DNA from: Mesoterricola silvestris
GTDB lineage: Bacteria; Acidobacteriota; Holophagae; Holophagales; Holophagaceae
NCBI RefSeq assembly: GCF_030295405.1
Contig: NZ_AP027080.1
Span: forward strand, 4,795,001-4,859,000
Direction: 5' to 3'
Length of the DNA stretch: 64,000 nucleotides
In this document: in pieces, positions 1 to 64,000 of the stretch
How the letters are laid out: each line of letters opens with the position of its first letter
Position numbering within the stretch: position 1 is the first letter of the stretch
The notes under the pieces: generated by a model
What the model saw: the letters and a program-made list of their open reading frames with translations, nothing else
What the model was told of the DNA's origin: nothing
Database searches by the model: none
Translations under genes and position numbers: made by a program

Positions 1-53
1 CCCGGCGCGAAGCACCCTGTTAACGCTGCAAACAAGGATGTTCGCAGGACGTC

Positions 54-986
54 TCAGGACCCCTCGGCCCGCCAGGCCAGTCCGGACGCCACGTCCCGCG
101 CGATCTGGGCCCGCAGCTCCTCCACGCCGGCGAAGCGCATTTCGCCCCGGATCCGGTGGAGGAAACGCACCGCGAGAGGGGCTCCGTACAGATCCCCCTG
201 GAAGCCGGGCAGGTGGGTTTCCACCGTGATGGCCCGGCCCTGGAAGGTGGGCTTCTCCCCCACGTTGGTGAGGCCCCGCAGGGGGCTGGGGAGGTGGGGA
301 CCCGCCACTTCCGTGACGTAGACGCCGTTGCCGGGCAGCTGCCCCTGCTCCCAGGCCAGGTTTGCGGTGGGAAAGCCCATCTGGCGGCCCCGGCGCTCCC
401 CTTCCACCACGATCCCGGTGAGGGCGTAGGGATGGCCCAGCAGCGCCGCGGCCTCCTCCACGTCGCCCGCTTCCAGCGCCGCGCGGATGCGGGTGGACGA
501 GAGGTGCCCCCCGTCCGGCGCGCGCAGGGCGTGGGCATGGATCTCGCAGCCGGCCTGCCGGCCCCAGGCCTCCAGCGCGTCGAGGGTGCCCGCGCGGTCC
601 TTGCCGAAGCGGAACTGGCGGCCCACGTGCAGTTCCCGAGGGGCCAGGGCCCGCTCGAGGCCCTCCAGGAAGGCGGCGGGGCTCAATTCGGAAAAGGCCC
701 GGCTGAAGGGGATCACCCAGGCCAGGTCCATGCCCGCGATGCGGAAGGCCTCCAGGCGCTGGGGCAGCGTCATCAGGAGCTTGGGCTTGCGCTCGGGCGC
801 GACGACGACGGAGGGGTGCGGATCGAAGGTGACCACCGCGGCGGTCAGGCCCAGCTCCCGGGCCCGGGAAGCCGCCAACTCCAGCACGGCGTGGTGGGCG
901 GCGTGGACGCCGTCGAAGTTCCCGAGGGTGACCACGCAGGGGCCTTGGGCGGGGGCGGCCTCCAGGGCATGGGTCCAGATGCGCAT
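54..986 (-). CDS. ribF: Bifunctional riboflavin kinase / FAD synthetase
   Basis: Converts riboflavin to FMN and then FMN to FAD in the cytoplasm. The 310-residue product has the N-terminal nucleotidyltransferase motif TLGNFDGVHAAH near residue 20 and the C-terminal flavokinase signature MGFPTANLAW, which is the usual RibF order and length. I chose the ATG at 986 because an in-frame upstream extension of 40 residues lies inside terC, is basic and does not resemble RibF. The start codon shares one base with the terC stop (TGATG), so the two genes are probably translationally coupled. Function certain from motifs; the coupling is inferred. Confidence 0.95.
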   Translation of the reverse strand: MRIWTHALEAAPAQGPCVVTLGNFDGVHAAHHAVLELAASRARELGLTAAVVTFDPHPSVVVAPERKPKLLMTLPQRLEAFRIAGMDLAWVIPFSRAFSELSPAAFLEGLERALAPRELHVGRQFRFGKDRAGTLDALEAWGRQAGCEIHAHALRAPDGGHLSSTRIRAALEAGDVEEAAALLGHPYALTGIVVEGERRGRQMGFPTANLAWEQGQLPGNGVYVTEVAGPHLPSPLRGLTNVGEKPTFQGRAITVETHLPGFQGDLYGAPLAVRFLHRIRGEMRFAGVEELRAQIARDVASGLAWRAEGS

Positions 987-1933
987 CAGGCCCTGCCTTT
1001 GCCCGGACGGGTGGTCCACAGGCTCGAAAGGATGCAGCCCGCGAGGATCGCGCCGATGGCCAGGAGCGAATGCAGGATGGGGACGTGGATCCATTCGGCG
1101 ATGCACATCTTCACGCCCACCAGGGCGAGGATCACCGCCAGGCCGATGCTGAGGTGGTGGAACCGGTCCACCATCCTCGCCAGGAGGAAGTAGAGGCTGC
1201 GCAGGCCCAGGATGGCGAACACGTTGCTGGTGTAGACGATGAAGGGGTTCCGGGTCACGGCCAGCACGGCGGGAATGGAATCCACGGCGAAGACCAGGTC
1301 GGTCACCTCCACCACCACCAGCACCAGGAACATGGGGGTCGCGAAGGTGCGGCCCCCCTTGCGCACCAGGAGCTTCGTGAAGCCGCCCTCGGGATCGAAG
1401 GGCAGGACGCGCTGGAAGGCCCGGGCCACGGCCCCGTCCTTGGGATCACCGGGCTCCTCGTCCCTGTGGACCAGCATCTTCACGCCGGTGTAGATGAGGA
1501 ATCCGCCGAACACGAAGGTCATCCACGCGAAGCGCTGCAGCAGGGCGGTGCCCGCCAGGATCATCACGGCCCGCATCACCAGGGCGCCCAGGACGCCCCA
1601 GTACAGCACCCGGTGCTGGTTCCTGCGCGGAACCTGGAAGGACGTGAAGACCAGGACGAATACGAAAAGGTTGTCGACGCTGAGGGACTTCTCCAGCAGG
1701 TAACCCGCGAGGTACTCGCCGGCGTGGACGGGCCCCATGTATTTGAGGATGAGGCCGTTGAAGGCCAGGGCCAGGGCGATCCACACGGCGGTCCACAGCC
1801 CGGACTCCCGGATCGACGGCTCATGGGCGGAGCGGTTGAAGACCCCCAGATCCAGGGCCAGCATGGCGAACACGAGGACGTGGAACCCCAGCCAGGCCCA
1901 CCAGGGTGCGGATTCGAGCAATGCGTGGAACAA
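986..1933 (-). CDS. TerC/Alx family integral membrane protein
   Basis: A 315-residue polytopic membrane protein of the TerC family, whose members are linked to tellurite resistance and manganese efflux. It has about eight hydrophobic segments and the two family hallmarks: LSVDNLFVFVLVF in the first half and DLVFAVDSIPAVLAV in the second, whose acidic residues probably bind metal. It lies directly upstream of ribF with a one-base overlap and is divergent from rsmE across about 40 bp. Length and architecture are typical. The substrate cannot be read from sequence; manganese is the better-supported guess. Confidence 0.9.
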   Translation of the reverse strand: MFHALLESAPWWAWLGFHVLVFAMLALDLGVFNRSAHEPSIRESGLWTAVWIALALAFNGLILKYMGPVHAGEYLAGYLLEKSLSVDNLFVFVLVFTSFQVPRRNQHRVLYWGVLGALVMRAVMILAGTALLQRFAWMTFVFGGFLIYTGVKMLVHRDEEPGDPKDGAVARAFQRVLPFDPEGGFTKLLVRKGGRTFATPMFLVLVVVEVTDLVFAVDSIPAVLAVTRNPFIVYTSNVFAILGLRSLYFLLARMVDRFHHLSIGLAVILALVGVKMCIAEWIHVPILHSLLAIGAILAGCILSSLWTTRPGKGRA

Positions 1934-1972
1934 GTTGCCTCCAGATCCTCCAGTTTAGGGGAAGATTCCAGC

Positions 1973-2689
1973 ATGAGCCTCCCACGCTTTTTCCTCACCC
2001 AGGCCGACCTCCCCCGGGAGGGCTCCCTCCTCCCCCTGGAACCGGCCCAGGCCAAGCATCTCTGGGTGCTGCGCCTGGGCGCGGGGGCCGCGCTGGAACT
2101 GGTGCTTCCCTCGGGGCCCTGGAAGGCGGACCTGGCCGAGATCACCAAGGACCGGGCCGTGGCCCGCCTCGTGCGGCCCCTGGAGGAACAGCGGGAGCCG
2201 GCCTTCCCGGTCCACGCCTGGATTCCCCTCACGGCCCAGCTGTCGCTCCTGGACGACGTGCTGCCCGGCCTCGTTGAACTGGGCGCCACCTCCATCCAGC
2301 CCGTGGCCTACGAGCGCAGCGAGTACGACCCCGCCAAGACCCAGGCGCGCTTCGAGCGGTGGGAGCGCATCATCCGGGGCGCCTGCGAGCAGAGCCACCG
2401 GTCCCGGATCCCCGCCCTGGGCCAGCCGGCGGAATTCGATGCCCTGCTCGGGGTGGATGTGCCCCAGCGCTGGGTGGCCTACGAAGTGCGCGCCGGGGAG
2501 GGCAACCCCCGCCTTGAACCCGGTCCCGTCGCCTTCACCAGCGGGCCCGAGGGGGGGATCACCGACGCCGAATTCGCCGCCTTGACCGGTGCCGGGTGGA
2601 AACCGGTCACCCTCGGGGGAAGCATCCTGAGGGCCGTCACCTGCCCCGTGGCCCTGCTGGGAGCCATCCGGTTCCAGAACCCCCGGTGA
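1973..2689 (+). CDS. rsmE: 16S rRNA (uracil-1498-N3)-methyltransferase
   Basis: SPOUT-class methyltransferase that modifies U1498 of 16S rRNA. The 238-residue product shows the N-terminal PUA-like part beginning LPRFFLTQADL and the trefoil-knot S-adenosylmethionine motifs FTSGPEGGITDAEF and LGGSILRAVTCPVALL near the C-terminus. I chose the ATG at 1973 because the long in-frame upstream extension is the antisense shadow of terC. The gene stands alone, divergent from terC-ribF. The knot motif has LGGSILR where many relatives have LGPRILR, a conservative variant. Confidence 0.93.
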   Translation: MSLPRFFLTQADLPREGSLLPLEPAQAKHLWVLRLGAGAALELVLPSGPWKADLAEITKDRAVARLVRPLEEQREPAFPVHAWIPLTAQLSLLDDVLPGLVELGATSIQPVAYERSEYDPAKTQARFERWERIIRGACEQSHRSRIPALGQPAEFDALLGVDVPQRWVAYEVRAGEGNPRLEPGPVAFTSGPEGGITDAEFAALTGAGWKPVTLGGSILRAVTCPVALLGAIRFQNPR

Positions 2690-2741
2690 ACCCCGGGAAC
2701 GCCGGGGCCGCGGGGGCATCCAATGGGGTGGAGGCGTCCCC

Positions 2742-3248
2742 ATGTCCATGTTCAGAACGCTCGTCGCAGGCACCCTGGCCACCCTGGCCCTTTCGGGGGC
2801 CGATGTGAAGCCCGGCGTCCCGGCGCCCCCCTTCACGGCCCAGGACCAGAACGGCAGGACCGTCAAGCTGGCCGATTTCACCGGGAAATCGGTCGTGGTG
2901 CTCTATTTCTACCCCAAGGACGACACCCCGGGCTGCACCAAGGAAGCCTGCTCCCTCCGGGACGGCTTCGACCGGATCAAGGCGAAGGGCGCCGTCGTCC
3001 TGGGGGTCAGCGCCGACGACGTGACGAGCCACGCCGCCTTCTCGGAGAAGTACCACCTGCCCTTCCCCATCCTGGCGGATCCGGGTCACGCCATCATCGA
3101 CGCCTACGGGGTCCGGATGCCGGTGATAGGCGTGGCCAAGCGGGTCACCTTCATCATCGGGAAGGACGGGATCGTGAAGGACGTCCTCAGGGACGTCAAG
3201 GCCGCGGAACACGACGAGCAGGTGCTGAAGGCCCTCGCTAGCCTTTGA
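2742..3248 (+). CDS. Exported peroxiredoxin, BCP/PrxQ type
   Basis: A 168-residue thiol peroxidase. The first 20 residues form a signal-peptide-like hydrophobic stretch, so it probably acts outside the cytoplasm. The peroxidatic cysteine is Cys65 in DTPGCTKEAC, with a possible resolving cysteine at Cys70, the spacing of the BCP/PrxQ group. A GGAGG ribosome site precedes the ATG. It converges with the GDT1-like gene, and the two coding regions overlap tail to tail by 11 bp (3238-3248). A periplasmic BCP is less usual than the cytoplasmic form. Export is inferred from the N-terminus. Confidence 0.9.
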   Translation: MSMFRTLVAGTLATLALSGADVKPGVPAPPFTAQDQNGRTVKLADFTGKSVVVLYFYPKDDTPGCTKEACSLRDGFDRIKAKGAVVLGVSADDVTSHAAFSEKYHLPFPILADPGHAIIDAYGVRMPVIGVAKRVTFIIGKDGIVKDVLRDVKAAEHDEQVLKALASL

Positions 3249-3507
3249 CGATCACCCACAGGCCGACGCCGATGAAGGCCGCCCCGGCGGCGTATTTCAC
3301 CATGTGCTCCGGGATGAGCCTGAACAGGGCTCCCCCCACCAGGACGCCGATGGCCGTGGCGCACACCAGGGCGGCGCTGGCGGCGAGGAACACCGTGAGG
3401 AGGGCCCCCGACCGCGCCGTGGCCGTCATGGCGGCGAGCTGGGTCTTGTCGCCCAGCTCCGCCAGGAACACGGTGACAAAAGTTGCCCAGAACAAGGATT
3501 TGCTCAT
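3238..3507 (-). CDS. Half-size GDT1/TMEM165 (UPF0016) transporter
   Basis: An 89-residue membrane protein with three hydrophobic segments and a single family motif, AELGDKTQLAAM. Full-length GDT1 cation (Mn/Ca) exchangers carry two such motifs; bacterial half-size forms are thought to work as dimers. I chose the ATG at 3507 because the 15 residues further upstream are polar and run into the promoter region of the RNase D gene. No second half-size gene is visible nearby, so it would have to be a homodimer or pair with a protein elsewhere. Substrate inferred from the family only. Confidence 0.85.
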   Translation of the reverse strand: MSKSLFWATFVTVFLAELGDKTQLAAMTATARSGALLTVFLAASAALVCATAIGVLVGGALFRLIPEHMVKYAAGAAFIGVGLWVIVKG

Positions 3508-3559
3508 CGAATTCTCCCTTGACAGTCTAGACGAACCGAATTTCGGGCACACTTTAGGA

Positions 3560-4447
3560 ATGTCACTGGCTCACTTCGATCTCCCAACCTCGTACGTTGA
3601 TTCGCCCGAGACGCTCGCGGAAGCGCTGCCCCACTGGTTCGCGGCCAATCTCCTCGCGGTGGACATCGAGTGCAGCCTGACGGGATTCCATCACTGCGTA
3701 CTGGCGCTCCTCCAGGTGGCCACCCACGACCGGTCCTGGCTTGTGGACCCCATCGCCATCCCCCAGCTCATGAAGCCGACCCTGGAGGCCATGGCCGAGG
3801 TGCCCTGGATCGTCCACGACTTCTCGGGCGACGGCATCGTGTTCAAGCGCATCTACGACGTGGTGCCCTCCTCGGTGATGGACACGATGCTCCTGGCCCG
3901 CACCCTGGGGTACCCCCAGCCCGGCCTCAAGACCATGGCCCGCCTGAAGCTCGGGGTGGAGATCCCCAAGGAGGAGCAGGACTCCAACTGGATGTACCGG
4001 CCCCTGCGGCCGGCCCAGATCAGCTACGCGGCCCGGGACGCGGCCCTGCTGCTGCCCCTGCTGCGCACCCTGGCCATCGAGGCCGACGCCCGGCGCGACG
4101 ATCCGGAGGTGGGACCCCGCCTGGCCCAGCTCCCCGGCGAGATGCGTCGCACCATCCAGCGGGTGCGGTCCTACCGTCCCCCCACCGACCATCCCGTGGT
4201 GGACAAGGTCCGCCACATGGGCCTGGGCGACACCGCCGTGGAGCGGGCCCGCCGCCTGACCCACCTGCGACACCTGTGGGGCAACCAGGGGGACGTGGCC
4301 GCGGTGATGGAACTGGGCAACCGGTGGATCCTGGCGCGGCTGGAGCATCCCCCCAAATCCAGGGAAGCGCTGGAGCGGTGCATTCCCAATCCGCGGTTCC
4401 GGCGGACCCGGCTGGACGAACTCTGGGCCGTGTTCGAATCGAAATAA
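3560..4447 (+). CDS. rnd: RNase D-like 3'-5' exoribonuclease
   Basis: A 295-residue DEDDy-type 3'-5' exonuclease. Exo I is AVDIECS with Asp35 and Glu37, Exo II is VHDFSGDGIVF with Asp91, and Exo III is SYAARDA with Tyr156 and Asp160. The remaining 100 residues form an HRDC-like helical C-terminus. It probably trims tRNA and other small RNA 3' ends. I chose the ATG at 3560; the upstream in-frame extension is antisense to the GDT1-like gene. It could also be described as a generic ribonuclease D-family protein, since substrate is not visible. Confidence 0.9.
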   Translation: MSLAHFDLPTSYVDSPETLAEALPHWFAANLLAVDIECSLTGFHHCVLALLQVATHDRSWLVDPIAIPQLMKPTLEAMAEVPWIVHDFSGDGIVFKRIYDVVPSSVMDTMLLARTLGYPQPGLKTMARLKLGVEIPKEEQDSNWMYRPLRPAQISYAARDAALLLPLLRTLAIEADARRDDPEVGPRLAQLPGEMRRTIQRVRSYRPPTDHPVVDKVRHMGLGDTAVERARRLTHLRHLWGNQGDVAAVMELGNRWILARLEHPPKSREALERCIPNPRFRRTRLDELWAVFESK

Positions 4448-4506
4448 GGCGCCCGGCCCTGGCGGTCGATGGGATGATGGACCACCACCTTGATCCAGGA
4501 GCCCGG

Positions 4507-5289
4507 ATGAACCAGGAAGATTTCATCATCACCTTCCCCAAGGCCCTCGCCGGCTTTCCGACCCTGACCGAATTCCGGGTCTTCGAGCCGGAAGGCACGT
4601 ACCCCCTGAAATTCATGCAGGCCGTGGCTTCGCCGGACATCTCGTTCGCTTGTATGGACGCCGCGACGGTGAAGCTGGACTACGACGTGCCCCTGTCCCC
4701 GGAGGAGGCCCAGGTCCTCGCCCTGGAGAAACCCGAGGATGCCCTGGTGCTCGTCATCGTGGTGGTGCCGGGGGAGGATCCCCGGCGCATGACGGCCAAC
4801 CTGGCGGGCCCCCTGGTCCTCAACACCCGCACCCGCACGGGCGTCCAGGTCCAGCTGGACACCCGGATCTTCCCCCTGCAATTCCCGGTGTTCCTGCCCC
4901 GTGGCGAGGGGGAGATCGGGTTCCCCGCCGGGCTCATCGGCTTCCCGGAACTCCGGCGCTTTGAACTGCTGGAGCCCTCCGACGCCTACCCCCTCAAATT
5001 CCTCCAACCCGTCGAGCGCGAGGATATTCATTTCGTGTGCATCGATGTGGCGGCCATCAAGGGGGATTACCAGGTGCCCCTTTCCGGCGAGGATGCCAGC
5101 GCCTTGGCCATCGAGGCCCCCTCCGAGGCCCTGGTGCTGGCCCTGGTGGTCATTCCCGAGGATCCCCGCCACATGACCGCCAACCTGGCCGGGCCCATCC
5201 TCATCAACCTGCGCACCCGGCAGGGACGCCAGGTGGTGCTCAATACCGAGCAGTTCCCCCTGAAGTTTCCCGTCATATCAGACAAGTAG
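4507..5289 (+). CDS. fliW: Tandem-domain flagellar assembly factor FliW (two FliW domains)
   Basis: FliW is an antagonist of the translational regulator CsrA and links it to flagellin homeostasis. Usual FliW is about 130-160 residues; this protein is 260 because it contains two complete FliW-like domains (about 1-128 and 129-260). Matching blocks include YPLKFMQAV and YPLKFLQPV, MTANLAGPLVLN and MTANLAGPILIN, and FPLQFPV and FPLKFPV. csrA starts 14 bp downstream, so binding partner and regulator are co-transcribed. I chose the ATG at 4507; the in-frame upstream stretch is a shadow of the RNase D gene. The fusion is direct observation; its effect on CsrA binding is unknown. Confidence 0.93.
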   Translation: MNQEDFIITFPKALAGFPTLTEFRVFEPEGTYPLKFMQAVASPDISFACMDAATVKLDYDVPLSPEEAQVLALEKPEDALVLVIVVVPGEDPRRMTANLAGPLVLNTRTRTGVQVQLDTRIFPLQFPVFLPRGEGEIGFPAGLIGFPELRRFELLEPSDAYPLKFLQPVEREDIHFVCIDVAAIKGDYQVPLSGEDASALAIEAPSEALVLALVVIPEDPRHMTANLAGPILINLRTRQGRQVVLNTEQFPLKFPVISDK

Positions 5290-5303
5290 CCTGAAAGGTC
5301 CCC

Positions 5304-5573
5304 ATGCTTGTCATCACCCGGAAGCTGGATCAATCACTAATTATCAATGGAAATATCGAAGTCCTGGTCGTGGGCGTGAGCAAGGACGGGGTCCGCCTGG
5401 GCATCAAGGCCCCCAAGGAAGTCCAGGTGCACCGCCGCGAGGTTTTCGATGCCATTGCCGAGGTGAACCGGGCGGCGACCGCCCAGGGCCGGGGCCGGGA
5501 TCTCACCCTCCAGGACGCCGCCGCCCTCCTGCGGGCAAGGTTGCCTAAAGTCAAACCGGCGAAGGACCGATAA
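5304..5573 (+). CDS. csrA: Translational regulator CsrA
   Basis: RNA-binding post-transcriptional regulator. The start MLVITRKLDQSLIINGNIEV and the central GVRLGIKAPKEVQVHRREVF are textbook CsrA, with the RNA-contact arginine in the VHRREV strand. At 89 residues it is longer than the 61-residue enterobacterial form; the extra C-terminal 25 residues are basic. It follows fliW by 14 bp and precedes two small motility-linked genes, so the four probably form one operon under joint control of motility. Confidence 0.97.
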   Translation: MLVITRKLDQSLIINGNIEVLVVGVSKDGVRLGIKAPKEVQVHRREVFDAIAEVNRAATAQGRGRDLTLQDAAALLRARLPKVKPAKDR

Positions 5574-5594
5574 GAATGATTCAGGAGTAGCCCC

Positions 5595-5774
5595 GTGGAC
5601 GTGAGTCTTTCCGTGGACAGCTTGATGAGCCAGCAGGCGAGCATGACGCAGGCGGCCCTGGGCGTCGGGGTGGAGCGCAAGGTCCTGGACATGGCCCAGG
5701 CGGAGGGCGCCGCCCTGGTCCGCCTCATCGATTCCGCCGGAGGCCTGGGCGGAAACATCAACACCTACGCCTAA
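5595..5774 (+). CDS. YjfB-like small motility-associated protein
   Basis: A 59-residue protein translated from a GTG start that follows the ribosome site AGGAG by about 8 bases. It has the features of the YjfB family: an N-terminal alternating hydrophobic/polar helix (DVSLSVDSLMSQQ), a middle QAALGVGVERKVLDMAQ segment and the C-terminal GLGGNINTYA end. Relatives are encoded near flagellar and csrA loci and are called putative motility proteins; no biochemical role is known. Its place directly after csrA fits that. It is easily missed because of its short length and GTG start. Confidence 0.8.
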   Translation: MDVSLSVDSLMSQQASMTQAALGVGVERKVLDMAQAEGAALVRLIDSAGGLGGNINTYA

Positions 5775-5796
5775 CCGGTTCCCCAGGGGGTTCGCC

Positions 5797-5946
5797 ATGA
5801 AGGTTTCAAGCATCCAGCCGCATCCGCAGGCCACCAAGGTGGAAACGCCCAAGCAAGCTCCCGTCCAGGCCCAGCAGAAGGCCCAGGAGGCCCCCAAGCC
5901 CCCGCCCCCCGCCCACCTGGGCAAGACCATCGACACCAAGGCCTAG
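5797..5946 (+). CDS. Small proline-rich protein after yjfB
   Basis: A 49-residue polypeptide beginning MKVSSIQPHPQ, with a Gln/Pro/Ala-rich middle and ending HLGKTIDTKA. The ending recalls the terminal motif of the preceding YjfB-like protein (LGGNINTYA), so the two may be distantly related or act together. An AGGGGG ribosome site lies before the ATG and the gap to yjfB is 22 bp. It is the last gene of the fliW-csrA operon before a large hairpin. I do not recognise a function. Confidence 0.65.
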   Translation: MKVSSIQPHPQATKVETPKQAPVQAQQKAQEAPKPPPPAHLGKTIDTKA

Positions 5947-5957
5947 AATCGACCGAG

Positions 5958-6028
5958 TCCCAGCCTTTCGCCCCGGTTCGTTGCTGCGGGCTTGGCCCGC
6001 AGCGACGAACCGGGGCGAAAGGCTGGGA
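5958..6028. terminator. Giant near-perfect hairpin between convergent genes
   Basis: Two 34-bp arms (5958-5991 and 5995-6028) are inverted copies with a single mismatch that still allows G-U pairing in RNA, separated by a 3-base loop TTG. It lies between the fliW-csrA operon and the end of uvrA, which converge, and its right arm ends 2 bp from the uvrA stop. It probably terminates transcription from both sides, although neither side has a clear T-run, and it is far longer than a normal terminator stem. Confidence 0.75.
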
Positions 6029-6030
6029 CC

Positions 6031-8865
<2,835 letters not shown>

Positions 8866-8946
8866 CCGTACCTCGTTCCGCGATTTTACGCCAAAATTTC
8901 GCATCCGGGAACGGCGTGCGGAATTTTTCTTCTCTATGATGGTCAC

Positions 8947-9846
8947 ATGCACGCCCTGGAACTCAGCATCCTCCTGCACCGCGCCCTGGAGGCGCGGGTG
9001 GAGCACCTCGCCGGGCTCCTGGCGGACCCCGCGTGGCCCTCGGACCCGGAGCGCCTCCACCAGGTGCGGGTCGGCTCCCGGCGGGTGCGGGCCGTGCTGG
9101 ACCTGGTGCGCCCGGAGCTGTACCCGGGCTTCCGGCGCCAGGGCCGCAAGCTGCGCGCCCTCACCCGGGCCCTGGGGCTGACCCGCGAGCTGGACGTGCA
9201 CAGCGCCTGGCTGGAGCGCCTCGCGGTGCCGGGCCTTGCCACGGGGTCGGCCCGGGAGCATGCCCTGGAGGTCCTGGACGCGCGGAGGGCCCGGGCCCGG
9301 CGCGCCATGGCCCGGAACCTGGAGGGCAACCCCTGCCGGCACCTCTCCGACCTCCTGGAGGTGCCCAGCCTTCCCGACCCCTTCGTTCCCGGAAACCTTG
9401 CGCAGGAGGTGTGGGACGCCCTCGACCCCATGCTTGAGGCGGCGTTCTCGCCCCTGCCGGGCCTCCTGGGCAGGGAGGACCCGCCGGCCCTCCACGCCGC
9501 GCGGATCCGGGCCAAGCGCCTGCGCTACACCCTGGAGATCCTGGCCGCGGCCTTCCCCGCGCCCCCCGTGGAGGGCCTCCGGCAGCTCCGGGAGCTCCAG
9601 ACGGCCCTGGGGGAGCACCACGACCTCGCGATGCTGGAGGGCTTCCTCCAGGAGCTCCAGGAGGGCCTGGCGGCCCGGGCCCGGGCGAAACTCGCCTCCG
9701 GGACGCTGGAGCTTCTCGCCTACGCGGGAGAGGCCCGGCTGGGGGCCTTCGAGCGGTTCCGCGCCGCCGCCGCGGCCATGCCGGAGGAAGCGTTCCGGGC
9801 CTCCCTGCGGGAAGGCCTGGGCCTGCCGGGGGAGGGGAAACCATGA
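8947..9846 (+). CDS. CHAD domain protein
   Basis: A 299-residue helical protein of the CHAD family, which binds inorganic polyphosphate through conserved histidines and basic residues. Two CHAD halves are visible: [19 protein letters not shown] with [15 protein letters not shown] early on, and [19 protein letters not shown] with [14 protein letters not shown] later. No CYTH or triphosphatase domain is attached. The stop overlaps the ATG of the next gene (ATGA), so it is translated together with a sensor kinase. A TATGAT hexamer lies 6 bp before its ATG with no strong ribosome site, which might mean a leaderless message. Confidence 0.85.
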
Positions 9847-11441
9847 AGTACGTCCCCCTGGGCTGGTTCCGCAGCCTCCACGCCAAGCTCTTCATCGTCA
9901 CGGCCCTGGTGACCAGCCTGCTCACCATCGCCGTGGCCTACTCCATCACCCGCAACAGCCGCCGGGAGATCCTCAACTACACCCGGAACCTGGCCTGGGA
10001 GACCTCGTCCGTGGTGGAGACGGAGATCCTCCAGCGGTGGGACAAGGACTTCCGGGATTTCAAGAACCAGCGCGGCATCGAGGAGCTCCTGGAGGGCCTT
10101 GCGGGGCCGGACCGGAGCATCTTCCAGATCGACGTCTTCAGGCGCGAGGGCACCGACGAGGTGTCCCTGGTGACCTCCTCCGCGGACGACGCGGCGGTGA
10201 CCTACGGCAGGGAGATCGGCAGCTACATGAGGGGCGCGCCCCAGGCGGAACTGGTGGACCTCAACACCGGGAACCGGGCCTGGAAGTTCTACCTGCCCAT
10301 CAAGAACCCCAAGAAGGGCCAGCCCCCCCTGGGCCTCATCCGCACCTACTGCGACCTGGAGCACTGGGAGACGGTGTGGGACCACAACCTCCGGAACACC
10401 TACGTGAGGCTTCCCTTCGTGCTCCTGGGGGAGTTCATCCTGCTGTGGGTGATCCTGGCCACCGTGGTCACCGAGCCCATCCGCAGCATCACCGACGCCA
10501 TGAGCCGGCTTGAGCAGGGCGACCCCACGGCCCGCACCGACGTGCGCAGCAACGACGAGCTGGGCATCATCGCCAACCGCTTCAATCTCATGGCCGCGCA
10601 GCTGGAACGCGCCTCGCTGGAGCGGGAGCAGCTCATCGAGGAGATCAAGGGCCTCAACGCCGGCCTCCAGAGCCGGATCCAGGACGCCCTTTCGGCCCTC
10701 CAGGCCAAGAACCAGGAGCTGGAGAACCTCATGGAGGGCAACGCCCTCCTGCGGGAGGAGCTCAGCCAGCAGGAGCGGCTCGCCGTGGCCGGGCAGCTCA
10801 CGGCGGCCTTCGCCCACGAGGTGGGCACCCCCCTCAACCTGGTGAACAGCCACCTCCAGCTCCTGGAGGGCCAGCCCGAGGTCACCGAGCGCACCCGGGA
10901 CCGCCTGGGCGTCATCCGGGGCCAGATCGAACGCGTGGCAGACATCGTGCGCAAGATGATGAGCACCACCCGCCGGCCCCGGATCCACCCCGAGCCCGTG
11001 CCCCTGGGGCCCCTGGTGGCCGATCTCCAGCGCCTCTGGAGTCCCACCCTGGCCAGCCACGGCGTGACCTTCGCGCTCCAGGCCCCGGACCCCTGCGTGC
11101 TGCACGTGGACCGCAAGCAGATGGAGCAGCTCTTCCTCAACATGGTGAACAACTCCGTGGACGCCATGCCCGACGGCGGGCACCTGGACCTGAAGGTGGA
11201 GCCCGATCCCGGGGGGCGGCGCTGGCTGGTGAGCCTGGCGGACACCGGCATGGGCATCCCCCCGGAGGTGCTGCCCAAGGTCTTCAAGCCCATGTTCACC
11301 ACCAAGCCCGACGGCAAGGGTACCGGGCTCGGGCTGGCCATCTGCCGCGAGATCATCCGGGCCCACGGGGGCGAGATCCACATCGAAAGCGAGGAGGGCA
11401 AGGGCACGACGATGCGGTTCCCCCTGCCCGCCATGCCATAA
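9843..11441 (+). CDS. Membrane sensor histidine kinase
   Basis: A 532-residue HisKA-type sensor kinase. Transmembrane segments lie at about residues 15-35 and 190-210 and flank a 155-residue extracytoplasmic domain; a HAMP linker follows. The phospho-acceptor is His325 in [14 protein letters not shown]-binding boxes are [11 protein letters not shown] (N), DTGMGIP (G1) and [10 protein letters not shown] (G2). No receiver domain and no neighbouring response regulator are seen, so the partner is elsewhere. It overlaps the CHAD gene by 4 bases and galU follows after 7 bp. Signal unknown. Confidence 0.92.
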
Positions 11442-11448
11442 TCGGGGC

Positions 11449-12324
11449 ATGAAGAAGATCCGCAAGGCCGTCATCCCCGTCGCGGGCCTGGGAACCCGTT
11501 TCCTGCCGGCCACCAAGGCCCAGCCCAAGGAGATGCTGCCCCTGGTGGACAAGCCCGTCATCCAGCACGTGGTGGAGGAGGCCATCCACGCCGGCATCGA
11601 GAACATCGTCCTCATCACGGGCCGGGGCAAGCAGGCCATCGAGAACCACTTCGACGTGGCCTTCGAGCTGGAGGAGGCCCTGGACCGCCGGGGCCGCACG
11701 GAGGAGCTCAAGCTCGTGCAGGGGATCACCCACCTGGGCCAGTTCTCCTACGTGCGCCAGGGCGAACCCCTGGGCCTGGGCCACGCCGTGCTCTGCGCGC
11801 GGCACGCGGTGGGCGACGAGCCCTTCGCCCTGCTCCTGGGCGACGACGTCTTCGACGAGAACGATCCGGCCCTGGGGGCCCTCATCGCCGCCTACGAGGC
11901 CACGGGGAAATCCGTGGTGGGCGTCCAGGAGGTTCCCGAGAGCCACGTCTCCCGGTACGGCATCGTGAGCATCCCGGCCTCGGGCGGGGGCCCCTGGTGG
12001 GAGGTGGACCACATCGTGGAGAAGCCCCGGCCCGAGAACGCCCCCAGCCGCTGGGCGGTGGTGGGGAGGTACGTGGTGCTCCCGGAGGTCTTCGAGCACC
12101 TGGCCAGCCTCAAGCCCGGCGTGGGCGGAGAGTACCAGCTCACCGACGCCCTGATGGTCATGGCCGAGGCGGGGCGCCTGGTGGCGGCGCCCATCCCGGC
12201 CCGGCGCTTCGACACCGGCGACAAGCTGGACTACCTGAAGGCCAACGTGGAGTTCGCCCTGAAGCGCGACGATCTGCGGGAGCCGTTCCTCGACTACCTG
12301 AAGGACCTGGTGACCCGGGGGTAG
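11449..12324 (+). CDS. galU: UTP--glucose-1-phosphate uridylyltransferase
   Basis: Makes UDP-glucose from glucose-1-phosphate and UTP for envelope polysaccharides. The 291-residue protein starts KAVIPVAGLGTRFLPATKA, the nucleotide-binding loop of GalU, and contains QPKEMLPLVDKPVIQ and the LLLGDDVF metal/nucleotide motif. Length is typical. The ATG lies 7 bp after the kinase stop and there is no clear ribosome site; CATAAT sits just upstream, so a short or leaderless transcript is possible. The last codons and stop form the left arm of the hairpin shared with mnmG. Confidence 0.96.
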   Translation: MKKIRKAVIPVAGLGTRFLPATKAQPKEMLPLVDKPVIQHVVEEAIHAGIENIVLITGRGKQAIENHFDVAFELEEALDRRGRTEELKLVQGITHLGQFSYVRQGEPLGLGHAVLCARHAVGDEPFALLLGDDVFDENDPALGALIAAYEATGKSVVGVQEVPESHVSRYGIVSIPASGGGPWWEVDHIVEKPRPENAPSRWAVVGRYVVLPEVFEHLASLKPGVGGEYQLTDALMVMAEAGRLVAAPIPARRFDTGDKLDYLKANVEFALKRDDLREPFLDYLKDLVTRG

Positions 12325-12373
12325 GGAGCATCGCACGTGTTCCGGAACACGGGCGACGCCCCTACCCCCGGGT
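12313..12373. terminator. Bidirectional hairpin containing both gene ends
   Basis: A 61-base inverted repeat centred at 12343/12344. The outer 14-bp arms (12313-12326 and 12360-12373) and the inner 8-bp arms (12336-12343 and 12344-12351) are perfect; only a few mismatches lie between. The outer arms include the final codons and stops of galU and mnmG, so both proteins end in Thr-Arg-Gly. It probably stops convergent transcription from either side. Confidence 0.75.
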
Positions 12374-14233
12374 CCGCTCCAACAGCAGGTGCAGCAGCGT
12401 CACCGCGGCGGGGGTGATGCCGGGGATGCGGGAGGCCTGGCCCAGGGTCTCGGGGCGGTGGCGCTGGAGCTTCTCCTTCACCTCCGTGCTCAGGCCGGGC
12501 AGGTGCTCCACGCGGAAATCCACGGGGATGCGCACGTGGTCCCAGGCGCGCTGGCCCTGCAGAAGGCGGGCCTCCCGTTCGTGGAAGGCCTGGTAGCGCG
12601 TCTCGAAGAGCAGGATGTCCCGCTCCCAGCGCGGGTCCCAGCCCTCCTGGGGGAGCTCCCATCCCGGAAGCAGGGCGAGGGCGGCGTCGGCCAGGTCCGG
12701 GGTGACCTGCTGGCGCCGCAGGAGGTCCAGGAGGGTCATGCCCGATGCCAGGGTGAGGCCGGCCCGGGCGGCGATGGGGCCGAAGGGCGAGGTGGGGGCC
12801 ACCCAGGCCTCCCCGCACTGCTCCCGCAGGCGCTCCCGGCGCTCCATGCGGGCCTCCACGGTGCCCAGTTCCCCGGGGGACAGGGCCCCCACCTCCCGGG
12901 CCACGGACAGGAGCCGCGCGTCGGCGAGGTCGCAGGCCAGGGCCAGGCGGTGCTCGGCCCGGGCGGTGAGCATGCGGTAGGGCTCATCGGTGCCCTTGGT
13001 GACCAGGTCGTCGATCATGACCCCGATGTAGGCCCGGTCCCGGCCCAGGACGACGGGTTCCTGCCCCCGCAGGCTCCGGACGGCGTTGATGCCGGCCATG
13101 AGGCCCTGGCCCGCGGCCTCCTCGTACCCGGTGGTGCCGTTGATCTGCCCCGCGAACCACACCCCCTCGAGGCCCGCAACCTGGAGGCCCCGGGTGAGCT
13201 GCAGGGGATCGAAGCTGTCGTACTCGATGGCGTAGCCGGGCCGGAGGATCTCCGCCCGCTCGAACCCCGGGAGGCTGCGCACCATGCGCTCCTGCACGTC
13301 CACCGGCATGGAGGTGGAGAGCCCCGCCAGGTATATCTCCCGGGTCTCCAGGGAATCGGGCTCCACGAAGATCTGGTGGCTGTCCTTCCCGGGGAACTTC
13401 ACGAACTTGTCCTCGATGGAGGGACAGTAGCGGGGGCCGACCCCCTCCACGTGGCCGCCGTACATGGACGAACGCCCCAGGTTCTCCCGGACGGCCCGCT
13501 CGGTCTCGGCGGTGGTGTGCACGATGTGGCAGGGCACCTGGCGCTGGGGGATGCCCGCGCTGAAGAAACTGAAGGGCCGGGGCACCGGGTCCCCCCACTG
13601 GGGCTCCAGGCGGCTGAAGTCGATGGTGTCGGCGTTCACCCGGGGGCTGGTGCCGGTCTTGAGGCGCCGGCAGCGCAGGCCCAGGGCGCGCAGCTGCTGG
13701 GCCAGGTGGGTGGAGGGGGGTTCCCCGGCCCGGCCGGAGTCCAGCTTGCGCTCGCCGATGAGGACCTTGCCGTTCAGGAAGGTGCCGGAGGTGACCACCA
13801 CCGCGTCGCAGGGCAGGAAGGAGCCGTCCACCAGCTCCACGCCGTGGAGCCTGCCCCCGGCCCATTTCAGCTCGGCCGCCACCCCCTGCACCAGGCGCAG
13901 GCCCGGGACCCCCTCCAGCAGGTTGCGGGAGGCCGTGCGGTACTTCACCCGGTCCGCCTGGGCCCGGGGTCCCCGCACCGCCACCCCCCGGCTGGCGTTG
14001 AGGATCCGGAAGTGGATGCCGGTGGCGTCCGTGAGGCGGCCCATGGCCCCCCCCAGGGCGTCCAGCTCCCGCACCATGTGGCCCTTGCCCACCCCGCCGA
14101 TGCTGGGGTTGCAGCTCATCTGCCCGAGCTGGTCCAGGTTCATGGTGAGGAGGACCGCGGGCACCCCCATCCTGGCGGCGATGGCCGCCGCCTCGATGCC
14201 CGCGTGTCCGCCCCCTATGACCACCAGCTGCAT
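12362..14233 (-). CDS. mnmG: tRNA uridine-34 carboxymethylaminomethyl modification enzyme
   Basis: FAD-dependent enzyme that, with MnmE, modifies the wobble uridine of certain tRNAs. The 623-residue protein has the N-terminal Rossmann motif VVIGGGHAGIEAA, the signature GQMSCNPSIGGVGKGH, a second FAD motif and the family block INGTTGYEEAAGQG. Length matches the family. It converges with galU over the shared hairpin. A 31-bp gap separates its start from the YtxH gene upstream, so it may be the last gene of a DUF948-ytxH-mnmG transcript. Confidence 0.97.
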   Translation of the reverse strand: MQLVVIGGGHAGIEAAAIAARMGVPAVLLTMNLDQLGQMSCNPSIGGVGKGHMVRELDALGGAMGRLTDATGIHFRILNASRGVAVRGPRAQADRVKYRTASRNLLEGVPGLRLVQGVAAELKWAGGRLHGVELVDGSFLPCDAVVVTSGTFLNGKVLIGERKLDSGRAGEPPSTHLAQQLRALGLRCRRLKTGTSPRVNADTIDFSRLEPQWGDPVPRPFSFFSAGIPQRQVPCHIVHTTAETERAVRENLGRSSMYGGHVEGVGPRYCPSIEDKFVKFPGKDSHQIFVEPDSLETREIYLAGLSTSMPVDVQERMVRSLPGFERAEILRPGYAIEYDSFDPLQLTRGLQVAGLEGVWFAGQINGTTGYEEAAGQGLMAGINAVRSLRGQEPVVLGRDRAYIGVMIDDLVTKGTDEPYRMLTARAEHRLALACDLADARLLSVAREVGALSPGELGTVEARMERRERLREQCGEAWVAPTSPFGPIAARAGLTLASGMTLLDLLRRQQVTPDLADAALALLPGWELPQEGWDPRWERDILLFETRYQAFHEREARLLQGQRAWDHVRIPVDFRVEHLPGLSTEVKEKLQRHRPETLGQASRIPGITPAAVTLLHLLLERTRG

Positions 14234-14264
14234 GAATGCCCCAAGGCAGTCAGTCTATACGGAT

Positions 14265-14489
14265 TCAGCCCCGGCTGGCCTCGTCGCTCATTCCGTCGGC
14301 AGCGGCCGAATAGATCTCGTTGCCCACCCGGCGCGCCTTGTCCCGCACCTTGTTGGACATGTCCTTGAGATCCGATCGCAGGTCGCGGCCCGTCTTGGGG
14401 GTGGTGAGGGCCACCACCACCGCGCCCACCGCGGCACCCAGGAGGAAGAAAAGCAGCGTGGAACCCGTGGTGTCTCTTGAATCACTCAT
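14265..14489 (-). CDS. YtxH-like small membrane protein
   Basis: A 74-residue protein with one transmembrane segment (LLFFLLGAAVGAVVVALTT) followed by PKTGRDLRSDLKDMSNKV, the typical YtxH/gas-vesicle-like motif in which a TPK(S/T)G turn leads into an amphipathic helix. Family members are linked to general stress in firmicutes, without known chemistry. The gene overlaps the end of the DUF948 gene by 8 bp, so the two are coupled, a common pairing for these families. Confidence 0.8.
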   Translation of the reverse strand: MSDSRDTTGSTLLFFLLGAAVGAVVVALTTPKTGRDLRSDLKDMSNKVRDKARRVGNEIYSAAADGMSDEASRG

Positions 14490-14868
14490 GTGGGGTCTCC
14501 TTTTCAGTGGCGTCCGCAGAGGGCCGCGTGAAGAAGGATATGCCGATTTTCACCGCTGTCAGGAGGGCCTCCAGCCACGGTGAGGGCCCCCTGTCCAGCA
14601 GTCCGGTCAGGGATCGCACCAGGGCCACGGCCAGTCCCCCCGCGGTGGCGGGGAATTCCAGGCTCTTCTCCACGAGGCCCGTCACCCGGTCCAGGCTCGC
14701 GCGGGTATGGTGGATGTCCTGGGCGATCTGCTTGAGGTCCTCCCGGGCGCTCTGGGCCAGATCCTCCACCGCCTTGGCGGTGCGGTACAGCTGGAGCAGG
14801 AGGGGCACCAGGCACCCTGCCAGGACGAGCACCACCAGCGCCAGAACGAACTGCAGCATCCTGTCCAT
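14482..14868 (-). CDS. DUF948-like membrane-anchored coiled-coil protein
   Basis: A 128-residue protein with one N-terminal transmembrane helix (FVLALVVLVLAGCLVPLLLQ) followed by a long predicted coiled coil (residues about 25-75) and a small C-terminal hydrophobic patch. This is the DUF948 layout. I chose the ATG at 14868 because it follows GGAGG by 5 bases; an extension of 19 residues upstream is possible but lacks a ribosome site. It is coupled to the YtxH gene by an 8-bp overlap. Function unknown; likely envelope associated. Confidence 0.75.
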   Translation of the reverse strand: MDRMLQFVLALVVLVLAGCLVPLLLQLYRTAKAVEDLAQSAREDLKQIAQDIHHTRASLDRVTGLVEKSLEFPATAGGLAVALVRSLTGLLDRGPSPWLEALLTAVKIGISFFTRPSADATEKETPHE

Positions 14869-14984
14869 GGGGACCTCCACGCAACGCCTCCCAATGTAGG
14901 CAGGGTTGCCGGGCGGTGCCAGCATTATCGGTGCCAGGAATTTGTTCCATCGTCCCGGGGCGGGTTTGGTGGGAGAATCGGGGC

Positions 14985-15827
14985 ATGAAACAGAGAATGA
15001 ATCCTGAGGAGCGCCGGGAGCGCAGGCGGCGGGTGGTGGCCCGGTCCAAGTTCGCCCTGCCTTCCGCCATCACCCTGCTTTCGGTCCTCTGCGGCTTCTC
15101 CAGCGTCGTCATGTCCATCAACGCCGCCGGGGAGCATCCGGGCGTCTACTTCCTCTGGGGCGCCGGCCTGCTCCTGGCCGCGGGAGTGTTCGATGGTTTG
15201 GACGGCCGTATCGCCCGGGCCACCAACACCGCCACGGAATTCGGGGTCCAGCTGGACTCCCTGGCCGACGTGCTGAGCTTCGGCATGGCCCCCGCCATCC
15301 TGGCCTACCGCTACGGCTTCTTCCAGCTGGGCATGGCGGATCCCCAGTTGAGGGCCGTGGGCTGGGGGGCCTCCTTCTTCTTCGTGGCCTGCGGCGCCCT
15401 GCGCCTGGCCCGCTTCAACGTCCAGGTGGGCTCCGTGGACTCCCGGTTCTTCGTGGGCATGCCCATTCCCGCCGGAGCCGCCTGCATCGCCGCGGTGATC
15501 CTCTGCTGGCCGGACGCGCCCACCCAGGCGTGGGTGGCCTACGCCTTCGCGGCCCTGCTGTTCCTGGTGGGCCTGCTCATGGTCTCCACCGTGCGCTTCC
15601 CCAGCTTCAAGAAGCGCTCCGCCAGTCCCCGCGCGGGCCGTCTCCTGACCCTGGCCAGCCTCCTGGTGCTGGCCATGATCCCGATCCTCCGGGAGCGGTT
15701 CTTCGTGTACTTCTTCGCGGCCTTCATCCTGGGCTCCCTGGCCATGAACCTGGCCTGGAAGGCGGGGTGGAGGGGCGTGGAGCCCCCCATGAAGAAGTCC
15801 GCGGAACCCGGCCTTCCCGCCGAGTAG
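14985..15827 (+). CDS. pssA: CDP-diacylglycerol--serine O-phosphatidyltransferase
   Basis: Makes phosphatidylserine, the precursor of phosphatidylethanolamine, in the inner membrane. The 280-residue protein has several membrane helices and the CDP-alcohol phosphotransferase signature DGLDGRIARATNT...GVQLDSLAD (residues about 70-95). The N-terminus is basic, as in type II PssA. It starts at the ATG after GGGGC; an AGAAT hexamer just upstream might mark a promoter with a very short leader. Its stop directly abuts that of the convergent DUF192 gene with no spacer. Confidence 0.92.
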   Translation: MKQRMNPEERRERRRRVVARSKFALPSAITLLSVLCGFSSVVMSINAAGEHPGVYFLWGAGLLLAAGVFDGLDGRIARATNTATEFGVQLDSLADVLSFGMAPAILAYRYGFFQLGMADPQLRAVGWGASFFFVACGALRLARFNVQVGSVDSRFFVGMPIPAGAACIAAVILCWPDAPTQAWVAYAFAALLFLVGLLMVSTVRFPSFKKRSASPRAGRLLTLASLLVLAMIPILRERFFVYFFAAFILGSLAMNLAWKAGWRGVEPPMKKSAEPGLPAE

Positions 15828-16349
15828 CTACTTCCGCCGGGCCTTCGCCTTCCTGCCCTTCGCGCCCTTCGCGCCCTCGGCGGGAACCGGGAGGCCGCCG
15901 ACGACGGTGCTGCCGTCGCTCAGGGCCAGGCTCCACCCGATCCGGTCCCCCTTGCGCAGGCCCAGGCGCCGGAGGGTGCCGGTGGGGAATTCCACGAAGT
16001 TCCGGGAGAGCACCGCGCCGCCATAGGTGGGACAGTCGTCGCCCCGCATGGGGGAGCAGGGGGGCACGGCCTCGGCGGTCTCCACGATGGTGCCGTCCTC
16101 CTTGACCCAGGCCACGTCCAGGGAGATGAGGCAGTTCTTCATCCAGATGCTGCGGGTGCCTTCGTCCGGGTAGATGAAGATCATGCAGCGGTCCTTGGCC
16201 AGGGACTGGCGGCGCATGAGGCCCAGGGCCTGCTCCTGGGGGGTGTGCGCCACTTCGGCCAGGAAGCGCTGGCCCTTGGCGACGACGGTTCCCCCGTCGG
16301 GTACCACCGGGGAGGCGGCGAGCAGCAGGCTGAGGAACAGTGGGGTCAT
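15828..16349 (-). CDS. Exported DUF192 protein
   Basis: A 173-residue protein with a short signal peptide (MTPLFLSLLLAASPVVP) and a DUF192 domain: FLAEVAHTPQEQALGLMRR, the conserved IFIYPDE and IWMKNCLISLDVAWV blocks and a FVEFPTGT segment. DUF192 proteins are small extracytoplasmic beta-barrels of unknown role. The C-terminal 15 residues are very basic (Lys/Arg-rich). I chose the ATG at 16349, which follows GGAGA; 8 more residues are possible upstream. Its stop abuts the pssA stop. Confidence 0.82.
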   Translation of the reverse strand: MTPLFLSLLLAASPVVPDGGTVVAKGQRFLAEVAHTPQEQALGLMRRQSLAKDRCMIFIYPDEGTRSIWMKNCLISLDVAWVKEDGTIVETAEAVPPCSPMRGDDCPTYGGAVLSRNFVEFPTGTLRRLGLRKGDRIGWSLALSDGSTVVGGLPVPAEGAKGAKGRKAKARRK

Positions 16350-16383
16350 GGATTCTCCGGGGCGACCCTCCATGGTAGAGCGA

Positions 16384-17589
16384 CTATTCCAGCCAATCCA
16401 CCACGCGTTCCACGTCCTCCGGCTCGTGCCAGCCGTGGAAGGCCACGCGCAGGTACCCTTCCCGCACGGATGCGTAGACGCCCCTGCGCATGCCCTTCAT
16501 GAGCAATTCCTGCATGGCCGCCGGACCCCGGCCCCCGTGGTGAAGGCTCAGGATGGAGCCCAGGCGCCCCGCTTCCAGCAGGGCCCGCAGGCGCGAAGCC
16601 TCCTCCGCCCACGCGGGGTTCCGCGCCAGTCCTTCCAGGAAGCGCTCCTGCAGGAGACGGATGTGGGCCGCGATGGCCGGGATGCCGGCCTCGTTGACGG
16701 TGCGGAAGGATTCCAGGGCCCCGGTGCAGGCGACGATGCTCAGGGTCCCCGCTTCCATGCGCTGGCCATCCGCGAGCCAGGCCCGGTGATGGTCCGTGGA
16801 GGCGCGGTCGAAGGCCGTGCCTTCCTCCACGGACATCCAGGAGCCCATGGGGATCAGGTCCTTGCGGAAGGCGGGATCGGTCCACAGGAACCCCTGGCCC
16901 TGCGGTCCCAGGAGCCCCTTGTGGCCCCCCGTGGCGAAGGCGCTGGTCCCGGTCAGGTCCACGGGCAGGGTGCCCGCGCCCTGGATCCCGTCCACCACCA
17001 GATGCACGCCCCGGGCCCGGCAGGCCGCGCCCAGGGAGGCGATGTCCAGCTTGAGCCCATCCTGGAAGCGCACCCAGGACACCGCGAGCACGCGGGTGGC
17101 GTGGCTGAGGCCGGCCAGGAGGCGGGCCTCCACGTCCTCCCCCGCCCGGGGGGCGGTGGAGTCCCAGGCCGAGGCCCCGGCCCGGTGCCCCTCCCAGAGG
17201 GGCACTTCCTGGAAGCGCACGCCCCGGGCCTCCAGGGCCTTCCAGGGCCAGACGTTGGTGGGGAACTCGCCCAGGGGCACCACCACTTCGTCCCCGCGGC
17301 TCCAGCGCATGGCCTGCGCCACGGTCACCAGCCCCGAGGAAGTGGAGGGGGTGAGGGTGATATCCGAGGCCTCCCCGCCGACGATCCGGGCGGCCTCCGC
17401 CCGCAGGGCTTCCGGAACGCCCAGGTAGTCCTCCTTCCACTTCAGCTCCCAGGGCCAGAGCTCCTTGTGGAGGTAGGCCCGGATATTGCGCACCACGGCC
17501 CGGGGCACGGGGCCCTCGGAGCAGTGCATGAGCCAGAGGTGGTCGGAATCCAGGTGGAAGAGGGCGGGATTGAGGGGCGGGAGGGTCAC
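16384..17589 (-). CDS. PLP-dependent class V aminotransferase-family protein
   Basis: A 401-residue fold-type I PLP enzyme related to isopenicillin N epimerase and cysteine desulfurases. The Schiff-base lysine is in ATGGHKGLLGPQGQG, and the PLP-contact aspartate is in HLVVDGIQGAGTLPVD. I found no cysteine-desulfurase active-site loop, so it is probably an epimerase, aminotransferase or lyase. The GTG start at 17589 overlaps the thyX stop (GTGA); the alternative longer start would lie well inside thyX. Substrate cannot be told from sequence. Confidence 0.82.
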   Translation of the reverse strand: MTLPPLNPALFHLDSDHLWLMHCSEGPVPRAVVRNIRAYLHKELWPWELKWKEDYLGVPEALRAEAARIVGGEASDITLTPSTSSGLVTVAQAMRWSRGDEVVVPLGEFPTNVWPWKALEARGVRFQEVPLWEGHRAGASAWDSTAPRAGEDVEARLLAGLSHATRVLAVSWVRFQDGLKLDIASLGAACRARGVHLVVDGIQGAGTLPVDLTGTSAFATGGHKGLLGPQGQGFLWTDPAFRKDLIPMGSWMSVEEGTAFDRASTDHHRAWLADGQRMEAGTLSIVACTGALESFRTVNEAGIPAIAAHIRLLQERFLEGLARNPAWAEEASRLRALLEAGRLGSILSLHHGGRGPAAMQELLMKGMRRGVYASVREGYLRVAFHGWHEPEDVERVVDWLE

Positions 17590-18266
17590 GGCCGGGCGTT
17601 CTCCAGGAGGGCCTTGAGGGCGTTGGGGTAGAGTTCTTCCACCATGCGCCGCACGGCGTGGGCGTACTGCTGGATCTCCCACTGGGCGTGGGCGTCCGTG
17701 CGCAGCCGGATGAAGTGGGCCGCGGCCTGGAGACTGACGGTCCAGTACACCTCGGAATAGAGGCCCAGGGGCAGGATGCAGCGGGCCTGCTCCCGGCAGA
17801 CCCCGAGCCCGATTAGTTTTTTATATTGCGCCACCGCGCTCCGGCAGGTTTCCAGGAAGATGGCGTGGGCCTGGTCGCCCGCATCCCCCTCCACGGTCCC
17901 CTCGGACCCCTGTTTGTTCACTTTCGCCTGGCGGCGGAAGGTTTCCGGCACGAAGAACTCGTCCTCCGGGAATTCCACGTAGCGGCCGCTGATCTCATTG
18001 AACTCGCTCGAGATGCGGTGCTTCATCCACTGCCGGAAGACGAAGATGGGCGCCTTCACATGGAAGGTCATGGCCGTATGCCGGAAGGGCGAGGTGTGGT
18101 CGTGCTCCGCCAGGTAGGCGATGAGCTTGCCGTCCGCCTCGTCATACACCTCCTTGCGCTTGCCGAAGGACACCCGGGCGGCGTTGACGACGCTGAGGTC
18201 GGACCCCATGTGGTCCACCAGCTTCACGAATCCGCGGTCCAGGACGGCCAGTTCGGTCAAGGGCAT
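17586..18266 (-). CDS. thyX: Flavin-dependent thymidylate synthase
   Basis: Makes dTMP from dUMP using methylene-tetrahydrofolate and reduced FAD. The 226-residue protein contains the ThyX motif as KHRISSEFNEISGRY, a variant of RHRxxSxNExSxR with Lys in the first position, and FRHTAMTFHVKAPIFVFRQW before it. The C-terminal block HFIRLRTDAHAQWEIQQYA is also typical. The ATG at 18266 follows GGAGA. No thyA is visible in this window. The PLP gene is coupled behind it by a 4-base overlap. Confidence 0.95.
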   Translation of the reverse strand: MPLTELAVLDRGFVKLVDHMGSDLSVVNAARVSFGKRKEVYDEADGKLIAYLAEHDHTSPFRHTAMTFHVKAPIFVFRQWMKHRISSEFNEISGRYVEFPEDEFFVPETFRRQAKVNKQGSEGTVEGDAGDQAHAIFLETCRSAVAQYKKLIGLGVCREQARCILPLGLYSEVYWTVSLQAAAHFIRLRTDAHAQWEIQQYAHAVRRMVEELYPNALKALLENARP

Positions 18267-18354
18267 GGGAGGTCTCCAGTGCCCCATTGTAACCAGGGCC
18301 CCTTCCGGCGCCCCGGGGGACCTGCGAGAATGGGGATGCTTGGCAGGCGAACCC

Positions 18355-18393
18355 CGCGCGCCCCGGCCGGCCCCGATGCCGGAGGGGCGCGCG
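18355..18393. promoter_or_regulatory. GC-rich hairpin before transaldolase
   Basis: Arms CGCGCGCCCC at 18355-18364 and GGGGCGCGCG at 18384-18393 are perfect inverted copies around a 19-base loop that itself contains a smaller GGCCGG palindrome. It lies between the divergent thyX and transaldolase starts, about 26 bp before the transaldolase ATG, so it may act as a leader structure or attenuator. Confidence 0.4.
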
Positions 18394-18418
18394 ACCCCCA
18401 GGCCCCACTGGAGATCCC

Positions 18419-19066
18419 ATGAAATTCTTCATCGACACCGCCAACATCAGCGAGATCAAGCGCATCAACGAATGGGGGATCCTGGACGGCGTCACCACGA
18501 ACCCCAGCCTCATCGCCAAGGAATCCGGCAAGCCCTTCGAGGCGATCATCGAGGAGATCTGCGGCATCGTGGACGGCCCCATCTCCGCCGAGGTCATCGC
18601 CCTGGACGCCCCCACCATGATCAAGGAGGGCCGCCTCCTGTCCAAGATCCACAAGAACGTCGTGGTGAAGGTGCCCCTCACCGCCGAGGGCCTCAAGGCC
18701 ACCCACGCCTTCAAGGCCGAGGGCATCCGCACCAACGTCACCCTCTGCTTCAGCGCCACCCAGGGCCTCATGGCCGCCAAGGCCGGCGCCACCTACGTGA
18801 GCCCCTTCGTGGGCCGCCTGGACGACATCAACGCCGTGGGCATGGAGCTCATCGAGGACCTGGTGACCATCTTCACCAACTACGACCTGGAGACCCAGGT
18901 GCTTTCCGCCTCCATCCGCAGCCCCCGCCACGTCACCGAATCCGCCCTGGCGGGCGCCCACGTGGCCACGATCCCCACCAAGGTCTTCGACCAGATGCTG
19001 GCCCACCCCCTCACGGACAAGGGCATCGAAGGCTTCCTGGCCGATTGGAAGAAGAGCGGCCGGTAA
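18419..19066 (+). CDS. tal: Transaldolase (small TalC/FSA-type subgroup)
   Basis: A 215-residue Schiff-base aldolase of the pentose phosphate pathway, or the closely related fructose-6-phosphate aldolase. It begins [20 protein letters not shown] and has the active-site lysine in NVVVKVPLT and the [29 protein letters not shown] stretch (split here by family blocks). Length fits the small subfamily. A GGAGA ribosome site lies before the ATG. It is the last clearly chromosomal gene before the accessory island. Between transaldolase and fructose-6-phosphate aldolase I favour transaldolase. Confidence 0.93.
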
Positions 19067-19288
19067 CGGCCCGCCCCTAAGGGGGCACCCCGCGGGGGTT
19101 GGACCGGAATCCGGCTCACGTGGGGTCCACAGGTTGCCGCTCCACCCGGTTCCGATGCTGCTTGCCGCCGCCGGCCCGTCACACCCACGCGTGCAGGGTC
19201 ACGGGCTTGGCGCGCGCTCGGTGAAGGTCTGGGTCGTGCCTTGCTGTATTCGCGGGTAGAGTCACCCGTGTTCTGCAAGGAGTGGGGT
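19067..19288. other. Gene-free boundary of the accessory island
   Basis: No supported gene. A short GC-rich hairpin (GCCCC at 19073-19077 with GGGGC at 19082-19086, then a second CCCCGCGGGG inverted repeat) probably terminates transaldolase. Beyond it base composition falls step by step toward the AT-richer toxin array. No tRNA or clear attachment-site repeat is visible here. Confidence 0.5.
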
Positions 19289-19357
19289 CTATGCGAATGG
19301 CTGTTCCACACCCGAGGTCGTAGTGGAAGAAGTGTCGGGTTGTCCTGTTTGCGACAT
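19289..19357 (-). pseudogene. Stub of a further Rhs tip at the array end
   Basis: Directly after the immunity gene at 19357 the minus strand reads ATG TCG CAA ACA, the same Ser-Gln-Thr junction as in the intact rhs gene, and stays open for 22 codons (Ser-Gln-Thr-Gly-Gln-Pro-Asp) before TAG. It shares one base with the immunity stop (TAATG). It looks like the remains of one more tip, cut short when the island edge was formed. Too short for any functional call. Confidence 0.5.
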
Positions 19358-19800
19358 TATTCATTGAAAGGGGAAGCCCTAAGAAGCCTTTTGCCCCTCG
19401 GGTCAAATTCATAATGGATCCCATAATCAGGTTGATTCCTCTGATCAAATACAAATATCCCATTGGTCCCAATTGAGAGTCCAGAAAAGGGACGACCAAT
19501 AGTGAATAGCGGGGAATACAACATAAATACGACTTCCCTCATCTCCAAATAAATATTTGAGTCAGTCGTCAAGGTAAAGATTTTAAGTCGTCCATCATCA
19601 GTCTGACATTTCTCTTCAATCTCGGCTTTTGTCGAATCAAAGTCAATACGCGTGATACGCAAGCCACGATTCGTTTTTTTTGTCACCCAAGTATCTTTGC
19701 CCTCGAGCGCACGATGTCGAGGGTGTTGAGCACATGGTTGCACAGCATAGGCTGGATACAAGAGAAGAGAAAGGTAGCACATCATTATCACCAGACGCAT
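19357..19800 (-). CDS. Predicted periplasmic immunity protein for the 3D-domain tip
   Basis: A 147-residue AT-rich gene. The N-terminus (MRLVIMMCYLSLLLYPAYAVQP) is a signal peptide, so the protein should be periplasmic. It starts 10 bp after the stop of the 3D-domain toxin tip, with TAGGAG 8 bases before the ATG. I recognise no family. Position after a toxin tip and the periplasmic address matching a cell-wall toxin are the grounds for calling it immunity. The body is mixed beta-rich, with no catalytic motif seen. Confidence 0.6.
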   Translation of the reverse strand: MRLVIMMCYLSLLLYPAYAVQPCAQHPRHRALEGKDTWVTKKTNRGLRITRIDFDSTKAEIEEKCQTDDGRLKIFTLTTDSNIYLEMREVVFMLYSPLFTIGRPFSGLSIGTNGIFVFDQRNQPDYGIHYEFDPRGKRLLRASPFNE

Positions 19801-19810
19801 AAGCCAACTC

Positions 19811-20023
19811 CTATTTCTTTACTTCCACATCCGAAAATACAACACCATACTTATTTGCTTCTTGAAGAGTAATTGCTCTTACAAAAATGTCTATTCGACG
19901 ACCAACGATATTTCCACCAGAGTCGCCTGCAACAAAATCAATATTTGGATAGGCGCCAATCTTTAAGTGGCTACCCGGAGAAGATGCGTCAGTCTGCTCA
20001 TGCCCCGTGAAACCCTTCGCTGT
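19811..20023 (-). pseudogene. Rhs tip remnant with a 3D (MltA/RlpA-type) domain end
   Basis: The reading frame starts with TAKGFTGHEQTDAS, identical to the Rhs core near its C-terminus, then switches to new sequence (SPGSHLKIGAYP) and ends 40 residues later. The new part contains FVAGDSGGNIVGRRIDIFV, which matches the C-terminal half of 3D domains from lytic transglycosylases (pattern A-x-D-T-G-G-x-I-x-G-x-R-I-D). It thus looks like the end of a peptidoglycan-cleaving tip joined to a fragment of core by deletion. There is no convincing start codon. The enzyme class is my inference from the motif. Confidence 0.6.
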
Positions 20024-20252
20024 TTTCCCCCTGCACGACGGAATGGGACGCACTGCATCACGGGCGCCCTGAGCCGAAAGGACGTGCTGCAGCGCAGCGG
20101 AGGCGCGGTCTTTGCACCAGGGCTGAGCCGGCCGGCGCCTTCGACGGCGTGGGTCGGCGCGATTCAATTCGCTCGCTCCAGCTATTTGTCGATCACCAGT
20201 TTTTCAGCAGCAGGATGAGCCGTTTTAAACCCCAATTCAGACATCAGCTCAG

Positions 20253-20260
20253 GAGAGGGC
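20253..20260. repeat. Target-site duplication, left
   Basis: GAGAGGGC occurs directly before the element and again at 21851-21858 directly after it, an 8-bp direct repeat as expected for IS256-family insertion. The identical copies suggest the insertion is recent. Confidence 0.85.
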
Positions 20261-21850
20261 GGTTGTGTATAAAAGCTTCTGTAAGTTAGCCCCCGCGCCA
20301 TTCCAGGTGTCCGGGTAGCAAAGGGGCCACTGGCTCCAGTAGGTTTGAAGTTGCGAGCAAGCAAGCCTACGAAAGGAAGCCAATGGCCGAGTTGAAGTTT
20401 GAGGTCCCCGAGGGGACTGTGGAAGGACTGTTTTCGCAGCCAGGAGGCGAGGGCTTCCGAGTGCTGGTGGAAGCCGTGGCCCAGGCCCTGATCAACAGCC
20501 AGGCCGACGCCCATTTCGAGGCGCCCTGGAACGCCCGGGGCATGGAACGGCCTAACGGCTATCGCAATGGCTACAAGGATCGTGGCTTCCAGACCGTGGC
20601 CGGCGCCCTGGAGCTATCTGTACCGCAGGCCCGGAACGGCTCCTTCCGGCCGGCCCTATTCGAGCGCTGGCAGAGATCCGAGCGCGCCCTGCTGGCCGCT
20701 TGCGGCCAGATGGTGCTGGCCGGGGTGTCCAACCGGAACGTGAGCAGGCTGGCGGAGGAGGCCTTCGGGGCAGAGGTCAGTCCCAGCCTGGTATCCCAGA
20801 TCCTAAAGGACATCGAGCCGGCCGTGGAAGCGTTTCGGACCCGGCCCTTGGGTGCCTTTCCGTATCTCCTCGTTGACGCCCGGTTCGACAAAGTCCGGGA
20901 AGGCCACCGCGTCCGCAGCCGGGCCTTCCTATGGGCTGCTGGGGTCAACGAGAAGGGGGAGCGAGAGGTCCTGGGCTGGCTGGATTGGGGCGGAGAGACC
21001 GAGGTGGCCTGGGAGGGCCTGTTCAAGGACCTGAAGGGTCGTGGCCTGCATGGGGTCGACCTGCTGGTCTCGGACGCCCACGAGGGCCTCTGCCAGGCCG
21101 CGACGAAGGCGTTTCCCGGATCGAGCTGGCAGGAGTGCCAGGCGCACTTCCTCCGCAGGTCGATCGAGCAGGTCAAGGCGGCGGACCAGAAGGCCTTCCG
21201 GGAAGACGTGAGGGCCGTGCTCCACGCCGTGGACTACGTCCGGTCGCAGGAGTTGCTCGGTCTGCTGAGGGCGCGCTGGGAGGAGAAATCGCCCAAGGCA
21301 GTGGACTACGTGGAGGAGCACCTGGACAGCCTCCAGGCCGTCCTGGCGCTACCCGAGGGCCATCATAAGCGGCTGCGGACGACCAATATGGTCGAGCGAT
21401 TCAACCAGGAGCTGAAGCGAAAGAGCCGACTGGTGCGGGTTTGGCCCAATGCGGAAAGCCGGGAACGCGTCTACGGGGCGCTTCTCATGGAACAGAACGA
21501 GGCCTGGACCGGCCAGGCATGGGTGCACATGGGGGGACCGGCGTGATCTTGTTCCTATGGTCGCTCCATGCCCTGATGGCGCCGACCCATGCTCTGTGGA
21601 GCGTGCTCAGGCATGGAAAGCCTGTGGACTGCGCTTCGCGCACCGGCCCTGCGGGCCTGCCCGCACCCTTTCCACACCCTCGGGCTGCGCCTGGAGACCG
21701 CTGCGCGTTCTCCACATGCCCCACAGCGGATGGTCATCAGCAGGAATCTGATCGGTTTCGCCGGTCCGGGCGGGGTCCGCCTGCGGCTGCCCGCCCTAGA
21801 CTGAGGAAATCCCTACTGGAGCGGACTTACAGAAAATTCTGGACACAACT
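20261..21850 (+). mobile_element. IS256-family insertion sequence, 1590 bp
   Basis: Ends are imperfect inverted repeats: the left begins GGTTGTGTATAAAAGCTTCT and the right, read inward, begins AGTTGTGTCCAGAATTTTCT, and both continue GTAAGT. An 8-bp target duplication flanks it. It encodes one mutator-type transposase (20383-21546). About 275 bp after the transposase contain no supported gene. The element sits inside the immunity gene of the frameshifted Rhs tip. Confidence 0.9.
20383..21546 (+). CDS. IS256-family (mutator) transposase
   Basis: A 387-residue DDE transposase. Catalytic residues are visible as the Asp in LLVDARFDKV, the Asp in LLVSDAHEGL and the Glu in NMVERFNQELKRKSR, with the family signature CQAHFLRRSIEQV between the second Asp and the Glu. 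Length is normal and the frame is complete, so it may be active. It is the only gene of the element. The ATG at 20383 follows AAGGAAG. Confidence 0.95.
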   Translation: MAELKFEVPEGTVEGLFSQPGGEGFRVLVEAVAQALINSQADAHFEAPWNARGMERPNGYRNGYKDRGFQTVAGALELSVPQARNGSFRPALFERWQRSERALLAACGQMVLAGVSNRNVSRLAEEAFGAEVSPSLVSQILKDIEPAVEAFRTRPLGAFPYLLVDARFDKVREGHRVRSRAFLWAAGVNEKGEREVLGWLDWGGETEVAWEGLFKDLKGRGLHGVDLLVSDAHEGLCQAATKAFPGSSWQECQAHFLRRSIEQVKAADQKAFREDVRAVLHAVDYVRSQELLGLLRARWEEKSPKAVDYVEEHLDSLQAVLALPEGHHKRLRTTNMVERFNQELKRKSRLVRVWPNAESRERVYGALLMEQNEAWTGQAWVHMGGPA

Positions 21851-22173
21851 GAGAGGGCATACTCACTGGTCCATGTATTTCAACCGAATCATAAGGGTGC
21901 GATTGACTCACTTCACCATGATGTTCTTCGATTGCATAAAGAGCGCGAGCCAACAAGTCTTCCTGGCTTTCTCCATCTCTTCTCATCAGGGTAGTAATTC
22001 TCCCCTCGCCATGGCTATGCCTAGCCGCTCTCACCGCCATGTCATTTATCTCACTAGACAAAATCCATACGGGCATCTCTTCCGCCAGATTGGAAAGCCG
22101 ATTGCCGAAACTTTCATCTAGAACAAGTGCCACTGAATTTTTCATCTGCCTTCGCCCTTTCAAGCGACCGAAA

Positions 22174-22625
22174 TTAGTAACATCGTTCAAGTGGAACCCC
22201 TGGCAAACGCTTGCCATTGACCCAGTAATGCTGATGCGGGACACCTTGGCCATGATCGTGGTCAAAATCAATATCCTTCACTGGTTTCCCATCGGGTCCA
22301 TACGTCCGCTCCTGTCCGCTCCCTGGGTTCTTATGGGTAGAGCCAGGTTCACCTGTATTTGGTGTTTTGGTTGGGCGTTCCCTGGCTTGGCTTCAGGCTT
22401 TTTATCCCCATCCTCCTTCTCGGCTTCAGCGCGGTGCGGCGAAGCATCTGTCATTTGAAGAGCCAGTAATGCAACCGGAGACGTCTTAAGTACAAATTCA
22501 AGGACGGAAGTCAAAGCGGGACCAAGAACAGCCCCTAGATCAGGAGCGCCCGCCCCAATTGCAAGTTCGCCGGCGCTACCAGCAACTAACGGTCCTTTTG
22601 CTGTTGGCGACAATTGCGATGACAA
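22174..22625 (-). pseudogene. Frameshifted Rhs tip with a DxDHDHG / PHQHYW toxin end
   Basis: Begins at a junction with one extra codon (Leu-Ser-Ser-Gln) and runs through a Gly/Ala/Leu-rich stretch and a charged linker ending EAKPG. Near 22380 one base is missing; shifting frame restores ERPTKTPNTGEPGSTHKNPG and the end DIDFDHDHGQGVPHQHYW...LERCY, then TAA. This His/Asp-rich end resembles C-terminal toxin domains of other polymorphic toxins, possibly a nuclease-like type; I cannot name the family with certainty. Its immunity partner is cytoplasmic in type and IS-interrupted, so the whole module is dead. Confidence 0.65.
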
Positions 22626-23123
22626 TTACTTGTCTAATACATCGTCCGACTTTGACTTCGGGAAAGTCAAAATCCATAAAGGAGAATCGGGCGACTCGCC
22701 ATATCTTGCAACCACTTTTGTAATTCGATTATACGCCAATTCGATGCTTATCAAGTAACTCTCTCCGCCGTCACCACCAGTAATGGTTGCGATTTCGATT
22801 CCTTTTTTCTTTTCAAATCGGATTGTCCTTGGATTGCACATCACATTCAAAAGTACAGATGGAACATCAATCTCAGATTCGGAATTCAGTATTTTAAAGC
22901 TATTAAGGCAGAGATTATCCCGAGACCTAAAGTGACCCAGCGCCCCAACCAGGAATGTGGGCGGCTTTTTTTCAAGTCGAAATTGAAAAGAGTAATTATC
23001 ATGATTCAATTTGTTTACACCATCCACAAGGTTTGCAGCAGGAGGCAAGGACCCTGTAGGCAGAGCAAACCCAGGATTACAAAACACCAGAAAGCCAATT
23101 AAAAGAAGAGCGTATCTATTCAT
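22626..23123 (-). CDS. Predicted periplasmic immunity protein for the DUF2778-like tip
   Basis: A 165-residue AT-rich gene with a clear signal peptide (MNRYALLLIGFLVFCNPGFA). The mature part has two or more cysteines and alternates beta-strand-like segments; no known family is recognised. I chose the ATG at 23123; 31 more residues upstream would run into the toxin gene. It starts 8 bp after the stop of an L,D-transpeptidase-like tip, and a periplasmic immunity protein is what such a toxin needs. Confidence 0.65.
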   Translation of the reverse strand: MNRYALLLIGFLVFCNPGFALPTGSLPPAANLVDGVNKLNHDNYSFQFRLEKKPPTFLVGALGHFRSRDNLCLNSFKILNSESEIDVPSVLLNVMCNPRTIRFEKKKGIEIATITGGDGGESYLISIELAYNRITKVVARYGESPDSPLWILTFPKSKSDDVLDK

Positions 23124-23131
23124 GAGCACAC

Positions 23132-23641
23132 CTATTGGGTTACAACAAGACATGTGACACCATCGTTTATCGCATTGACGAGCATATCTCTCGCTTTTGG
23201 ACCAAGAATAATGCAACCCATCGAGGCAGCCTGTTGCCCAGCCTTCTTAACACTATCGCCATGAATATAGAATCCATTTCTTCCGAACATTTCATTAGAA
23301 GATACTGGGTCAAGAGCTATGTGCTCTTTCCCCATTTTTTTATGTGCTGAATGGTTGTTTTCTGTGCATTCACTCATTGTATATGCCCCGCGAGGCAGGG
23401 GTCCCCGGTTGGCAAGATTCTGGGATTCAGGGTTATTTACATCCTGGGGATTGGCTCCCTCATTCCCCCCTGCATAGCCCCTGCCAACCTCGGTTGTTAC
23501 AGGATGCGGTTCTCCAATATCACCCAGAACCCAATCAACACGAGTCATATTTCCAGTTGATTGGGAGTAATCAAAATTACTACTAAGAGTTATGGGCGTT
23601 TCGATCCCATTGTTGATATTTTTTGAGTCTGCTTGCGACAA
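23132..23641 (-). pseudogene. Orphan Rhs tip, DUF2778/Tlde1-like L,D-transpeptidase domain
   Basis: Starts at the LSQ junction and is open for 169 codons. Features of DUF2778/Tlde1 effectors are visible: NRGPLPRGAYTM, then FGRNGFYIHGDS and ASMGCIILGPKA, giving the histidine and the Ser-x-Gly-Cys active site used by L,D-transpeptidase-like enzymes on peptidoglycan. It has no start codon of its own apart from a weak TTG and no signal, so it is scored as a silent cassette rather than an independent gene. The active-site residues look intact. Family assignment is by motif. Confidence 0.7.
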
Positions 23642-23656
23642 CTCATCTTTCAAAGA

Positions 23657-24121
23657 TCAATCAACTGGCAATTCCATCAGAGCTAATTCAAGGGAGGAGT
23701 CTACTCCAGCAAAACGGAGCTGTCGGAGCTTAACCTTAAGGATACTCTTCTCGACCTTGCACGTACCCCACCCACCAATGCCTCCAAGCCCTTCCCACTC
23801 AACTTTTCCCTTAAATCCTCCATCCACTTCAGAACGCCAGGATTGAACTGAGAAGTATTCCCCTGCTTTGTCCTTTAAATCTGAATACCTAAGGACACTC
23901 CAAACACCCACTGAATATGCGCTCTCCGAGCCGGGCAGCTTGGAAACCGAGATACCCCAAAAGTCTTTTTCGCCCTTATCAGGAAGCTCAAGATCGAAGG
24001 AGTGGCGATCCACTGAAACATGGTAGATGATTTTCTCACGAACAATCTTCACATTTCGACAAGGAATATCTTGCGAGAAGGCGAAGAAGGCAACGAAGAG
24101 CAATAACGCAATTATTCTCAT
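23657..24121 (-). CDS. Periplasmic immunity protein, copy 1
   Basis: A 154-residue protein with the signal peptide MRIIALLLFVAFFAFSQD and a mature beta-rich domain ending LMELPVD. It starts 9 bp after the SleB-like toxin tip, with GAGGTC before the ATG. No family recognised. It is one of two tandem copies; this one has Leu where the other has Pro, three residues before the ELPVD end. The role is inferred from position and periplasmic address. Confidence 0.65.
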   Translation of the reverse strand: MRIIALLLFVAFFAFSQDIPCRNVKIVREKIIYHVSVDRHSFDLELPDKGEKDFWGISVSKLPGSESAYSVGVWSVLRYSDLKDKAGEYFSVQSWRSEVDGGFKGKVEWEGLGGIGGWGTCKVEKSILKVKLRQLRFAGVDSSLELALMELPVD

Positions 24122-24130
24122 GGTTTGACC

Positions 24131-24721
24131 TCAGTAAAATACATTTGGACCAATGACAATGCCCCCAGGCTCCGAGGATGTTGAGCTTCTATTTCGATGG
24201 AAGCTCATTCGGCTACCAATATTGTGAACCATTGATCCGCCTGACCAAATTTGCCGGAATCCTGACATGCTAACGGATGGATTGGCATAGCTAGCCATTT
24301 TGGCTTGAGCAGCGGAAAAACCAGCGTCCGAAATATTTCCCAAAAGCATTCCCGCTATCTTTCCGCGATTGTGATCCGTTGACCCAGTCAATGAGTGATA
24401 TTGTCCAGGCGCCGTAATCACTTTGAGCATCGTCTGGCTTGCCGCAGACAAGCCATCCTGAGTAACCCCCTTGTTAGCACGAAATTCACCTTCACGCACC
24501 GATCCGTCCAAAATTCCATTCACACGGTTCATCACGGTGACCACCCCGGCTTGGACGGCAGAGGAATCGCCTCCATTGGCTTGTTGATAGAATTCGTGCC
24601 CCATTGTTGCTGCAACCAAATCGCTGGCTGTTATATGGGCTGCCCCCAAGTCAGTTGCTTGTTGCCCAGTAAATCCGATCTTCAGGAGGGTTTCCTTCGT
24701 CAGAAACTCTGATTGCGACAA
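24131..24721 (-). pseudogene. Orphan Rhs tip, cell-wall-hydrolase (SleB-like) domain, copy 1
   Basis: From the LSQ junction the frame runs 196 codons. Residues MGHEFYQQANGG...VQAGVVTVMNRVNG and the later ITAPGQYHSL resemble the E-x-x-G-x...V-x-x-V-x-x-N-R-V and pGQF pattern of SleB/CwlJ-type hydrolases, with the likely catalytic Glu in GHEFYQ. A peptidoglycan target fits the periplasmic immunity partner. No own start codon is convincing, so it is treated as a silent cassette. The hydrolase call is from motif similarity only. Confidence 0.6.
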
Positions 24722-24736
24722 CTCATCTTTCAAAGA

Positions 24737-25201
24737 TCAATCAACTGGCAATTCCATCGGAGCTAATTCAAGGGAGGAGTCTACTCCAGCAAAACGGAGC
24801 TGTCGGAGCTTAACCTTAAGGATACTCTTCTCGACCTTGCACGTACCCCACCCACCAATGCCTCCAAGCCCTTCCCACTCAACTTTTCCCTTAAATCCTC
24901 CATCCACTTCAGAACGCCAGGATTGAACTGAGAAGTATTCCCCTGCTTTGTCCTTTAAATCTGAATACCTAAGGACACTCCAAACACCCACTGAATATGC
25001 GCTCTCCGAGCCGGGCAGCTTGGAAACCGAGATACCCCAAAAGTCTTTTTCGCCCTTATCAGGAAGCTCAAGATCGAAGGAGTGGCGATCCACTGAAACA
25101 TGGTAGATGATTTTCTCACGAACAATCTTCACATTTCGACAAGGAATATCTTGCGAGAAGGCGAAGAAGGCAACGAAGAGCAATAACGCAATTATTCTCA
25201 T
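24737..25201 (-). CDS. Periplasmic immunity protein, copy 2
   Basis: Same as the copy at 23657-24121 except for one Leu to Pro change near the C-terminus (PMELPVD). Signal peptide, ribosome site and spacing to the tip are unchanged. Since the copy nearest element A also has an in-frame leader on its tip, this pair is the one more likely to be expressed. Function inferred from position. Confidence 0.65.
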   Translation of the reverse strand: MRIIALLLFVAFFAFSQDIPCRNVKIVREKIIYHVSVDRHSFDLELPDKGEKDFWGISVSKLPGSESAYSVGVWSVLRYSDLKDKAGEYFSVQSWRSEVDGGFKGKVEWEGLGGIGGWGTCKVEKSILKVKLRQLRFAGVDSSLELAPMELPVD

Positions 25202-25210
25202 GGTTTGACC

Positions 25211-25801
25211 TCAGTAAAATACATTTGGACCAATGACAATGCCCCCAGGCTCCGAGGATGTTGAGCTTCTATTTCGATGGAAGCTCATTCGGCTACCAAT
25301 ATTGTGAACCATTGATCCGCCTGACCAAATTTGCCGGAATCCTGACATGCTAACGGATGGATTGGCATAGCTAGCCATTTTGGCTTGAGCAGCGGAAAAA
25401 CCAGCGTCCGAAATATTTCCCAAAAGCATTCCCGCTATCTTTCCGCGATTGTGATCCGTTGACCCAGTCAATGAGTGATATTGTCCAGGCGCCGTAATCA
25501 CTTTGAGCATCGTCTGGCTTGCCGCAGACAAGCCATCCTGAGTAACCCCCTTGTTAGCACGAAATTCACCTTCACGCACCGATCCGTCCAAAATTCCATT
25601 CACACGGTTCATCACGGTGACCACCCCGGCTTGGACGGCAGAGGAATCGCCTCCATTGGCTTGTTGATAGAATTCGTGCCCCATTGTTGCTGCAACCAAA
25701 TCGCTGGCTGTTATATGGGCTGCCCCCAAGTCAGTTGCTTGTTGCCCAGTAAATCCGATCTTCAGGAGGGTTTCCTTCGTCAGAAACTCTGATTGCGACA
25801 A
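25211..25801 (-). pseudogene. Orphan Rhs tip, SleB-like domain, copy 2
   Basis: Identical to the tip at 24131-24721. Upstream of its LSQ junction lies the end of mobile element A, and the frame stays open across the boundary for about 59 more codons to an ATG at 25978 (MPPCSVVPSL). This leader is Arg/Gly-rich and contains no signal peptide, so whether the tip is translated from it is unclear. I annotate only the tip part as supported. Confidence 0.6.
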
Positions 25802-26043
25802 CGCAGCACCCCACCGCACTTCCCAGCCAGGCAGGGCGATTTCCCTTGTACCGCAACGCTTTTCAAAGACCGATCCGCCATTGTAGCCCCGGAGACCCCC
25901 CGATGCACTTTTCCCGCCGCGCCGAGGGCGGCAGCCAGGGAAGGCAGCTAAAGAAGGAACAACGGAACAGGGAGGCACCCCTCAGGGTAACCTCCCATTC
26001 CTTATTCCCCGCGCCTATTTGCCTTCAGCGCCGCCCTTCGGCG

Positions 26044-26343
26044 TCAGGGGCATCCTTCCCGCCGCCGCCACGCTGGACCCTCCTGGGCGCACTGGACGGC
26101 TTCCTCCAGGGTCCCGAACTTGCCCCAGCACGTGGGGCGGTCCCAGGCTCCCCCGTCCAGGCACCAGGTGTCGAACCGGACGCCGCCCGCCCATGCCTCG
26201 TTCGGTCCCGTGATCACGAACGGAAGGAACCACCAGGGATGATGGCTGGCGGGTCTGCGTTGGTTGTCCGTGTCCCAGAACCGCTTGGGCAGCACGGGAT
26301 TGATGGGGATGCCGTCAATGATCTTCTCAGCCCTGAGCTTCAA
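26044..26343 (-). CDS. Unknown 99-residue element protein, copy A
   Basis: Starts with TTG overlapping the recombinase stop (TTGA) and preceded by a strong ribosome site GAGGAGGGCGAGGA encoded in the recombinase C-terminus, so it is translated with it. The protein is Trp-rich (PWWFLPFV, FDTWCLDGGAWDRPTCWGKFG) with a C-terminal LEEAVQCAQEG helix. The same gene occurs in copy B with about three to four changes, mostly conservative, which supports that it is real. No family recognised; it could assist the recombinase. Confidence 0.6.
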   Translation of the reverse strand: MKLRAEKIIDGIPINPVLPKRFWDTDNQRRPASHHPWWFLPFVITGPNEAWAGGVRFDTWCLDGGAWDRPTCWGKFGTLEEAVQCAQEGPAWRRREGCP

Positions 26344-27407
26344 TCCTCGCCCTCCTCATCCGCTTCCCGCTCCAGCGCCTCCAGGAGGGCTTCAGCGGTG
26401 GGCTCGGGGTCCAGGGCATGTCTACCCGCCTCCGCGAGCCTCCCGGGGTGCGTGGCGGCATGGACGCTCTTGAGGAGCCGGATGCTGACCTGGGTATAGA
26501 TTTCCGTGGTGGAAAGCTCCGCGTGACCCAGCATGGCTTGGATGAACCGAATGTCCGCGCCGCCCTCCAGCATCAGGGTCGCCATCGTGTGCCGGAACAG
26601 GTGACAGGCACCCTTCTTCCCAACCCCGGACCGCTCCACGTAGATGCGCACCAGGCGCGTCATGGCATTCGGGGCAAAGGCTTCTCCCCATTCGGACAGG
26701 AACAGCGTCCCGTCATCCCTGCCCGTGACCAGCTCCGGACGGGCACTGTCCCGGTAACGCTCGATCCACGCCAGCGCACGTTCTCCAATGGGAATGAGCC
26801 TGTCCTTCTTCCCCTTGCCCTGGCGGATCATGACCGTCCCGCGCTCCCGGTCGATGTTGTGGACCGTCAGGTTGATCAGCTCCAGCCGCCGCATCCCCGT
26901 GGAATAGAACGTCTCCAGGATGGCTCTATCCCGCAGCCCAATGGAATTGCCCACCTCCGGGACCGCCAGCACCAGCTCCGCCTCCCGTGCCGTCAGGATG
27001 GCTTTGGGCAGCCGCTTCTCCAGCCGGGGCAGTTCCAGGTCCGTGGCTGGGCTGTAGAGCAGGTGCCCCTTCTTGACCAGCCACGAGAACCAGTGCCGGA
27101 TGGGGATGATCCTGGAGTGCTGGCTGCGCGTGGACAGCGGCTCGCCATCCGCCTTGCGGTAGTAGAACAGGTAACGCTGATACCGCTCCAGGATGGGACG
27201 GTCGATCTGCGCGGGCTTGGTCAGGCTGCGCTCATCGCACCAGGCAATGAGGTAGCGCAGGTAGTTCTCCCGGGTCTCGATGGTCCGGGGGCTGTAGTTC
27301 TTCTCAGCCAGGAACGCCAGGTAGCGGAGCATGTGGTGATAGAGGCTGTCCGAGTCCCGCACGTCCCCCACGGGTGGACGCTGCCGGTGCTGACCGCGCC
27401 GAGGCAT
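26340..27407 (-). CDS. Tyrosine recombinase/integrase, copy A
   Basis: A 355-residue XerC/D-like phage-type integrase. It has an N-terminal SAM-like core-binding domain (SLYHHMLRYLAFLAEKNYSP) and the catalytic set: Arg in TGMRRLELINL, Lys in GKGKKDRLIP, His-x-x-Arg in CHLFRHTMAT, His in MLGHAELSTT and the nucleophile Tyr in TEIYTQV. Its ATG shares one base with the primase stop. All catalytic residues are intact, so the element may still move. It probably acts on sites near the element ends. Confidence 0.93.
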   Translation of the reverse strand: MPRRGQHRQRPPVGDVRDSDSLYHHMLRYLAFLAEKNYSPRTIETRENYLRYLIAWCDERSLTKPAQIDRPILERYQRYLFYYRKADGEPLSTRSQHSRIIPIRHWFSWLVKKGHLLYSPATDLELPRLEKRLPKAILTAREAELVLAVPEVGNSIGLRDRAILETFYSTGMRRLELINLTVHNIDRERGTVMIRQGKGKKDRLIPIGERALAWIERYRDSARPELVTGRDDGTLFLSEWGEAFAPNAMTRLVRIYVERSGVGKKGACHLFRHTMATLMLEGGADIRFIQAMLGHAELSTTEIYTQVSIRLLKSVHAATHPGRLAEAGRHALDPEPTAEALLEALEREADEEGED

Positions 27408-30400
27408 CAGTTCCCCCGGTCCATCAGCGGGTATGACAGGACGGCGTGAGGCACGTAAGAACTGCGTTTTTCACCGTTGACGGGTTCACCTGCCGCCAAT
27501 GCCATATCCGGCGCGGCTTCCGCCTCCATGGCTGACCCCCGAACAGCCCCCGAATATGCCCCGAATACCCCCCGAAACAGCCCCGAATTCTCAGCCTCGC
27601 CACCCCGAATATTCTCGCCCTCGCCCCGAATTTCCGCCGTCATACCCTCGGCTTGCAGCCGGTCGCCGTCCATCAGCCCGAGAATCCCGCCGCGTCCCTC
27701 GGGGTCCTCGCCCTTGTAGAGCAGCTCGTATTCCACGGTCTTCCCGCGTCCCTTGTGGGGCAGCAGAAACTCCATCTCCACCAGCCGCCCCAGGTGCGTC
27801 CAGAGCTGGGTATCGCCCCATCCCAGGGCTTCCCGCGCCTGCCGACGGGTGAAATGGAAGTCCGCCGGGTCCATGCCGCGCCCCTCGCATTCCGCCTTCA
27901 CCCATCCGTGGATCAACGTCAGCAGCTTGCGGGTCTGGGGCAGCAGCTCATCCACGGTCCTGGAAAAGACTTCCTGGGCAAGCTCATTGGCGAGGGCGAT
28001 GTCCTCCGGGGTCACTTCGATGTAGCGCAAGGAACCATGGGTCTTAACGTCCCGCTGGAACTGATGCAGCAGGGCAATGGCGCGGATGAGGGTCAGGTAT
28101 TTCACGTGGTCGCGCCGGCTTCGGGTCTGGTCATCGCGGAAACTGAGCTGGGCGGCGTAGGGATTGACCACCGCCAGGGGCTGTAGAAGCCTCTGGGCGT
28201 TGCGATGGAGCTTCAGCAGGCTATCCCGGCTCTCCCTCGCCAGCAGCCCTTCCAGCGTCTCCCGGCTGCGTTGCAGGGCATGGATGGCGCGGGTCTGTTC
28301 CCTGGACTCGTTCACCGTCAGCACCAGGCAGCGGTTCAGCAGCTCCTCGTCCAGGTCGATGGCGGTGGTGGTGAGGAACAGGGACACCGGACCCTCCACT
28401 GTGTAGTCATGCGTCACCAGCATCCCCGACTGAGGGTCCTTGCCCGTGGACGCCATGGTAACCCTGCCTTCCGACTGGAGCAGCTTGAGGGCGTAGCTGG
28501 CTTGTTTCGCGCCCTCCTCCTCCGCGATGGCGAGAATCTTGTGCTGGAGGCTGCGGTCGCCCATGTAAAAGATGGACTGCCCGCTCATGGCGGAATACCG
28601 GATCACGTCCTCCTCCGGGATCAGGTCCAGGACGGCATCCATCAGGGAGGACTTGCCCGCCGCCGAGGCGGACTGGATCAGCAGCGCCAATGGGCGATCC
28701 AGGAGCCGGGACACCGCCGCCAGGTAGCCGGTGAGCTTGTTGGACTCCTCCCCCACCACGCCCAGGGCGTTGAAATCCCTGAGAATCCGCCCCATCAGAT
28801 CCGGAGCCTTCAGCAGCTCCAGGGCTTCGGCGTGTTCCGCCTCCGTGATGGGCGGCAGCTTGGCTTTCGCCGCGAGGGCTTCCGACAACGCGTCCGCCTG
28901 CAATGCCTCCACCTTGCGCAGCACCTTGCCCAGGTCCCGCTTCAGGGTGTCCTCCGACTCTCCCAGCTCCAGACCCGCCTGCCGGATGAAACCCGCCCTG
29001 GCTTTGGACTGGTAGAGGTCCAGCGTGTCCACGTGAAACGCTTCGCCCCTGGACACCATCAGGTTCACCTTGAGGGTTTCCGGGTTCAGGGGCTTCTCCC
29101 AGCCCCGGACGCGGAATTTCCGGTCCTCCAGGGCGAGGAACAGGTCCTTGCCGTCCAACTCACAGGACAGGTCATCGCCCGGCGCGGCGGGCAATGGGGA
29201 GGCGGGCATGGGTTCCTGGATTACGTCATTCGGCGTCTCAGGTAATACCTGATTCGGCGTCCCGGAGGGCGGCTTAGGGATGGCAGCTAAAGAGGGAACA
29301 GGCACCGGGCGGTCCTGGACGGGTCCGGGCGTCCTGGTGCTTTCTTCTTTAGCCGCCTTCTTTTCCTCCAGGATCGCACCCAGGCTGCGTTCGGGAGCTT
29401 TCCCGTTGCCCATCCAGACCGCGTTCCGGATCGCCAGCCCCAGGGACTTCATGGCGGGAGCCACCTTCAGGGCGTAGTCGTTCGCGTCCATCCCCTTGGG
29501 GAACTGGACCCGGAAACACGCCATGCCGCTGTCCATCAGCTTCTGGGCGAGCTTGTCCGCGGCACGGTCCCCGGCTTCGTCCCGGTCGTAGGCGATCAGC
29601 ACCCGCTCCACGCCCTGGCTCCTGAACGCCTCCAGGTGGTCCGGGGTGAACCCCTCCACCCCATAGGCTGCGGTCACGTTCCGGTATCCCGCGCACCAGA
29701 ACGTCAGGGCGTCAATCAGCGCCTCGCACAGGATCACTTCCTTGCCCTTCAGCCCCTCCAGGTTCCACACGCCCCGGTGCGGACCCGGCAGATACAGGTG
29801 GTAGGGCGTCCCCTTGCGGAGGTTGTTGAGCAGCTTGCGCCCGTAGACCTCCTGGACGTTGCCTTCCTCGTCCTGGATCGGGATGACCAGACTCCCCGTG
29901 AAATGCTCGTGCCCCGATTCCCGGTAGAGTCCCAGCTTCTGGAGCCGCCCCCGGATTTCGCCCCCAGCCTTCACCGCCTTGATGGGCAGGCTGTAGCCCA
30001 GGGTCCGATTCGCATAGCCCAGCTTGAACCGCTCGATAGCCTCCGGATGGTCGATCCCACGGGCTTTCAGGTAGTCCAGGGCTTCCGGGGAGGTCTTCAG
30101 CGTGTCGTGGTAGTAGGTGATGGTCTGCTGCAAAAGCGCCTGGTCATCGGCATCGAACGCCACCGGGGGCGGCAACCGCCGCACGCTGCTGGACTTCGCC
30201 AGGCTCTCGGCTGGAGCCAGGGACAGGTCCGCCCGCAGCAGCTCCACCGCATGGCGGAAGCTGATGCCCTGGGTCTTCATCACCCAATCCACGGGACCGC
30301 CGCCCACGCCGCAGCCGAAGCAGTGCCAGAGGTTCTTGCCCGGCGTGACGATCAGGGAGCCTTCCGATTCCTCATGGAACGGGCATTTCCCCGTCCGGTC

Positions 30401-30502
30401 CTTGCCGGTCCTGGTCAGCACGATCCCGGACGCCTCCACCAGGCGCTCGACCGAAACCTCCGCTTTCAGGCGCTCCAGTTCCTCATCCGGGATGCGAGCC
30501 AT
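27407..30502 (-). CDS. CHC2-Toprim primase fused to an ATPase, copy A
   Basis: A 1031-residue replication-type protein. N-terminus: CHC2 zinc finger (CPFHEESEGS...HCFGCGVGG), then Toprim (VILCEALIDALTFW and LIAYDRDEAGDRAADK). A Pro-rich linker follows, then an ATPase with Walker A SASAAGKSSLMDAV and a Walker B-like ILAIAEEEGA, near the D5/AAA type. I chose the ATG at 30502, which follows GGAGGAACCC; 7 more residues are possible. It suggests the element replicates itself, perhaps as a circle. The linker differs from copy B by 24 residues. Confidence 0.88.
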   Translation of the reverse strand: MARIPDEELERLKAEVSVERLVEASGIVLTRTGKDRTGKCPFHEESEGSLIVTPGKNLWHCFGCGVGGGPVDWVMKTQGISFRHAVELLRADLSLAPAESLAKSSSVRRLPPPVAFDADDQALLQQTITYYHDTLKTSPEALDYLKARGIDHPEAIERFKLGYANRTLGYSLPIKAVKAGGEIRGRLQKLGLYRESGHEHFTGSLVIPIQDEEGNVQEVYGRKLLNNLRKGTPYHLYLPGPHRGVWNLEGLKGKEVILCEALIDALTFWCAGYRNVTAAYGVEGFTPDHLEAFRSQGVERVLIAYDRDEAGDRAADKLAQKLMDSGMACFRVQFPKGMDANDYALKVAPAMKSLGLAIRNAVWMGNGKAPERSLGAILEEKKAAKEESTRTPGPVQDRPVPVPSLAAIPKPPSGTPNQVLPETPNDVIQEPMPASPLPAAPGDDLSCELDGKDLFLALEDRKFRVRGWEKPLNPETLKVNLMVSRGEAFHVDTLDLYQSKARAGFIRQAGLELGESEDTLKRDLGKVLRKVEALQADALSEALAAKAKLPPITEAEHAEALELLKAPDLMGRILRDFNALGVVGEESNKLTGYLAAVSRLLDRPLALLIQSASAAGKSSLMDAVLDLIPEEDVIRYSAMSGQSIFYMGDRSLQHKILAIAEEEGAKQASYALKLLQSEGRVTMASTGKDPQSGMLVTHDYTVEGPVSLFLTTTAIDLDEELLNRCLVLTVNESREQTRAIHALQRSRETLEGLLARESRDSLLKLHRNAQRLLQPLAVVNPYAAQLSFRDDQTRSRRDHVKYLTLIRAIALLHQFQRDVKTHGSLRYIEVTPEDIALANELAQEVFSRTVDELLPQTRKLLTLIHGWVKAECEGRGMDPADFHFTRRQAREALGWGDTQLWTHLGRLVEMEFLLPHKGRGKTVEYELLYKGEDPEGRGGILGLMDGDRLQAEGMTAEIRGEGENIRGGEAENSGLFRGVFGAYSGAVRGSAMEAEAAPDMALAAGEPVNGEKRSSYVPHAVLSYPLMDRGN

Positions 30503-30566
30503 GGGTTCCTCCGTCCGACCCAAAACGTGTCAAGGGGGTTTCTTGAAAATGTTCCTGGTTGAGCGT

Positions 30567-30583
30567 TACACCCAGTGGGTGTA
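30567..30583. promoter_or_regulatory. Palindromic operator between primase and XRE gene, element A
   Basis: TACACCCAGTGGGTGTA is a perfect palindrome of two 8-bp arms around a central G. It lies between the divergent primase (start 30502) and XRE (start 30621) genes. A TTGAAA hexamer 17 bp before TTACAC fits a promoter for the XRE gene, and TTGACT on the other strand could be a -35 box for the primase operon. The XRE protein probably binds here to repress both. Confidence 0.65.
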
Positions 30584-30620
30584 GAGTCAAGCCCGAACCC
30601 CGGAAAGGAGACCTAAGCTC

Positions 30621-31007
30621 ATGGCAGTTCGCATTCTCGGCGGGACCCCCATGAACGACCAGGACGCCCCTTTCTTCCAGGCTCTCGGCAGCCGCATCGC
30701 CAGCGCCCGCAAAGCCCTGAACCGCACCCAGCAGGAGCTTGCCGACCAGCTCGGCGTCGCCCAGCAGACCTATGCCAAATGGGAGATGGGACGCGCCCGC
30801 ATCCAGGTGGACATGCTCCCCCGGCTGGCGCAGGGCTTGCAGGTGTCCATGGACGAGCTGGTGGGCGTGAAAACGGGTCCGCAGCCCAAACGCGGTCCCG
30901 CGAACAACTTCGAGAAACGGATCGAGCGGATGCGCAAGCTTCCCCGAACCAAACAGCAGCTCATCCTGGACATGCTGGACGCCTTCCTCGCCAAAGCGAG
31001 CCACTGA
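30621..31007 (+). CDS. XRE-family repressor, copy A
   Basis: A 128-residue helix-turn-helix protein. The HTH reads RIASARKALNRTQQELADQ followed by LGVAQQTYAKWEMGRA, the usual XRE/Cro pattern; the C-terminus is a basic helix (FEKRIERMRKLPRTKQQL). GGAGA precedes the ATG at 30621; a second start at 30651 (MNDQDAPFF) is possible. Divergent from the primase with the palindromic operator between, so it probably controls the element's replication/integration operon. Confidence 0.85.
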   Translation: MAVRILGGTPMNDQDAPFFQALGSRIASARKALNRTQQELADQLGVAQQTYAKWEMGRARIQVDMLPRLAQGLQVSMDELVGVKTGPQPKRGPANNFEKRIERMRKLPRTKQQLILDMLDAFLAKASH

Positions 31008-31040
31008 GCCTGTTTCTTCTTTAGCAGCCAGATCGAAAAG

Positions 31041-31082
31041 CCCGCCCCCGTTACGACCACTGGGGGTTGGGGGTCTTTTCTT
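31041..31082. terminator. Likely terminator after the XRE gene, element A
   Basis: A GC-rich hairpin (CCCCC near 31044 pairing with GGGGG near 31062) is followed by TCTTTTCTT at 31074-31082. It lies between the convergent XRE and serine recombinase genes. Stem quality is moderate. Confidence 0.4.
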
Positions 31083-31144
31083 AGCGGCTATAGAAAGAAG
31101 GAACGCCGCGAGCCGAAAGCCCTCATAGGGGCTACGCCGCCGCA

Positions 31145-31837
31145 TCAACCCGCCTTGAGGATGCGGGCGATCTGGATTGCCTGGAACGGCTTGCCCGCCC
31201 GGGAGGTGATCCCCACCTCGGACAGCCGCCTGCCGATGGTCCGCAGGGATGCCCCGGCTTCATGGAACCGCTGGATGAGCTGGACCACCTCCCGCTCCTC
31301 CGGGACCGCCTGGAGGGCACCTTCCACGCAGCGGTAGCCATACGGCTCGAATCCGCCCGTGTAGCGCCCGGACTGCTTCAGGTGCTTCATCGCCATGGAC
31401 GTGCGCTCACTGATCACGTCCCGCTCGAATTCGGAGAGGACCGCCAGCATCCGGAACACCATCTTGCCCGTGGAGGACGTGGTGTCGATCTTCTCACTCA
31501 GGCTCACCAGGTCCGCGCCCTTGCGGTCCAGGCTCTCGGCGATCAGCAGCGTGTCCCGCGTGGATCGCGCCAGGCGGCTGAGGCTATAGACCACCAGGGA
31601 CTCGCCCCGTCCCACGGCTCGGAGGGCGTCCTGGAGGGCGGGACGGTTATCGCAACGCCCGCCGCTCAGTCCCCGGTCCACGTGAACCTCCACCAGCTCG
31701 TAGCCGTTGCCCTGGCACCAGCCCCGGATGCGCTCCGTCTGCGCGTCCAGGCTCACGCCGAAGTCCGCCTGGTCCGCCGTCGAAACCCGGACGTAGCCGT
31801 AGGCTCGCAGCGTTCCGTTCGCCTTCCGTGGACCCAT
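31145..31837 (-). CDS. Small serine recombinase (resolvase/invertase), copy A
   Basis: A 230-residue recombinase. The catalytic serine is in AYGYVRVSTADQ; conserved arginines lie in SLSRLARSTRD and SEFERDVISERT. The C-terminus has a resolvase-type HTH (GASLRTIGRRLSEVGI). I chose the ATG at 31837, after AGGAGCAGGGG; a longer start is possible. It may resolve cointegrates or invert DNA in the element. A second recombinase beside a tyrosine integrase is unusual. Copy B has nearly the same protein. Confidence 0.9.
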   Translation of the reverse strand: MGPRKANGTLRAYGYVRVSTADQADFGVSLDAQTERIRGWCQGNGYELVEVHVDRGLSGGRCDNRPALQDALRAVGRGESLVVYSLSRLARSTRDTLLIAESLDRKGADLVSLSEKIDTTSSTGKMVFRMLAVLSEFERDVISERTSMAMKHLKQSGRYTGGFEPYGYRCVEGALQAVPEEREVVQLIQRFHEAGASLRTIGRRLSEVGITSRAGKPFQAIQIARILKAG

Positions 31838-32158
31838 TCCCCTGCTCCTGGCTGTGACAGCGGGTTCCCGCCGTGACGAAAGGACCGCGCCGGTCCCTTC
31901 CAAAGGCAGTGATCCCCACGGATCACCGGGAGAAGCCACGCGCCCTCCATCCCTGCGTTTTTCCGTCAGGGGCGGGAGGCTTGCGGGTGGCTGGGAGGGG
32001 CACGGATTCAGGCAAAACGAGGAGGGGCGGGGTTTTCCCGGATTCGTGTTGGCTGCCCAGAACAGCCACGGGTGGTCGAATTACGAACCGGGGCAAGGAA
32101 CGTCAGGGTGACCACGGCTGGCGCCGGGGTGGGTCTTGCGAAACCCAAGCCGCTCCGA

Positions 32159-32172
32159 CCTAACATGTTAGG
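32159..32172. promoter_or_regulatory. Perfect 14-bp palindrome, element A
   Basis: CCTAACATGTTAGG, unchanged at 41075-41088 in copy B although the surrounding noncoding DNA differs. It lies in a 530-bp gene-free stretch (31838-32367) between the divergent recombinase and the 111-residue gene. It may be an operator or a recombinase site. I see no gene in the rest of that stretch. Confidence 0.5.
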
Positions 32173-32367
32173 AACCCCGTCAGGGCTGGGTTTGAGCCGG
32201 GTTGCCGTCTGGGTTGAGGGCGGGCTTTGAGGCTGAGGTGGTCACCGCGTGGAGGGTGGGCGGCTGCGTGGCTGCGCAACCTCGGCTCGAAAACGCGAGG
32301 GCTGTTGGTAATTCCTGAAGTCGGCGGGTATGTCGCCCCTGACACCCCATCCGTCAGGAGGCATCCC

Positions 32368-32703
32368 GTGACCACCGCTCCCACCCCAATCCCCGGCAGC
32401 CGACGCCAGAATCCTTTCCAGAGCGTCCCCATCCCCGTCCCGCTGGAGGGCTGGAACCTCCGGGCTGCGGACATCTTCAGGGAACGTCCCCTCGCTGACC
32501 ACCTGGAGCGCAACCACGCTTGGCTCCAGGCACGTCCTCGAACCTCCAACCAGATCGAGGACGCCCTGTTCCCCTCCTTCGCCCTGGGCGGGATGGAGTC
32601 CAGGGAGGTGCGCAGCCTCCTGAACCGCGCCCTCTGGGATGCCGGGTTCTCTCCCAGCCATGAGGACGCGAACCCCACCTGGACGTGGACAGACGGCATC
32701 TGA
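32368..32703 (+). CDS. Unknown 111-residue element protein, copy A
   Basis: Starts with GTG (ATG in copy B) and has an excellent AGGAGG ribosome site 7 bases before. The protein begins with a Pro-rich stretch, continues GWNLRAADIFRERPLADHLE and ends in an acidic, Trp-rich tail (PTWTWTDGI). Copy B differs at about seven positions, which supports a real gene under selection. I recognise no family. It is followed 160 bp later by the 216-residue gene on the same strand. Confidence 0.65.
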   Translation: MTTAPTPIPGSRRQNPFQSVPIPVPLEGWNLRAADIFRERPLADHLERNHAWLQARPRTSNQIEDALFPSFALGGMESREVRSLLNRALWDAGFSPSHEDANPTWTWTDGI

Positions 32704-32862
32704 AACCCACCCATCGGCGCTCCCGTCCCTGCCCAGGGAGGCACGGCACGGGGGCGTTCCCGGGCTGCCCTCTCCCAAAGGCGTCCGCGCAGCCACCAAC
32801 CCACCCATAGGAACCCCGACCGCTCCTGCGGCGAGATTCGTTCTCAATTTGAAAGCGACCCC

Positions 32863-33513
32863 ATGCCTGAATCCTCTGCCTCATCCCCGAACGTGACCCC
32901 TGCGCCCTTCATCCACACCGGCACCTCCACCCGGGTGCCCTGGGTGCCTTCCTCCGCCCCTGCCGACATCCGCCACGGTCAGGCGATCTTCTACCTGCTG
33001 AAGGCGTTAGACCACGAGGCTGCCTTTGAGCGCGACCTGCCCACCCTGCTGCTGGCGAAGGTGGTCTGCAACCTCCGGAACTATTACCTCCAGGACCAGG
33101 AAAGCACCGTCGATCTGATCCTGACCCACTTCAATCCCAAGTCCTGGGACGAGCCGTGGTCAGCGGAGGCGGTGCGGCTGATGTGGGAATGCGTGGAACC
33201 CTACACCCCTTACCTGGGCATCGTGGACGAGACAGCCGTTGCCAGACAGCGGAAGGCGTTCCTGGAGAACGAGGTGGTCGATCTGATCGCCTGGACGGTG
33301 CCGGGGGGGAGGGTGTGGGACAAGGATCTGGAGCGGGTGTTCCGGGAATGGAACCCGGATCTGGAGATCGCGTTCACGGGGAACCTGTTCACCCGCGCCG
33401 TGAAAGCCGTCACGGGGTTGAGCAAAACGCCCGCCCACGGGCGCTACTACTGGGAAGGCTTCCACCTGCCCACGGCTGAGGAGGTGGCGGTGGCTGCGGG
33501 GAAGGCGGCTTGA
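32863..33513 (+). CDS. Unknown 216-residue element protein, copy A
   Basis: The last gene of the element. The C-terminal half (from RQRKAFLENEVVDLIAWTVPG to GRYYWEGFHLP) is nearly identical to copy B, but the first half (residues about 30-125) differs strongly while keeping VCNLRNYY and a Trp-rich STVxLIxxHFN helix. So the two copies have exchanged or diverged in a discrete segment. I do not recognise a domain with confidence. The variable part could carry specificity, for example in binding a partner or DNA. Confidence 0.65.
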   Translation: MPESSASSPNVTPAPFIHTGTSTRVPWVPSSAPADIRHGQAIFYLLKALDHEAAFERDLPTLLLAKVVCNLRNYYLQDQESTVDLILTHFNPKSWDEPWSAEAVRLMWECVEPYTPYLGIVDETAVARQRKAFLENEVVDLIAWTVPGGRVWDKDLERVFREWNPDLEIAFTGNLFTRAVKAVTGLSKTPAHGRYYWEGFHLPTAEEVAVAAGKAA

Positions 33514-33753
33514 GCGGGGCGGTGTACTTCCCGGGTTGCCCTTCCATAACCAGGTTCCAGGGACCGTCAGACGAAGGAACATCTGGAAACCAGAGCAAAG
33601 CAGCCCGCGAGAGGCTAAAGGGTGGAGGCGACGAGTTGCTGGTCAGATGCCCCACCACCCGCTCCGTTTCCTCGCCTGCGCAGGTCCTCAGGGACCCGCA
33701 CAGGCTCGTAAACGTCGCTCTTGTACAAGGCATCGTCGGCAACCAATGGCGAG
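33514..33753. other. Noncoding right end of element A
   Basis: About 225 bp conserved with copy B (42412-42640), without a supported gene. CTTGTACAAG near 33719-33728 is a short palindrome of the TTG-n-CAA type also seen at the tip junctions; copy B has a degraded form. Identity with copy B stops near 33740, 14 bp before the immunity gene stop. Confidence 0.5.
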
Positions 33754-34182
33754 CTACTTTTCAATCTCCACGTCTGAAAGGTCCTTAACGGACAAAATTG
33801 CTTTGGTGTAGTGATGCCCTGTCATAGCTTGTTCTAATACACCTTTAATCTTTGCCTTTTTACCTATCGCAAACCTGAGGTTTTTGCCTGATGGCTCGAT
33901 AATCTGCACCACGCCAATATTGTCTATATCCTCAGAGTTAAACCTGTCGTCCTTGTTGCCAATAACCTGGACAGGCTTCTTGAGCTTGATGCAGCGTATC
34001 TTCACCTTCTTGCATAGACCATCATTCTCAAAGTTCGGCGGACCATACTCTGTTCTCTCGACAACCACCCCTGAGAGAACAACGGCACCGTAATTGAGCT
34101 TTTCCAGGGCAGGCTCAACTGCCATGCATTGAAACCCAGCAAGCAGGACTAGGCTGAATAAAGCTCTATTCGGGAGGTACAT
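33754..34182 (-). CDS. Predicted periplasmic immunity protein for the P5-like tip
   Basis: A 142-residue AT-rich gene with the signal peptide MYLPNRALFSLVLLAGFQCMA. It overlaps the toxin tip by 17 bases and has GGAAAGGGG before the ATG at 34182; an upstream 33-residue extension would lie inside the toxin. The mature part has an OB-like alternation of strands (VVLSGVVVERTEYG, FAIGKKAKIKGVLEQ). No family recognised. Its role is inferred from its place and export signal. Confidence 0.65.
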   Translation of the reverse strand: MYLPNRALFSLVLLAGFQCMAVEPALEKLNYGAVVLSGVVVERTEYGPPNFENDGLCKKVKIRCIKLKKPVQVIGNKDDRFNSEDIDNIGVVQIIEPSGKNLRFAIGKKAKIKGVLEQAMTGHHYTKAILSVKDLSDVEIEK

Positions 34183-34645
34183 ATGGAACCCCTTTCCAAC
34201 CTTCAATTCTTCCAATTGTATTAGCCAGGGTTGCCTTTTGACCCTTATCCAGAGTCGACAGCACAGTGTCGCCAGATACACCTGTTAATCGCGACAAATC
34301 AGCTTTATATTGCGCGGTGTTATTTTCTGATGGGGGAGCATAGCTATCAATGGTGCCATTGAGTGAAGAATTGGCGTACTTATTATCGAGCAAATCCGCC
34401 AAGGCTTCCCACCCGTGTTGAGCGCTCGGGAAGATCGCGAACTTGCCGTCAGTTCCAATAGCTCCATGCTCCTTTGCCACCTTCCCGTTCACCAGGTTCC
34501 CAGGGTTGTTGTCCCGATTCGGATGCGTCCCTTTGACTTTGGTAGTGGACCCATCCTTGTATTCGTAGGTGACGGTGGTTCCCTTGGCAGTAGCTTTTAC
34601 AGGTAATCCCTTGTCAGCTTCGCCCTTCTTGTCTGTTTGCGACAA
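34166..34645 (-). pseudogene. Orphan Rhs tip, P5-muramidase-like domain
   Basis: Starts at LSQT, the same four residues as the intact rhs junction apart from Leu for Arg. The pattern RDNNPGNLV, GAIGTDGKFAIFPSAQHGWEAL, DSYAPPSENNT and IGRIEGW is shared with phage P5-type and other peptidoglycan-degrading domains. It lies directly behind element B, and its frame is open into the element end (to an ATG at 34822), as for copy A. With a periplasmic immunity partner, a cell-wall target is likely. Family call by pattern only. Confidence 0.6.
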
Positions 34646-34887
34646 CGCAGCACCCCACCGCACTTCCCATCCGCGCAGGGCGATTCCCCTTGTACCGCAA
34701 GGCTTTTCAAAGACCGATCCGCCATTGTAGCCCCGGAGACCCCCCGATGCACCTTTCCCGCCGCGCCGAGGGCGGCAGCCAGGGAAGGCAGCTAAAGAAG
34801 GAACAACGGAACAGGGAGGCACCCCTCAGGGTAACCTCCCATTCCTTATTCCCCGCGCCTATTTGCCTTCAGCGCTGCCCTTCGGCT

Positions 34888-35187
34888 TCAGGGGCATCCT
34901 TCCCGCCGCCGCCACGCTGGACCCTCCTGGGCGCACTGGACGGCTTCCTCCAGGGTCCCGAACTTGCCCCAGCACGTGGGGCGGTCCCAGGCTCCCCCGT
35001 CCAGGCACCAGGTGTCGAACCGGACGCCGCCCGCCCATGCCTCGTTCGGTCCCGTGACCACGAACGGAAGGAACCACCAGGGCTGATGGCTGGCGGGTCT
35101 GCGTTCGTTGTCCGTGTCCCAGAAACGCTTCGGCAGCACGGGATTGATGGGGATGCCGTCGATGATCTTCTCAGCCCTGAGCTTCAA
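34888..35187 (-). CDS. Unknown 99-residue element protein, copy B
   Basis: Counterpart of the gene at 26044-26343, with the same TTG start overlapping the recombinase stop and the same strong upstream ribosome site. Changes I see are Gln to Glu (DTDNERRP), His to Gln (ASHQPWW) and Ile to Val (PFVVTG); the Trp-rich core and frame are unchanged. Conservation of such a small frame argues for a real protein. Function unknown. Confidence 0.6.
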   Translation of the reverse strand: MKLRAEKIIDGIPINPVLPKRFWDTDNERRPASHQPWWFLPFVVTGPNEAWAGGVRFDTWCLDGGAWDRPTCWGKFGTLEEAVQCAQEGPAWRRREGCP

Positions 35188-36251
35188 TCCTCGCCCTCCT
35201 CATCCGCTTCCCGCTCCAGCGCCTCCAGGAGGGCTTCAGCGGTGGGTTCGGGGTCCAGGGCATGTCTCCCAGCCTCCGGGAGCCTTCCGGGGTGCGTGGC
35301 GGCGTGGACGCTCTTGAGGAGCCGGATGCTGACCTGGGTATAGATTTCCGTGGTGCTGAGTTCGGCGTGACCGAGCATCGCCTGGATGAACCGGATGTCC
35401 GCGCCACCCTCCAGCATGAGGGTCGCCATCGTGTGCCGGAATAAGTGACAGGCGCCCTTCTTGCCGACGCCCGACTTCTCCACGTAGATGCGCACCAGCC
35501 GCGTCATCGCGTTGGGGGCGAACGCCTCGCCCCATTCGGACAGGAACAGCGTCCCGTCATCCCTGCCCGTGACCAGTTCCGGGCGGGCGCTGTCCCGATA
35601 CCGCTCGATCCACGCCAGCGCACGTTCTCCAATGGGAATGAGCCGGTCTTTCCTGCCCTTGCCCTGGCGGATCATGACGGTCCCGCGCTCCCGGTCGATG
35701 TTGTGGACTGTCAGGTTGATGAGTTCCAGCCGCCGCATCCCCGTGGAATAGAACGTCTCCAGGATGGCTCTGTCCCGCAGCCCGATGGAATTGCCCACCT
35801 CCGGGATCGCCAGCACCGTTTCAGCCTCCCGCGCCGTCAGGATGGCTTTGGGCAGCCGTTTCTCCAGCCGGGGCAGTTCCAGGTCCGTGGCAGGGCTGTA
35901 GAGCAGGTGCCCTTTCTTGACCAGCCACGAGAACCAATGCCGGATGGGGATGATCCTGGAATGCTGGCTGCGCGTGGACAGCGGCTCGCCATCCGCCTTG
36001 CGGTAGTAGAACAGGTAACGCTGATACCGCTCCAGGATGGGGCGGTCGATCTGGGCGGGCTTGGTCAGGCTGCGCTCATCACACCAGGCAATGAGGTAGC
36101 GCAGGTAGTTCTCCCGGGTCTCGATGGTCCGGGGGCTGTAGTTCTTCTCAGCCAGGAACGCCAGGTAGCGGAGCATGTGGTGGTAGAGGCTGTCCGGGTC
36201 GCGGACATCGCCAACCGGCGGACGCTGGCGATGCTGACCACGCCGGGGCAT
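35184..36251 (-). CDS. Tyrosine recombinase/integrase, copy B
   Basis: A 355-residue protein, nearly identical to copy A. Catalytic residues Arg (TGMRRLEL), Lys (GKGRKDRLIP), His-x-x-Arg (LFRHTMAT), His (LGHAEL) and Tyr (EIYTQV) are present. Differences from A are few (for example EKSGVGKK for ERSGVGKK and PEAGRH for AEAGRH), while many third codon positions differ, indicating purifying selection on both copies. It shares one base with the primase stop. Confidence 0.93.
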   Translation of the reverse strand: MPRRGQHRQRPPVGDVRDPDSLYHHMLRYLAFLAEKNYSPRTIETRENYLRYLIAWCDERSLTKPAQIDRPILERYQRYLFYYRKADGEPLSTRSQHSRIIPIRHWFSWLVKKGHLLYSPATDLELPRLEKRLPKAILTAREAETVLAIPEVGNSIGLRDRAILETFYSTGMRRLELINLTVHNIDRERGTVMIRQGKGRKDRLIPIGERALAWIERYRDSARPELVTGRDDGTLFLSEWGEAFAPNAMTRLVRIYVEKSGVGKKGACHLFRHTMATLMLEGGADIRFIQAMLGHAELSTTEIYTQVSIRLLKSVHAATHPGRLPEAGRHALDPEPTAEALLEALEREADEEGED

Positions 36252-39200
36252 CAGTTCCCCCGGTCCATCTTCGGGTAGGACGTATCGGGGTAGGACGGCG
36301 GCACGTGAAACCCAGAAGTACCGCGTTTCTCACCATTGAGGGAAGCCGTTGCGGTCAATGCCATGTCCGGAGCGGCTTCAGGCTCGATGGAACCACCCCG
36401 AACGGACCCCGAATATGCCCCGAATACCCGCCGAATCAGCCCCGAATTTTCAGCCTCGCCACCCCGAATATTCTCGCCATCGCCCCGAATTTTCGCCGTC
36501 ATACCCTCGGCTTCCAGCCGGTCGCCATCCATCAGCCCCAGAAGCCCGCCGCGTCCTTCGGCATCCTCGCCCTTGTAGAGCAGCTCGTATTCCACGGTCT
36601 TCCCGCGTCCCTTGTGGGGCAGCAGGAACTCCATCTCCACCAGCCGCCCCAGGTGCGTCCAGAGCTGGGTATCGCCCCATCCCAGGGCTTCCCGCGCCTG
36701 CCTCCGGGTGAAATGGAAAGCTGACGGGTCCATGCCGCGCCCCTCGCATTCCGCCTTCACCCAGCCGTGGATCAGCGTCAGCAGCTTGCGGGTCTGGGGC
36801 AGCAGCTCGTCCACCGTCCGGGAAAAGACCTCCTGGGCAAGCTCATTGGCGAGGGCGATGTCCTCCGGGGTGACCTCGATGTAGCGCAAGGAACCATGGG
36901 TCTTAACGTCCCGCTGGAACTGGTGCAGGAGGGCAATGGCGCGGATCAGCGTCAAATACTTCACGTGGTCGCGCCGGCTCCGGGTCTGGTCATCCCGGAA
37001 GCTGAGCTGGGCAGCATAGGGATTGACCACCGCCAGGGGCTGTAGCAGCCTCTGGGCGTTGCGGTGGAGCTTCAGCAGGCTATCCCGGCTCTCCCTCGCC
37101 AGCAGCCCTTCCAGCGTCTCCCGGCTGCGTTGCAGGGCATGGATGGCGCGGGTCTGTTCCCGGCTCTCATTGACGGTGAGCACCAGGCAGCGGTTCAGCA
37201 GCTCCTCGTCCAGGTCGATGGCGGTGGTGGTGAGGAACAGGGAAACCGGACCCTCCACCGTGTAGTCATGCGTCACCAGCATCCCCGACTGAGGGTCCTT
37301 GCCCGTGGACGCCATGGTGACCCTGCCTTCCGACTGGAGCAGCTTGAGGGCGTAGCTGGCTTGCTTCGCGCCCTCCTCCTCCGCAATGGCAAGGATCTTG
37401 TGTTGGAGGCTGCGGTCGCCCATGTAAAAGATGGATTGCCCGCTCATGGCGGAATAGCGGATCACGTCCTCCTCGGGAATCAGGTCCAGGACCGCATCCA
37501 TCAGGCTGGATTTACCTGCCGCCGATGCCGACTGGATCAGCAGCGCCAGGGGGCGATCCAGGAGGCGGGACACCGCCGCCAGGTAGCCGGTGAGCTTGTT
37601 GGACTCCTCCCCCACCACCCCCAGCGCCTCGAAATCCTGGAGAATCCGCCGCATCAGGTCCGGGGACTTCAGCAGCTCCAGGGCTTCGGCATGTTCCGTC
37701 TCCGTGATGGGTGGCAGTTTGGCTTTCGCCGCGAGGGCTTCCGACAATGCGTCCGCCTGCATCGCCTCCACCTTGCGCAGCACCTTGCCCAGGTCCCGTT
37801 TCAGGGTGTCCTCGGATTCTCCCAGCTCCAGACCCGCCTGCCGGATGAAACCCGCCCTGGCTTTGGACTGGTAGAGGTCCAGCGTGTCCACGTGAAACGC
37901 TTCGCCCCTGGACACCATCAGGTTGACCTTGAGGGTTTCCGGGTTCAGCGGCTTCTCCCAGCCCCTGACGCGGTATTTACGCCCCTCCAGGCTCATATAC
38001 AGGTCCTTGCCGTCCAGCTCGCAGGAAAGGTCATCCCCCGGCGCTGGAGGCACCGGAGAGGCTGGAATGGGCTCCAGGGCAGATTCCTGGACGGTTTCAC
38101 GCATGGTTTCCCGGACGGGTTCCTGGATGGTTTCCCGGTTTCCCGGATGGGCGGGAATCCGGTTGGGAATCTGGTTTCCCGGCTTTCCGGAATCCCGGGA
38201 AAGCGGCTGAGGGATGGCAGCTAAAGAAGGAACAGGCTCGGGCGTCCTGGTGCTTTCTTCTTTAGCCGCCTTCTTTTCCTCCAGAACCGCACCCAGGCTG
38301 CGTTCGGGAGCCTTGCCGTTGCCCATCCAGACCGCGTTCCGGATCGCCAGCCCCAGGGACTTCATGGCGGGAGCCACTTTCAGGGCGTAGTCGTTCGCGT
38401 CCATCCCCTTGGGGAACTGGACCCGGAAACAGGCGATGCCCTGGTCCATGAGCTTCTGGGCGAGCTTGTCCGCGGCACGGTCCCCGGCGTCGTCCCGGTC
38501 ATAGGCGATCAGCACCCGCTCCACGCCGCAGCTCTTGAACGCTTCCAGGTGGTCCGGGGTGAACCCCTCCACCCCATAGGCTGCGGTCACGTTGCGGTAT
38601 CCCGCGCACCAGAACGTGAGGGCGTCGATCAGCGCCTCGCACAGGATGACCTCCTTGGAACCCTTCAAGCCCGCCACGTTCCACACGCCCTTGTGCGGTC
38701 CTGGCAGGTAGAGATGGTAGGGCGTCCCCTTGCGCAGGTTGTCCAGGAGCTTGCGCCCATAGACTTCGAGGATGTTGCCTTCCTCGTCCATCACGGGAAT
38801 GACGAGGCTGCCGGTGAAATGCTCGTGTCCGGATTCCCGGTAGAGCCCGATCTTCTGGAGCCGCCCCCGGATTTCGCCCCCAGCCTTCACCGCCTTGATG
38901 GGCAGGCTGTAGCCCAGGGTCCGATTCGCATAGCCCAGCTTGAACCGCTCCACCGCCTCCGGGTGGTCGATTCCACGGGCTTTCAGGTAGTCCAGGGCTT
39001 CGGGGGCGGTCTTGAGGGTGTCGTGGTAGTAGGCGATGGTCTGCTGGAGGAGCGCCTGGTCATCGGCATCGAAGGTCACCGGGGACGGCAGCCGCCGCAC
39101 GGAGCTGGCTTTCACGGAGGCTTCCACGGGAGCCATGGACAGGTCCGCCCGCAGCAGCTCCACCGCATGGCGGAAGCTGATGCCCTGGGTCTTCATCACC

Positions 39201-39418
39201 CAATCCACGGGACCGCCGCCCACGCCGCAGCCGAAGCAGTGCCAGAGGTTCTTGCCCGGCGTGACGATCAGGGAGCCTTCCGATTCCTCGTGGAACGGGC
39301 ATTTCCCCGTCCGGTCCTTGCCGGTTTTCGTCAGCACGATCCCCGAGGCTTCCACCAGGCGCTCAACCGACACTTCCACCTTCAGGCGCTCCAGTTCCTC
39401 ATCCGGGATGCGAGCCAT
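36251..39418 (-). CDS. CHC2-Toprim primase fused to an ATPase, copy B
   Basis: A 1055-residue protein with the same zinc finger, Toprim and ATPase parts as copy A. The Pro/Glu-rich linker between Toprim and ATPase is expanded by repeats of the type R-E-T-M/V-Q/R-E (near 38040-38215), making it 24 residues longer. Outside the linker the two proteins differ at scattered conservative sites, and the ATPase part is almost invariant. ATG at 39418 after GGAGGAACCC. Linker growth by short DNA repeats is visible in the sequence. Confidence 0.88.
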   Translation of the reverse strand: MARIPDEELERLKVEVSVERLVEASGIVLTKTGKDRTGKCPFHEESEGSLIVTPGKNLWHCFGCGVGGGPVDWVMKTQGISFRHAVELLRADLSMAPVEASVKASSVRRLPSPVTFDADDQALLQQTIAYYHDTLKTAPEALDYLKARGIDHPEAVERFKLGYANRTLGYSLPIKAVKAGGEIRGRLQKIGLYRESGHEHFTGSLVIPVMDEEGNILEVYGRKLLDNLRKGTPYHLYLPGPHKGVWNVAGLKGSKEVILCEALIDALTFWCAGYRNVTAAYGVEGFTPDHLEAFKSCGVERVLIAYDRDDAGDRAADKLAQKLMDQGIACFRVQFPKGMDANDYALKVAPAMKSLGLAIRNAVWMGNGKAPERSLGAVLEEKKAAKEESTRTPEPVPSLAAIPQPLSRDSGKPGNQIPNRIPAHPGNRETIQEPVRETMRETVQESALEPIPASPVPPAPGDDLSCELDGKDLYMSLEGRKYRVRGWEKPLNPETLKVNLMVSRGEAFHVDTLDLYQSKARAGFIRQAGLELGESEDTLKRDLGKVLRKVEAMQADALSEALAAKAKLPPITETEHAEALELLKSPDLMRRILQDFEALGVVGEESNKLTGYLAAVSRLLDRPLALLIQSASAAGKSSLMDAVLDLIPEEDVIRYSAMSGQSIFYMGDRSLQHKILAIAEEEGAKQASYALKLLQSEGRVTMASTGKDPQSGMLVTHDYTVEGPVSLFLTTTAIDLDEELLNRCLVLTVNESREQTRAIHALQRSRETLEGLLARESRDSLLKLHRNAQRLLQPLAVVNPYAAQLSFRDDQTRSRRDHVKYLTLIRAIALLHQFQRDVKTHGSLRYIEVTPEDIALANELAQEVFSRTVDELLPQTRKLLTLIHGWVKAECEGRGMDPSAFHFTRRQAREALGWGDTQLWTHLGRLVEMEFLLPHKGRGKTVEYELLYKGEDAEGRGGLLGLMDGDRLEAEGMTAKIRGDGENIRGGEAENSGLIRRVFGAYSGSVRGGSIEPEAAPDMALTATASLNGEKRGTSGFHVPPSYPDTSYPKMDRGN

Positions 39419-39482
39419 GGGTTCCTCCGTCCGACCCAAAACGTGTCAAGGGGGTTTCTTGAAAATGTTCCTGGTTGAGCGT

Positions 39483-39499
39483 TACAGCCAGTGGGTGTA
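39483..39499. promoter_or_regulatory. Degraded operator, element B
   Basis: TACAGCCAGTGGGTGTA; compared with copy A one base (C to G) in the left arm breaks the perfect palindrome. The rest of the intergenic region, including TTGAAA, is unchanged. This could weaken repression of element B. Confidence 0.6.
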
Positions 39500-39536
39500 G
39501 AGTCAAGCCCGAACCCCGGAAAGGAGACCTAAGCTC

Positions 39537-39923
39537 ATGGCAGTTCGCATTCTCGGCGGGACCCCCATGAACGACCAGGACGCCCCTTTCTTCCAGGCTC
39601 TCGGCAGCCGCATCGCCAGCGCCCGCAAAGCCCTGAATCGCACCCAGCAGGAGCTTGCCGACCAGCTCGGCGTCGCCCAGCAGACCTATGCCAAATGGGA
39701 GATGGGACGCGCCCGCATCCAGGTGGACATGCTCCCCCGGCTGGCGCAGGGCTTGCAGGTGTCCATGGACGAGCTGGTGGGCGTGAAAACGGGTCCGCAG
39801 CCCAAACGCGGTCCCGCGAACAAATTCGAGAAACGCATCGAGCGGATGCGCAAGCTTCCCCGGACCAAACAGCAGCTCATCCTGGACATGCTGGACGCCT
39901 TCCTCGCCAAAGCGAGCCACTGA
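39537..39923 (+). CDS. XRE-family repressor, copy B
   Basis: A 128-residue protein differing from copy A by a single residue that I can find (NKFEKR for NNFEKR). The helix-turn-helix (RTQQELADQ, LGVAQQTYAKWEMG) is identical, so both repressors should bind the same operator, and each could act on both elements (cross-immunity). Divergent from primase B. Confidence 0.85.
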   Translation: MAVRILGGTPMNDQDAPFFQALGSRIASARKALNRTQQELADQLGVAQQTYAKWEMGRARIQVDMLPRLAQGLQVSMDELVGVKTGPQPKRGPANKFEKRIERMRKLPRTKQQLILDMLDAFLAKASH

Positions 39924-39956
39924 GCCTGTTTCTTCTTTAGCAGCCAGACCGAAAAG

Positions 39957-39998
39957 CCCGCCCCCGTTACGACCACTGGGGGTTGGGGGTCTTTTCTT
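39957..39998. terminator. Likely terminator after the XRE gene, element B
   Basis: The same GC-rich hairpin and TCTTTTCTT tract as at 31041-31082, between the convergent XRE and serine recombinase genes. Moderate stem. Confidence 0.4.
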
Positions 39999-40060
39999 AG
40001 CGGCTATAGAAAGAAGGAACGCCGCGAGCCGAAAGCCCTCATAGGGGCTGCGCCGCCGCA

Positions 40061-40753
40061 TCAACCCGCCTTGAGGATGCGGGCGATCTGGATTGCCTGG
40101 AACGGCTTGCCCGCCCGGGAGGTGATCCCCACCTCGGACAGGCGCCTGCCGATGGTCCGCAGGGACGCCCCGGCTTCATGGAACCGCTGGATGAGCTGGA
40201 CCACCTCCCGCTCCTCCGGGACCGCCTGGAGGGCACCTTCCACGCAGCGGTAGCCATACGGCTCGAATCCGCCCGTGTAGCGCCCGGACTGCTTCAGGTG
40301 CTTCATCGCCATGGACGTGCGCTCACTGATCACGTCCCGCTCGAATTCGGAGAGGACCGCCAGCATCCGGAACACCATCTTGCCCGTGGAGGACGTGGTG
40401 TCGATCTTCTCGGACAACGACACCAGGTCCGCGCCCTTGCGGTCCAGGCTCTCGGCGATCAGCAGCGTGTCCCGCGTGGATCGCGCCAGCCGGCTCAGGC
40501 TGTAGACCACCAGGGACTCGCCCCGTCCTACGGCTCGGAGGGCGTCCTGGAGCGCGGGACGGTTATCGCAGCGCCCGCCGCTCAGTCCCCGGTCCACATG
40601 GACTTCCACCAGCTCGTAGCCGTTGCCCTGGCACCAGCCCCGGATGCGTTCCGTCTGCGCGTCCAGGCTCACCCCGAAGTCCGCCTGGTCCGCCGTCGAA
40701 ACCCGGACGTAGCCGTAGGCTCGCAGCGTTCCGTTCGCCTTCCGTGGACCCAT
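40061..40753 (-). CDS. Small serine recombinase, copy B
   Basis: A 230-residue protein that appears identical in residue sequence to copy A, with changes only in silent codon positions (for example the region 40410-40620). Catalytic Ser in YVRVSTADQ and the Arg residues in SLSRLARSTRD are present. ATG at 40753 after AGGAGCAGGGG. The silent differences mean the copies have been separate for some time under selection for the same protein. Confidence 0.9.
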   Translation of the reverse strand: MGPRKANGTLRAYGYVRVSTADQADFGVSLDAQTERIRGWCQGNGYELVEVHVDRGLSGGRCDNRPALQDALRAVGRGESLVVYSLSRLARSTRDTLLIAESLDRKGADLVSLSEKIDTTSSTGKMVFRMLAVLSEFERDVISERTSMAMKHLKQSGRYTGGFEPYGYRCVEGALQAVPEEREVVQLIQRFHEAGASLRTIGRRLSEVGITSRAGKPFQAIQIARILKAG

Positions 40754-41074
40754 TCCCCTGCTCCTGGCTGTGACAGCGGGTTCCCGCCGTGACGAAAGGA
40801 CCGCGCCGGTCCCTTCCAAAGGCAGTGATCCCCACGGATCACCGGGAGAAGCCACGCGCCCTCCATCCCTGCGTTTTTCCGTCAGGGGCGGGAGGCTTGC
40901 GGGTGGCTGGGAGGGGCACGGATTCAGGCAAAGCGAGGAGGGGCGGGGTTTTCCCGGATTCGTGTTGGCTGCCCAGAACAGCCACGGGTGGTCGAATTAC
41001 GAACCGGGGCAAGGAACGTCAGGGTGACCACCGCTGGCTCTAGGATGGGTCTTCCGAAACCCAAGCCGCTCCGA

Positions 41075-41088
41075 CCTAACATGTTAGG
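41075..41088. promoter_or_regulatory. Perfect 14-bp palindrome, element B
   Basis: CCTAACATGTTAGG as at 32159-32172. The surrounding gene-free stretch (40754-41268) is related to that of copy A but 15 bp shorter on the right side, where copy A has an extra segment. Confidence 0.5.
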
Positions 41089-41268
41089 AACCCCGTCAGG
41101 GCTGGGTTTGAGCCAGGTTGCCGTCCGGGGCGAGGGCGGGCTTCGGGGCTGAGGTGGTCACCGCGTGGAGGGTCGGCGGCGGCGTGGCTGCGGATCGGAA
41201 CCCGGGTGGTATTTGGTTGAGTCGGCGGGCATGTCGCCCCTGACACCCCATCCGTCAGGAGGCATCCC

Positions 41269-41604
41269 ATGACCACCACGCCCACCCCGATCCCCGGCAG
41301 CCGTCGCCAGAATCCTTTCCAGAACGTCCCCATCCCCGTCCCGATTGAGGGCTGGAACCTCCGGGCTGCGGACATCTTCCGGGAACGTCCCCTCGCTGAC
41401 CACCTGGAGCGCAATAGGGCTTGGCTCCAGGCTCGTCCCCGAACCTCCAACCAGATCGAGGACGCCCTGTTCCCTTCCTTCGCCTTGGGCGGGATGGAGT
41501 CCAGGGAGGTGCGCAGCCTCCTGAACCGCGCCCTGTGGGATGCCGGGTTCACTCCCAGCCATGAGGACGCGAACCCCACCTGGACGTGGACGGACGGCAT
41601 CTGA
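41269..41604 (+). CDS. Unknown 111-residue element protein, copy B
   Basis: ATG start with AGGAGG 7 bases upstream; counterpart of 32368-32703, which uses GTG. It begins TTTPTPIPGSRRQNPFQNVP and ends TWTWTDGI. Differences from copy A are single residues (for example IEGW for LEGW and NRAW for NHAW). No family recognised. Confidence 0.65.
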   Translation: MTTTPTPIPGSRRQNPFQNVPIPVPIEGWNLRAADIFRERPLADHLERNRAWLQARPRTSNQIEDALFPSFALGGMESREVRSLLNRALWDAGFTPSHEDANPTWTWTDGI

Positions 41605-41763
41605 AACCCGCACATCGGCGCTCCCGTCCCTGCCCATGGAGGCACGGCACGGGGGCGTTCCCGGGCTGCCCTCGCCTCAAGGCGTCCGTGTAGCCACCCA
41701 CCCACCCACAGGAACCCCGACCGCTCCTGCGGCGAGATTCGTTCTCAATTTGAAGGCGACCCC

Positions 41764-42411
41764 ATGCCTGAATCCTCTGCCTCGTCCCCGAACGTGACCA
41801 CCACGCCCTCCATCCGCACCGGCACCCTCAACCGGAAGCCCTGGGTGCCCTCCTCCTCCAGCGCCTCCGACCGGCTGAAGCAGGCGCTGTGGTACCTCAC
41901 CCAGGAATTCGACTACGGGACCGCCCGCAGCCACCCCAACCCCGTGATGCCCCTGGCGACGGCGGTCTGCAATCTCCGGAACTACCACAAGCAGAGCAAG
42001 GCAAGCACGGTGCGGCTGATCCGCGACCACTTCAACTCCAGGGCTGGCTATGCCTGGTCACCGGAGGGCATCCGCCTTGTCTGGAAGGAGGTGGAGCGGT
42101 TCACGCCGAGCCTGGGGCTGATTGACGAGAAAGCCATTGCCAAGCAGCGGAAGGCGTTCCTGGAGAACGAGGTGGTCGATCTCATCGCCTGGACGGTGCC
42201 GGGCGAGAGGGTGTGGGACAAGGAGCTGGAGCGGGTCTTCCGGGAATGGAACCCGGAGCTTGAGATCACGTTCACCGGGAACCTGTTCACCCGCGCCGTC
42301 AAAGCCGTCAACGGCATGAGCAAAACGTCCATCGGCGGGCGCTACTACTGGGAGGGCTTCCACCTGCCCACGGCTGAGGAGGTGGCGGTGGCTGCGGGGA
42401 AGGCGGCTTGA
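41764..42411 (+). CDS. Unknown 215-residue element protein, copy B
   Basis: Counterpart of 32863-33513. Residues about 30-125 are strongly diverged (SSASDRLKQALWYLTQEFDY against APADIRHGQAIFYLLKALDH in copy A), while the start and the C-terminal 90 residues are almost the same. The shared helix VCNLRNY and the STV-x-LI-x-x-HFN motif keep the fold similar. A recombined or fast-evolving module inside one gene is the best reading. Function unknown. Confidence 0.65.
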   Translation: MPESSASSPNVTTTPSIRTGTLNRKPWVPSSSSASDRLKQALWYLTQEFDYGTARSHPNPVMPLATAVCNLRNYHKQSKASTVRLIRDHFNSRAGYAWSPEGIRLVWKEVERFTPSLGLIDEKAIAKQRKAFLENEVVDLIAWTVPGERVWDKELERVFREWNPELEITFTGNLFTRAVKAVNGMSKTSIGGRYYWEGFHLPTAEEVAVAAGKAA

Positions 42412-42721
42412 GCGGGGCGGTGTACTTCCCGGGTTGCCCTTCCATAACCAGGTTCCAGGGACCGTCAGACGAAGGAACGTCTGGTAGCCAGAGCAAAGCA
42501 GCCCGCGAGAGGCGGGAGGGTGGAGGCGACGTGTTGCGGGTCAGATACCCCACCACCCGCTTCGGTTCCTCGCCTGCGCAGGTCCTCAGGGACCCGCTCA
42601 GGCTCGTAAACGTCGCTCTTGTAACAGGCGTCGTCAGCAGCCATGAAAATGCCCCGGAGAACCGGGGCACATGTGACGCCTTGAAATTCATCCGGGTACT
42701 ACTCGCTGCCTGCCACGGCGT
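42412..42721. other. Noncoding right end of element B
   Basis: The conserved element end runs to about 42640, then a hairpin GCCCCGG...CCGGGGC at 42651-42667 lies before the immunity gene stop (42722), and may terminate it from the other strand. No gene supported here. Confidence 0.45.
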
Positions 42722-43399
42722 TCACGGCTTCTTTTGCAAAGTGGCATCAGGCTTCACCCAGAAGTAAACGAAGCCATTCTTGATTTCCATTTTGCATCCA
42801 TTCTTAAACAATGCAATATCAGCACTGTCATCAGACCCAAGCCTAATAAACTTATAGGGCTGAATGCTAGAGCTGAGTGCCGGGTCTGTTGCATCAAAAT
42901 TCTTAAATATAGGCATCCGTCCTTCCTGAGTTAGGAACCCATACGAGGTATTTTCCAATACCTTCCTAACATCAATGATTGCACATTCACGCGAGCCCCA
43001 TCCCCACCACAGCACACGTCCACCGTCGAGCGGAACCCAAATGGGATATTCGGCATAGCTCAGATCAGTCGGCAATACAGATGGGACGGCGCTTACCATG
43101 AAAATTCGCCTTTTTTCATGGACTCCAATTATCAATGTCCATTTTTTATTAGTATTACCTGTTATCCAATATAAATCAATATTTCCGTCAGGAGAATTAA
43201 GAACGGTCGACCGTGCAGCCTTGCCTATAATCGCAGATATTTGGATTGAATCATTTCTGCTTCTGACATGAAATCGATCGAACACGCTTTGGTAGATCAG
43301 GCGGCGTTCAACCCTTTGAGCTAGCAGGCTGTTAAGGTCTGCGCCATATGACCAACCGGAAGCCATAAATACTATTGTGGCAATAAGACAATTTCTCAT
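42722..43399 (-). CDS. Predicted periplasmic immunity protein of the intact Rhs
   Basis: A 225-residue AT-rich gene with a signal peptide (MRNCLIATIVFMASGWSYGA). It starts 12 bp after the rhs stop, so it is the cognate immunity gene by position. The mature part is rich in strands and aromatic residues (GGRVLWWGWGSRECAIIDV), with two cysteines. No family recognised. A periplasmic immunity protein suits a Sec-exported toxin acting on the cell wall. Confidence 0.7.
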   Translation of the reverse strand: MRNCLIATIVFMASGWSYGADLNSLLAQRVERRLIYQSVFDRFHVRSRNDSIQISAIIGKAARSTVLNSPDGNIDLYWITGNTNKKWTLIIGVHEKRRIFMVSAVPSVLPTDLSYAEYPIWVPLDGGRVLWWGWGSRECAIIDVRKVLENTSYGFLTQEGRMPIFKNFDATDPALSSSIQPYKFIRLGSDDSADIALFKNGCKMEIKNGFVYFWVKPDATLQKKP

Positions 43400-43411
43400 G
43401 TCACCACCCTG

Positions 43412-46400
43412 TCAATTTGCCGAAGTATTGAGAAAAATAATCCGCGCATCACCATTGGAAACAGCACTGCGCATTGCCTGAATTAGCCTTTGCCCGTTTG
43501 AATCTGGTCGCACCAACCAACACCCCTGACTAAAAGGTCTTGCATGGTTGCCAGATAAGGAAGATCGAGGAGCATTCCAACTCCCTCCCGCATTATTTGG
43601 CATTGGCGGATGGAGGTGAATATTGTCTTGCCTAAAGGCTCCACCCTGATTCGGATTTGCCGCACTTGTAGGCAGAACGCCACTACCACCTTGAGTAGTC
43701 ACAGCAACCGTTGGAAATCCGCCATTAGGACTATTTGCATGATGCGTAACATTTGTCCAAGAATAAACACCATTTGCCGTAGGTGCCCCATCACTCGCAC
43801 TGTCTGGGGTAGTCTTCATATCCGCTTGAACAACGCTGCGCTGGTTCGAATCAGTCATCTGAAGACCAGACTCAAGGCTGAACGAGAGCGTAGTGGTTGC
43901 CTGCGTTAGTGTCGCAGTAGCGTTGTATTCACCGCTGCCTCCATTCACAACACTAAGCTGGGTAGTCGTAAAAGTTGTTGAGGCGAGAACTGTTTGCGAC
44001 CGCTTTTCCTCATCCTGCCGCCGTCTTCCAGCATTCTCATTTTCGCTGGCCCCCGCCCCTGCGGTGGGAACCCCACTATCCGCCTTCGTAGCAGAGGTCG
44101 TTTTGTTCTTATCCTTTTCCTCCTCCCTCGCCAGTCCCGTGGGGTCCGTGGTCATGACCGGATTGTTCTGCACGTAGCTGTTGATGTTCCAGCTCTGGGT
44201 GAACTCGAAATGCTGGTCCCTGGCCGGATCGGGGCTCGCGAACCGTCCGTATTGCGGCAGGTAGAACCGCGCCTGCATGTATATCAGCCCCGATGCATCC
44301 GTCTGCTCATGTCCCGTGAACCCCTTCGCTGTCCGGAAGGTCCCCGACTGCTCGAGGAGTTCACCGAAGGGCAGGTATTTCTGCCGCGATTCAACCGTCC
44401 CCGCGGGGCCCGTGACCACCCGGGGGCTTCCCAGGTGGTCCACCTGGGTGACGTGGAGGCCTGCGGAATCCCGTTCCGCCGTGCCCTGGGTGCCCACGTA
44501 GAAGACGTCACGCGTCCATGTCAAGGATCCGCTGGGACTGACCTCCCACTGGCTCACCAGCTGCCGGGCATCATTGTAGAGCTGAATCCGGGATTTCTGG
44601 TAGGTCCCCCCGAGATAGTCCTGGATGACGGTGCGCAGGCCGTCGGCACGGTATTGGTACCGCTCCTGGACCCCGCGGGAGGAATGCTCCACCGAGGTCA
44701 CCCGGCCCAGGGCATCGTAGCCCAGGGTGATCACCTTGCCCGACTCCCCGGGGCGCTCAAAGACCTGGGTGAGGTTTCCCTGGGCATCGTACTGGGCGCC
44801 GGTGTAGGCGCCGTTGGCCATCTGAACGGGCAGACGGTTGTGGCCCCACAGCGCGGCATCGTTGGGATCGAAACTCACGTAGGCCGTGGAGGGGCAAACG
44901 GTTCCCGGGCTGGTGGTCGCTCCGCTGATCCGGTTCCCGAAGGCGTCGTAGGTGAAGGTCTGGCTCTGCGGGCCGTAACTCGGACTCTGGAGGGTGGCGG
45001 AGACGAGGCGATTGAGCGCGTCATAGCCGAACACGTCCGTCTCCAGGGTCCTGAGATCCAGGACCTGGGCCAGGTTCCCGGCGGGATCGTACGCGTAGCC
45101 CCAGCGCTCCAGGGCGGCGTTTCCCGCACCGAAGTGCTCCAGGGTCCCCAGCCGCATCTGGTCCGGGCCGTAGGAGAAGTGGCTGGATGCCCCGTTTCCG
45201 TAGGCCACGGCCCGGGGAAGCCAGCTCACCGGCTCGAAGCTGGTCGACCAGTCGCTGCTGTCCGCGATGGTCTGGCCTCCGCTCGAGAGGAGCCTGGGGA
45301 GGCCGGCGGCTTCGAAATAGCTTTGGGTCCAGTCCGCGTGCCCCGTGGAACCCGAGGTCCGGTTGCCATACGCGTCGTAGCCCAGCGTCTGGGTGAGACT
45401 CTGGCCCGCGGCCAGGGTCGTCAAGGTGCTGAGCCGCCCGGTGGTGCCGTCGTACCCGTACGTGGCCTGGATCTGCCCATCCTGGCTCCAGGCGGGCTTG
45501 CCTCTGCCGCCGGGCGCCGTGTCATAGGTGAAGCTCTGGTTCACGGTGCCGTCGCTGGAAACGACGGAAAGCACCCGGCCCAGCCCGTCGGGGGTGGCCG
45601 TCACGGACCTGCCGTTGTAGTCCGTGACCTGGGGCCGGCCCGCGACCGTGAATCCGGAATAGGTGGTGGTGCCGCTTTCCGGCTGCTCCAGCGAGGTGAG
45701 CCAGCCCAGCGCGTTGTAGGTCCAGGACCGGGCCTGGCTGTGGGAACCGCTGGACTGGCTCACGCTGACGAGGCGGTTCGAGGCGTCGTAGCCGTAGGCG
45801 GCCACCTGGCCCAGGGCGTCCGTGACCGCCTTCAGGCGGCCCGCGGCGTCATGGAGGAACTGCGTCGTGCGGGTGCCGGCAACGGTCACCACCTTCTTGA
45901 ATCCGGCCGATGCCGGGTAGGCGGTCACGGTGGTCAGGCCGGCCGGATCGATGGACGTGTCGGCCCTTCCCCGGGAATCGTAGGTGAGCGAAGAACCCCG
46001 GTACAGCGCCGCGGTCACGGTGGTCGTGGGCGGGCTGGTCTGCCACTGGAGGCAGGCCCTTTCGCCGGTATCGGGATTGATGGCGCCCCACTTCTTACAG
46101 ACGGATTCCCCGGGGACCGTCACGGTCGTTTGGCGGGTCAGGTTCGGGAGCATCCACTGGGTCTCGTGGTCGGCTCCGTCCCCGGACAACCAGACCGTTT
46201 CACCCGTGGGGCGGCCCGCGCCGTCGTAGCCGTGGATCCGGTGGGACCACCCGCCGTTGGGGTCGAGGCGACGCTCCAGGACGAGTTCTCCGTACCCGTT
46301 ATAGCGGAGCGCCTGGACCTGGGCGCCGCGGGTGACGGTCAGGCCCCGGTGGGAAACGTCGTCGTAGGCGATCTCCGTGGCCTGCATGCCGGGCGGCGTG

Positions 46401-48964
46401 ATGCGGGTGAGGCGTCCGGCCCCGTCCCACTCGAACGTGGTCGTCCGGTTGTCGGCGTCACGCTGGGCCGTTGGCCGGCCCACTTCGTCCTGGTCCTGGC
46501 CCGAGGTCAGGAGGAGGCCGGCGTTGGGCCGGACGCCGATGCTCGACAGATAGCCGTTGCCGTCGTACCCGTAGGCGGCGACGCCCATGCTCCCGCTGAA
46601 GGCGAGGCCGTTGGGACTGGAAAGGGTCGCCTTCAGCATTTCGGCGGCGGCAAGGCCCGAGGCTCCCTGGTAATCCAGGGTGGTGACCACGGCAAGGCTC
46701 GCCGGGTCCCCCGTGGTCACGGACCTGAGGGTATTCAGGGCACCATCCCGTTCCCGGGCCACCTTGGGTGGAGGATTCGCGGTGCTGCCGTTCTGGGTCG
46801 CGTCGGTTCCCCGGGAGGTGGTCTCGGTGGCCACCCGGCCGAGGAGCCACTGGGGGATCCGCGAATCGAGGGTTCGGACCACCAGGTCCTCCGTGCCCGA
46901 CGCCGCCCCCGGCGAGCTCCAGCCGGCGCCCTGGCTGGCCAGATTCCACACGTCGAACCCGAGGGAGGGGGAGGCGGATAGCGCCGTGGTGCGGTGGACC
47001 TGGGTCCACCCCAGGCCGGAGGCCTCCCAGTTCGTCGTCTCCTCCGCGGTGAAGGTCTGGGCATCCTTGTCCCAGGTGCGGGTGCGGGTCGCATAGGGCA
47101 CCGGGTAGTCCGTCAGCACCCCCCGGGCGTTGCCCGGGGCGTGCACGCTGAGGCGGTCCTTCACCACCCACTTGTAGGCCGAGCTGGCGCCGGGATCGGG
47201 GGTCGGCAGGTCCGCCTCCCAACCCACTCCGGCCGCGTAGTAGCGGGTCTCGCGCTCCACGTGCTTGAGGTAGGCCAGGAATTGCATCCCGTTCGCGGGG
47301 TCGGGCTCCACGAACCGGTGGACGGCCACCTGCCCGTCGGGGGTCGTGACGGCCGTGTAGAACGCGGTGGAAACCCAGGACTCGGTCAGATCGGTGCCGA
47401 CGGGCGGCACCGCGGTGAGCCAGTTGAGCTGCGGCACGACCCGGGTGTAGCCGGTGGCGCGTTCCGAGCCGGATATCAGGTCCGCATCCGTCAGGCCCGA
47501 CACGCCGAAGGCCCAGGAAGGACGCCGCTGGCTGGACGGGGCGATGCCCCAGGCGTTGGGGGAGCTGTTGGCCTGGTAGGTGTACGGCTTCCAGTCAAGG
47601 GTGACGATCCGGTTGGGCAGGGTCACGCTCCTCAGGACGGTCGGCGAAACGGTCACGCCATCCCAGGTCGCGCCGGTCCCGGCCACGGCGTACGCGAACT
47701 GGACGGATTCGCCCGTATCCGTTTGCTGGACCTTCACGGGCTGGAGGCAGTGGGCGGCCTCGCCCCAGACCACGTTCATTTTCCGCTGGCCGTGGAGCTG
47801 CTTCGTGACGGCGCTGTCCGGTTCGCCTCCGGTTTCCAGGGTCAACGCCTCCATGGGTTTCGGGCAGCCCAGATCCAGCAGGAAGCTGGAAACGGGGTGG
47901 CTGATGCCTTGGTAGGAGACCCGGACCCGCGTCAGGGCGCCCATGCCATAGGCGCTGGAGACCAGGCTCGGCATGCCCGGCGCCCCCACGGATCCCTCCA
48001 CGGCGACCTGGATCCGGACCGATGGGTTCGTGCTCCACGTGGCGGTGTAGCCGATCCCATCCGGAGCGTAGGTGAAGTCGACGCGTTCCCCGAAGCGGTT
48101 CCGGATGTGGGTGAGGGCATAGTTGGCGCTGAAGAGGGAGGTGCGGGACGTGTTGACGAGGTAGGGACGGAGCTGGGTCCGGAATCGGTGGCTCACATAG
48201 GTGAACTCGTAGGCCACATCCCCCTCCACCACCAGGATCCGCCTGGGCCAGCGGCACTGGATGGCATTCGTGTCGATGCTCTCCTGGTAGTGCCAGTCCT
48301 GCACGTCCCCGGCGGCGTCCAGGATCCCCAGAATCAAGGCGCCCGTGGATCCCACCTGGATGAAGGGCGCCGCCGGATACCCCACATCGCCGGCGAGGGT
48401 CCCCAGGCTTCCGGACACGCCGAATTGCGCGAGGAGCTGCCCGGCCGCGGCGGCCGTCATGGAAGGCGGTACCGTGCCCACGAGGGTCCCGCCTCCGCCG
48501 GGAAGGCTGTACGCGCTCTGGGTTTCATCCGTTGAACCCAGCGCCAGGTCGAAGGAGCCTGGCGAGAAGCTCGAGGTTCCGTATCCGCGCTGGTAGATCG
48601 TGTCCACGGTGGTCGTGTTGTAGTACAGGGTTCCGCGGCTGCTTACCTGGGCCACGTAGGTCTCGAAAATGGAACTGACCGCCACCTGGGGAGCGATCCG
48701 GAGGCTCAGGGTCGGCCGGAAGGTGAGTCCGCGCTGCCCGATGCCCGGGCCGAACGGGATCTCCATGCTCGCCGCACCCGAGGCGACGTCCACCTGGACG
48801 CCCGCATTCAGGGTGGCCGGTCCTTTCGCCCGATCGAATTTCACTTCGGAAAAGCTGGATTGAAAGGACTGGGCCCGAAGAACCCCGGGCATTCCCACCA
48901 GGGCCAGGGTGATGAACAGCAGATTAATGGATGTGCTCAAAAGCCGGTAACGCCATTTACGCAC
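43412..48964 (-). CDS. Sec-exported Rhs/YD-repeat toxin with an L,D-transpeptidase-like tip
   Basis: About 1850 residues. The GTG at 48964 is preferred over an ATG 6 codons earlier because GGGGGAG lies just before it. A signal peptide (LLSTSINLLFITLALVGMPG) is followed by an RHS shell with many YD repeats (for example GYDASNRLVSV) and the core end VDHLGSPRVVTGPAG, KGFTGHEQTDASGLIYMQAR and DPTGL (near residue 1610). After the junction RSQ (near 1657) comes a 193-residue tip with HLHPPMPN and FSQGCWLV, resembling the His and Ser-x-Gly-Cys of L,D-transpeptidase-like enzymes. No T6SS PAAR domain is present. Export by Sec is inferred. Confidence 0.88.
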   Translation of the reverse strand: MRKWRYRLLSTSINLLFITLALVGMPGVLRAQSFQSSFSEVKFDRAKGPATLNAGVQVDVASGAASMEIPFGPGIGQRGLTFRPTLSLRIAPQVAVSSIFETYVAQVSSRGTLYYNTTTVDTIYQRGYGTSSFSPGSFDLALGSTDETQSAYSLPGGGGTLVGTVPPSMTAAAAGQLLAQFGVSGSLGTLAGDVGYPAAPFIQVGSTGALILGILDAAGDVQDWHYQESIDTNAIQCRWPRRILVVEGDVAYEFTYVSHRFRTQLRPYLVNTSRTSLFSANYALTHIRNRFGERVDFTYAPDGIGYTATWSTNPSVRIQVAVEGSVGAPGMPSLVSSAYGMGALTRVRVSYQGISHPVSSFLLDLGCPKPMEALTLETGGEPDSAVTKQLHGQRKMNVVWGEAAHCLQPVKVQQTDTGESVQFAYAVAGTGATWDGVTVSPTVLRSVTLPNRIVTLDWKPYTYQANSSPNAWGIAPSSQRRPSWAFGVSGLTDADLISGSERATGYTRVVPQLNWLTAVPPVGTDLTESWVSTAFYTAVTTPDGQVAVHRFVEPDPANGMQFLAYLKHVERETRYYAAGVGWEADLPTPDPGASSAYKWVVKDRLSVHAPGNARGVLTDYPVPYATRTRTWDKDAQTFTAEETTNWEASGLGWTQVHRTTALSASPSLGFDVWNLASQGAGWSSPGAASGTEDLVVRTLDSRIPQWLLGRVATETTSRGTDATQNGSTANPPPKVARERDGALNTLRSVTTGDPASLAVVTTLDYQGASGLAAAEMLKATLSSPNGLAFSGSMGVAAYGYDGNGYLSSIGVRPNAGLLLTSGQDQDEVGRPTAQRDADNRTTTFEWDGAGRLTRITPPGMQATEIAYDDVSHRGLTVTRGAQVQALRYNGYGELVLERRLDPNGGWSHRIHGYDGAGRPTGETVWLSGDGADHETQWMLPNLTRQTTVTVPGESVCKKWGAINPDTGERACLQWQTSPPTTTVTAALYRGSSLTYDSRGRADTSIDPAGLTTVTAYPASAGFKKVVTVAGTRTTQFLHDAAGRLKAVTDALGQVAAYGYDASNRLVSVSQSSGSHSQARSWTYNALGWLTSLEQPESGTTTYSGFTVAGRPQVTDYNGRSVTATPDGLGRVLSVVSSDGTVNQSFTYDTAPGGRGKPAWSQDGQIQATYGYDGTTGRLSTLTTLAAGQSLTQTLGYDAYGNRTSGSTGHADWTQSYFEAAGLPRLLSSGGQTIADSSDWSTSFEPVSWLPRAVAYGNGASSHFSYGPDQMRLGTLEHFGAGNAALERWGYAYDPAGNLAQVLDLRTLETDVFGYDALNRLVSATLQSPSYGPQSQTFTYDAFGNRISGATTSPGTVCPSTAYVSFDPNDAALWGHNRLPVQMANGAYTGAQYDAQGNLTQVFERPGESGKVITLGYDALGRVTSVEHSSRGVQERYQYRADGLRTVIQDYLGGTYQKSRIQLYNDARQLVSQWEVSPSGSLTWTRDVFYVGTQGTAERDSAGLHVTQVDHLGSPRVVTGPAGTVESRQKYLPFGELLEQSGTFRTAKGFTGHEQTDASGLIYMQARFYLPQYGRFASPDPARDQHFEFTQSWNINSYVQNNPVMTTDPTGLAREEEKDKNKTTSATKADSGVPTAGAGASENENAGRRRQDEEKRSQTVLASTTFTTTQLSVVNGGSGEYNATATLTQATTTLSFSLESGLQMTDSNQRSVVQADMKTTPDSASDGAPTANGVYSWTNVTHHANSPNGGFPTVAVTTQGGSGVLPTSAANPNQGGAFRQDNIHLHPPMPNNAGGSWNAPRSSLSGNHARPFSQGCWLVRPDSNGQRLIQAMRSAVSNGDARIIFLNTSAN

Positions 48965-49230
48965 AGAACTCCCCCTCGGCATTGCGAGTTAATAACTAAA
49001 GCAATTATGTTTAAACAGGTGTTCACCCAGCATTTATGCCATGGGATCTGAATTCAATCCGAGGGCATGGGTTGGGTTGGAGACAGGCTACACCCGATCC
49101 CGGCCCGGGCCGGAAAATTTCCCTGAACGGTCGAAAACGGGGGATGAACGGGTCGAAGCGGAGGAGGGTTCCCGGGCCGGCGGCCGGATTTGGGCCCCGG
49201 AAAAGGGGTGTGCAGGTCCCGGGAAGGGGG
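48965..49230. other. rhs upstream region
   Basis: 266 bp without a gene. The part next to rhs (48985-49040) is AT-rich and presumably holds the rhs promoter; the part near the deaminase is GC-rich, with no clear terminator. It marks the right edge of the accessory island. Confidence 0.45.
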
Positions 49231-49722
49231 CTATCTCTTCCAAAAGCCCCGGTGCAACGCGGCGACTTCCTCCTCCACCTCCGGGACCGGGCCGATGACC
49301 TGGATGTCCTTCTGGCCGTGGGCGTAGAGGTACCTCGCCGGCACATCCAGGGTAGGGTTTTCCGGGTCGTTGCCGGTCAGTTCCAGGAGGCGCCGCTCCT
49401 CCAGGCCATACACCAGGCGGCCGATGTTGGCCCAGTACTGGGTGGCGGCGCACATGGCGCAGGGTTCCACCGTGGTGTAGAGGGTGCAGTCCCAGAGGTA
49501 CCCGGGGGTGAAGTTCATGTCGGCGGTGCGGGCCAGGACGCTTTCGGCGTGGTTCACCGTGCTCACGTTGCCCTGCTCCAGGAGGACCGTCTCGTGGTCG
49601 GGGGCCACGAGGAGGGCGCCGAAGGGGTGGCGGCCCATGGCCACGGCGCGGGCGGCGATGGCGTTGGCCCGGCGCAGGTGGCGCAGGATCTGGCCGGGCG
49701 TGGGTCCGGATCGGTGGGTCAT
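49231..49722 (-). CDS. Nucleoside/guanine-type deaminase
   Basis: A 163-residue zinc deaminase of the CDA/guanine deaminase superfamily. Zinc and catalytic residues are in NHAESVLA (His-Ala-Glu) and VEPCAMCAATQYW (Pro-Cys-x-x-Cys). Closest in style to guanine deaminases of the GuaD type, which turn guanine into xanthine; the neighbouring xanthine dehydrogenase makes this attractive. GGAGG precedes the ATG. Divergent from the nucleoside transporter operon, with a shared control motif between. Cytosine or other bases remain possible. Confidence 0.85.
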   Translation of the reverse strand: MTHRSGPTPGQILRHLRRANAIAARAVAMGRHPFGALLVAPDHETVLLEQGNVSTVNHAESVLARTADMNFTPGYLWDCTLYTTVEPCAMCAATQYWANIGRLVYGLEERRLLELTGNDPENPTLDVPARYLYAHGQKDIQVIGPVPEVEEEVAALHRGFWKR

Positions 49723-49779
49723 GGGCGGGCCTCCAGGACGTCAGGGGGGAGGTAATCAGGGTAATGGGGAGGGATGGAT

Positions 49780-49806
49780 AATTTTTTATTATTGCGGGAA
49801 AAAAAC
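49780..49806. promoter_or_regulatory. 27-bp motif before the transporter operon
   Basis: AATTTTTTATT followed by ATTGCGGG and AAAAAAAC. The same layout (AATTTTTTA, 10 bases, then AAAAAAAC, total 27) is found at 54888-54914 before the xanthine dehydrogenase gene. It is partly palindromic (TTTTTT...AAAAAA), lies between the deaminase and the transporter, and may be the site of a common purine regulator. Confidence 0.5.
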
Positions 49807-49875
49807 AGATCATCCCGGGGGGTCCTGGTACAATTGCACGCGACAAATCTTTCCAACCCAATCAGGAGGCAGACC

Positions 49876-50874
49876 ATGAGGAAGCCATTTCTCGCTCTGG
49901 GAGCGGTGTTTGCGTTCACCTGCGGGCTCACCGCCGCCCCCCCCAAGGGCAAGGTCAAGATCGCCCTCATCGTGGAATCCACGGTGGACGACAAGGGGTG
50001 GTGCCAGTCCATGCACGACGCCATCAAGGCCGTCCAGAAGGAGTACGGTCCGGCCAAGGTGGAGTACAGCTACAGCGAGAAGATGAAGCCCGTGGACGCG
50101 GGCTCCGCGGCGCGCCAGTACGCCTCCAGCAAGTTCGACATCATCATCTGCCACGGCGCCCAGTACAAGAACCTGGTCACCGAAATGGCCCCGGACTTCA
50201 AGGACACCACCTTCGTGTTCGGCACCAGCGCGGACATCGGCGGAAAGAACGTCTTCACCTACATGCCCGAGAGCGAGGAGACCGGCTACCTCAACGGCAT
50301 CATCGCGGGCATGGTCACCAAGTCGAACATCCTGGGCCTGGTGGGCCCCGTGGACGGCGGCGACGCGGCCCGCTACGACCGGGGCTTCGTCCTGGGCGTC
50401 CGCGCCGCCAACCCCAAGGCCAGCGTCAAGGTCGCCCACACCGGCAGCTTCGGCGACTTCGTGAAGGCCTCCGAGCTGGCCCAGACCCAGATGAAGGCCG
50501 GCGCCGACTTCCTCACCGGCTCCTCCCAGCAGGCCATGGGCGCCCTGCGCGCCGTCGCCGCCAGCCCCAACAAGAACATCTGGTGGGCGGGCCAGGACAT
50601 CTCCCAGCTGCACGTGGCCGAATCCCCCCGGGTGCTGGCGGCCTCCAGCTACAACTACACCACCGTGGTCCAGGTGCTCATCGCCAAGCGCGAGGCGGGC
50701 GTCAAGGGCGGGGAGAACATCCCCCTCAACTTCGCCAACAAGGGCTTCGTCTTCGCCTACAACGACAAGGTGGGCAAGGTGCTGACCCCGGCCATCCGCA
50801 AGGCCGTGGACAAGGCCAAGGCCGACTTGGCCGCCGGCAAGCTCAAGCTGGCCTGGAAGGAAGTTAAGTTCTAG
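49876..50874 (+). CDS. BMP-family nucleoside-binding lipoprotein-type receptor
   Basis: The 332-residue substrate-binding protein of a nucleoside ABC importer (PnrA/BmpA type). A signal peptide (FLALGAVFAFTCGLTAA) has Cys in the h-region but no perfect lipobox. The body starts KVKIALIVESTVDDKGWCQ and contains YDRGFVLGVRAANP and GGENIPLNFANKGFVFAYND. ATG at 49876 after AGGAGG. First gene of the transporter operon; a hairpin before the ATPase gene may set a higher level for the receptor. Substrate (purine nucleosides) inferred from neighbours. Confidence 0.9.
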   Translation: MRKPFLALGAVFAFTCGLTAAPPKGKVKIALIVESTVDDKGWCQSMHDAIKAVQKEYGPAKVEYSYSEKMKPVDAGSAARQYASSKFDIIICHGAQYKNLVTEMAPDFKDTTFVFGTSADIGGKNVFTYMPESEETGYLNGIIAGMVTKSNILGLVGPVDGGDAARYDRGFVLGVRAANPKASVKVAHTGSFGDFVKASELAQTQMKAGADFLTGSSQQAMGALRAVAASPNKNIWWAGQDISQLHVAESPRVLAASSYNYTTVVQVLIAKREAGVKGGENIPLNFANKGFVFAYNDKVGKVLTPAIRKAVDKAKADLAAGKLKLAWKEVKF

Positions 50875-50890
50875 CGCAGCACAGGAACAT

Positions 50891-50923
50891 GGGCCCCGGC
50901 ATGCCCAAGGCATTCCGGGGCCC
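50891..50923. promoter_or_regulatory. Intercistronic hairpin between receptor and ATPase genes
   Basis: GGGCCCCGG at 50891-50899 pairs with CCGGGGCCC at 50915-50923; inside, ATGCC pairs with GGCAT around a CAA loop. There is no T-run. Such hairpins protect the 3' end of the receptor mRNA or partly stop transcription, raising receptor over transporter. Confidence 0.6.
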
Positions 50924-50942
50924 GTTCTCCCCTGGAGACCCC

Positions 50943-52466
50943 ATGGCCACCGCCGAGCCCATCCACGAACTCCAGCTCTCGGGCATCACCAAGCGCTTTC
51001 CGGGCATCCTGGCGTGCAACAACGTCTCCATGCGCGTGGCCCGGGGGGAGGTGCTGGCCCTGGTGGGCGAGAACGGGGCCGGGAAGTCCACCCTCATGAA
51101 CATCCTGGCCGGGCTCTACCAGCCCGATGCCGGGACCATCGCCATCAACGGGGAGGAGGTGCGGTTCCACACCCCCAACGACGCCTACGCCCGGGGCATC
51201 GGCATGGTGCACCAGAACTTCATGCTCGTGCCCAACATGACGGTGACCGAGAACGTGGCCCTGGGGCTCAAGCAGCACCACCGGTTCATGAACCTGGACC
51301 TCAAGGCCACCCGGGCCCGGATCCTGGAGGTCTCCGCCCACCATGAACTGCCGGTGAACCCCGACGCCTACGTGTGGCAGCTCTCCGTGGGCGAGCAGCA
51401 GCGCGTGGAGCTCATCAAGACCCTGTGCTTCGGCGCCCGGCTCCTCATCCTGGACGAGCCCACCTCGGCCCTCACGCCCCAGGAGACCGACGATCTCATC
51501 GACCGCCTCAAGCGCATGACCGCCGAGCTCTCGATCATCTTCATCAGCCACAAGCTCAACGAAGTGAAGGAACTCAGCCACCGGGTGGCCATCCTGCGCC
51601 ACGGCGCCGTGGTCTTCAACGGCCGCACCGAAGACCACACCCCGGCCGAACTGGCCGCGCTCATGACCGGGCGCGAGATCCACCTGCCCCGCAACGAGGG
51701 CCTGCTGGTGGAGGGCACCACCATCCTGGAGGCCCGGAACCTGAAGGTGCGGGGGGACCGCGGGAACTTCGCCCTGGACGGCCTCGACCTGGAGGTGCAC
51801 GCCGGCGAGATCCTGGGCCTGGCGGGGGTCTCGGGCAACGGCCAGCGGGAGCTGGCCGAGGCGCTCACGGGCCTGCGCCCCGTGGAATCGGGCACCGTGC
51901 GGTTCCTGGACAAGGACATGACCAACCGGAGCCCCGCCGCCATGATCCACGCGGGCCTGGGCTACATCCCCGAGGACCGCCACCACGAGGGCATCGTGCC
52001 CCGGTTCACCGTGAAGGAGAACCTGGTCCTCAAGGACTTCCCCACCCCGCGATTCAGCTGGTCGGTGGTGCTCAAGCTGGGGGAGATCGACCGCAACGCC
52101 GAGGCCCTCAAGGAATCCTTCGACATCCGGTGCTCCTCCACCTCCGCGGCGGGGGGCTCCCTTTCCGGGGGCAACATCCAGAAGGTGATCCTGGCCCGGG
52201 AACTGGCCCGGGAGCCCCGGGCCCTCATTTCCGTCTACCCCACCCGGGGCGTGGACATGGGCGCCCAGGAATTCATCCATTCCCAGCTCCTGGCCCGCCG
52301 GCGAGCGGGGGGCGGCATCCTCCTCATCTCCGAGGAGCTCGAGGAAATCATGAATCTCTCCGACCGCATCGCCGTCATCTACAAGGGGCGGATCCTCAAG
52401 GTCCTCACCAGCCTCGAGGCCACGCGCGAGAAGCTGGGGCTCCTCATGGCGGGGGTGGCGGAATGA
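50943..52466 (+). CDS. Nucleoside ABC transporter, ATP-binding protein
   Basis: A 507-residue duplicated ATPase of the sugar/nucleoside importer type (like NupA). First domain: Walker A GENGAGKST, signature LSVGEQQRVEL, Walker B LLILDEPTSAL. Second domain: degenerate Walker A SGNGQREL, signature LSGGNIQKVILA and PTRGVDMG without a Walker B Glu, which is normal for the family. I chose the ATG at 50943 after GGAGA. It energises the two permeases encoded next, with which it overlaps by 4 bases. Confidence 0.95.
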   Translation: MATAEPIHELQLSGITKRFPGILACNNVSMRVARGEVLALVGENGAGKSTLMNILAGLYQPDAGTIAINGEEVRFHTPNDAYARGIGMVHQNFMLVPNMTVTENVALGLKQHHRFMNLDLKATRARILEVSAHHELPVNPDAYVWQLSVGEQQRVELIKTLCFGARLLILDEPTSALTPQETDDLIDRLKRMTAELSIIFISHKLNEVKELSHRVAILRHGAVVFNGRTEDHTPAELAALMTGREIHLPRNEGLLVEGTTILEARNLKVRGDRGNFALDGLDLEVHAGEILGLAGVSGNGQRELAEALTGLRPVESGTVRFLDKDMTNRSPAAMIHAGLGYIPEDRHHEGIVPRFTVKENLVLKDFPTPRFSWSVVLKLGEIDRNAEALKESFDIRCSSTSAAGGSLSGGNIQKVILARELAREPRALISVYPTRGVDMGAQEFIHSQLLARRRAGGGILLISEELEEIMNLSDRIAVIYKGRILKVLTSLEATREKLGLLMAGVAE

Positions 52467-53563
52467 ACCGGTTCAAGCTCCTCTACGGGGGTTCCATCGT
52501 GGCCCTGGCCGCCCTGGCCGCCGCGCTGGGCGCGGCCCTGGTTCTCTCGGCCATCGGCGCGAGCCCCGCCGCCACCTTCGTGACCATCTTCACGGGGCCC
52601 TTCAAGGACGTCTTCGGCCTCACCGAGATCCTCGTGCGGGCCGTGCCGCTCATCCTCGTGGCCCTGGGCATCGCCATCGCCTTCCGCAGCGGCATCATCA
52701 ACATCGGCGCCGAGGGGCAGATGCTCATGGGCATCCTCGCCGCCACCGCCACGGCCCTGGCCCTGCCCACCTGGCCCAAGGCGGCCCTGCTTCCCCTGGT
52801 GATCCTCGCCGGGGCCCTGGGGGGCGCCCTCTGGGCGGGCATCGCCGGATTGCTCCGGGCCCGCCTGGGGGTCAACGAGATCCTCTCCACCGTGATGCTC
52901 AACTACATCGCGGCGCAGTTCTACACCTTCTTCCTGCGCGGGCCCATGATCGATCCCGGCGAACTGGAGACGGGCTCGGGGACGCCCCAGTCCATGCGCC
53001 TCCCGGAGGCCGCCTTCCTGGACCGGATCGTGCCGGGCACGCGGCTCCACATGGGGCTCGTCCTCGCCCTGGCGCTCTGCGTCTGCGTCTGGTTCTTCCT
53101 GTGGCGCACCACCTGGGGCTTCCGGCTCCGGGCCGCGGGCGCGGAGGCGAAGGCGGCGCGCTACGCCGGCATCCACGTCCCGGGCTCCCTGGTGGCCGCC
53201 ATGTGCCTGTCGGGGGCCTTCGCGGGCATCGCCGGGGCCGTGGAGGTGTGCGGCGTGCACCACCGGGCCATCGAGAACATCACCTCGGGCTACGGGTTCG
53301 CGGGCATCGTGGTGGCGCTCTTCGGGGCGCTGCACCCCGCGGGCATCGTGCCGGCGGCCTTCTTCTTCGGGCTCCTCCTGGTGGGCTCGGACATGACCCA
53401 GCGCAGCGCCGGGGTCCCCGCGAACATGATCCTGGTGCTCATGGGCGTGCTCATCCTCTGCATCGTCTCGGCCAAGATGTACCTCAACAACCCCTACGCG
53501 CAGGAACGGGCGGCACGGTTCTTCGCGCGGTTCCGCACGTCCGGCGCGGGAGAGCCCTCATGA
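52463..53563 (+). CDS. Nucleoside ABC transporter, permease 1
   Basis: A 366-residue membrane protein of the BPD_transp_2 type, like NupB/YufP. It has about ten hydrophobic segments and the motif IAFRSGIINIGAEGQMLMG, typical of the first permease of this transporter class. Its ATG overlaps the ATPase stop (ATGA) and its stop overlaps the next ATG. The RAAGAEAKAARYAGI segment after the middle helices contacts the ATPase in relatives. Confidence 0.93.
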   Translation: MNRFKLLYGGSIVALAALAAALGAALVLSAIGASPAATFVTIFTGPFKDVFGLTEILVRAVPLILVALGIAIAFRSGIINIGAEGQMLMGILAATATALALPTWPKAALLPLVILAGALGGALWAGIAGLLRARLGVNEILSTVMLNYIAAQFYTFFLRGPMIDPGELETGSGTPQSMRLPEAAFLDRIVPGTRLHMGLVLALALCVCVWFFLWRTTWGFRLRAAGAEAKAARYAGIHVPGSLVAAMCLSGAFAGIAGAVEVCGVHHRAIENITSGYGFAGIVVALFGALHPAGIVPAAFFFGLLLVGSDMTQRSAGVPANMILVLMGVLILCIVSAKMYLNNPYAQERAARFFARFRTSGAGEPS

Positions 53564-54507
53564 CCCACGACCTCGTCTACAACATCCTGTCGCTGGGGGT
53601 GCCCTTCTCCGTGGCGCTGCTCCTGGCCTCCCTGGGGGAGATGTTCAACCAGCGCGCCGGCGTCTTCAACCTCGGGTGCGAAGGCATCATGTGCATGGGG
53701 GCCTTCCTGGGCTTCCTGCCGGCCTTCTTCCTGAAGACGGGCCCCCTGGCCCCCTACGGAATCGTGCTGGGGTTCGCCGTGGCGGCCGCGGCGGGGGTCG
53801 TGCTGGGCCTGCTCTTCGCCCTGGTCACCGTCACCTTCCGGGCCGAGCAGGGCATCGCGGGCATCGGCCTGCAGATGCTGGGCTGGGGCGTGGCCGGCAC
53901 CCTCTTCCGGCACTTCATCGGCGGCGTCACCGGGGTGGAGGGCCTGGCGGCCTGGTCCATCCCCGGCCTCTCCCGCATCCCCTTCCTGGGGGGCATCCTC
54001 TTCAATCACAATCCCATGGTCTACGTGGCCTTCCTCATGGTCCCGGCCAGCTGGTACGTGCTCTTCAAGACCCCCTGGGGCCTGAAGGTGCGGGCGGCGG
54101 GCACCGAGCCCCGGGCGGCGGACAGCATGGGCATCAACGTGAACCGCGTGCGCTACCAGGCCCTCATGCTGGGCGGCGCCATGGCCGGCCTGGGCGGCGC
54201 CTACCTGTCCCTTTGCCAGGCCAAAATGTTTGCGGACGACCTAGTAGCCGGACGTGGGTTCATCGCCGTGGCCCTGGTGTACTTCGGCCGCTGGAGCCCC
54301 CTGGGCGTCCTGGGCGGCGCCCTGCTCTTCAGCCTGGCCCAATCGCTGCAGCTGGCCATTCAGGTGGCGGGCATCAAGTTCCCCTATGAATTCGCCGTGA
54401 TGCTCCCCTACGTCCTGGTCATCCTGGTGCTCTCCCTGGCCCGCAAGGCCCGCATGCGCGGCCCCACGCACCTGGGCGTGCCCTTCAACCGCGAAATGAG
54501 GTACTGA
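53560..54507 (+). CDS. Nucleoside ABC transporter, permease 2
   Basis: A 315-residue membrane protein like NupC/YufQ, with the motif GEMFNQRAGVFNLGCEGIMC near the N-terminus and VRAAGTEPRAADSMGINV as the coupling region. Starts at 53560 in a 4-base overlap with permease 1. Together with receptor, ATPase and permease 1 it completes the importer. Confidence 0.93.
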   Translation: MTHDLVYNILSLGVPFSVALLLASLGEMFNQRAGVFNLGCEGIMCMGAFLGFLPAFFLKTGPLAPYGIVLGFAVAAAAGVVLGLLFALVTVTFRAEQGIAGIGLQMLGWGVAGTLFRHFIGGVTGVEGLAAWSIPGLSRIPFLGGILFNHNPMVYVAFLMVPASWYVLFKTPWGLKVRAAGTEPRAADSMGINVNRVRYQALMLGGAMAGLGGAYLSLCQAKMFADDLVAGRGFIAVALVYFGRWSPLGVLGGALLFSLAQSLQLAIQVAGIKFPYEFAVMLPYVLVILVLSLARKARMRGPTHLGVPFNREMRY

Positions 54508-54509
54508 GC

Positions 54510-54887
54510 ATGGAACCCGATCTCACGACCCTGCTGGAAACCCTCCGCCGCATGTACCCCACCTCCCTGGTGCGCACCCTGCCCGAGCCGGCCATGTTCC
54601 TGCGCAGCAACACGGGGCGCACCTTCCATGCCGAAGGCATGCAGGTGCTTTCGGCCGAATCCGCTCTGGCCTACGCCTCGGCCTACATGCGGGGCCTGCG
54701 GGAGCGCATCGCCGCCACCGCCGACTACCAGCTCAACGAGGAGCACCCCTGGATCATCGGCATCCACCCCGGCGACCTCACCTCGCCGCCCCTGATCTTC
54801 ATCTTCGGCAACATCATCCGGTCCGGGAAGGAGGCCTGGGTCGAGCTGGGCTACCCCCGGTACGAGGCCCTGGATTTCCCCTCCTAA
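54510..54887 (+). CDS. Unknown 125-residue protein of the transporter operon
   Basis: Starts 2 bp after permease 2 and ends just before the next promoter region, so it is the last gene of the transporter operon. Residues LLETLRRMYPTSLVRTLPEP and EEHPWIIGIHPGDLTSPPL are prominent. No signal peptide, no membrane segment and no known motif. The C-terminus includes YPRYEALDFPS. It is probably cytoplasmic and involved in purine use, but only by context. The stop (TAA) overlaps the start of the 27-bp motif region. Confidence 0.7.
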   Translation: MEPDLTTLLETLRRMYPTSLVRTLPEPAMFLRSNTGRTFHAEGMQVLSAESALAYASAYMRGLRERIAATADYQLNEEHPWIIGIHPGDLTSPPLIFIFGNIIRSGKEAWVELGYPRYEALDFPS

Positions 54888-54914
54888 AATTTTTTACTCA
54901 CGGGTGAAAAAAAC
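54888..54914. promoter_or_regulatory. 27-bp motif before xanthine dehydrogenase
   Basis: AATTTTTTACTCACGGGTGA then AAAAAAC; here TTTTTT, TCAC, GTGA and AAAAAA form a good palindrome. Same length and ends as the motif at 49780-49806. It lies 43 bp before the xanthine dehydrogenase start, where a repressor or activator site is expected. Confidence 0.55.
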
Positions 54915-54956
54915 CCGCCTGGGTTAGACTGGAAGCACCCAGTGAAAGGCCACCAC

Positions 54957-57521
54957 ATGTCCACGCTCCAGGTAAACGGCCGGGAAATCGTCACCTCCAA
55001 GGACATGAACCTCCTGGAGTTCCTCCGGGAGGAGCTGAACATCACGTCGGTGAAGAACGGCTGTTCCGAAGGGGCCTGCGGATCCTGCATGGTGCTCATC
55101 GACGGCAAGGCCTCCCGGGCCTGCCTGTTCAAGATGGACAAGCTGGACGGCAAGAAGGTGGTGACCGTGGAGGGCCTCAGCCCCCGCGAGAAGGAGGTCT
55201 TCGGCTGGTCCTACGCGGAGGCGGGGGCGGTCCAGTGCGGCTTCTGCATGCCCGGCATGGTCATCAGCACCAAGGGCCTCCTGGACGTGAACCCGGACCC
55301 CAAGCCTGAGGAGATCACCAAGGCCCTGGCCCAGAACATGTGCCGGTGCACCGGCTACGTGAAGATCGAGAAGGCCGTGCTCAACGCGGCGCGGATGCTG
55401 CGCGAGGGCACCCCGGTCCCGGACGATTCCAGCATGGCCCTGGCCGTGGGCGAACGCATCTGCCGCACCGACGCCCGGGACAAGGCCCTGGGCACGGGGC
55501 TCTACGTGGACGACATGAAGCGCCCCGGCATGCTCCACGGCGCCGTGCTGCGGCCCCCCAAGGCCCGGGTCCTCGTCAAGGGCATCGACGCCGCCGAAGC
55601 CCTGGCCATGCCCGGCGTGAAGGCCGTCCTCACCGCCGCCGACGTCCCGGGGGAGCGCCACCAGGGCCACATCATCCACGACTGGCCCGCCATGATCGCC
55701 GTGGGCGAGGCCACGCGCTACGTGGGCGACGCCATCGCCCTGGTGGCCGCCGAGACCCGCGCCAAGGCCAAGGCCGCCGTGGCCGCGATCAAGCTGGACT
55801 ACGAGGAGCTGCCAGCCCTCACCGACCCCCGGCGCGCCCTGGACGAGGACGCCCCGAAGCTCCACCCCAAGGGCAACCTGCTGGCCAAGACCGTCCTGCG
55901 CCGGGGGGACCCGGACAAGGCCATCGCCGAGGCCGCCCACCTCATCGTCAAGACCTTCACCACCCCCGAGACCGAGCACGCCTTCATGGAGCCCGAAAGC
56001 GCCCTGGCCGTGCCCGAGGCCGACGGCACCCTGACGGTGTACACGGGCACCCAGAGCATCTACGACGACCACAAGGGCATCATCGGCGTCCTGGGCGTGG
56101 GCCCGGAGCGGGTGAAGGTCATCAGCGCCTACGTGGGCGGCGGGTTCGGCGGCAAGGAGGACCTCATCGTCCAGCACCACGCCGCGCTCCTGGCCAACCA
56201 CCTCAAGGTCCCCGTGAAGGTGACCCTGGGCCGGCAGGAGAGCCTCAAGGTCCACCCCAAGCGGCACGCCTTCGAGATGGAGTACACCGTCGCCGCGGAC
56301 GCCCAGGGCCGCATCACGGCCGTGAAGGCCCATCTCCTGGAGGACACCGGCGCCTACGCCTCCCTGGGCGGACCCGTGCTGCAGCGGGCCTGCACCCACG
56401 CCGCGGGGCCCTACAAGATCCCCAACGTCGATATCGTGGGCACCGGCGTCTACACCAACAACCCTCCGGGCGGGGCCTTCCGGGGCTTCGGCGTCACCCA
56501 GTCCTGCTTCGCCATGGAGTCCTGCATCACCCTGCTGGCCAGGGAGGTGGGGCTCACCCCCTGGGAGATCCGCTGGCTCAACGCCGTGGAACCCGGGGAC
56601 GTGCTCCCCAACGGGCAGATCGTCGACGCGGGCACCGCGCTCAAGGAGACGCTCCTGGCGGTGAAGGACCTCTGCGAGCGGCGCCCCGACGCGGGCATCG
56701 CCTGCGCCATGAAGAACGCCGGCATCGGCGTGGGCCTGTCGGACGTGGGCCGGGTGCGCATCCGCGTGCAGGACGGCCAGGCCGTCATCTACACCAGCGC
56801 CGCCTGCATCGGCCAGGGCCTGGCCTCGGTGCTCATGCAGTTCGTGGCCAACGCCTCGGGCCTCTCCTGGGGCCAGATCCGGGTGGCCACCCCCGACACC
56901 TCCAATTCCCCCAACGGCGGCACCACCACCGCCTCGCGCCAGACCGTCTTCAACGGGGAGGCCGCGCGCCTCGCGGCCCAGGACCTGAAGCTGGACCTGG
57001 CCGGCCACACCCTGGAACAGCTGGAGGGCCGCGAATACTACCGGGAGTACTCCGGCGTCACCGACCCCTTCGCCTCGGACAAGCCCAACCCCGTCAGCCA
57101 TGTCGCCTACTCCTACGCCACCCAGGTGGTTCTCCTGGACGCCGCGGGCCGGCTCGAGAAGGTGGTGGCGGCCCACGACATCGGCAGGGCCATCAATCCC
57201 ACCCAGGTGGAGGGTCAGATCGAGGGCGGCGTCGTCATGGGCCTGGGCTACGCCCTCACCGAGGACTTCCCGCTCAAGGACGGCGAGGTGATGGCCAAGT
57301 ACGGCACCCTGGGCCTGTTCAAGGCCGCCAACGTGCCGCCCATCGAATCCATCATCGTGGAGAAGAACGCCGATCCCCTCGCCTACGGCGCCAAGGGCCT
57401 GGGCGAGATCACCACCATCCCCACGGCGCCGGCCGTGGCCGGGGCCTACTTCCACCGGGACGGGGTCTTCCGGGTGGACCTGCCCCTGGCGGGCACCCCC
57501 TACACGCGGAAGAAGGGATGA
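54957..57521 (+). CDS. xdh: Selenium-dependent xanthine dehydrogenase
   Basis: An 854-residue molybdenum hydroxylase that oxidises xanthine (probably to urate). N-terminal [2Fe-2S] ferredoxin with NGCSEGACGSC, then the second cluster QCGFCMPG...CRCTGY, then the molybdopterin part with YVGGGFGGKEDL, GAFRGFG and the C-terminal AKGLGEI containing the active-site Glu. No FAD domain, as in the selenium-dependent class. I chose the ATG at 54957; a GTG 15 bp earlier is possible. The flanking selenium genes are the main reason for the selenium call. Close relatives act on other purines. Confidence 0.88.
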   Translation: MSTLQVNGREIVTSKDMNLLEFLREELNITSVKNGCSEGACGSCMVLIDGKASRACLFKMDKLDGKKVVTVEGLSPREKEVFGWSYAEAGAVQCGFCMPGMVISTKGLLDVNPDPKPEEITKALAQNMCRCTGYVKIEKAVLNAARMLREGTPVPDDSSMALAVGERICRTDARDKALGTGLYVDDMKRPGMLHGAVLRPPKARVLVKGIDAAEALAMPGVKAVLTAADVPGERHQGHIIHDWPAMIAVGEATRYVGDAIALVAAETRAKAKAAVAAIKLDYEELPALTDPRRALDEDAPKLHPKGNLLAKTVLRRGDPDKAIAEAAHLIVKTFTTPETEHAFMEPESALAVPEADGTLTVYTGTQSIYDDHKGIIGVLGVGPERVKVISAYVGGGFGGKEDLIVQHHAALLANHLKVPVKVTLGRQESLKVHPKRHAFEMEYTVAADAQGRITAVKAHLLEDTGAYASLGGPVLQRACTHAAGPYKIPNVDIVGTGVYTNNPPGGAFRGFGVTQSCFAMESCITLLAREVGLTPWEIRWLNAVEPGDVLPNGQIVDAGTALKETLLAVKDLCERRPDAGIACAMKNAGIGVGLSDVGRVRIRVQDGQAVIYTSAACIGQGLASVLMQFVANASGLSWGQIRVATPDTSNSPNGGTTTASRQTVFNGEAARLAAQDLKLDLAGHTLEQLEGREYYREYSGVTDPFASDKPNPVSHVAYSYATQVVLLDAAGRLEKVVAAHDIGRAINPTQVEGQIEGGVVMGLGYALTEDFPLKDGEVMAKYGTLGLFKAANVPPIESIIVEKNADPLAYGAKGLGEITTIPTAPAVAGAYFHRDGVFRVDLPLAGTPYTRKKG

Positions 57522-58552
57522 GCCTCGAGATCGTCAGGGCCCTCGCCGAAGGGGACGAACCCCGGGTCCTCTGCACCGTCCTCAAGGTGAAGGGCTCTGC
57601 CCCCCGCCACGCCGGGGCCATGCTCCTGGCCGGTCCCGGGGGCCTGGTGATGGGCTCCGTGGGCGGCGGCCGCGGGGAATCCATGGTCCTGGCCGCATGC
57701 CGGGAGGAACGCGGGGCCCCCGCCGTGCTGGAGATCGACATGCAGGGCATGGAGGCCGAAGGGCCCGCCATGGTCTGCGGGGGCACCAGCCGGATCCTGG
57801 TGGAGCCCCGGGTTTCCGGCGCCCCCTACCGCGCCGCCCTGGAGCGGCTGCGGCGGGGGGAGCGCGTCGTCCTGGTCAAGCGCCTGGCCACGGGGGAAAC
57901 CGGGGTCCTGGACGCCGGGTGCGCCTGGATCCACGGGCGGGTGGAGGGGGCCGATCCCGCCCTGGCCGCCCAGGCCCTGGCCACCGGGCACCCGGTGCTG
58001 GCGGAGGCCGACGGGCTCTTCTTCGACCCCGTGCTGCCCCGGGAAAAGCTCCTGATCCTGGGCGGCGGCCACGTGGGCCGGGCCCTGGCGGCCCTGGCGC
58101 CCGGCCTGGGCTTCCAGGTGACCGTGGGCGACGACCGCCCCGAGTACGCGGACCCGGCGCGGTTCCTTCCGGGCGTCGCCACCCTCGCGGGCAGCTTCAC
58201 CTCCATCGTGGAGCGCTTCGCCTTCGACCCGTCCACCTACGTGGTGATCGTCACCCGGGGGCACCTGTGCGACCTGGAATGCGTGCGGGCGGTGCTGGGA
58301 AGGCCCTACCGCTACGCGGGCTTCATGGGCAGCGCCCGCAAGACGCGCCTGGTCCTGGCCCAGGTGGCCGAGGAGGGCTTCGAGGCCGTCAAGGTGGAAT
58401 CCCTGTGCGCCCCCATCGGCCTGGAGATCGGCGCCGAGACCCCCGAGGAGCTCGCCGTGGCCATCGCCGGCGAACTCATCGCCGTGCGCCGCGACGGCGC
58501 CTGGGTCCAGGCCCGCATCCCGGCCCGGAAGGCCCGGCGCGGAACCCCATGA
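57518..58552 (+). CDS. XdhC-family molybdenum enzyme maturation factor
   Basis: A 344-residue protein with an N-terminal XdhC/CoxI part (TVLKVKGSAPRHAGAMLLAG, GSVGGGRGE) and a C-terminal Rossmann domain (KLLILGGGHVGRALA). Such proteins bind molybdenum cofactor and help insert its terminal sulfur, or here probably selenium. ATG overlaps the dehydrogenase stop and its own stop overlaps the next ATG, both as ATGA. The YVVIVTRGHLCDLEC motif is typical. Confidence 0.85.
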   Translation: MSLEIVRALAEGDEPRVLCTVLKVKGSAPRHAGAMLLAGPGGLVMGSVGGGRGESMVLAACREERGAPAVLEIDMQGMEAEGPAMVCGGTSRILVEPRVSGAPYRAALERLRRGERVVLVKRLATGETGVLDAGCAWIHGRVEGADPALAAQALATGHPVLAEADGLFFDPVLPREKLLILGGGHVGRALAALAPGLGFQVTVGDDRPEYADPARFLPGVATLAGSFTSIVERFAFDPSTYVVIVTRGHLCDLECVRAVLGRPYRYAGFMGSARKTRLVLAQVAEEGFEAVKVESLCAPIGLEIGAETPEELAVAIAGELIAVRRDGAWVQARIPARKARRGTP

Positions 58553-59301
58553 ACCTCGCGGATGCCCTGTTTCCCCTGCTGCCGGGAGGCGGGGGGGTCG
58601 TCGCGTTCGTGGGCGCGGGCGGCAAGACCACGGCCCTGTTCCGCCTGGCCCGGGAGGTGGCGCCCCGCCCCGTCCTGGTCACCACCACCACCCACCTGGC
58701 CGACCCCCGACTGGAGCCCGGACGCGGGGGGCGGGTGGTCTTCGCGCCGGAGATGGAGCATCCCTTCGCCGGAGGCCCCCTGCCCCCCGCCGTCCCCGGC
58801 CCCACGATCCTCCTGGCCCGGGAGGCGGACGCCCCGGGCAAGGTCAAGGGCATCCATCCCTCCTGGGTCCCCCCCCTGCGCCGCACCTGGGACCTGGTGC
58901 TGGTGGAGGCGGACGGCTCCCGGCGCCTGCCGGTGAAGGCGCCCTCGGAGCCGGAGCCCGTGCTCCCCGAAGGGCCGGACCTGGTGGTGGGCGTGGTGGG
59001 AGTGGACTGCCTGGGCAGGCCCCTGGACGGGACCGTCGCCCACCGCCCGGAGCGCTTCGCCGCGGTCACGGGCTGCGACCCGGGCCAACCCATCGGCTGG
59101 GACCACCTGGCCGCCCTCGTCGGGCATCCCCAGGGCCTTTTCAAGGGCGCCTCCGGGGCCCGGGTCCTGCTCCTGAACAAGGCCGACACCCTCGCCTCCC
59201 CCCCGGACCTGGCCGGGTTTCGCGCCGACCGCGTCCTGCTGTGTTCCCTCCAGGCCCCGGATGGCGTCATCCTCGTGGAGGAGGGCGCCCCGTGGCGATG
59301 A
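58549..59301 (+). CDS. yqeC: YqeC-like selenium-dependent hydroxylase accessory protein
   Basis: A 250-residue P-loop protein with VAFVGAGGKTTALFRLAREV at the N-terminus and LVLVEADGSRRLPVKAP in the middle, the two features of the YqeC family linked to selenium-dependent molybdenum hydroxylases. The late LLLNKAD motif suggests a GTP-binding protein. Biochemical task unknown. Overlaps both neighbours by 4 bases. Confidence 0.85.
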   Translation: MNLADALFPLLPGGGGVVAFVGAGGKTTALFRLAREVAPRPVLVTTTTHLADPRLEPGRGGRVVFAPEMEHPFAGGPLPPAVPGPTILLAREADAPGKVKGIHPSWVPPLRRTWDLVLVEADGSRRLPVKAPSEPEPVLPEGPDLVVGVVGVDCLGRPLDGTVAHRPERFAAVTGCDPGQPIGWDHLAALVGHPQGLFKGASGARVLLLNKADTLASPPDLAGFRADRVLLCSLQAPDGVILVEEGAPWR

Positions 59302-60089
59302 TCGAAGGCAGGTTGGTGATTGTGCGGGGGGCCGGGGACCTGGCCACGGGGGTGATCCTGCGCCTGGTGCGCGCGGGGTTCCGGGTGGCGGCCCTGGAAA
59401 CCGGGAAGCCCAGCGCCATCCGGCGCACCGTGAGCTTCTCCGAGGCCCTGTACGACGGCTCGGCCACCGTGGAGGGGATCCGCGCCCTGCGCCTGGCGGA
59501 ACTTCCGGAGCGGTGGTCTCCGGGGGACCCCGTGGCCGTGCTGGAGGACCCCGGCTGCGCCCTCCTGGCCCGCGTGCGGCCCGCGGCCCTCGTGGATGCC
59601 ATCATCGCCAAGCGGAACCTGGGCACCCGGCTGGACATGGCGCCCGTGGTGGTGGCCCTGGGCCCGGGCTTCACGGCCGGGGTGGACGCCCACGCGGTGG
59701 TGGAGACCAACCGGGGCCACGACCTGGGCCGCGTGCTCCTTTCCGGCTCCGCCCAGCCCAACACCGGCGTCCCTGGCCTCATCGCGGGCCACGGCGCCGA
59801 ACGGGTCATCCACGCCCCCCGGGCGGGGCGGGTGGAACCGCGCTGCGCCATCGGGGACACCGTCGCCGCCGGGGACCCGGTGCTGGCCATCGGCGGGGAA
59901 CCCGTGCCCGCCCCCATCGGCGGGGTGGTGCGGGGCCTCATCCGCCCCGGCTTCCAGGCCGAAAGGGGCCTCAAGGTGGCCGACGTGGATCCCCGGTGCG
60001 TGCGCGAGCACTGCTTCACGGCCTCCGACAAGGCCCGGGCCATCGGCGGCGGCGTCCTGGAGGCCCTCCTCATGCTGGGGACCCCATGA
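59298..60089 (+). CDS. yqeB: YqeB-like selenium-dependent hydroxylase accessory protein
   Basis: A 263-residue protein of the YqeB/EF2563 family, a marker of selenium-dependent molybdenum hydroxylase systems. Visible are an N-terminal Rossmann-like VIVRGAGDLATGVILRL, LDMAPVVVALGPGF, AVVETNRGHDLGRV and a C-terminal SDKARAIGGGVLEAL. ATG at 59298 overlaps the yqeC stop; a GTG two codons upstream is also possible. Probably acts in making or inserting the selenium cofactor. Confidence 0.85.
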   Translation: MIEGRLVIVRGAGDLATGVILRLVRAGFRVAALETGKPSAIRRTVSFSEALYDGSATVEGIRALRLAELPERWSPGDPVAVLEDPGCALLARVRPAALVDAIIAKRNLGTRLDMAPVVVALGPGFTAGVDAHAVVETNRGHDLGRVLLSGSAQPNTGVPGLIAGHGAERVIHAPRAGRVEPRCAIGDTVAAGDPVLAIGGEPVPAPIGGVVRGLIRPGFQAERGLKVADVDPRCVREHCFTASDKARAIGGGVLEALLMLGTP

Positions 60090-61213
60090 TCTACCTGGAC
60101 AACGCCGCCACCAGCCACCCCAAGGCCCCGGGGGTGGCGGAGGCGGTGGCGTCGTGCCTGGCCTCCGGGGCCTGCAGCCCGGCCCGCGCCAGCCACCGCC
60201 TCGCCCGCGACGCCAGCCGCGTCGTCTTCGAAACCCGGGAGGCCTGCGCGGCCCTCCTGGGCGCCGCGGAATCCGAGCGCCTGGTCTTCACCCGGAACGC
60301 CACCGAGGCCCTGAACCTGGCCATCCTCGGCAGCGTCCCCGACGGGGGCACCGTGGCCGTCTCCTCCCTGGAGCACAACGCCGTCATGCGGCCCCTGCGC
60401 CACCTGGAGGCCACCCGCGGGGTGCGCGTGCGGGTGATCCCCTTCGACGCCCTCGGACGGCCCGACCCCGTGGAACTCAAGGGGGCGCTGTGGATGGCCC
60501 CGGACCTCCTGGTGCTCACGGCGGCCAGCAACGTCACCGGGTGCCTGACCCCCGTGGCCGAGGTGGCCGCGCTGTGCCGGCGCCTGGGGGTGCCCATCTG
60601 CGTGGACGCGAGCCAGTGCGCGGGGCACCTGCCCCTGCCTTCGGGCTGCGATTTCGTGGCGTTCTCCGGCCACAAGGGCCTCCTGGGCCCCCCCGGCACC
60701 GGAGGGCTCCTCCTGGGCCCCGGCGCCCGCCCCGCCCCGCTCATCCTGGGGGGCACCGGCAGCGCTTCGGAAAGCGAGGCCCAGCCGGACTTCCTCCCGG
60801 ACCGCTTCGAGGCGGGCACCCCCAACGTTCCGGCCCTGGCGGGGCTGGGGGCGGCCCTGCGGTTCCTGGACGCGGAAGGCCCCGGCCTCCACGTGCGGGA
60901 GCGGGCCCTGTGCGAGGACCTGGCCCGGGGCCTCCTGGACCTGCCCGGCGTGACCCTCCTCGGCCCCGGCCCCGGGGAGGACCGGGCGCCGGTGCTCTCC
61001 ATCACCGTCCAGGACCGGGACCTGGGGGAACTGGCCCTGGAACTGGACCGCCTGGACATCTGCACCCGGATGGGCCTGCACTGCGCGCCGGCCGCCCACC
61101 GGAGCCTGGGGACCCTGGAGGCCGGGGGCGCCCTGCGCTTCTCCCCCGGATTCGCCACCACCCCCGGGGAGATTCGGGAGACCCTGGAAGCCATGAAGGA
61201 ACTCCTCGCATGA
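60086..61213 (+). CDS. Cysteine desulfurase-family PLP enzyme of the selenium cluster
   Basis: A 375-residue class V aminotransferase-fold enzyme starting IYLDNAATSHPKAPG. The PLP lysine is in FSGHKGLLGPPGTGG, and an active-site-loop cysteine is present in RMGLHCAPAAHRSLG, so desulfurase or selenocysteine lyase activity is plausible. It belongs to the subgroup often encoded beside selD in organisms with labile-selenium enzymes. It may deliver sulfur or selenium to the cofactor. Overlaps neighbours by ATGA on both sides. Confidence 0.85.
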   Translation: MIYLDNAATSHPKAPGVAEAVASCLASGACSPARASHRLARDASRVVFETREACAALLGAAESERLVFTRNATEALNLAILGSVPDGGTVAVSSLEHNAVMRPLRHLEATRGVRVRVIPFDALGRPDPVELKGALWMAPDLLVLTAASNVTGCLTPVAEVAALCRRLGVPICVDASQCAGHLPLPSGCDFVAFSGHKGLLGPPGTGGLLLGPGARPAPLILGGTGSASESEAQPDFLPDRFEAGTPNVPALAGLGAALRFLDAEGPGLHVRERALCEDLARGLLDLPGVTLLGPGPGEDRAPVLSITVQDRDLGELALELDRLDICTRMGLHCAPAAHRSLGTLEAGGALRFSPGFATTPGEIRETLEAMKELLA

Positions 61214-62226
61214 ACCTGACCTCCCATACCCGGTTCTCCGGATGCGGCGCCAAGCTGGGCCCGGGCGTCCTGGCCAAGGCCCTCTGCGGACTGGAGCAGC
61301 CCGCCTACCCGGACCTCCTGGCCGATTTCGCGGGCAGCGAGGACGCCGGCATCTTCCGCATCGGGCCCCACGAAGCGCTGGTGCAGACGGTGGACTTCTT
61401 CCCCCCCATCGTGGATGATCCCCGCCTTTTCGGGCGCATCGCCGCGGCCAACGCCCTCTCCGATCTGTACGCCATGGGGGCCCGCCCCATCACGGCCCTG
61501 GCCCTGGTGTGCCACCCCCTGAAGGCCCTGGGCATCGAACCCCTCCGGGAGATGCTGGCCGGGGGCCTGGGGGCCCTGGTGGAGGCCGGCTGCGCGCTGC
61601 TGGGGGGCCACAGCATCGAGGACGCCGAGCCCAAGCTCGGCTACGCGGTCTCGGGGCTGGTGGATCCGGAAAGGGCCTGGCGCAACAACACCCTCCGCCC
61701 CGGCGGGGCGCTGCTCCTCACCAAGCCCATCGGCACCGGCCTGGTGAACATGGCCCTGCGCGCCCAGTGCGCCTCCCCGCGGGCCCGGGAGGCCTCGGAG
61801 GCCTCCATGGGCACCCTCAACCGCGTCGCCGCCGAGGTGCTCGCGCGGTTCCACCCCATGGCCGTCACGGACGTCACGGGCTTCGGCCTGGCCGGGCACG
61901 CCGCGGAAATGGCCGGCGGCGCCTGCGGCCTGACCCTGCGCCCGGACCAGGTGCCTCTCCTGCCGGACGTGGCGGAGTACGCCGCCATGGGCCTCGTCCC
62001 CGAAGGCACCTACCGGAACCGGGAAGGCCGCATGGCGTGCGTCCTGGGCCAGCCCCCCGCCCAGGTGCTGGACCTGCTCTTCGACCCCCAGACCTCCGGG
62101 GGCCTCCTGGCCGCCCTGCCCGAAGGGGAGGCCGAGGCCGCCGCCTCCGCGCTCCGGGACGCCGGCGCCGGCGCCTGGATCATCGGCGAGACCGGGGGCG
62201 CGCCGGGCACCGTGCGGATCCTGTGA
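61210..62226 (+). CDS. selD: Selenide, water dikinase
   Basis: Makes selenophosphate from selenide and ATP. The 338-residue protein has SGCGAKLGPGVL, in which the essential Cys and Lys of the GCGCK motif are present but the second Cys is Ala. Further features are DFFPPIVDDP, GGHSIEDAEP and VTDVTGFGLAGHA. No selA, selB or tRNA-Sec is visible here, so selenophosphate may serve the labile selenium cofactor of the dehydrogenase. Overlaps the PLP gene by 4 bases and DUF3343 by 1. Confidence 0.94.
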   Translation: MNLTSHTRFSGCGAKLGPGVLAKALCGLEQPAYPDLLADFAGSEDAGIFRIGPHEALVQTVDFFPPIVDDPRLFGRIAAANALSDLYAMGARPITALALVCHPLKALGIEPLREMLAGGLGALVEAGCALLGGHSIEDAEPKLGYAVSGLVDPERAWRNNTLRPGGALLLTKPIGTGLVNMALRAQCASPRAREASEASMGTLNRVAAEVLARFHPMAVTDVTGFGLAGHAAEMAGGACGLTLRPDQVPLLPDVAEYAAMGLVPEGTYRNREGRMACVLGQPPAQVLDLLFDPQTSGGLLAALPEGEAEAAASALRDAGAGAWIIGETGGAPGTVRIL

Positions 62227-62474
62227 TGCTCCTCCTCGCCACCTATCCCTCCACCCATGCCGCCCTCAGGGCCGAGCAGCGGCTCAAGGCCGCCGGGTTC
62301 GCGGTGGACCTCATCCCCGTACCCAGGCAGATCCGCAGCAGCTGCGGTTTCTGCCTCCTGGTCGAAACCGCCGGAACCGAAGGCCCCGTACGCGACAGCG
62401 GCCCCGAGGGCCTCTGGACCGTCCTCGACCCCCTTCCCGGAAACCCAAGGAGGCGCTATGAACCCCACCCCTAG
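62226..62474 (+). CDS. DUF3343 putative Se/S carrier-like protein
   Basis: An 82-residue protein of the DUF3343 family: ALRAEQRLKAAGFAVDLIPVP followed by QIRSSCGFCLLVE, whose two cysteines are the family hallmark. Found with selD and YedF in selenium clusters and proposed as a carrier of selenium or sulfur. The ATG shares one base with the selD stop (TGATG), and its end overlaps yedF by 17 bases. Confidence 0.8.
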   Translation: MLLLATYPSTHAALRAEQRLKAAGFAVDLIPVPRQIRSSCGFCLLVETAGTEGPVRDSGPEGLWTVLDPLPGNPRRRYEPHP

Positions 62475-63072
62475 GATCCTCGACGCCCGGGGCCTCCCCT
62501 GCCCCCAGCCCGTCATCCTGGCGAAGAACGCCCTGGCCGCCGGGGACGTCGACGCCCTTGAAATCCTGGTGGACAACGCCGCGGCCCGGGAGAACCTCAC
62601 CAAGTTCGCCGCCTATGCCCATTGCGCGGTGGAGTGCGCCCAGGGCGAAGCCGGGGAGATCCGGGTCCTGCTCCGCCCCTCGGGGCCGGTCCCCGGGCCC
62701 GCGCCCCAACCCTCCCCCGCCGTGCCCGCCGCCGCCGGTGCCGCCACGGTGCTCATCACCTCGGACGGCATCGGGTCGGCCTCCCCCGAACTGGCCCACC
62801 TCCTCATGCGGGGCTTCCTCTTCACGCTCACCGAATGCGACGCCCCCCCGGCGCGGATCATCTTCATGAACGCCGGCGTGCGCCTGGCGCTGGAGGGCAG
62901 CGACTCCCTGGAGCACCTGCGCAAGGCCGCGGGACGCGGGGTCGACGTGATCGCCTGCGGCACCTGCCTGGAATACCTGGGCGTGACGGAGGCCCTGGGC
63001 GTGGGGCGGATCAGCAACATGTACGAGATCGCCACCCACCTCCTCCAGGGACCCACGGTCCACCTCGGCTGA
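62458..63072 (+). CDS. yedF: Selenium metabolism protein YedF (TusA + DsrE-like)
   Basis: A 204-residue two-domain protein. The N-terminal TusA-like part has ILDARGLPCPQPVILAK with the Cys-Pro-x-Pro motif; the C-terminal DsrE-like part has VLITSDGIGSASPELAHLL, IIFMNAGVRLAL and IACGTCLEYLGV. This is the YedF layout of selenium-dependent hydroxylase clusters. ATG at 62458 after AAGGAGG. Last gene of the operon; a terminator lies 48 bp after the stop. Confidence 0.88.
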   Translation: MNPTPRILDARGLPCPQPVILAKNALAAGDVDALEILVDNAAARENLTKFAAYAHCAVECAQGEAGEIRVLLRPSGPVPGPAPQPSPAVPAAAGAATVLITSDGIGSASPELAHLLMRGFLFTLTECDAPPARIIFMNAGVRLALEGSDSLEHLRKAAGRGVDVIACGTCLEYLGVTEALGVGRISNMYEIATHLLQGPTVHLG

Positions 63073-63120
63073 GGGTACCGGGGCGGGCCCGCGGAAAATT
63101 AGTTCCAAAACAACCCAAAG

Positions 63121-63160
63121 CACACCTGGACGCCGAATTTGTCACGCCAGGTGTGTTTTT
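63121..63160 (+). terminator. Rho-independent terminator of the selenium operon
   Basis: CACACCTGG at 63121-63129 pairs with CCAGGTGTG at 63147-63155 and is followed by TTTTT at 63156-63160. Good stem and T-run, 48 bp after yedF. Confidence 0.9.
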
Positions 63161-63345
63161 GTCATTTCGTTTATTCACACCACTTATTCTTCGAATCCTC
63201 GATCTGTCCCCGCCAATTATTTTCCGAATTCCCCCTGCACCCCAGGCAGCGAAATATTCTGACTAATAGGTCAGCTTTAAATTTCCGGTAAAAAGCGCTG
63301 GACCCCAAGAAAATGCAAATCAACTCAGTCCAGGTGGACCCACTT

Positions 63346-63378
63346 CCCCTCCCGCGCGGCCTTCACGCGCGGGAGGGG
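63346..63378. repeat. Perfect 13-bp GC-rich hairpin
   Basis: CCCCTCCCGCGCG at 63346-63358 and CGCGCGGGAGGGG at 63366-63378 are exact inverted copies around a 7-base loop. No T-run follows. It stands alone in gene-free DNA. Confidence 0.6.
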
Positions 63379-63747
63379 GGGGGCCCACAGCCTCCACGCC
63401 CAGGGATTCCCCCCGACGGAAGAAGGCCTTCCCCGCCAACCAGAAGGAAAGGCCGGCGGCCACTGGGTGCCGGCGCACCCGTGCCCTTGTCTGGGAAAAT
63501 ATTAATCGAGGCCCTGTCCGAACCACCCCGCGGGGTGATGGCCGCATGGGCAAAAACAGGCCCACATGCTCCCTGCGCCATGATTATCCATGGGCCGGGC
63601 ATGCCGCTTCTGGCCGGCCAGGCCCCCCCTGTCAAGCAGGGCTCCGGAGGATTTCCAGCTTGGACTCCCCACTCGTTAATTACATTTTCATGGTCACAAA
63701 CACAAAAATGAATAATTATATATCGTGACAAAAGTGGAACAATTAAC

Positions 63748-63780
63748 ATTTATTAACATATCAACAATATGTTAATAAAT
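63748..63780. promoter_or_regulatory. Perfect AT-rich inverted repeat
   Basis: ATTTATTAACATAT at 63748-63761 and ATATGTTAATAAAT at 63767-63780 are exact inverted copies around CAACA. GTTAA half-sites recur nearby (AATTAACATT at 63741). It looks like an operator for a dimeric regulator upstream of a gene beyond the window. Confidence 0.6.
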
Positions 63781-64000
63781 TCAACGGGATTTTTGCATCG
63801 CCTCCCCTAAAAGGATCCATATATCTAAATTATTCATTAAATATTTCATTATTTTTACCCTCGCATTACGCTACTGTCACAGGAAATTTCGAAAAAATTG
63901 AAATCAAAGCTTGAAAATTCCCGGGGCCACGGCTTAATGATGCCTAATCACTGTCATGAATTCGCCACAAGCCATGACTGATAACTTGGCGTAACGAAAG

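Follow-up and report, generated by a model that had tools for sequence, protein, structure and literature searches.

A single open reading frame of Mesoterricola silvestris encodes one chain that contains two complete FliW domains placed head to tail, an arrangement that is conserved across one bacterial family, the Holophagaceae (Acidobacteriota), and is, as far as we found, undescribed in the literature searched. FliW is a small antagonist of the RNA-binding regulator CsrA; by shutting CsrA down, it enables cells to sense flagellin. The tandem FliW is a clade-specific variant of this known family, built from a known domain and located in its usual neighbourhood. We regard the chances as evenly balanced that the protein is a genuine FliW, duplicated, fused and retained, that functions as a covalent pseudo-dimer in the usual partner switch, with the engagement of separate partners by its two units being favoured.

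The fliW gene and its neighbours lie within the 64,000-nucleotide stretch of DNA that was analysed (the window), in which the following features were located.

4507..5289, + strand: fliW, two FliW domains in one chain (ATG start, TAG stop, 260 aa; from Pfam matches).
4507..4893, + strand: FliW domain 1, residues 1-129 (PF02623, 103.4 bits; column comparison).
4600-4626 and 4795-4812, + strand: domain-1 motifs YPLKFMQAV (residues 32-40) and ANLAGP, respectively.
4894..4920, + strand: linker, residues 130-138, 9 residues from PLQFPVF (the last domain-1 motif) to the first FP of domain 2.
4921..5286, + strand: FliW domain 2, residues 139-260 (PF02623, 112.9 bits, match at 137-256; column comparison).
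4987-5013 and 5179-5196, + strand: domain-2 motifs YPLKFLQPV (residues 161-169) and ANLAGP, respectively.
5304..5573, + strand: csrA, 89 aa, with Asn55 and a C-terminal extension; the genome's sole CsrA.
5595..5774, + strand: YjfB-like putative motility protein, 59 aa (PF14070, 25.7 bits, just below the cut-off of 27).

A sequence-only reading of this DNA had proposed that two complete FliW domains are fused next to csrA and that they carry parallel motifs, and each of these points was borne out. Both domains score above the curated PF02623 cut-off of 25 bits within the single 260-residue frame, and the matches cover model positions 1-121 and 1-122 of 122, so that both are full-length. YPLKFMQAV and YPLKFLQPV are present, one per domain, and csrA starts 14 nt downstream of the fliW stop codon. 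The genome, a single contig of 4.99 Mb, contains exactly these two matches to PF02623, which are adjacent and in the same frame with no internal stop. Domains 1 and 2 are 58% identical over 122 residues (E 5e-50), a level of divergence that rules out a recent duplication. The YjfB-like gene that follows csrA is probably the third gene of a fliW-csrA cluster. A gene of this type also adjoins fliW-csrA in many relatives, with single and double FliW alike.

FliW was found in 59 of the 93 genomes of the class, and 18 of the 59 encode two domains in one open frame. The survey of relatives that had been suggested separates two groups: in six Holophagaceae genera every or almost every member has a double, and FliW with one domain occurs in the sister genera g3, g5 and g6 and in another family of the same class. 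A sequencing error joining two genes, which the sequence-only reading had raised as an alternative, is ruled out, as is an assembly fusion, because the two-domain frame is present in 18 separately assembled genomes from the six genera; 14 of these recur in a second collection. Among 48 further FliW-bearing Acidobacteriota genomes no fused tandem FliW was found; one of the 48, G150, carries two separate fliW genes that are not fused. The G150 genes (L066 and L067) are long-branched.

When 84,980 species genomes were scanned for an NLAGP-type motif, which limits the reach to FliWs that carry it, 14 doubles were returned. Thirteen have the record labels Holophagaceae, Holophagales, Holophaga or Acidobacteria, and the remaining one, labelled Deltaproteobacteria, appears to correspond to the Holophagaceae genome G068. 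Extra FliW matches are rare in two other phyla, where about 9 of 610 FliW-bearing genomes have more than one, fused or separate, among the matches listed; for two of these nine (G572 and G1014) the open frame around the listed match is too short. Neither a double FliW nor relatives of it were found in the viral contigs searched, a two-domain FliW model was not found in NCBIfam, and no paper on a tandem FliW was found in the searchable literature, which is thin on subscription papers. A Bacillota FliW of 217 aa (L105:3956-4606) gives a split profile match (19.6 + 87.8 bits) and perhaps contains an insert or an extra part.

An rpoB tree and a FliW domain tree, the latter with too few columns to fix the order of fusion and loss, are compatible with a single duplication and in-frame fusion of fliW in a Holophagaceae ancestor, followed by a loss of domain 1 in G069. 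In an AU test, a clade containing all double-domain copies together with the G069 FliW was not rejected (p 0.40), although the clade is not thereby proven. G069 is nested among the doubles in the rpoB tree; its single FliW is closest to domain 2 and has the Ala before NLAGP that is typical of the doubles. Judged from these features, G069 looks like a case in which domain 1 has been lost and a copy resembling domain 2 retained. The G069 protein (L041) has an N-terminal extension, MSSAPSPKEFVIASEEAGFKA.

Both the Ala before NLAGP and the loss of Pro52 are common to the two domains, in contrast to most single-domain relatives, which fits changes that preceded the duplication. One single-domain FliW from g5 has already lost Pro52 and retains Thr before NLAGP. 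Because several flagellated relatives have a single FliW domain and G069 has given up domain 1, doubling is not essential, which weighs against the covalent pseudo-dimer. The ancestral, indispensable function probably resides in domain 2; domain 1 is probably an added, somewhat freer unit.

The 260-residue protein retains, in each of its domains, the residues that are conserved family-wide (P33, L37, Q38, P52, Y59, T96, N98, L99, P102, N106 and Q114 in domain-1 numbering), with the exception of Pro52 and of a conservative Met at position 37 in domain 1. Pro52 is replaced by Ala in domain 1 and by Val in domain 2; this residue is invariant in the compared FliWs from outside the Holophagaceae, and its replacement in both domains counts against the covalent pseudo-dimer. 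Columns conserved in single-domain relatives are nearly all kept in both domains, and dN/dS is 0.07-0.31 in both (nine pairs with measurable dS; ceiling about 0.32). These values, which lie well below 1, together with the retained columns, give no support to the earlier suggestion that one domain is degenerate. In 10 of 10 pairs, which are partly non-independent, dN is higher for domain 1 than for domain 2. By these sequence-based measures both domains are under purifying selection, with domain 1 appearing somewhat relaxed. The domains also differ consistently from one another: domain 1 is marked by Met50 and Asp118 (or Glu), domain 2 by Arg241 and Lys253. In domain 1 of genus g11 (L047-L050), Tyr59 is replaced by Phe and Thr96 by Val; in the same genus csrA is on another contig than the two-domain fliW, or was not found, so the two genes may not be linked.

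FliW, CsrA and flagellin co-occur across genomes. The M. silvestris genome contains two full flagellin genes and a third match that is probably FlgL-type. The two full genes each carry ACGGAG in the ribosome-binding region, and this sequence includes the CsrA core ANGGA. Ribosome-binding sites commonly include GGA, so the ANGGA match is weak, and ACGGAG is at best a weak candidate for a CsrA signal. CsrA is encoded by one copy per genome, and its Asn55 is invariant in all Holophagaceae members aligned; work on B. subtilis, C. jejuni and Geobacter has shown that CsrA needs this residue in order to bind FliW (PMC7829508, PMC13407953).

Fourteen genomes have a linker of exactly 9 residues between the domains, and in the four from g11 it is exactly 5 residues long. 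Its sequence varies freely; a fixed length combined with a free sequence suggests a fixed domain arrangement. An AF2 model built with 15 double-domain sequences has a pLDDT of 85 and a pTM of 0.56. Adding single-domain sequences gave a pLDDT of 84.5 and a pTM of 0.53, and the orientation was no better. The high pLDDT and low pTM mean that each domain is well predicted and that the mutual orientation is not confident. Both models match the solved FliWs 2aj7, 5dmd, 5dmb and 5jak (Z 17-20.5, 132-136 residues), and in both the match spans model residues 91/92-260, which take in domain 2 as well as the end of domain 1. Beta-propeller matches from Foldseek and VIA were weak and were attributed to chance. 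The N-terminal beta-strand of canonical FliW (xTKxFGxIEI-like, before the first FP-G motif) is absent in Holophagaceae FliWs, single and double. Examples of FliWs lacking this strand are L020, L024, L051, L052 and window 4507-4540. The models offer the lead that the missing N-terminal strand may be substituted in domain 2 by the end of domain 1.

In the usual partner switch, in which the tandem chain would take part, unbound FliW attaches to CsrA and so lifts its repression of flagellin mRNA, and freshly synthesised flagellin captures FliW from CsrA. The tandem chain would contribute two FliW faces, close together, from one translation event. Rather than clamping one CsrA dimer, these faces would more likely engage separate partners, either two CsrA dimers or a CsrA together with a flagellin; the short linker of constant length and the reported location of the FliW sites on opposite sides of the CsrA dimer favour this. 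We tentatively entertain, with less confidence than the pseudo-dimer role in general, the specific possibility that the two FliWs form a rigid, covalently joined pair, which would either link two CsrA dimers to each other or keep CsrA and flagellin bound at the same time.

The sequence-only reading had also suggested that one chain could clamp both sides of a CsrA dimer, thereby filling its two FliW sites. There is room for two FliWs on a CsrA dimer (PMC7829508, PMC6529632), and both domains look competent as judged from their conserved columns. According to PMC7829508, however, the dimer has these sites on opposite sides, and the 9- or 5-residue linkers found in all 18 genomes reach at most about 38 or 23 Å between flanking residues. 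In B. subtilis, moreover, about one FliW per CsrA dimer is present and is already inhibitory (PMC6529632), and we consider an intramolecular clamp distinctly improbable. A division of labour, in which one domain serves CsrA and the other flagellin so that both partners are held at once, is a more plausible though still doubtful alternative. It would account for the consistent residue differences between the domains, for the faster evolution of domain 1 and for the loss of domain 1 alone in G069, but neither domain has clearly lost one face, nearly all conserved columns being kept in both.

Domain 1 might also be mainly structural, replacing the missing N-terminal beta-strand and stabilising domain 2 without a partner of its own. 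The absence of that strand from Holophagaceae FliWs and the alignment of solved FliWs from residues 91/92 onwards in the two AF2 models are in keeping with such a role. Conservation nevertheless extends over the whole of domain 1, including motifs beyond its last strands, single-domain relatives exist without the strand, and the inter-domain confidence of both models is low, which leaves this explanation rather unlikely. That each domain monitors one of two flagellins would suit a genome with two full flagellin genes and a third, probably FlgL-type, match. Single-FliW relatives in another family, however, have 4-6 flagellin-type genes, and the single- and double-FliW genera of Holophagaceae are similar in flagellin numbers; we give this idea very little credence.

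From the alternatives considered, we infer that a covalent pseudo-dimer acting on separate partners best describes the tandem FliW. The FliW-CsrA-flagellin circuit has been described as relying on a ratio near 1:1:1 (FliW : CsrA dimer : flagellin), and a two-unit chain alters this arithmetic. If the pair does bridge two CsrA dimers or hold CsrA and flagellin together, flagellin sensing would be cooperative or ternary, as opposed to the one-to-one exclusive exchange in B. subtilis. The tandem FliW also constitutes a natural bivalent reagent for distinguishing one from two FliWs per CsrA dimer and for probing the joint holding of CsrA and flagellin.

The tandem protein shares its domain family, fold and csrA neighbour with the single-domain FliW of Bacillus, Geobacillus and Campylobacter (PF02623; 5DMB, 5DMD, 5JAK, 2AJ7), as well as a CsrA with Asn55 and a C-terminal extension. 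It differs from these proteins in having two domains, in lacking the canonical N-terminal strand and in the replacement of Pro52 in both domains. The FliWs of the sister genera g3, g5 and g6 have about 53-66% identity to the tandem's domains; they consist of the same kind of minimal domain, likewise lacking the N-terminal strand, and share the fliW-csrA order and, in many cases, the YjfB-like gene. Unlike the tandem, they consist of one domain, have Thr before NLAGP and in most cases keep Pro52 (Val in g5). Helicobacter has two separate fliW genes. Like G150, it therefore also has two FliW domains per genome, but these reside in separate chains, whereas the tandem FliW joins them in one.
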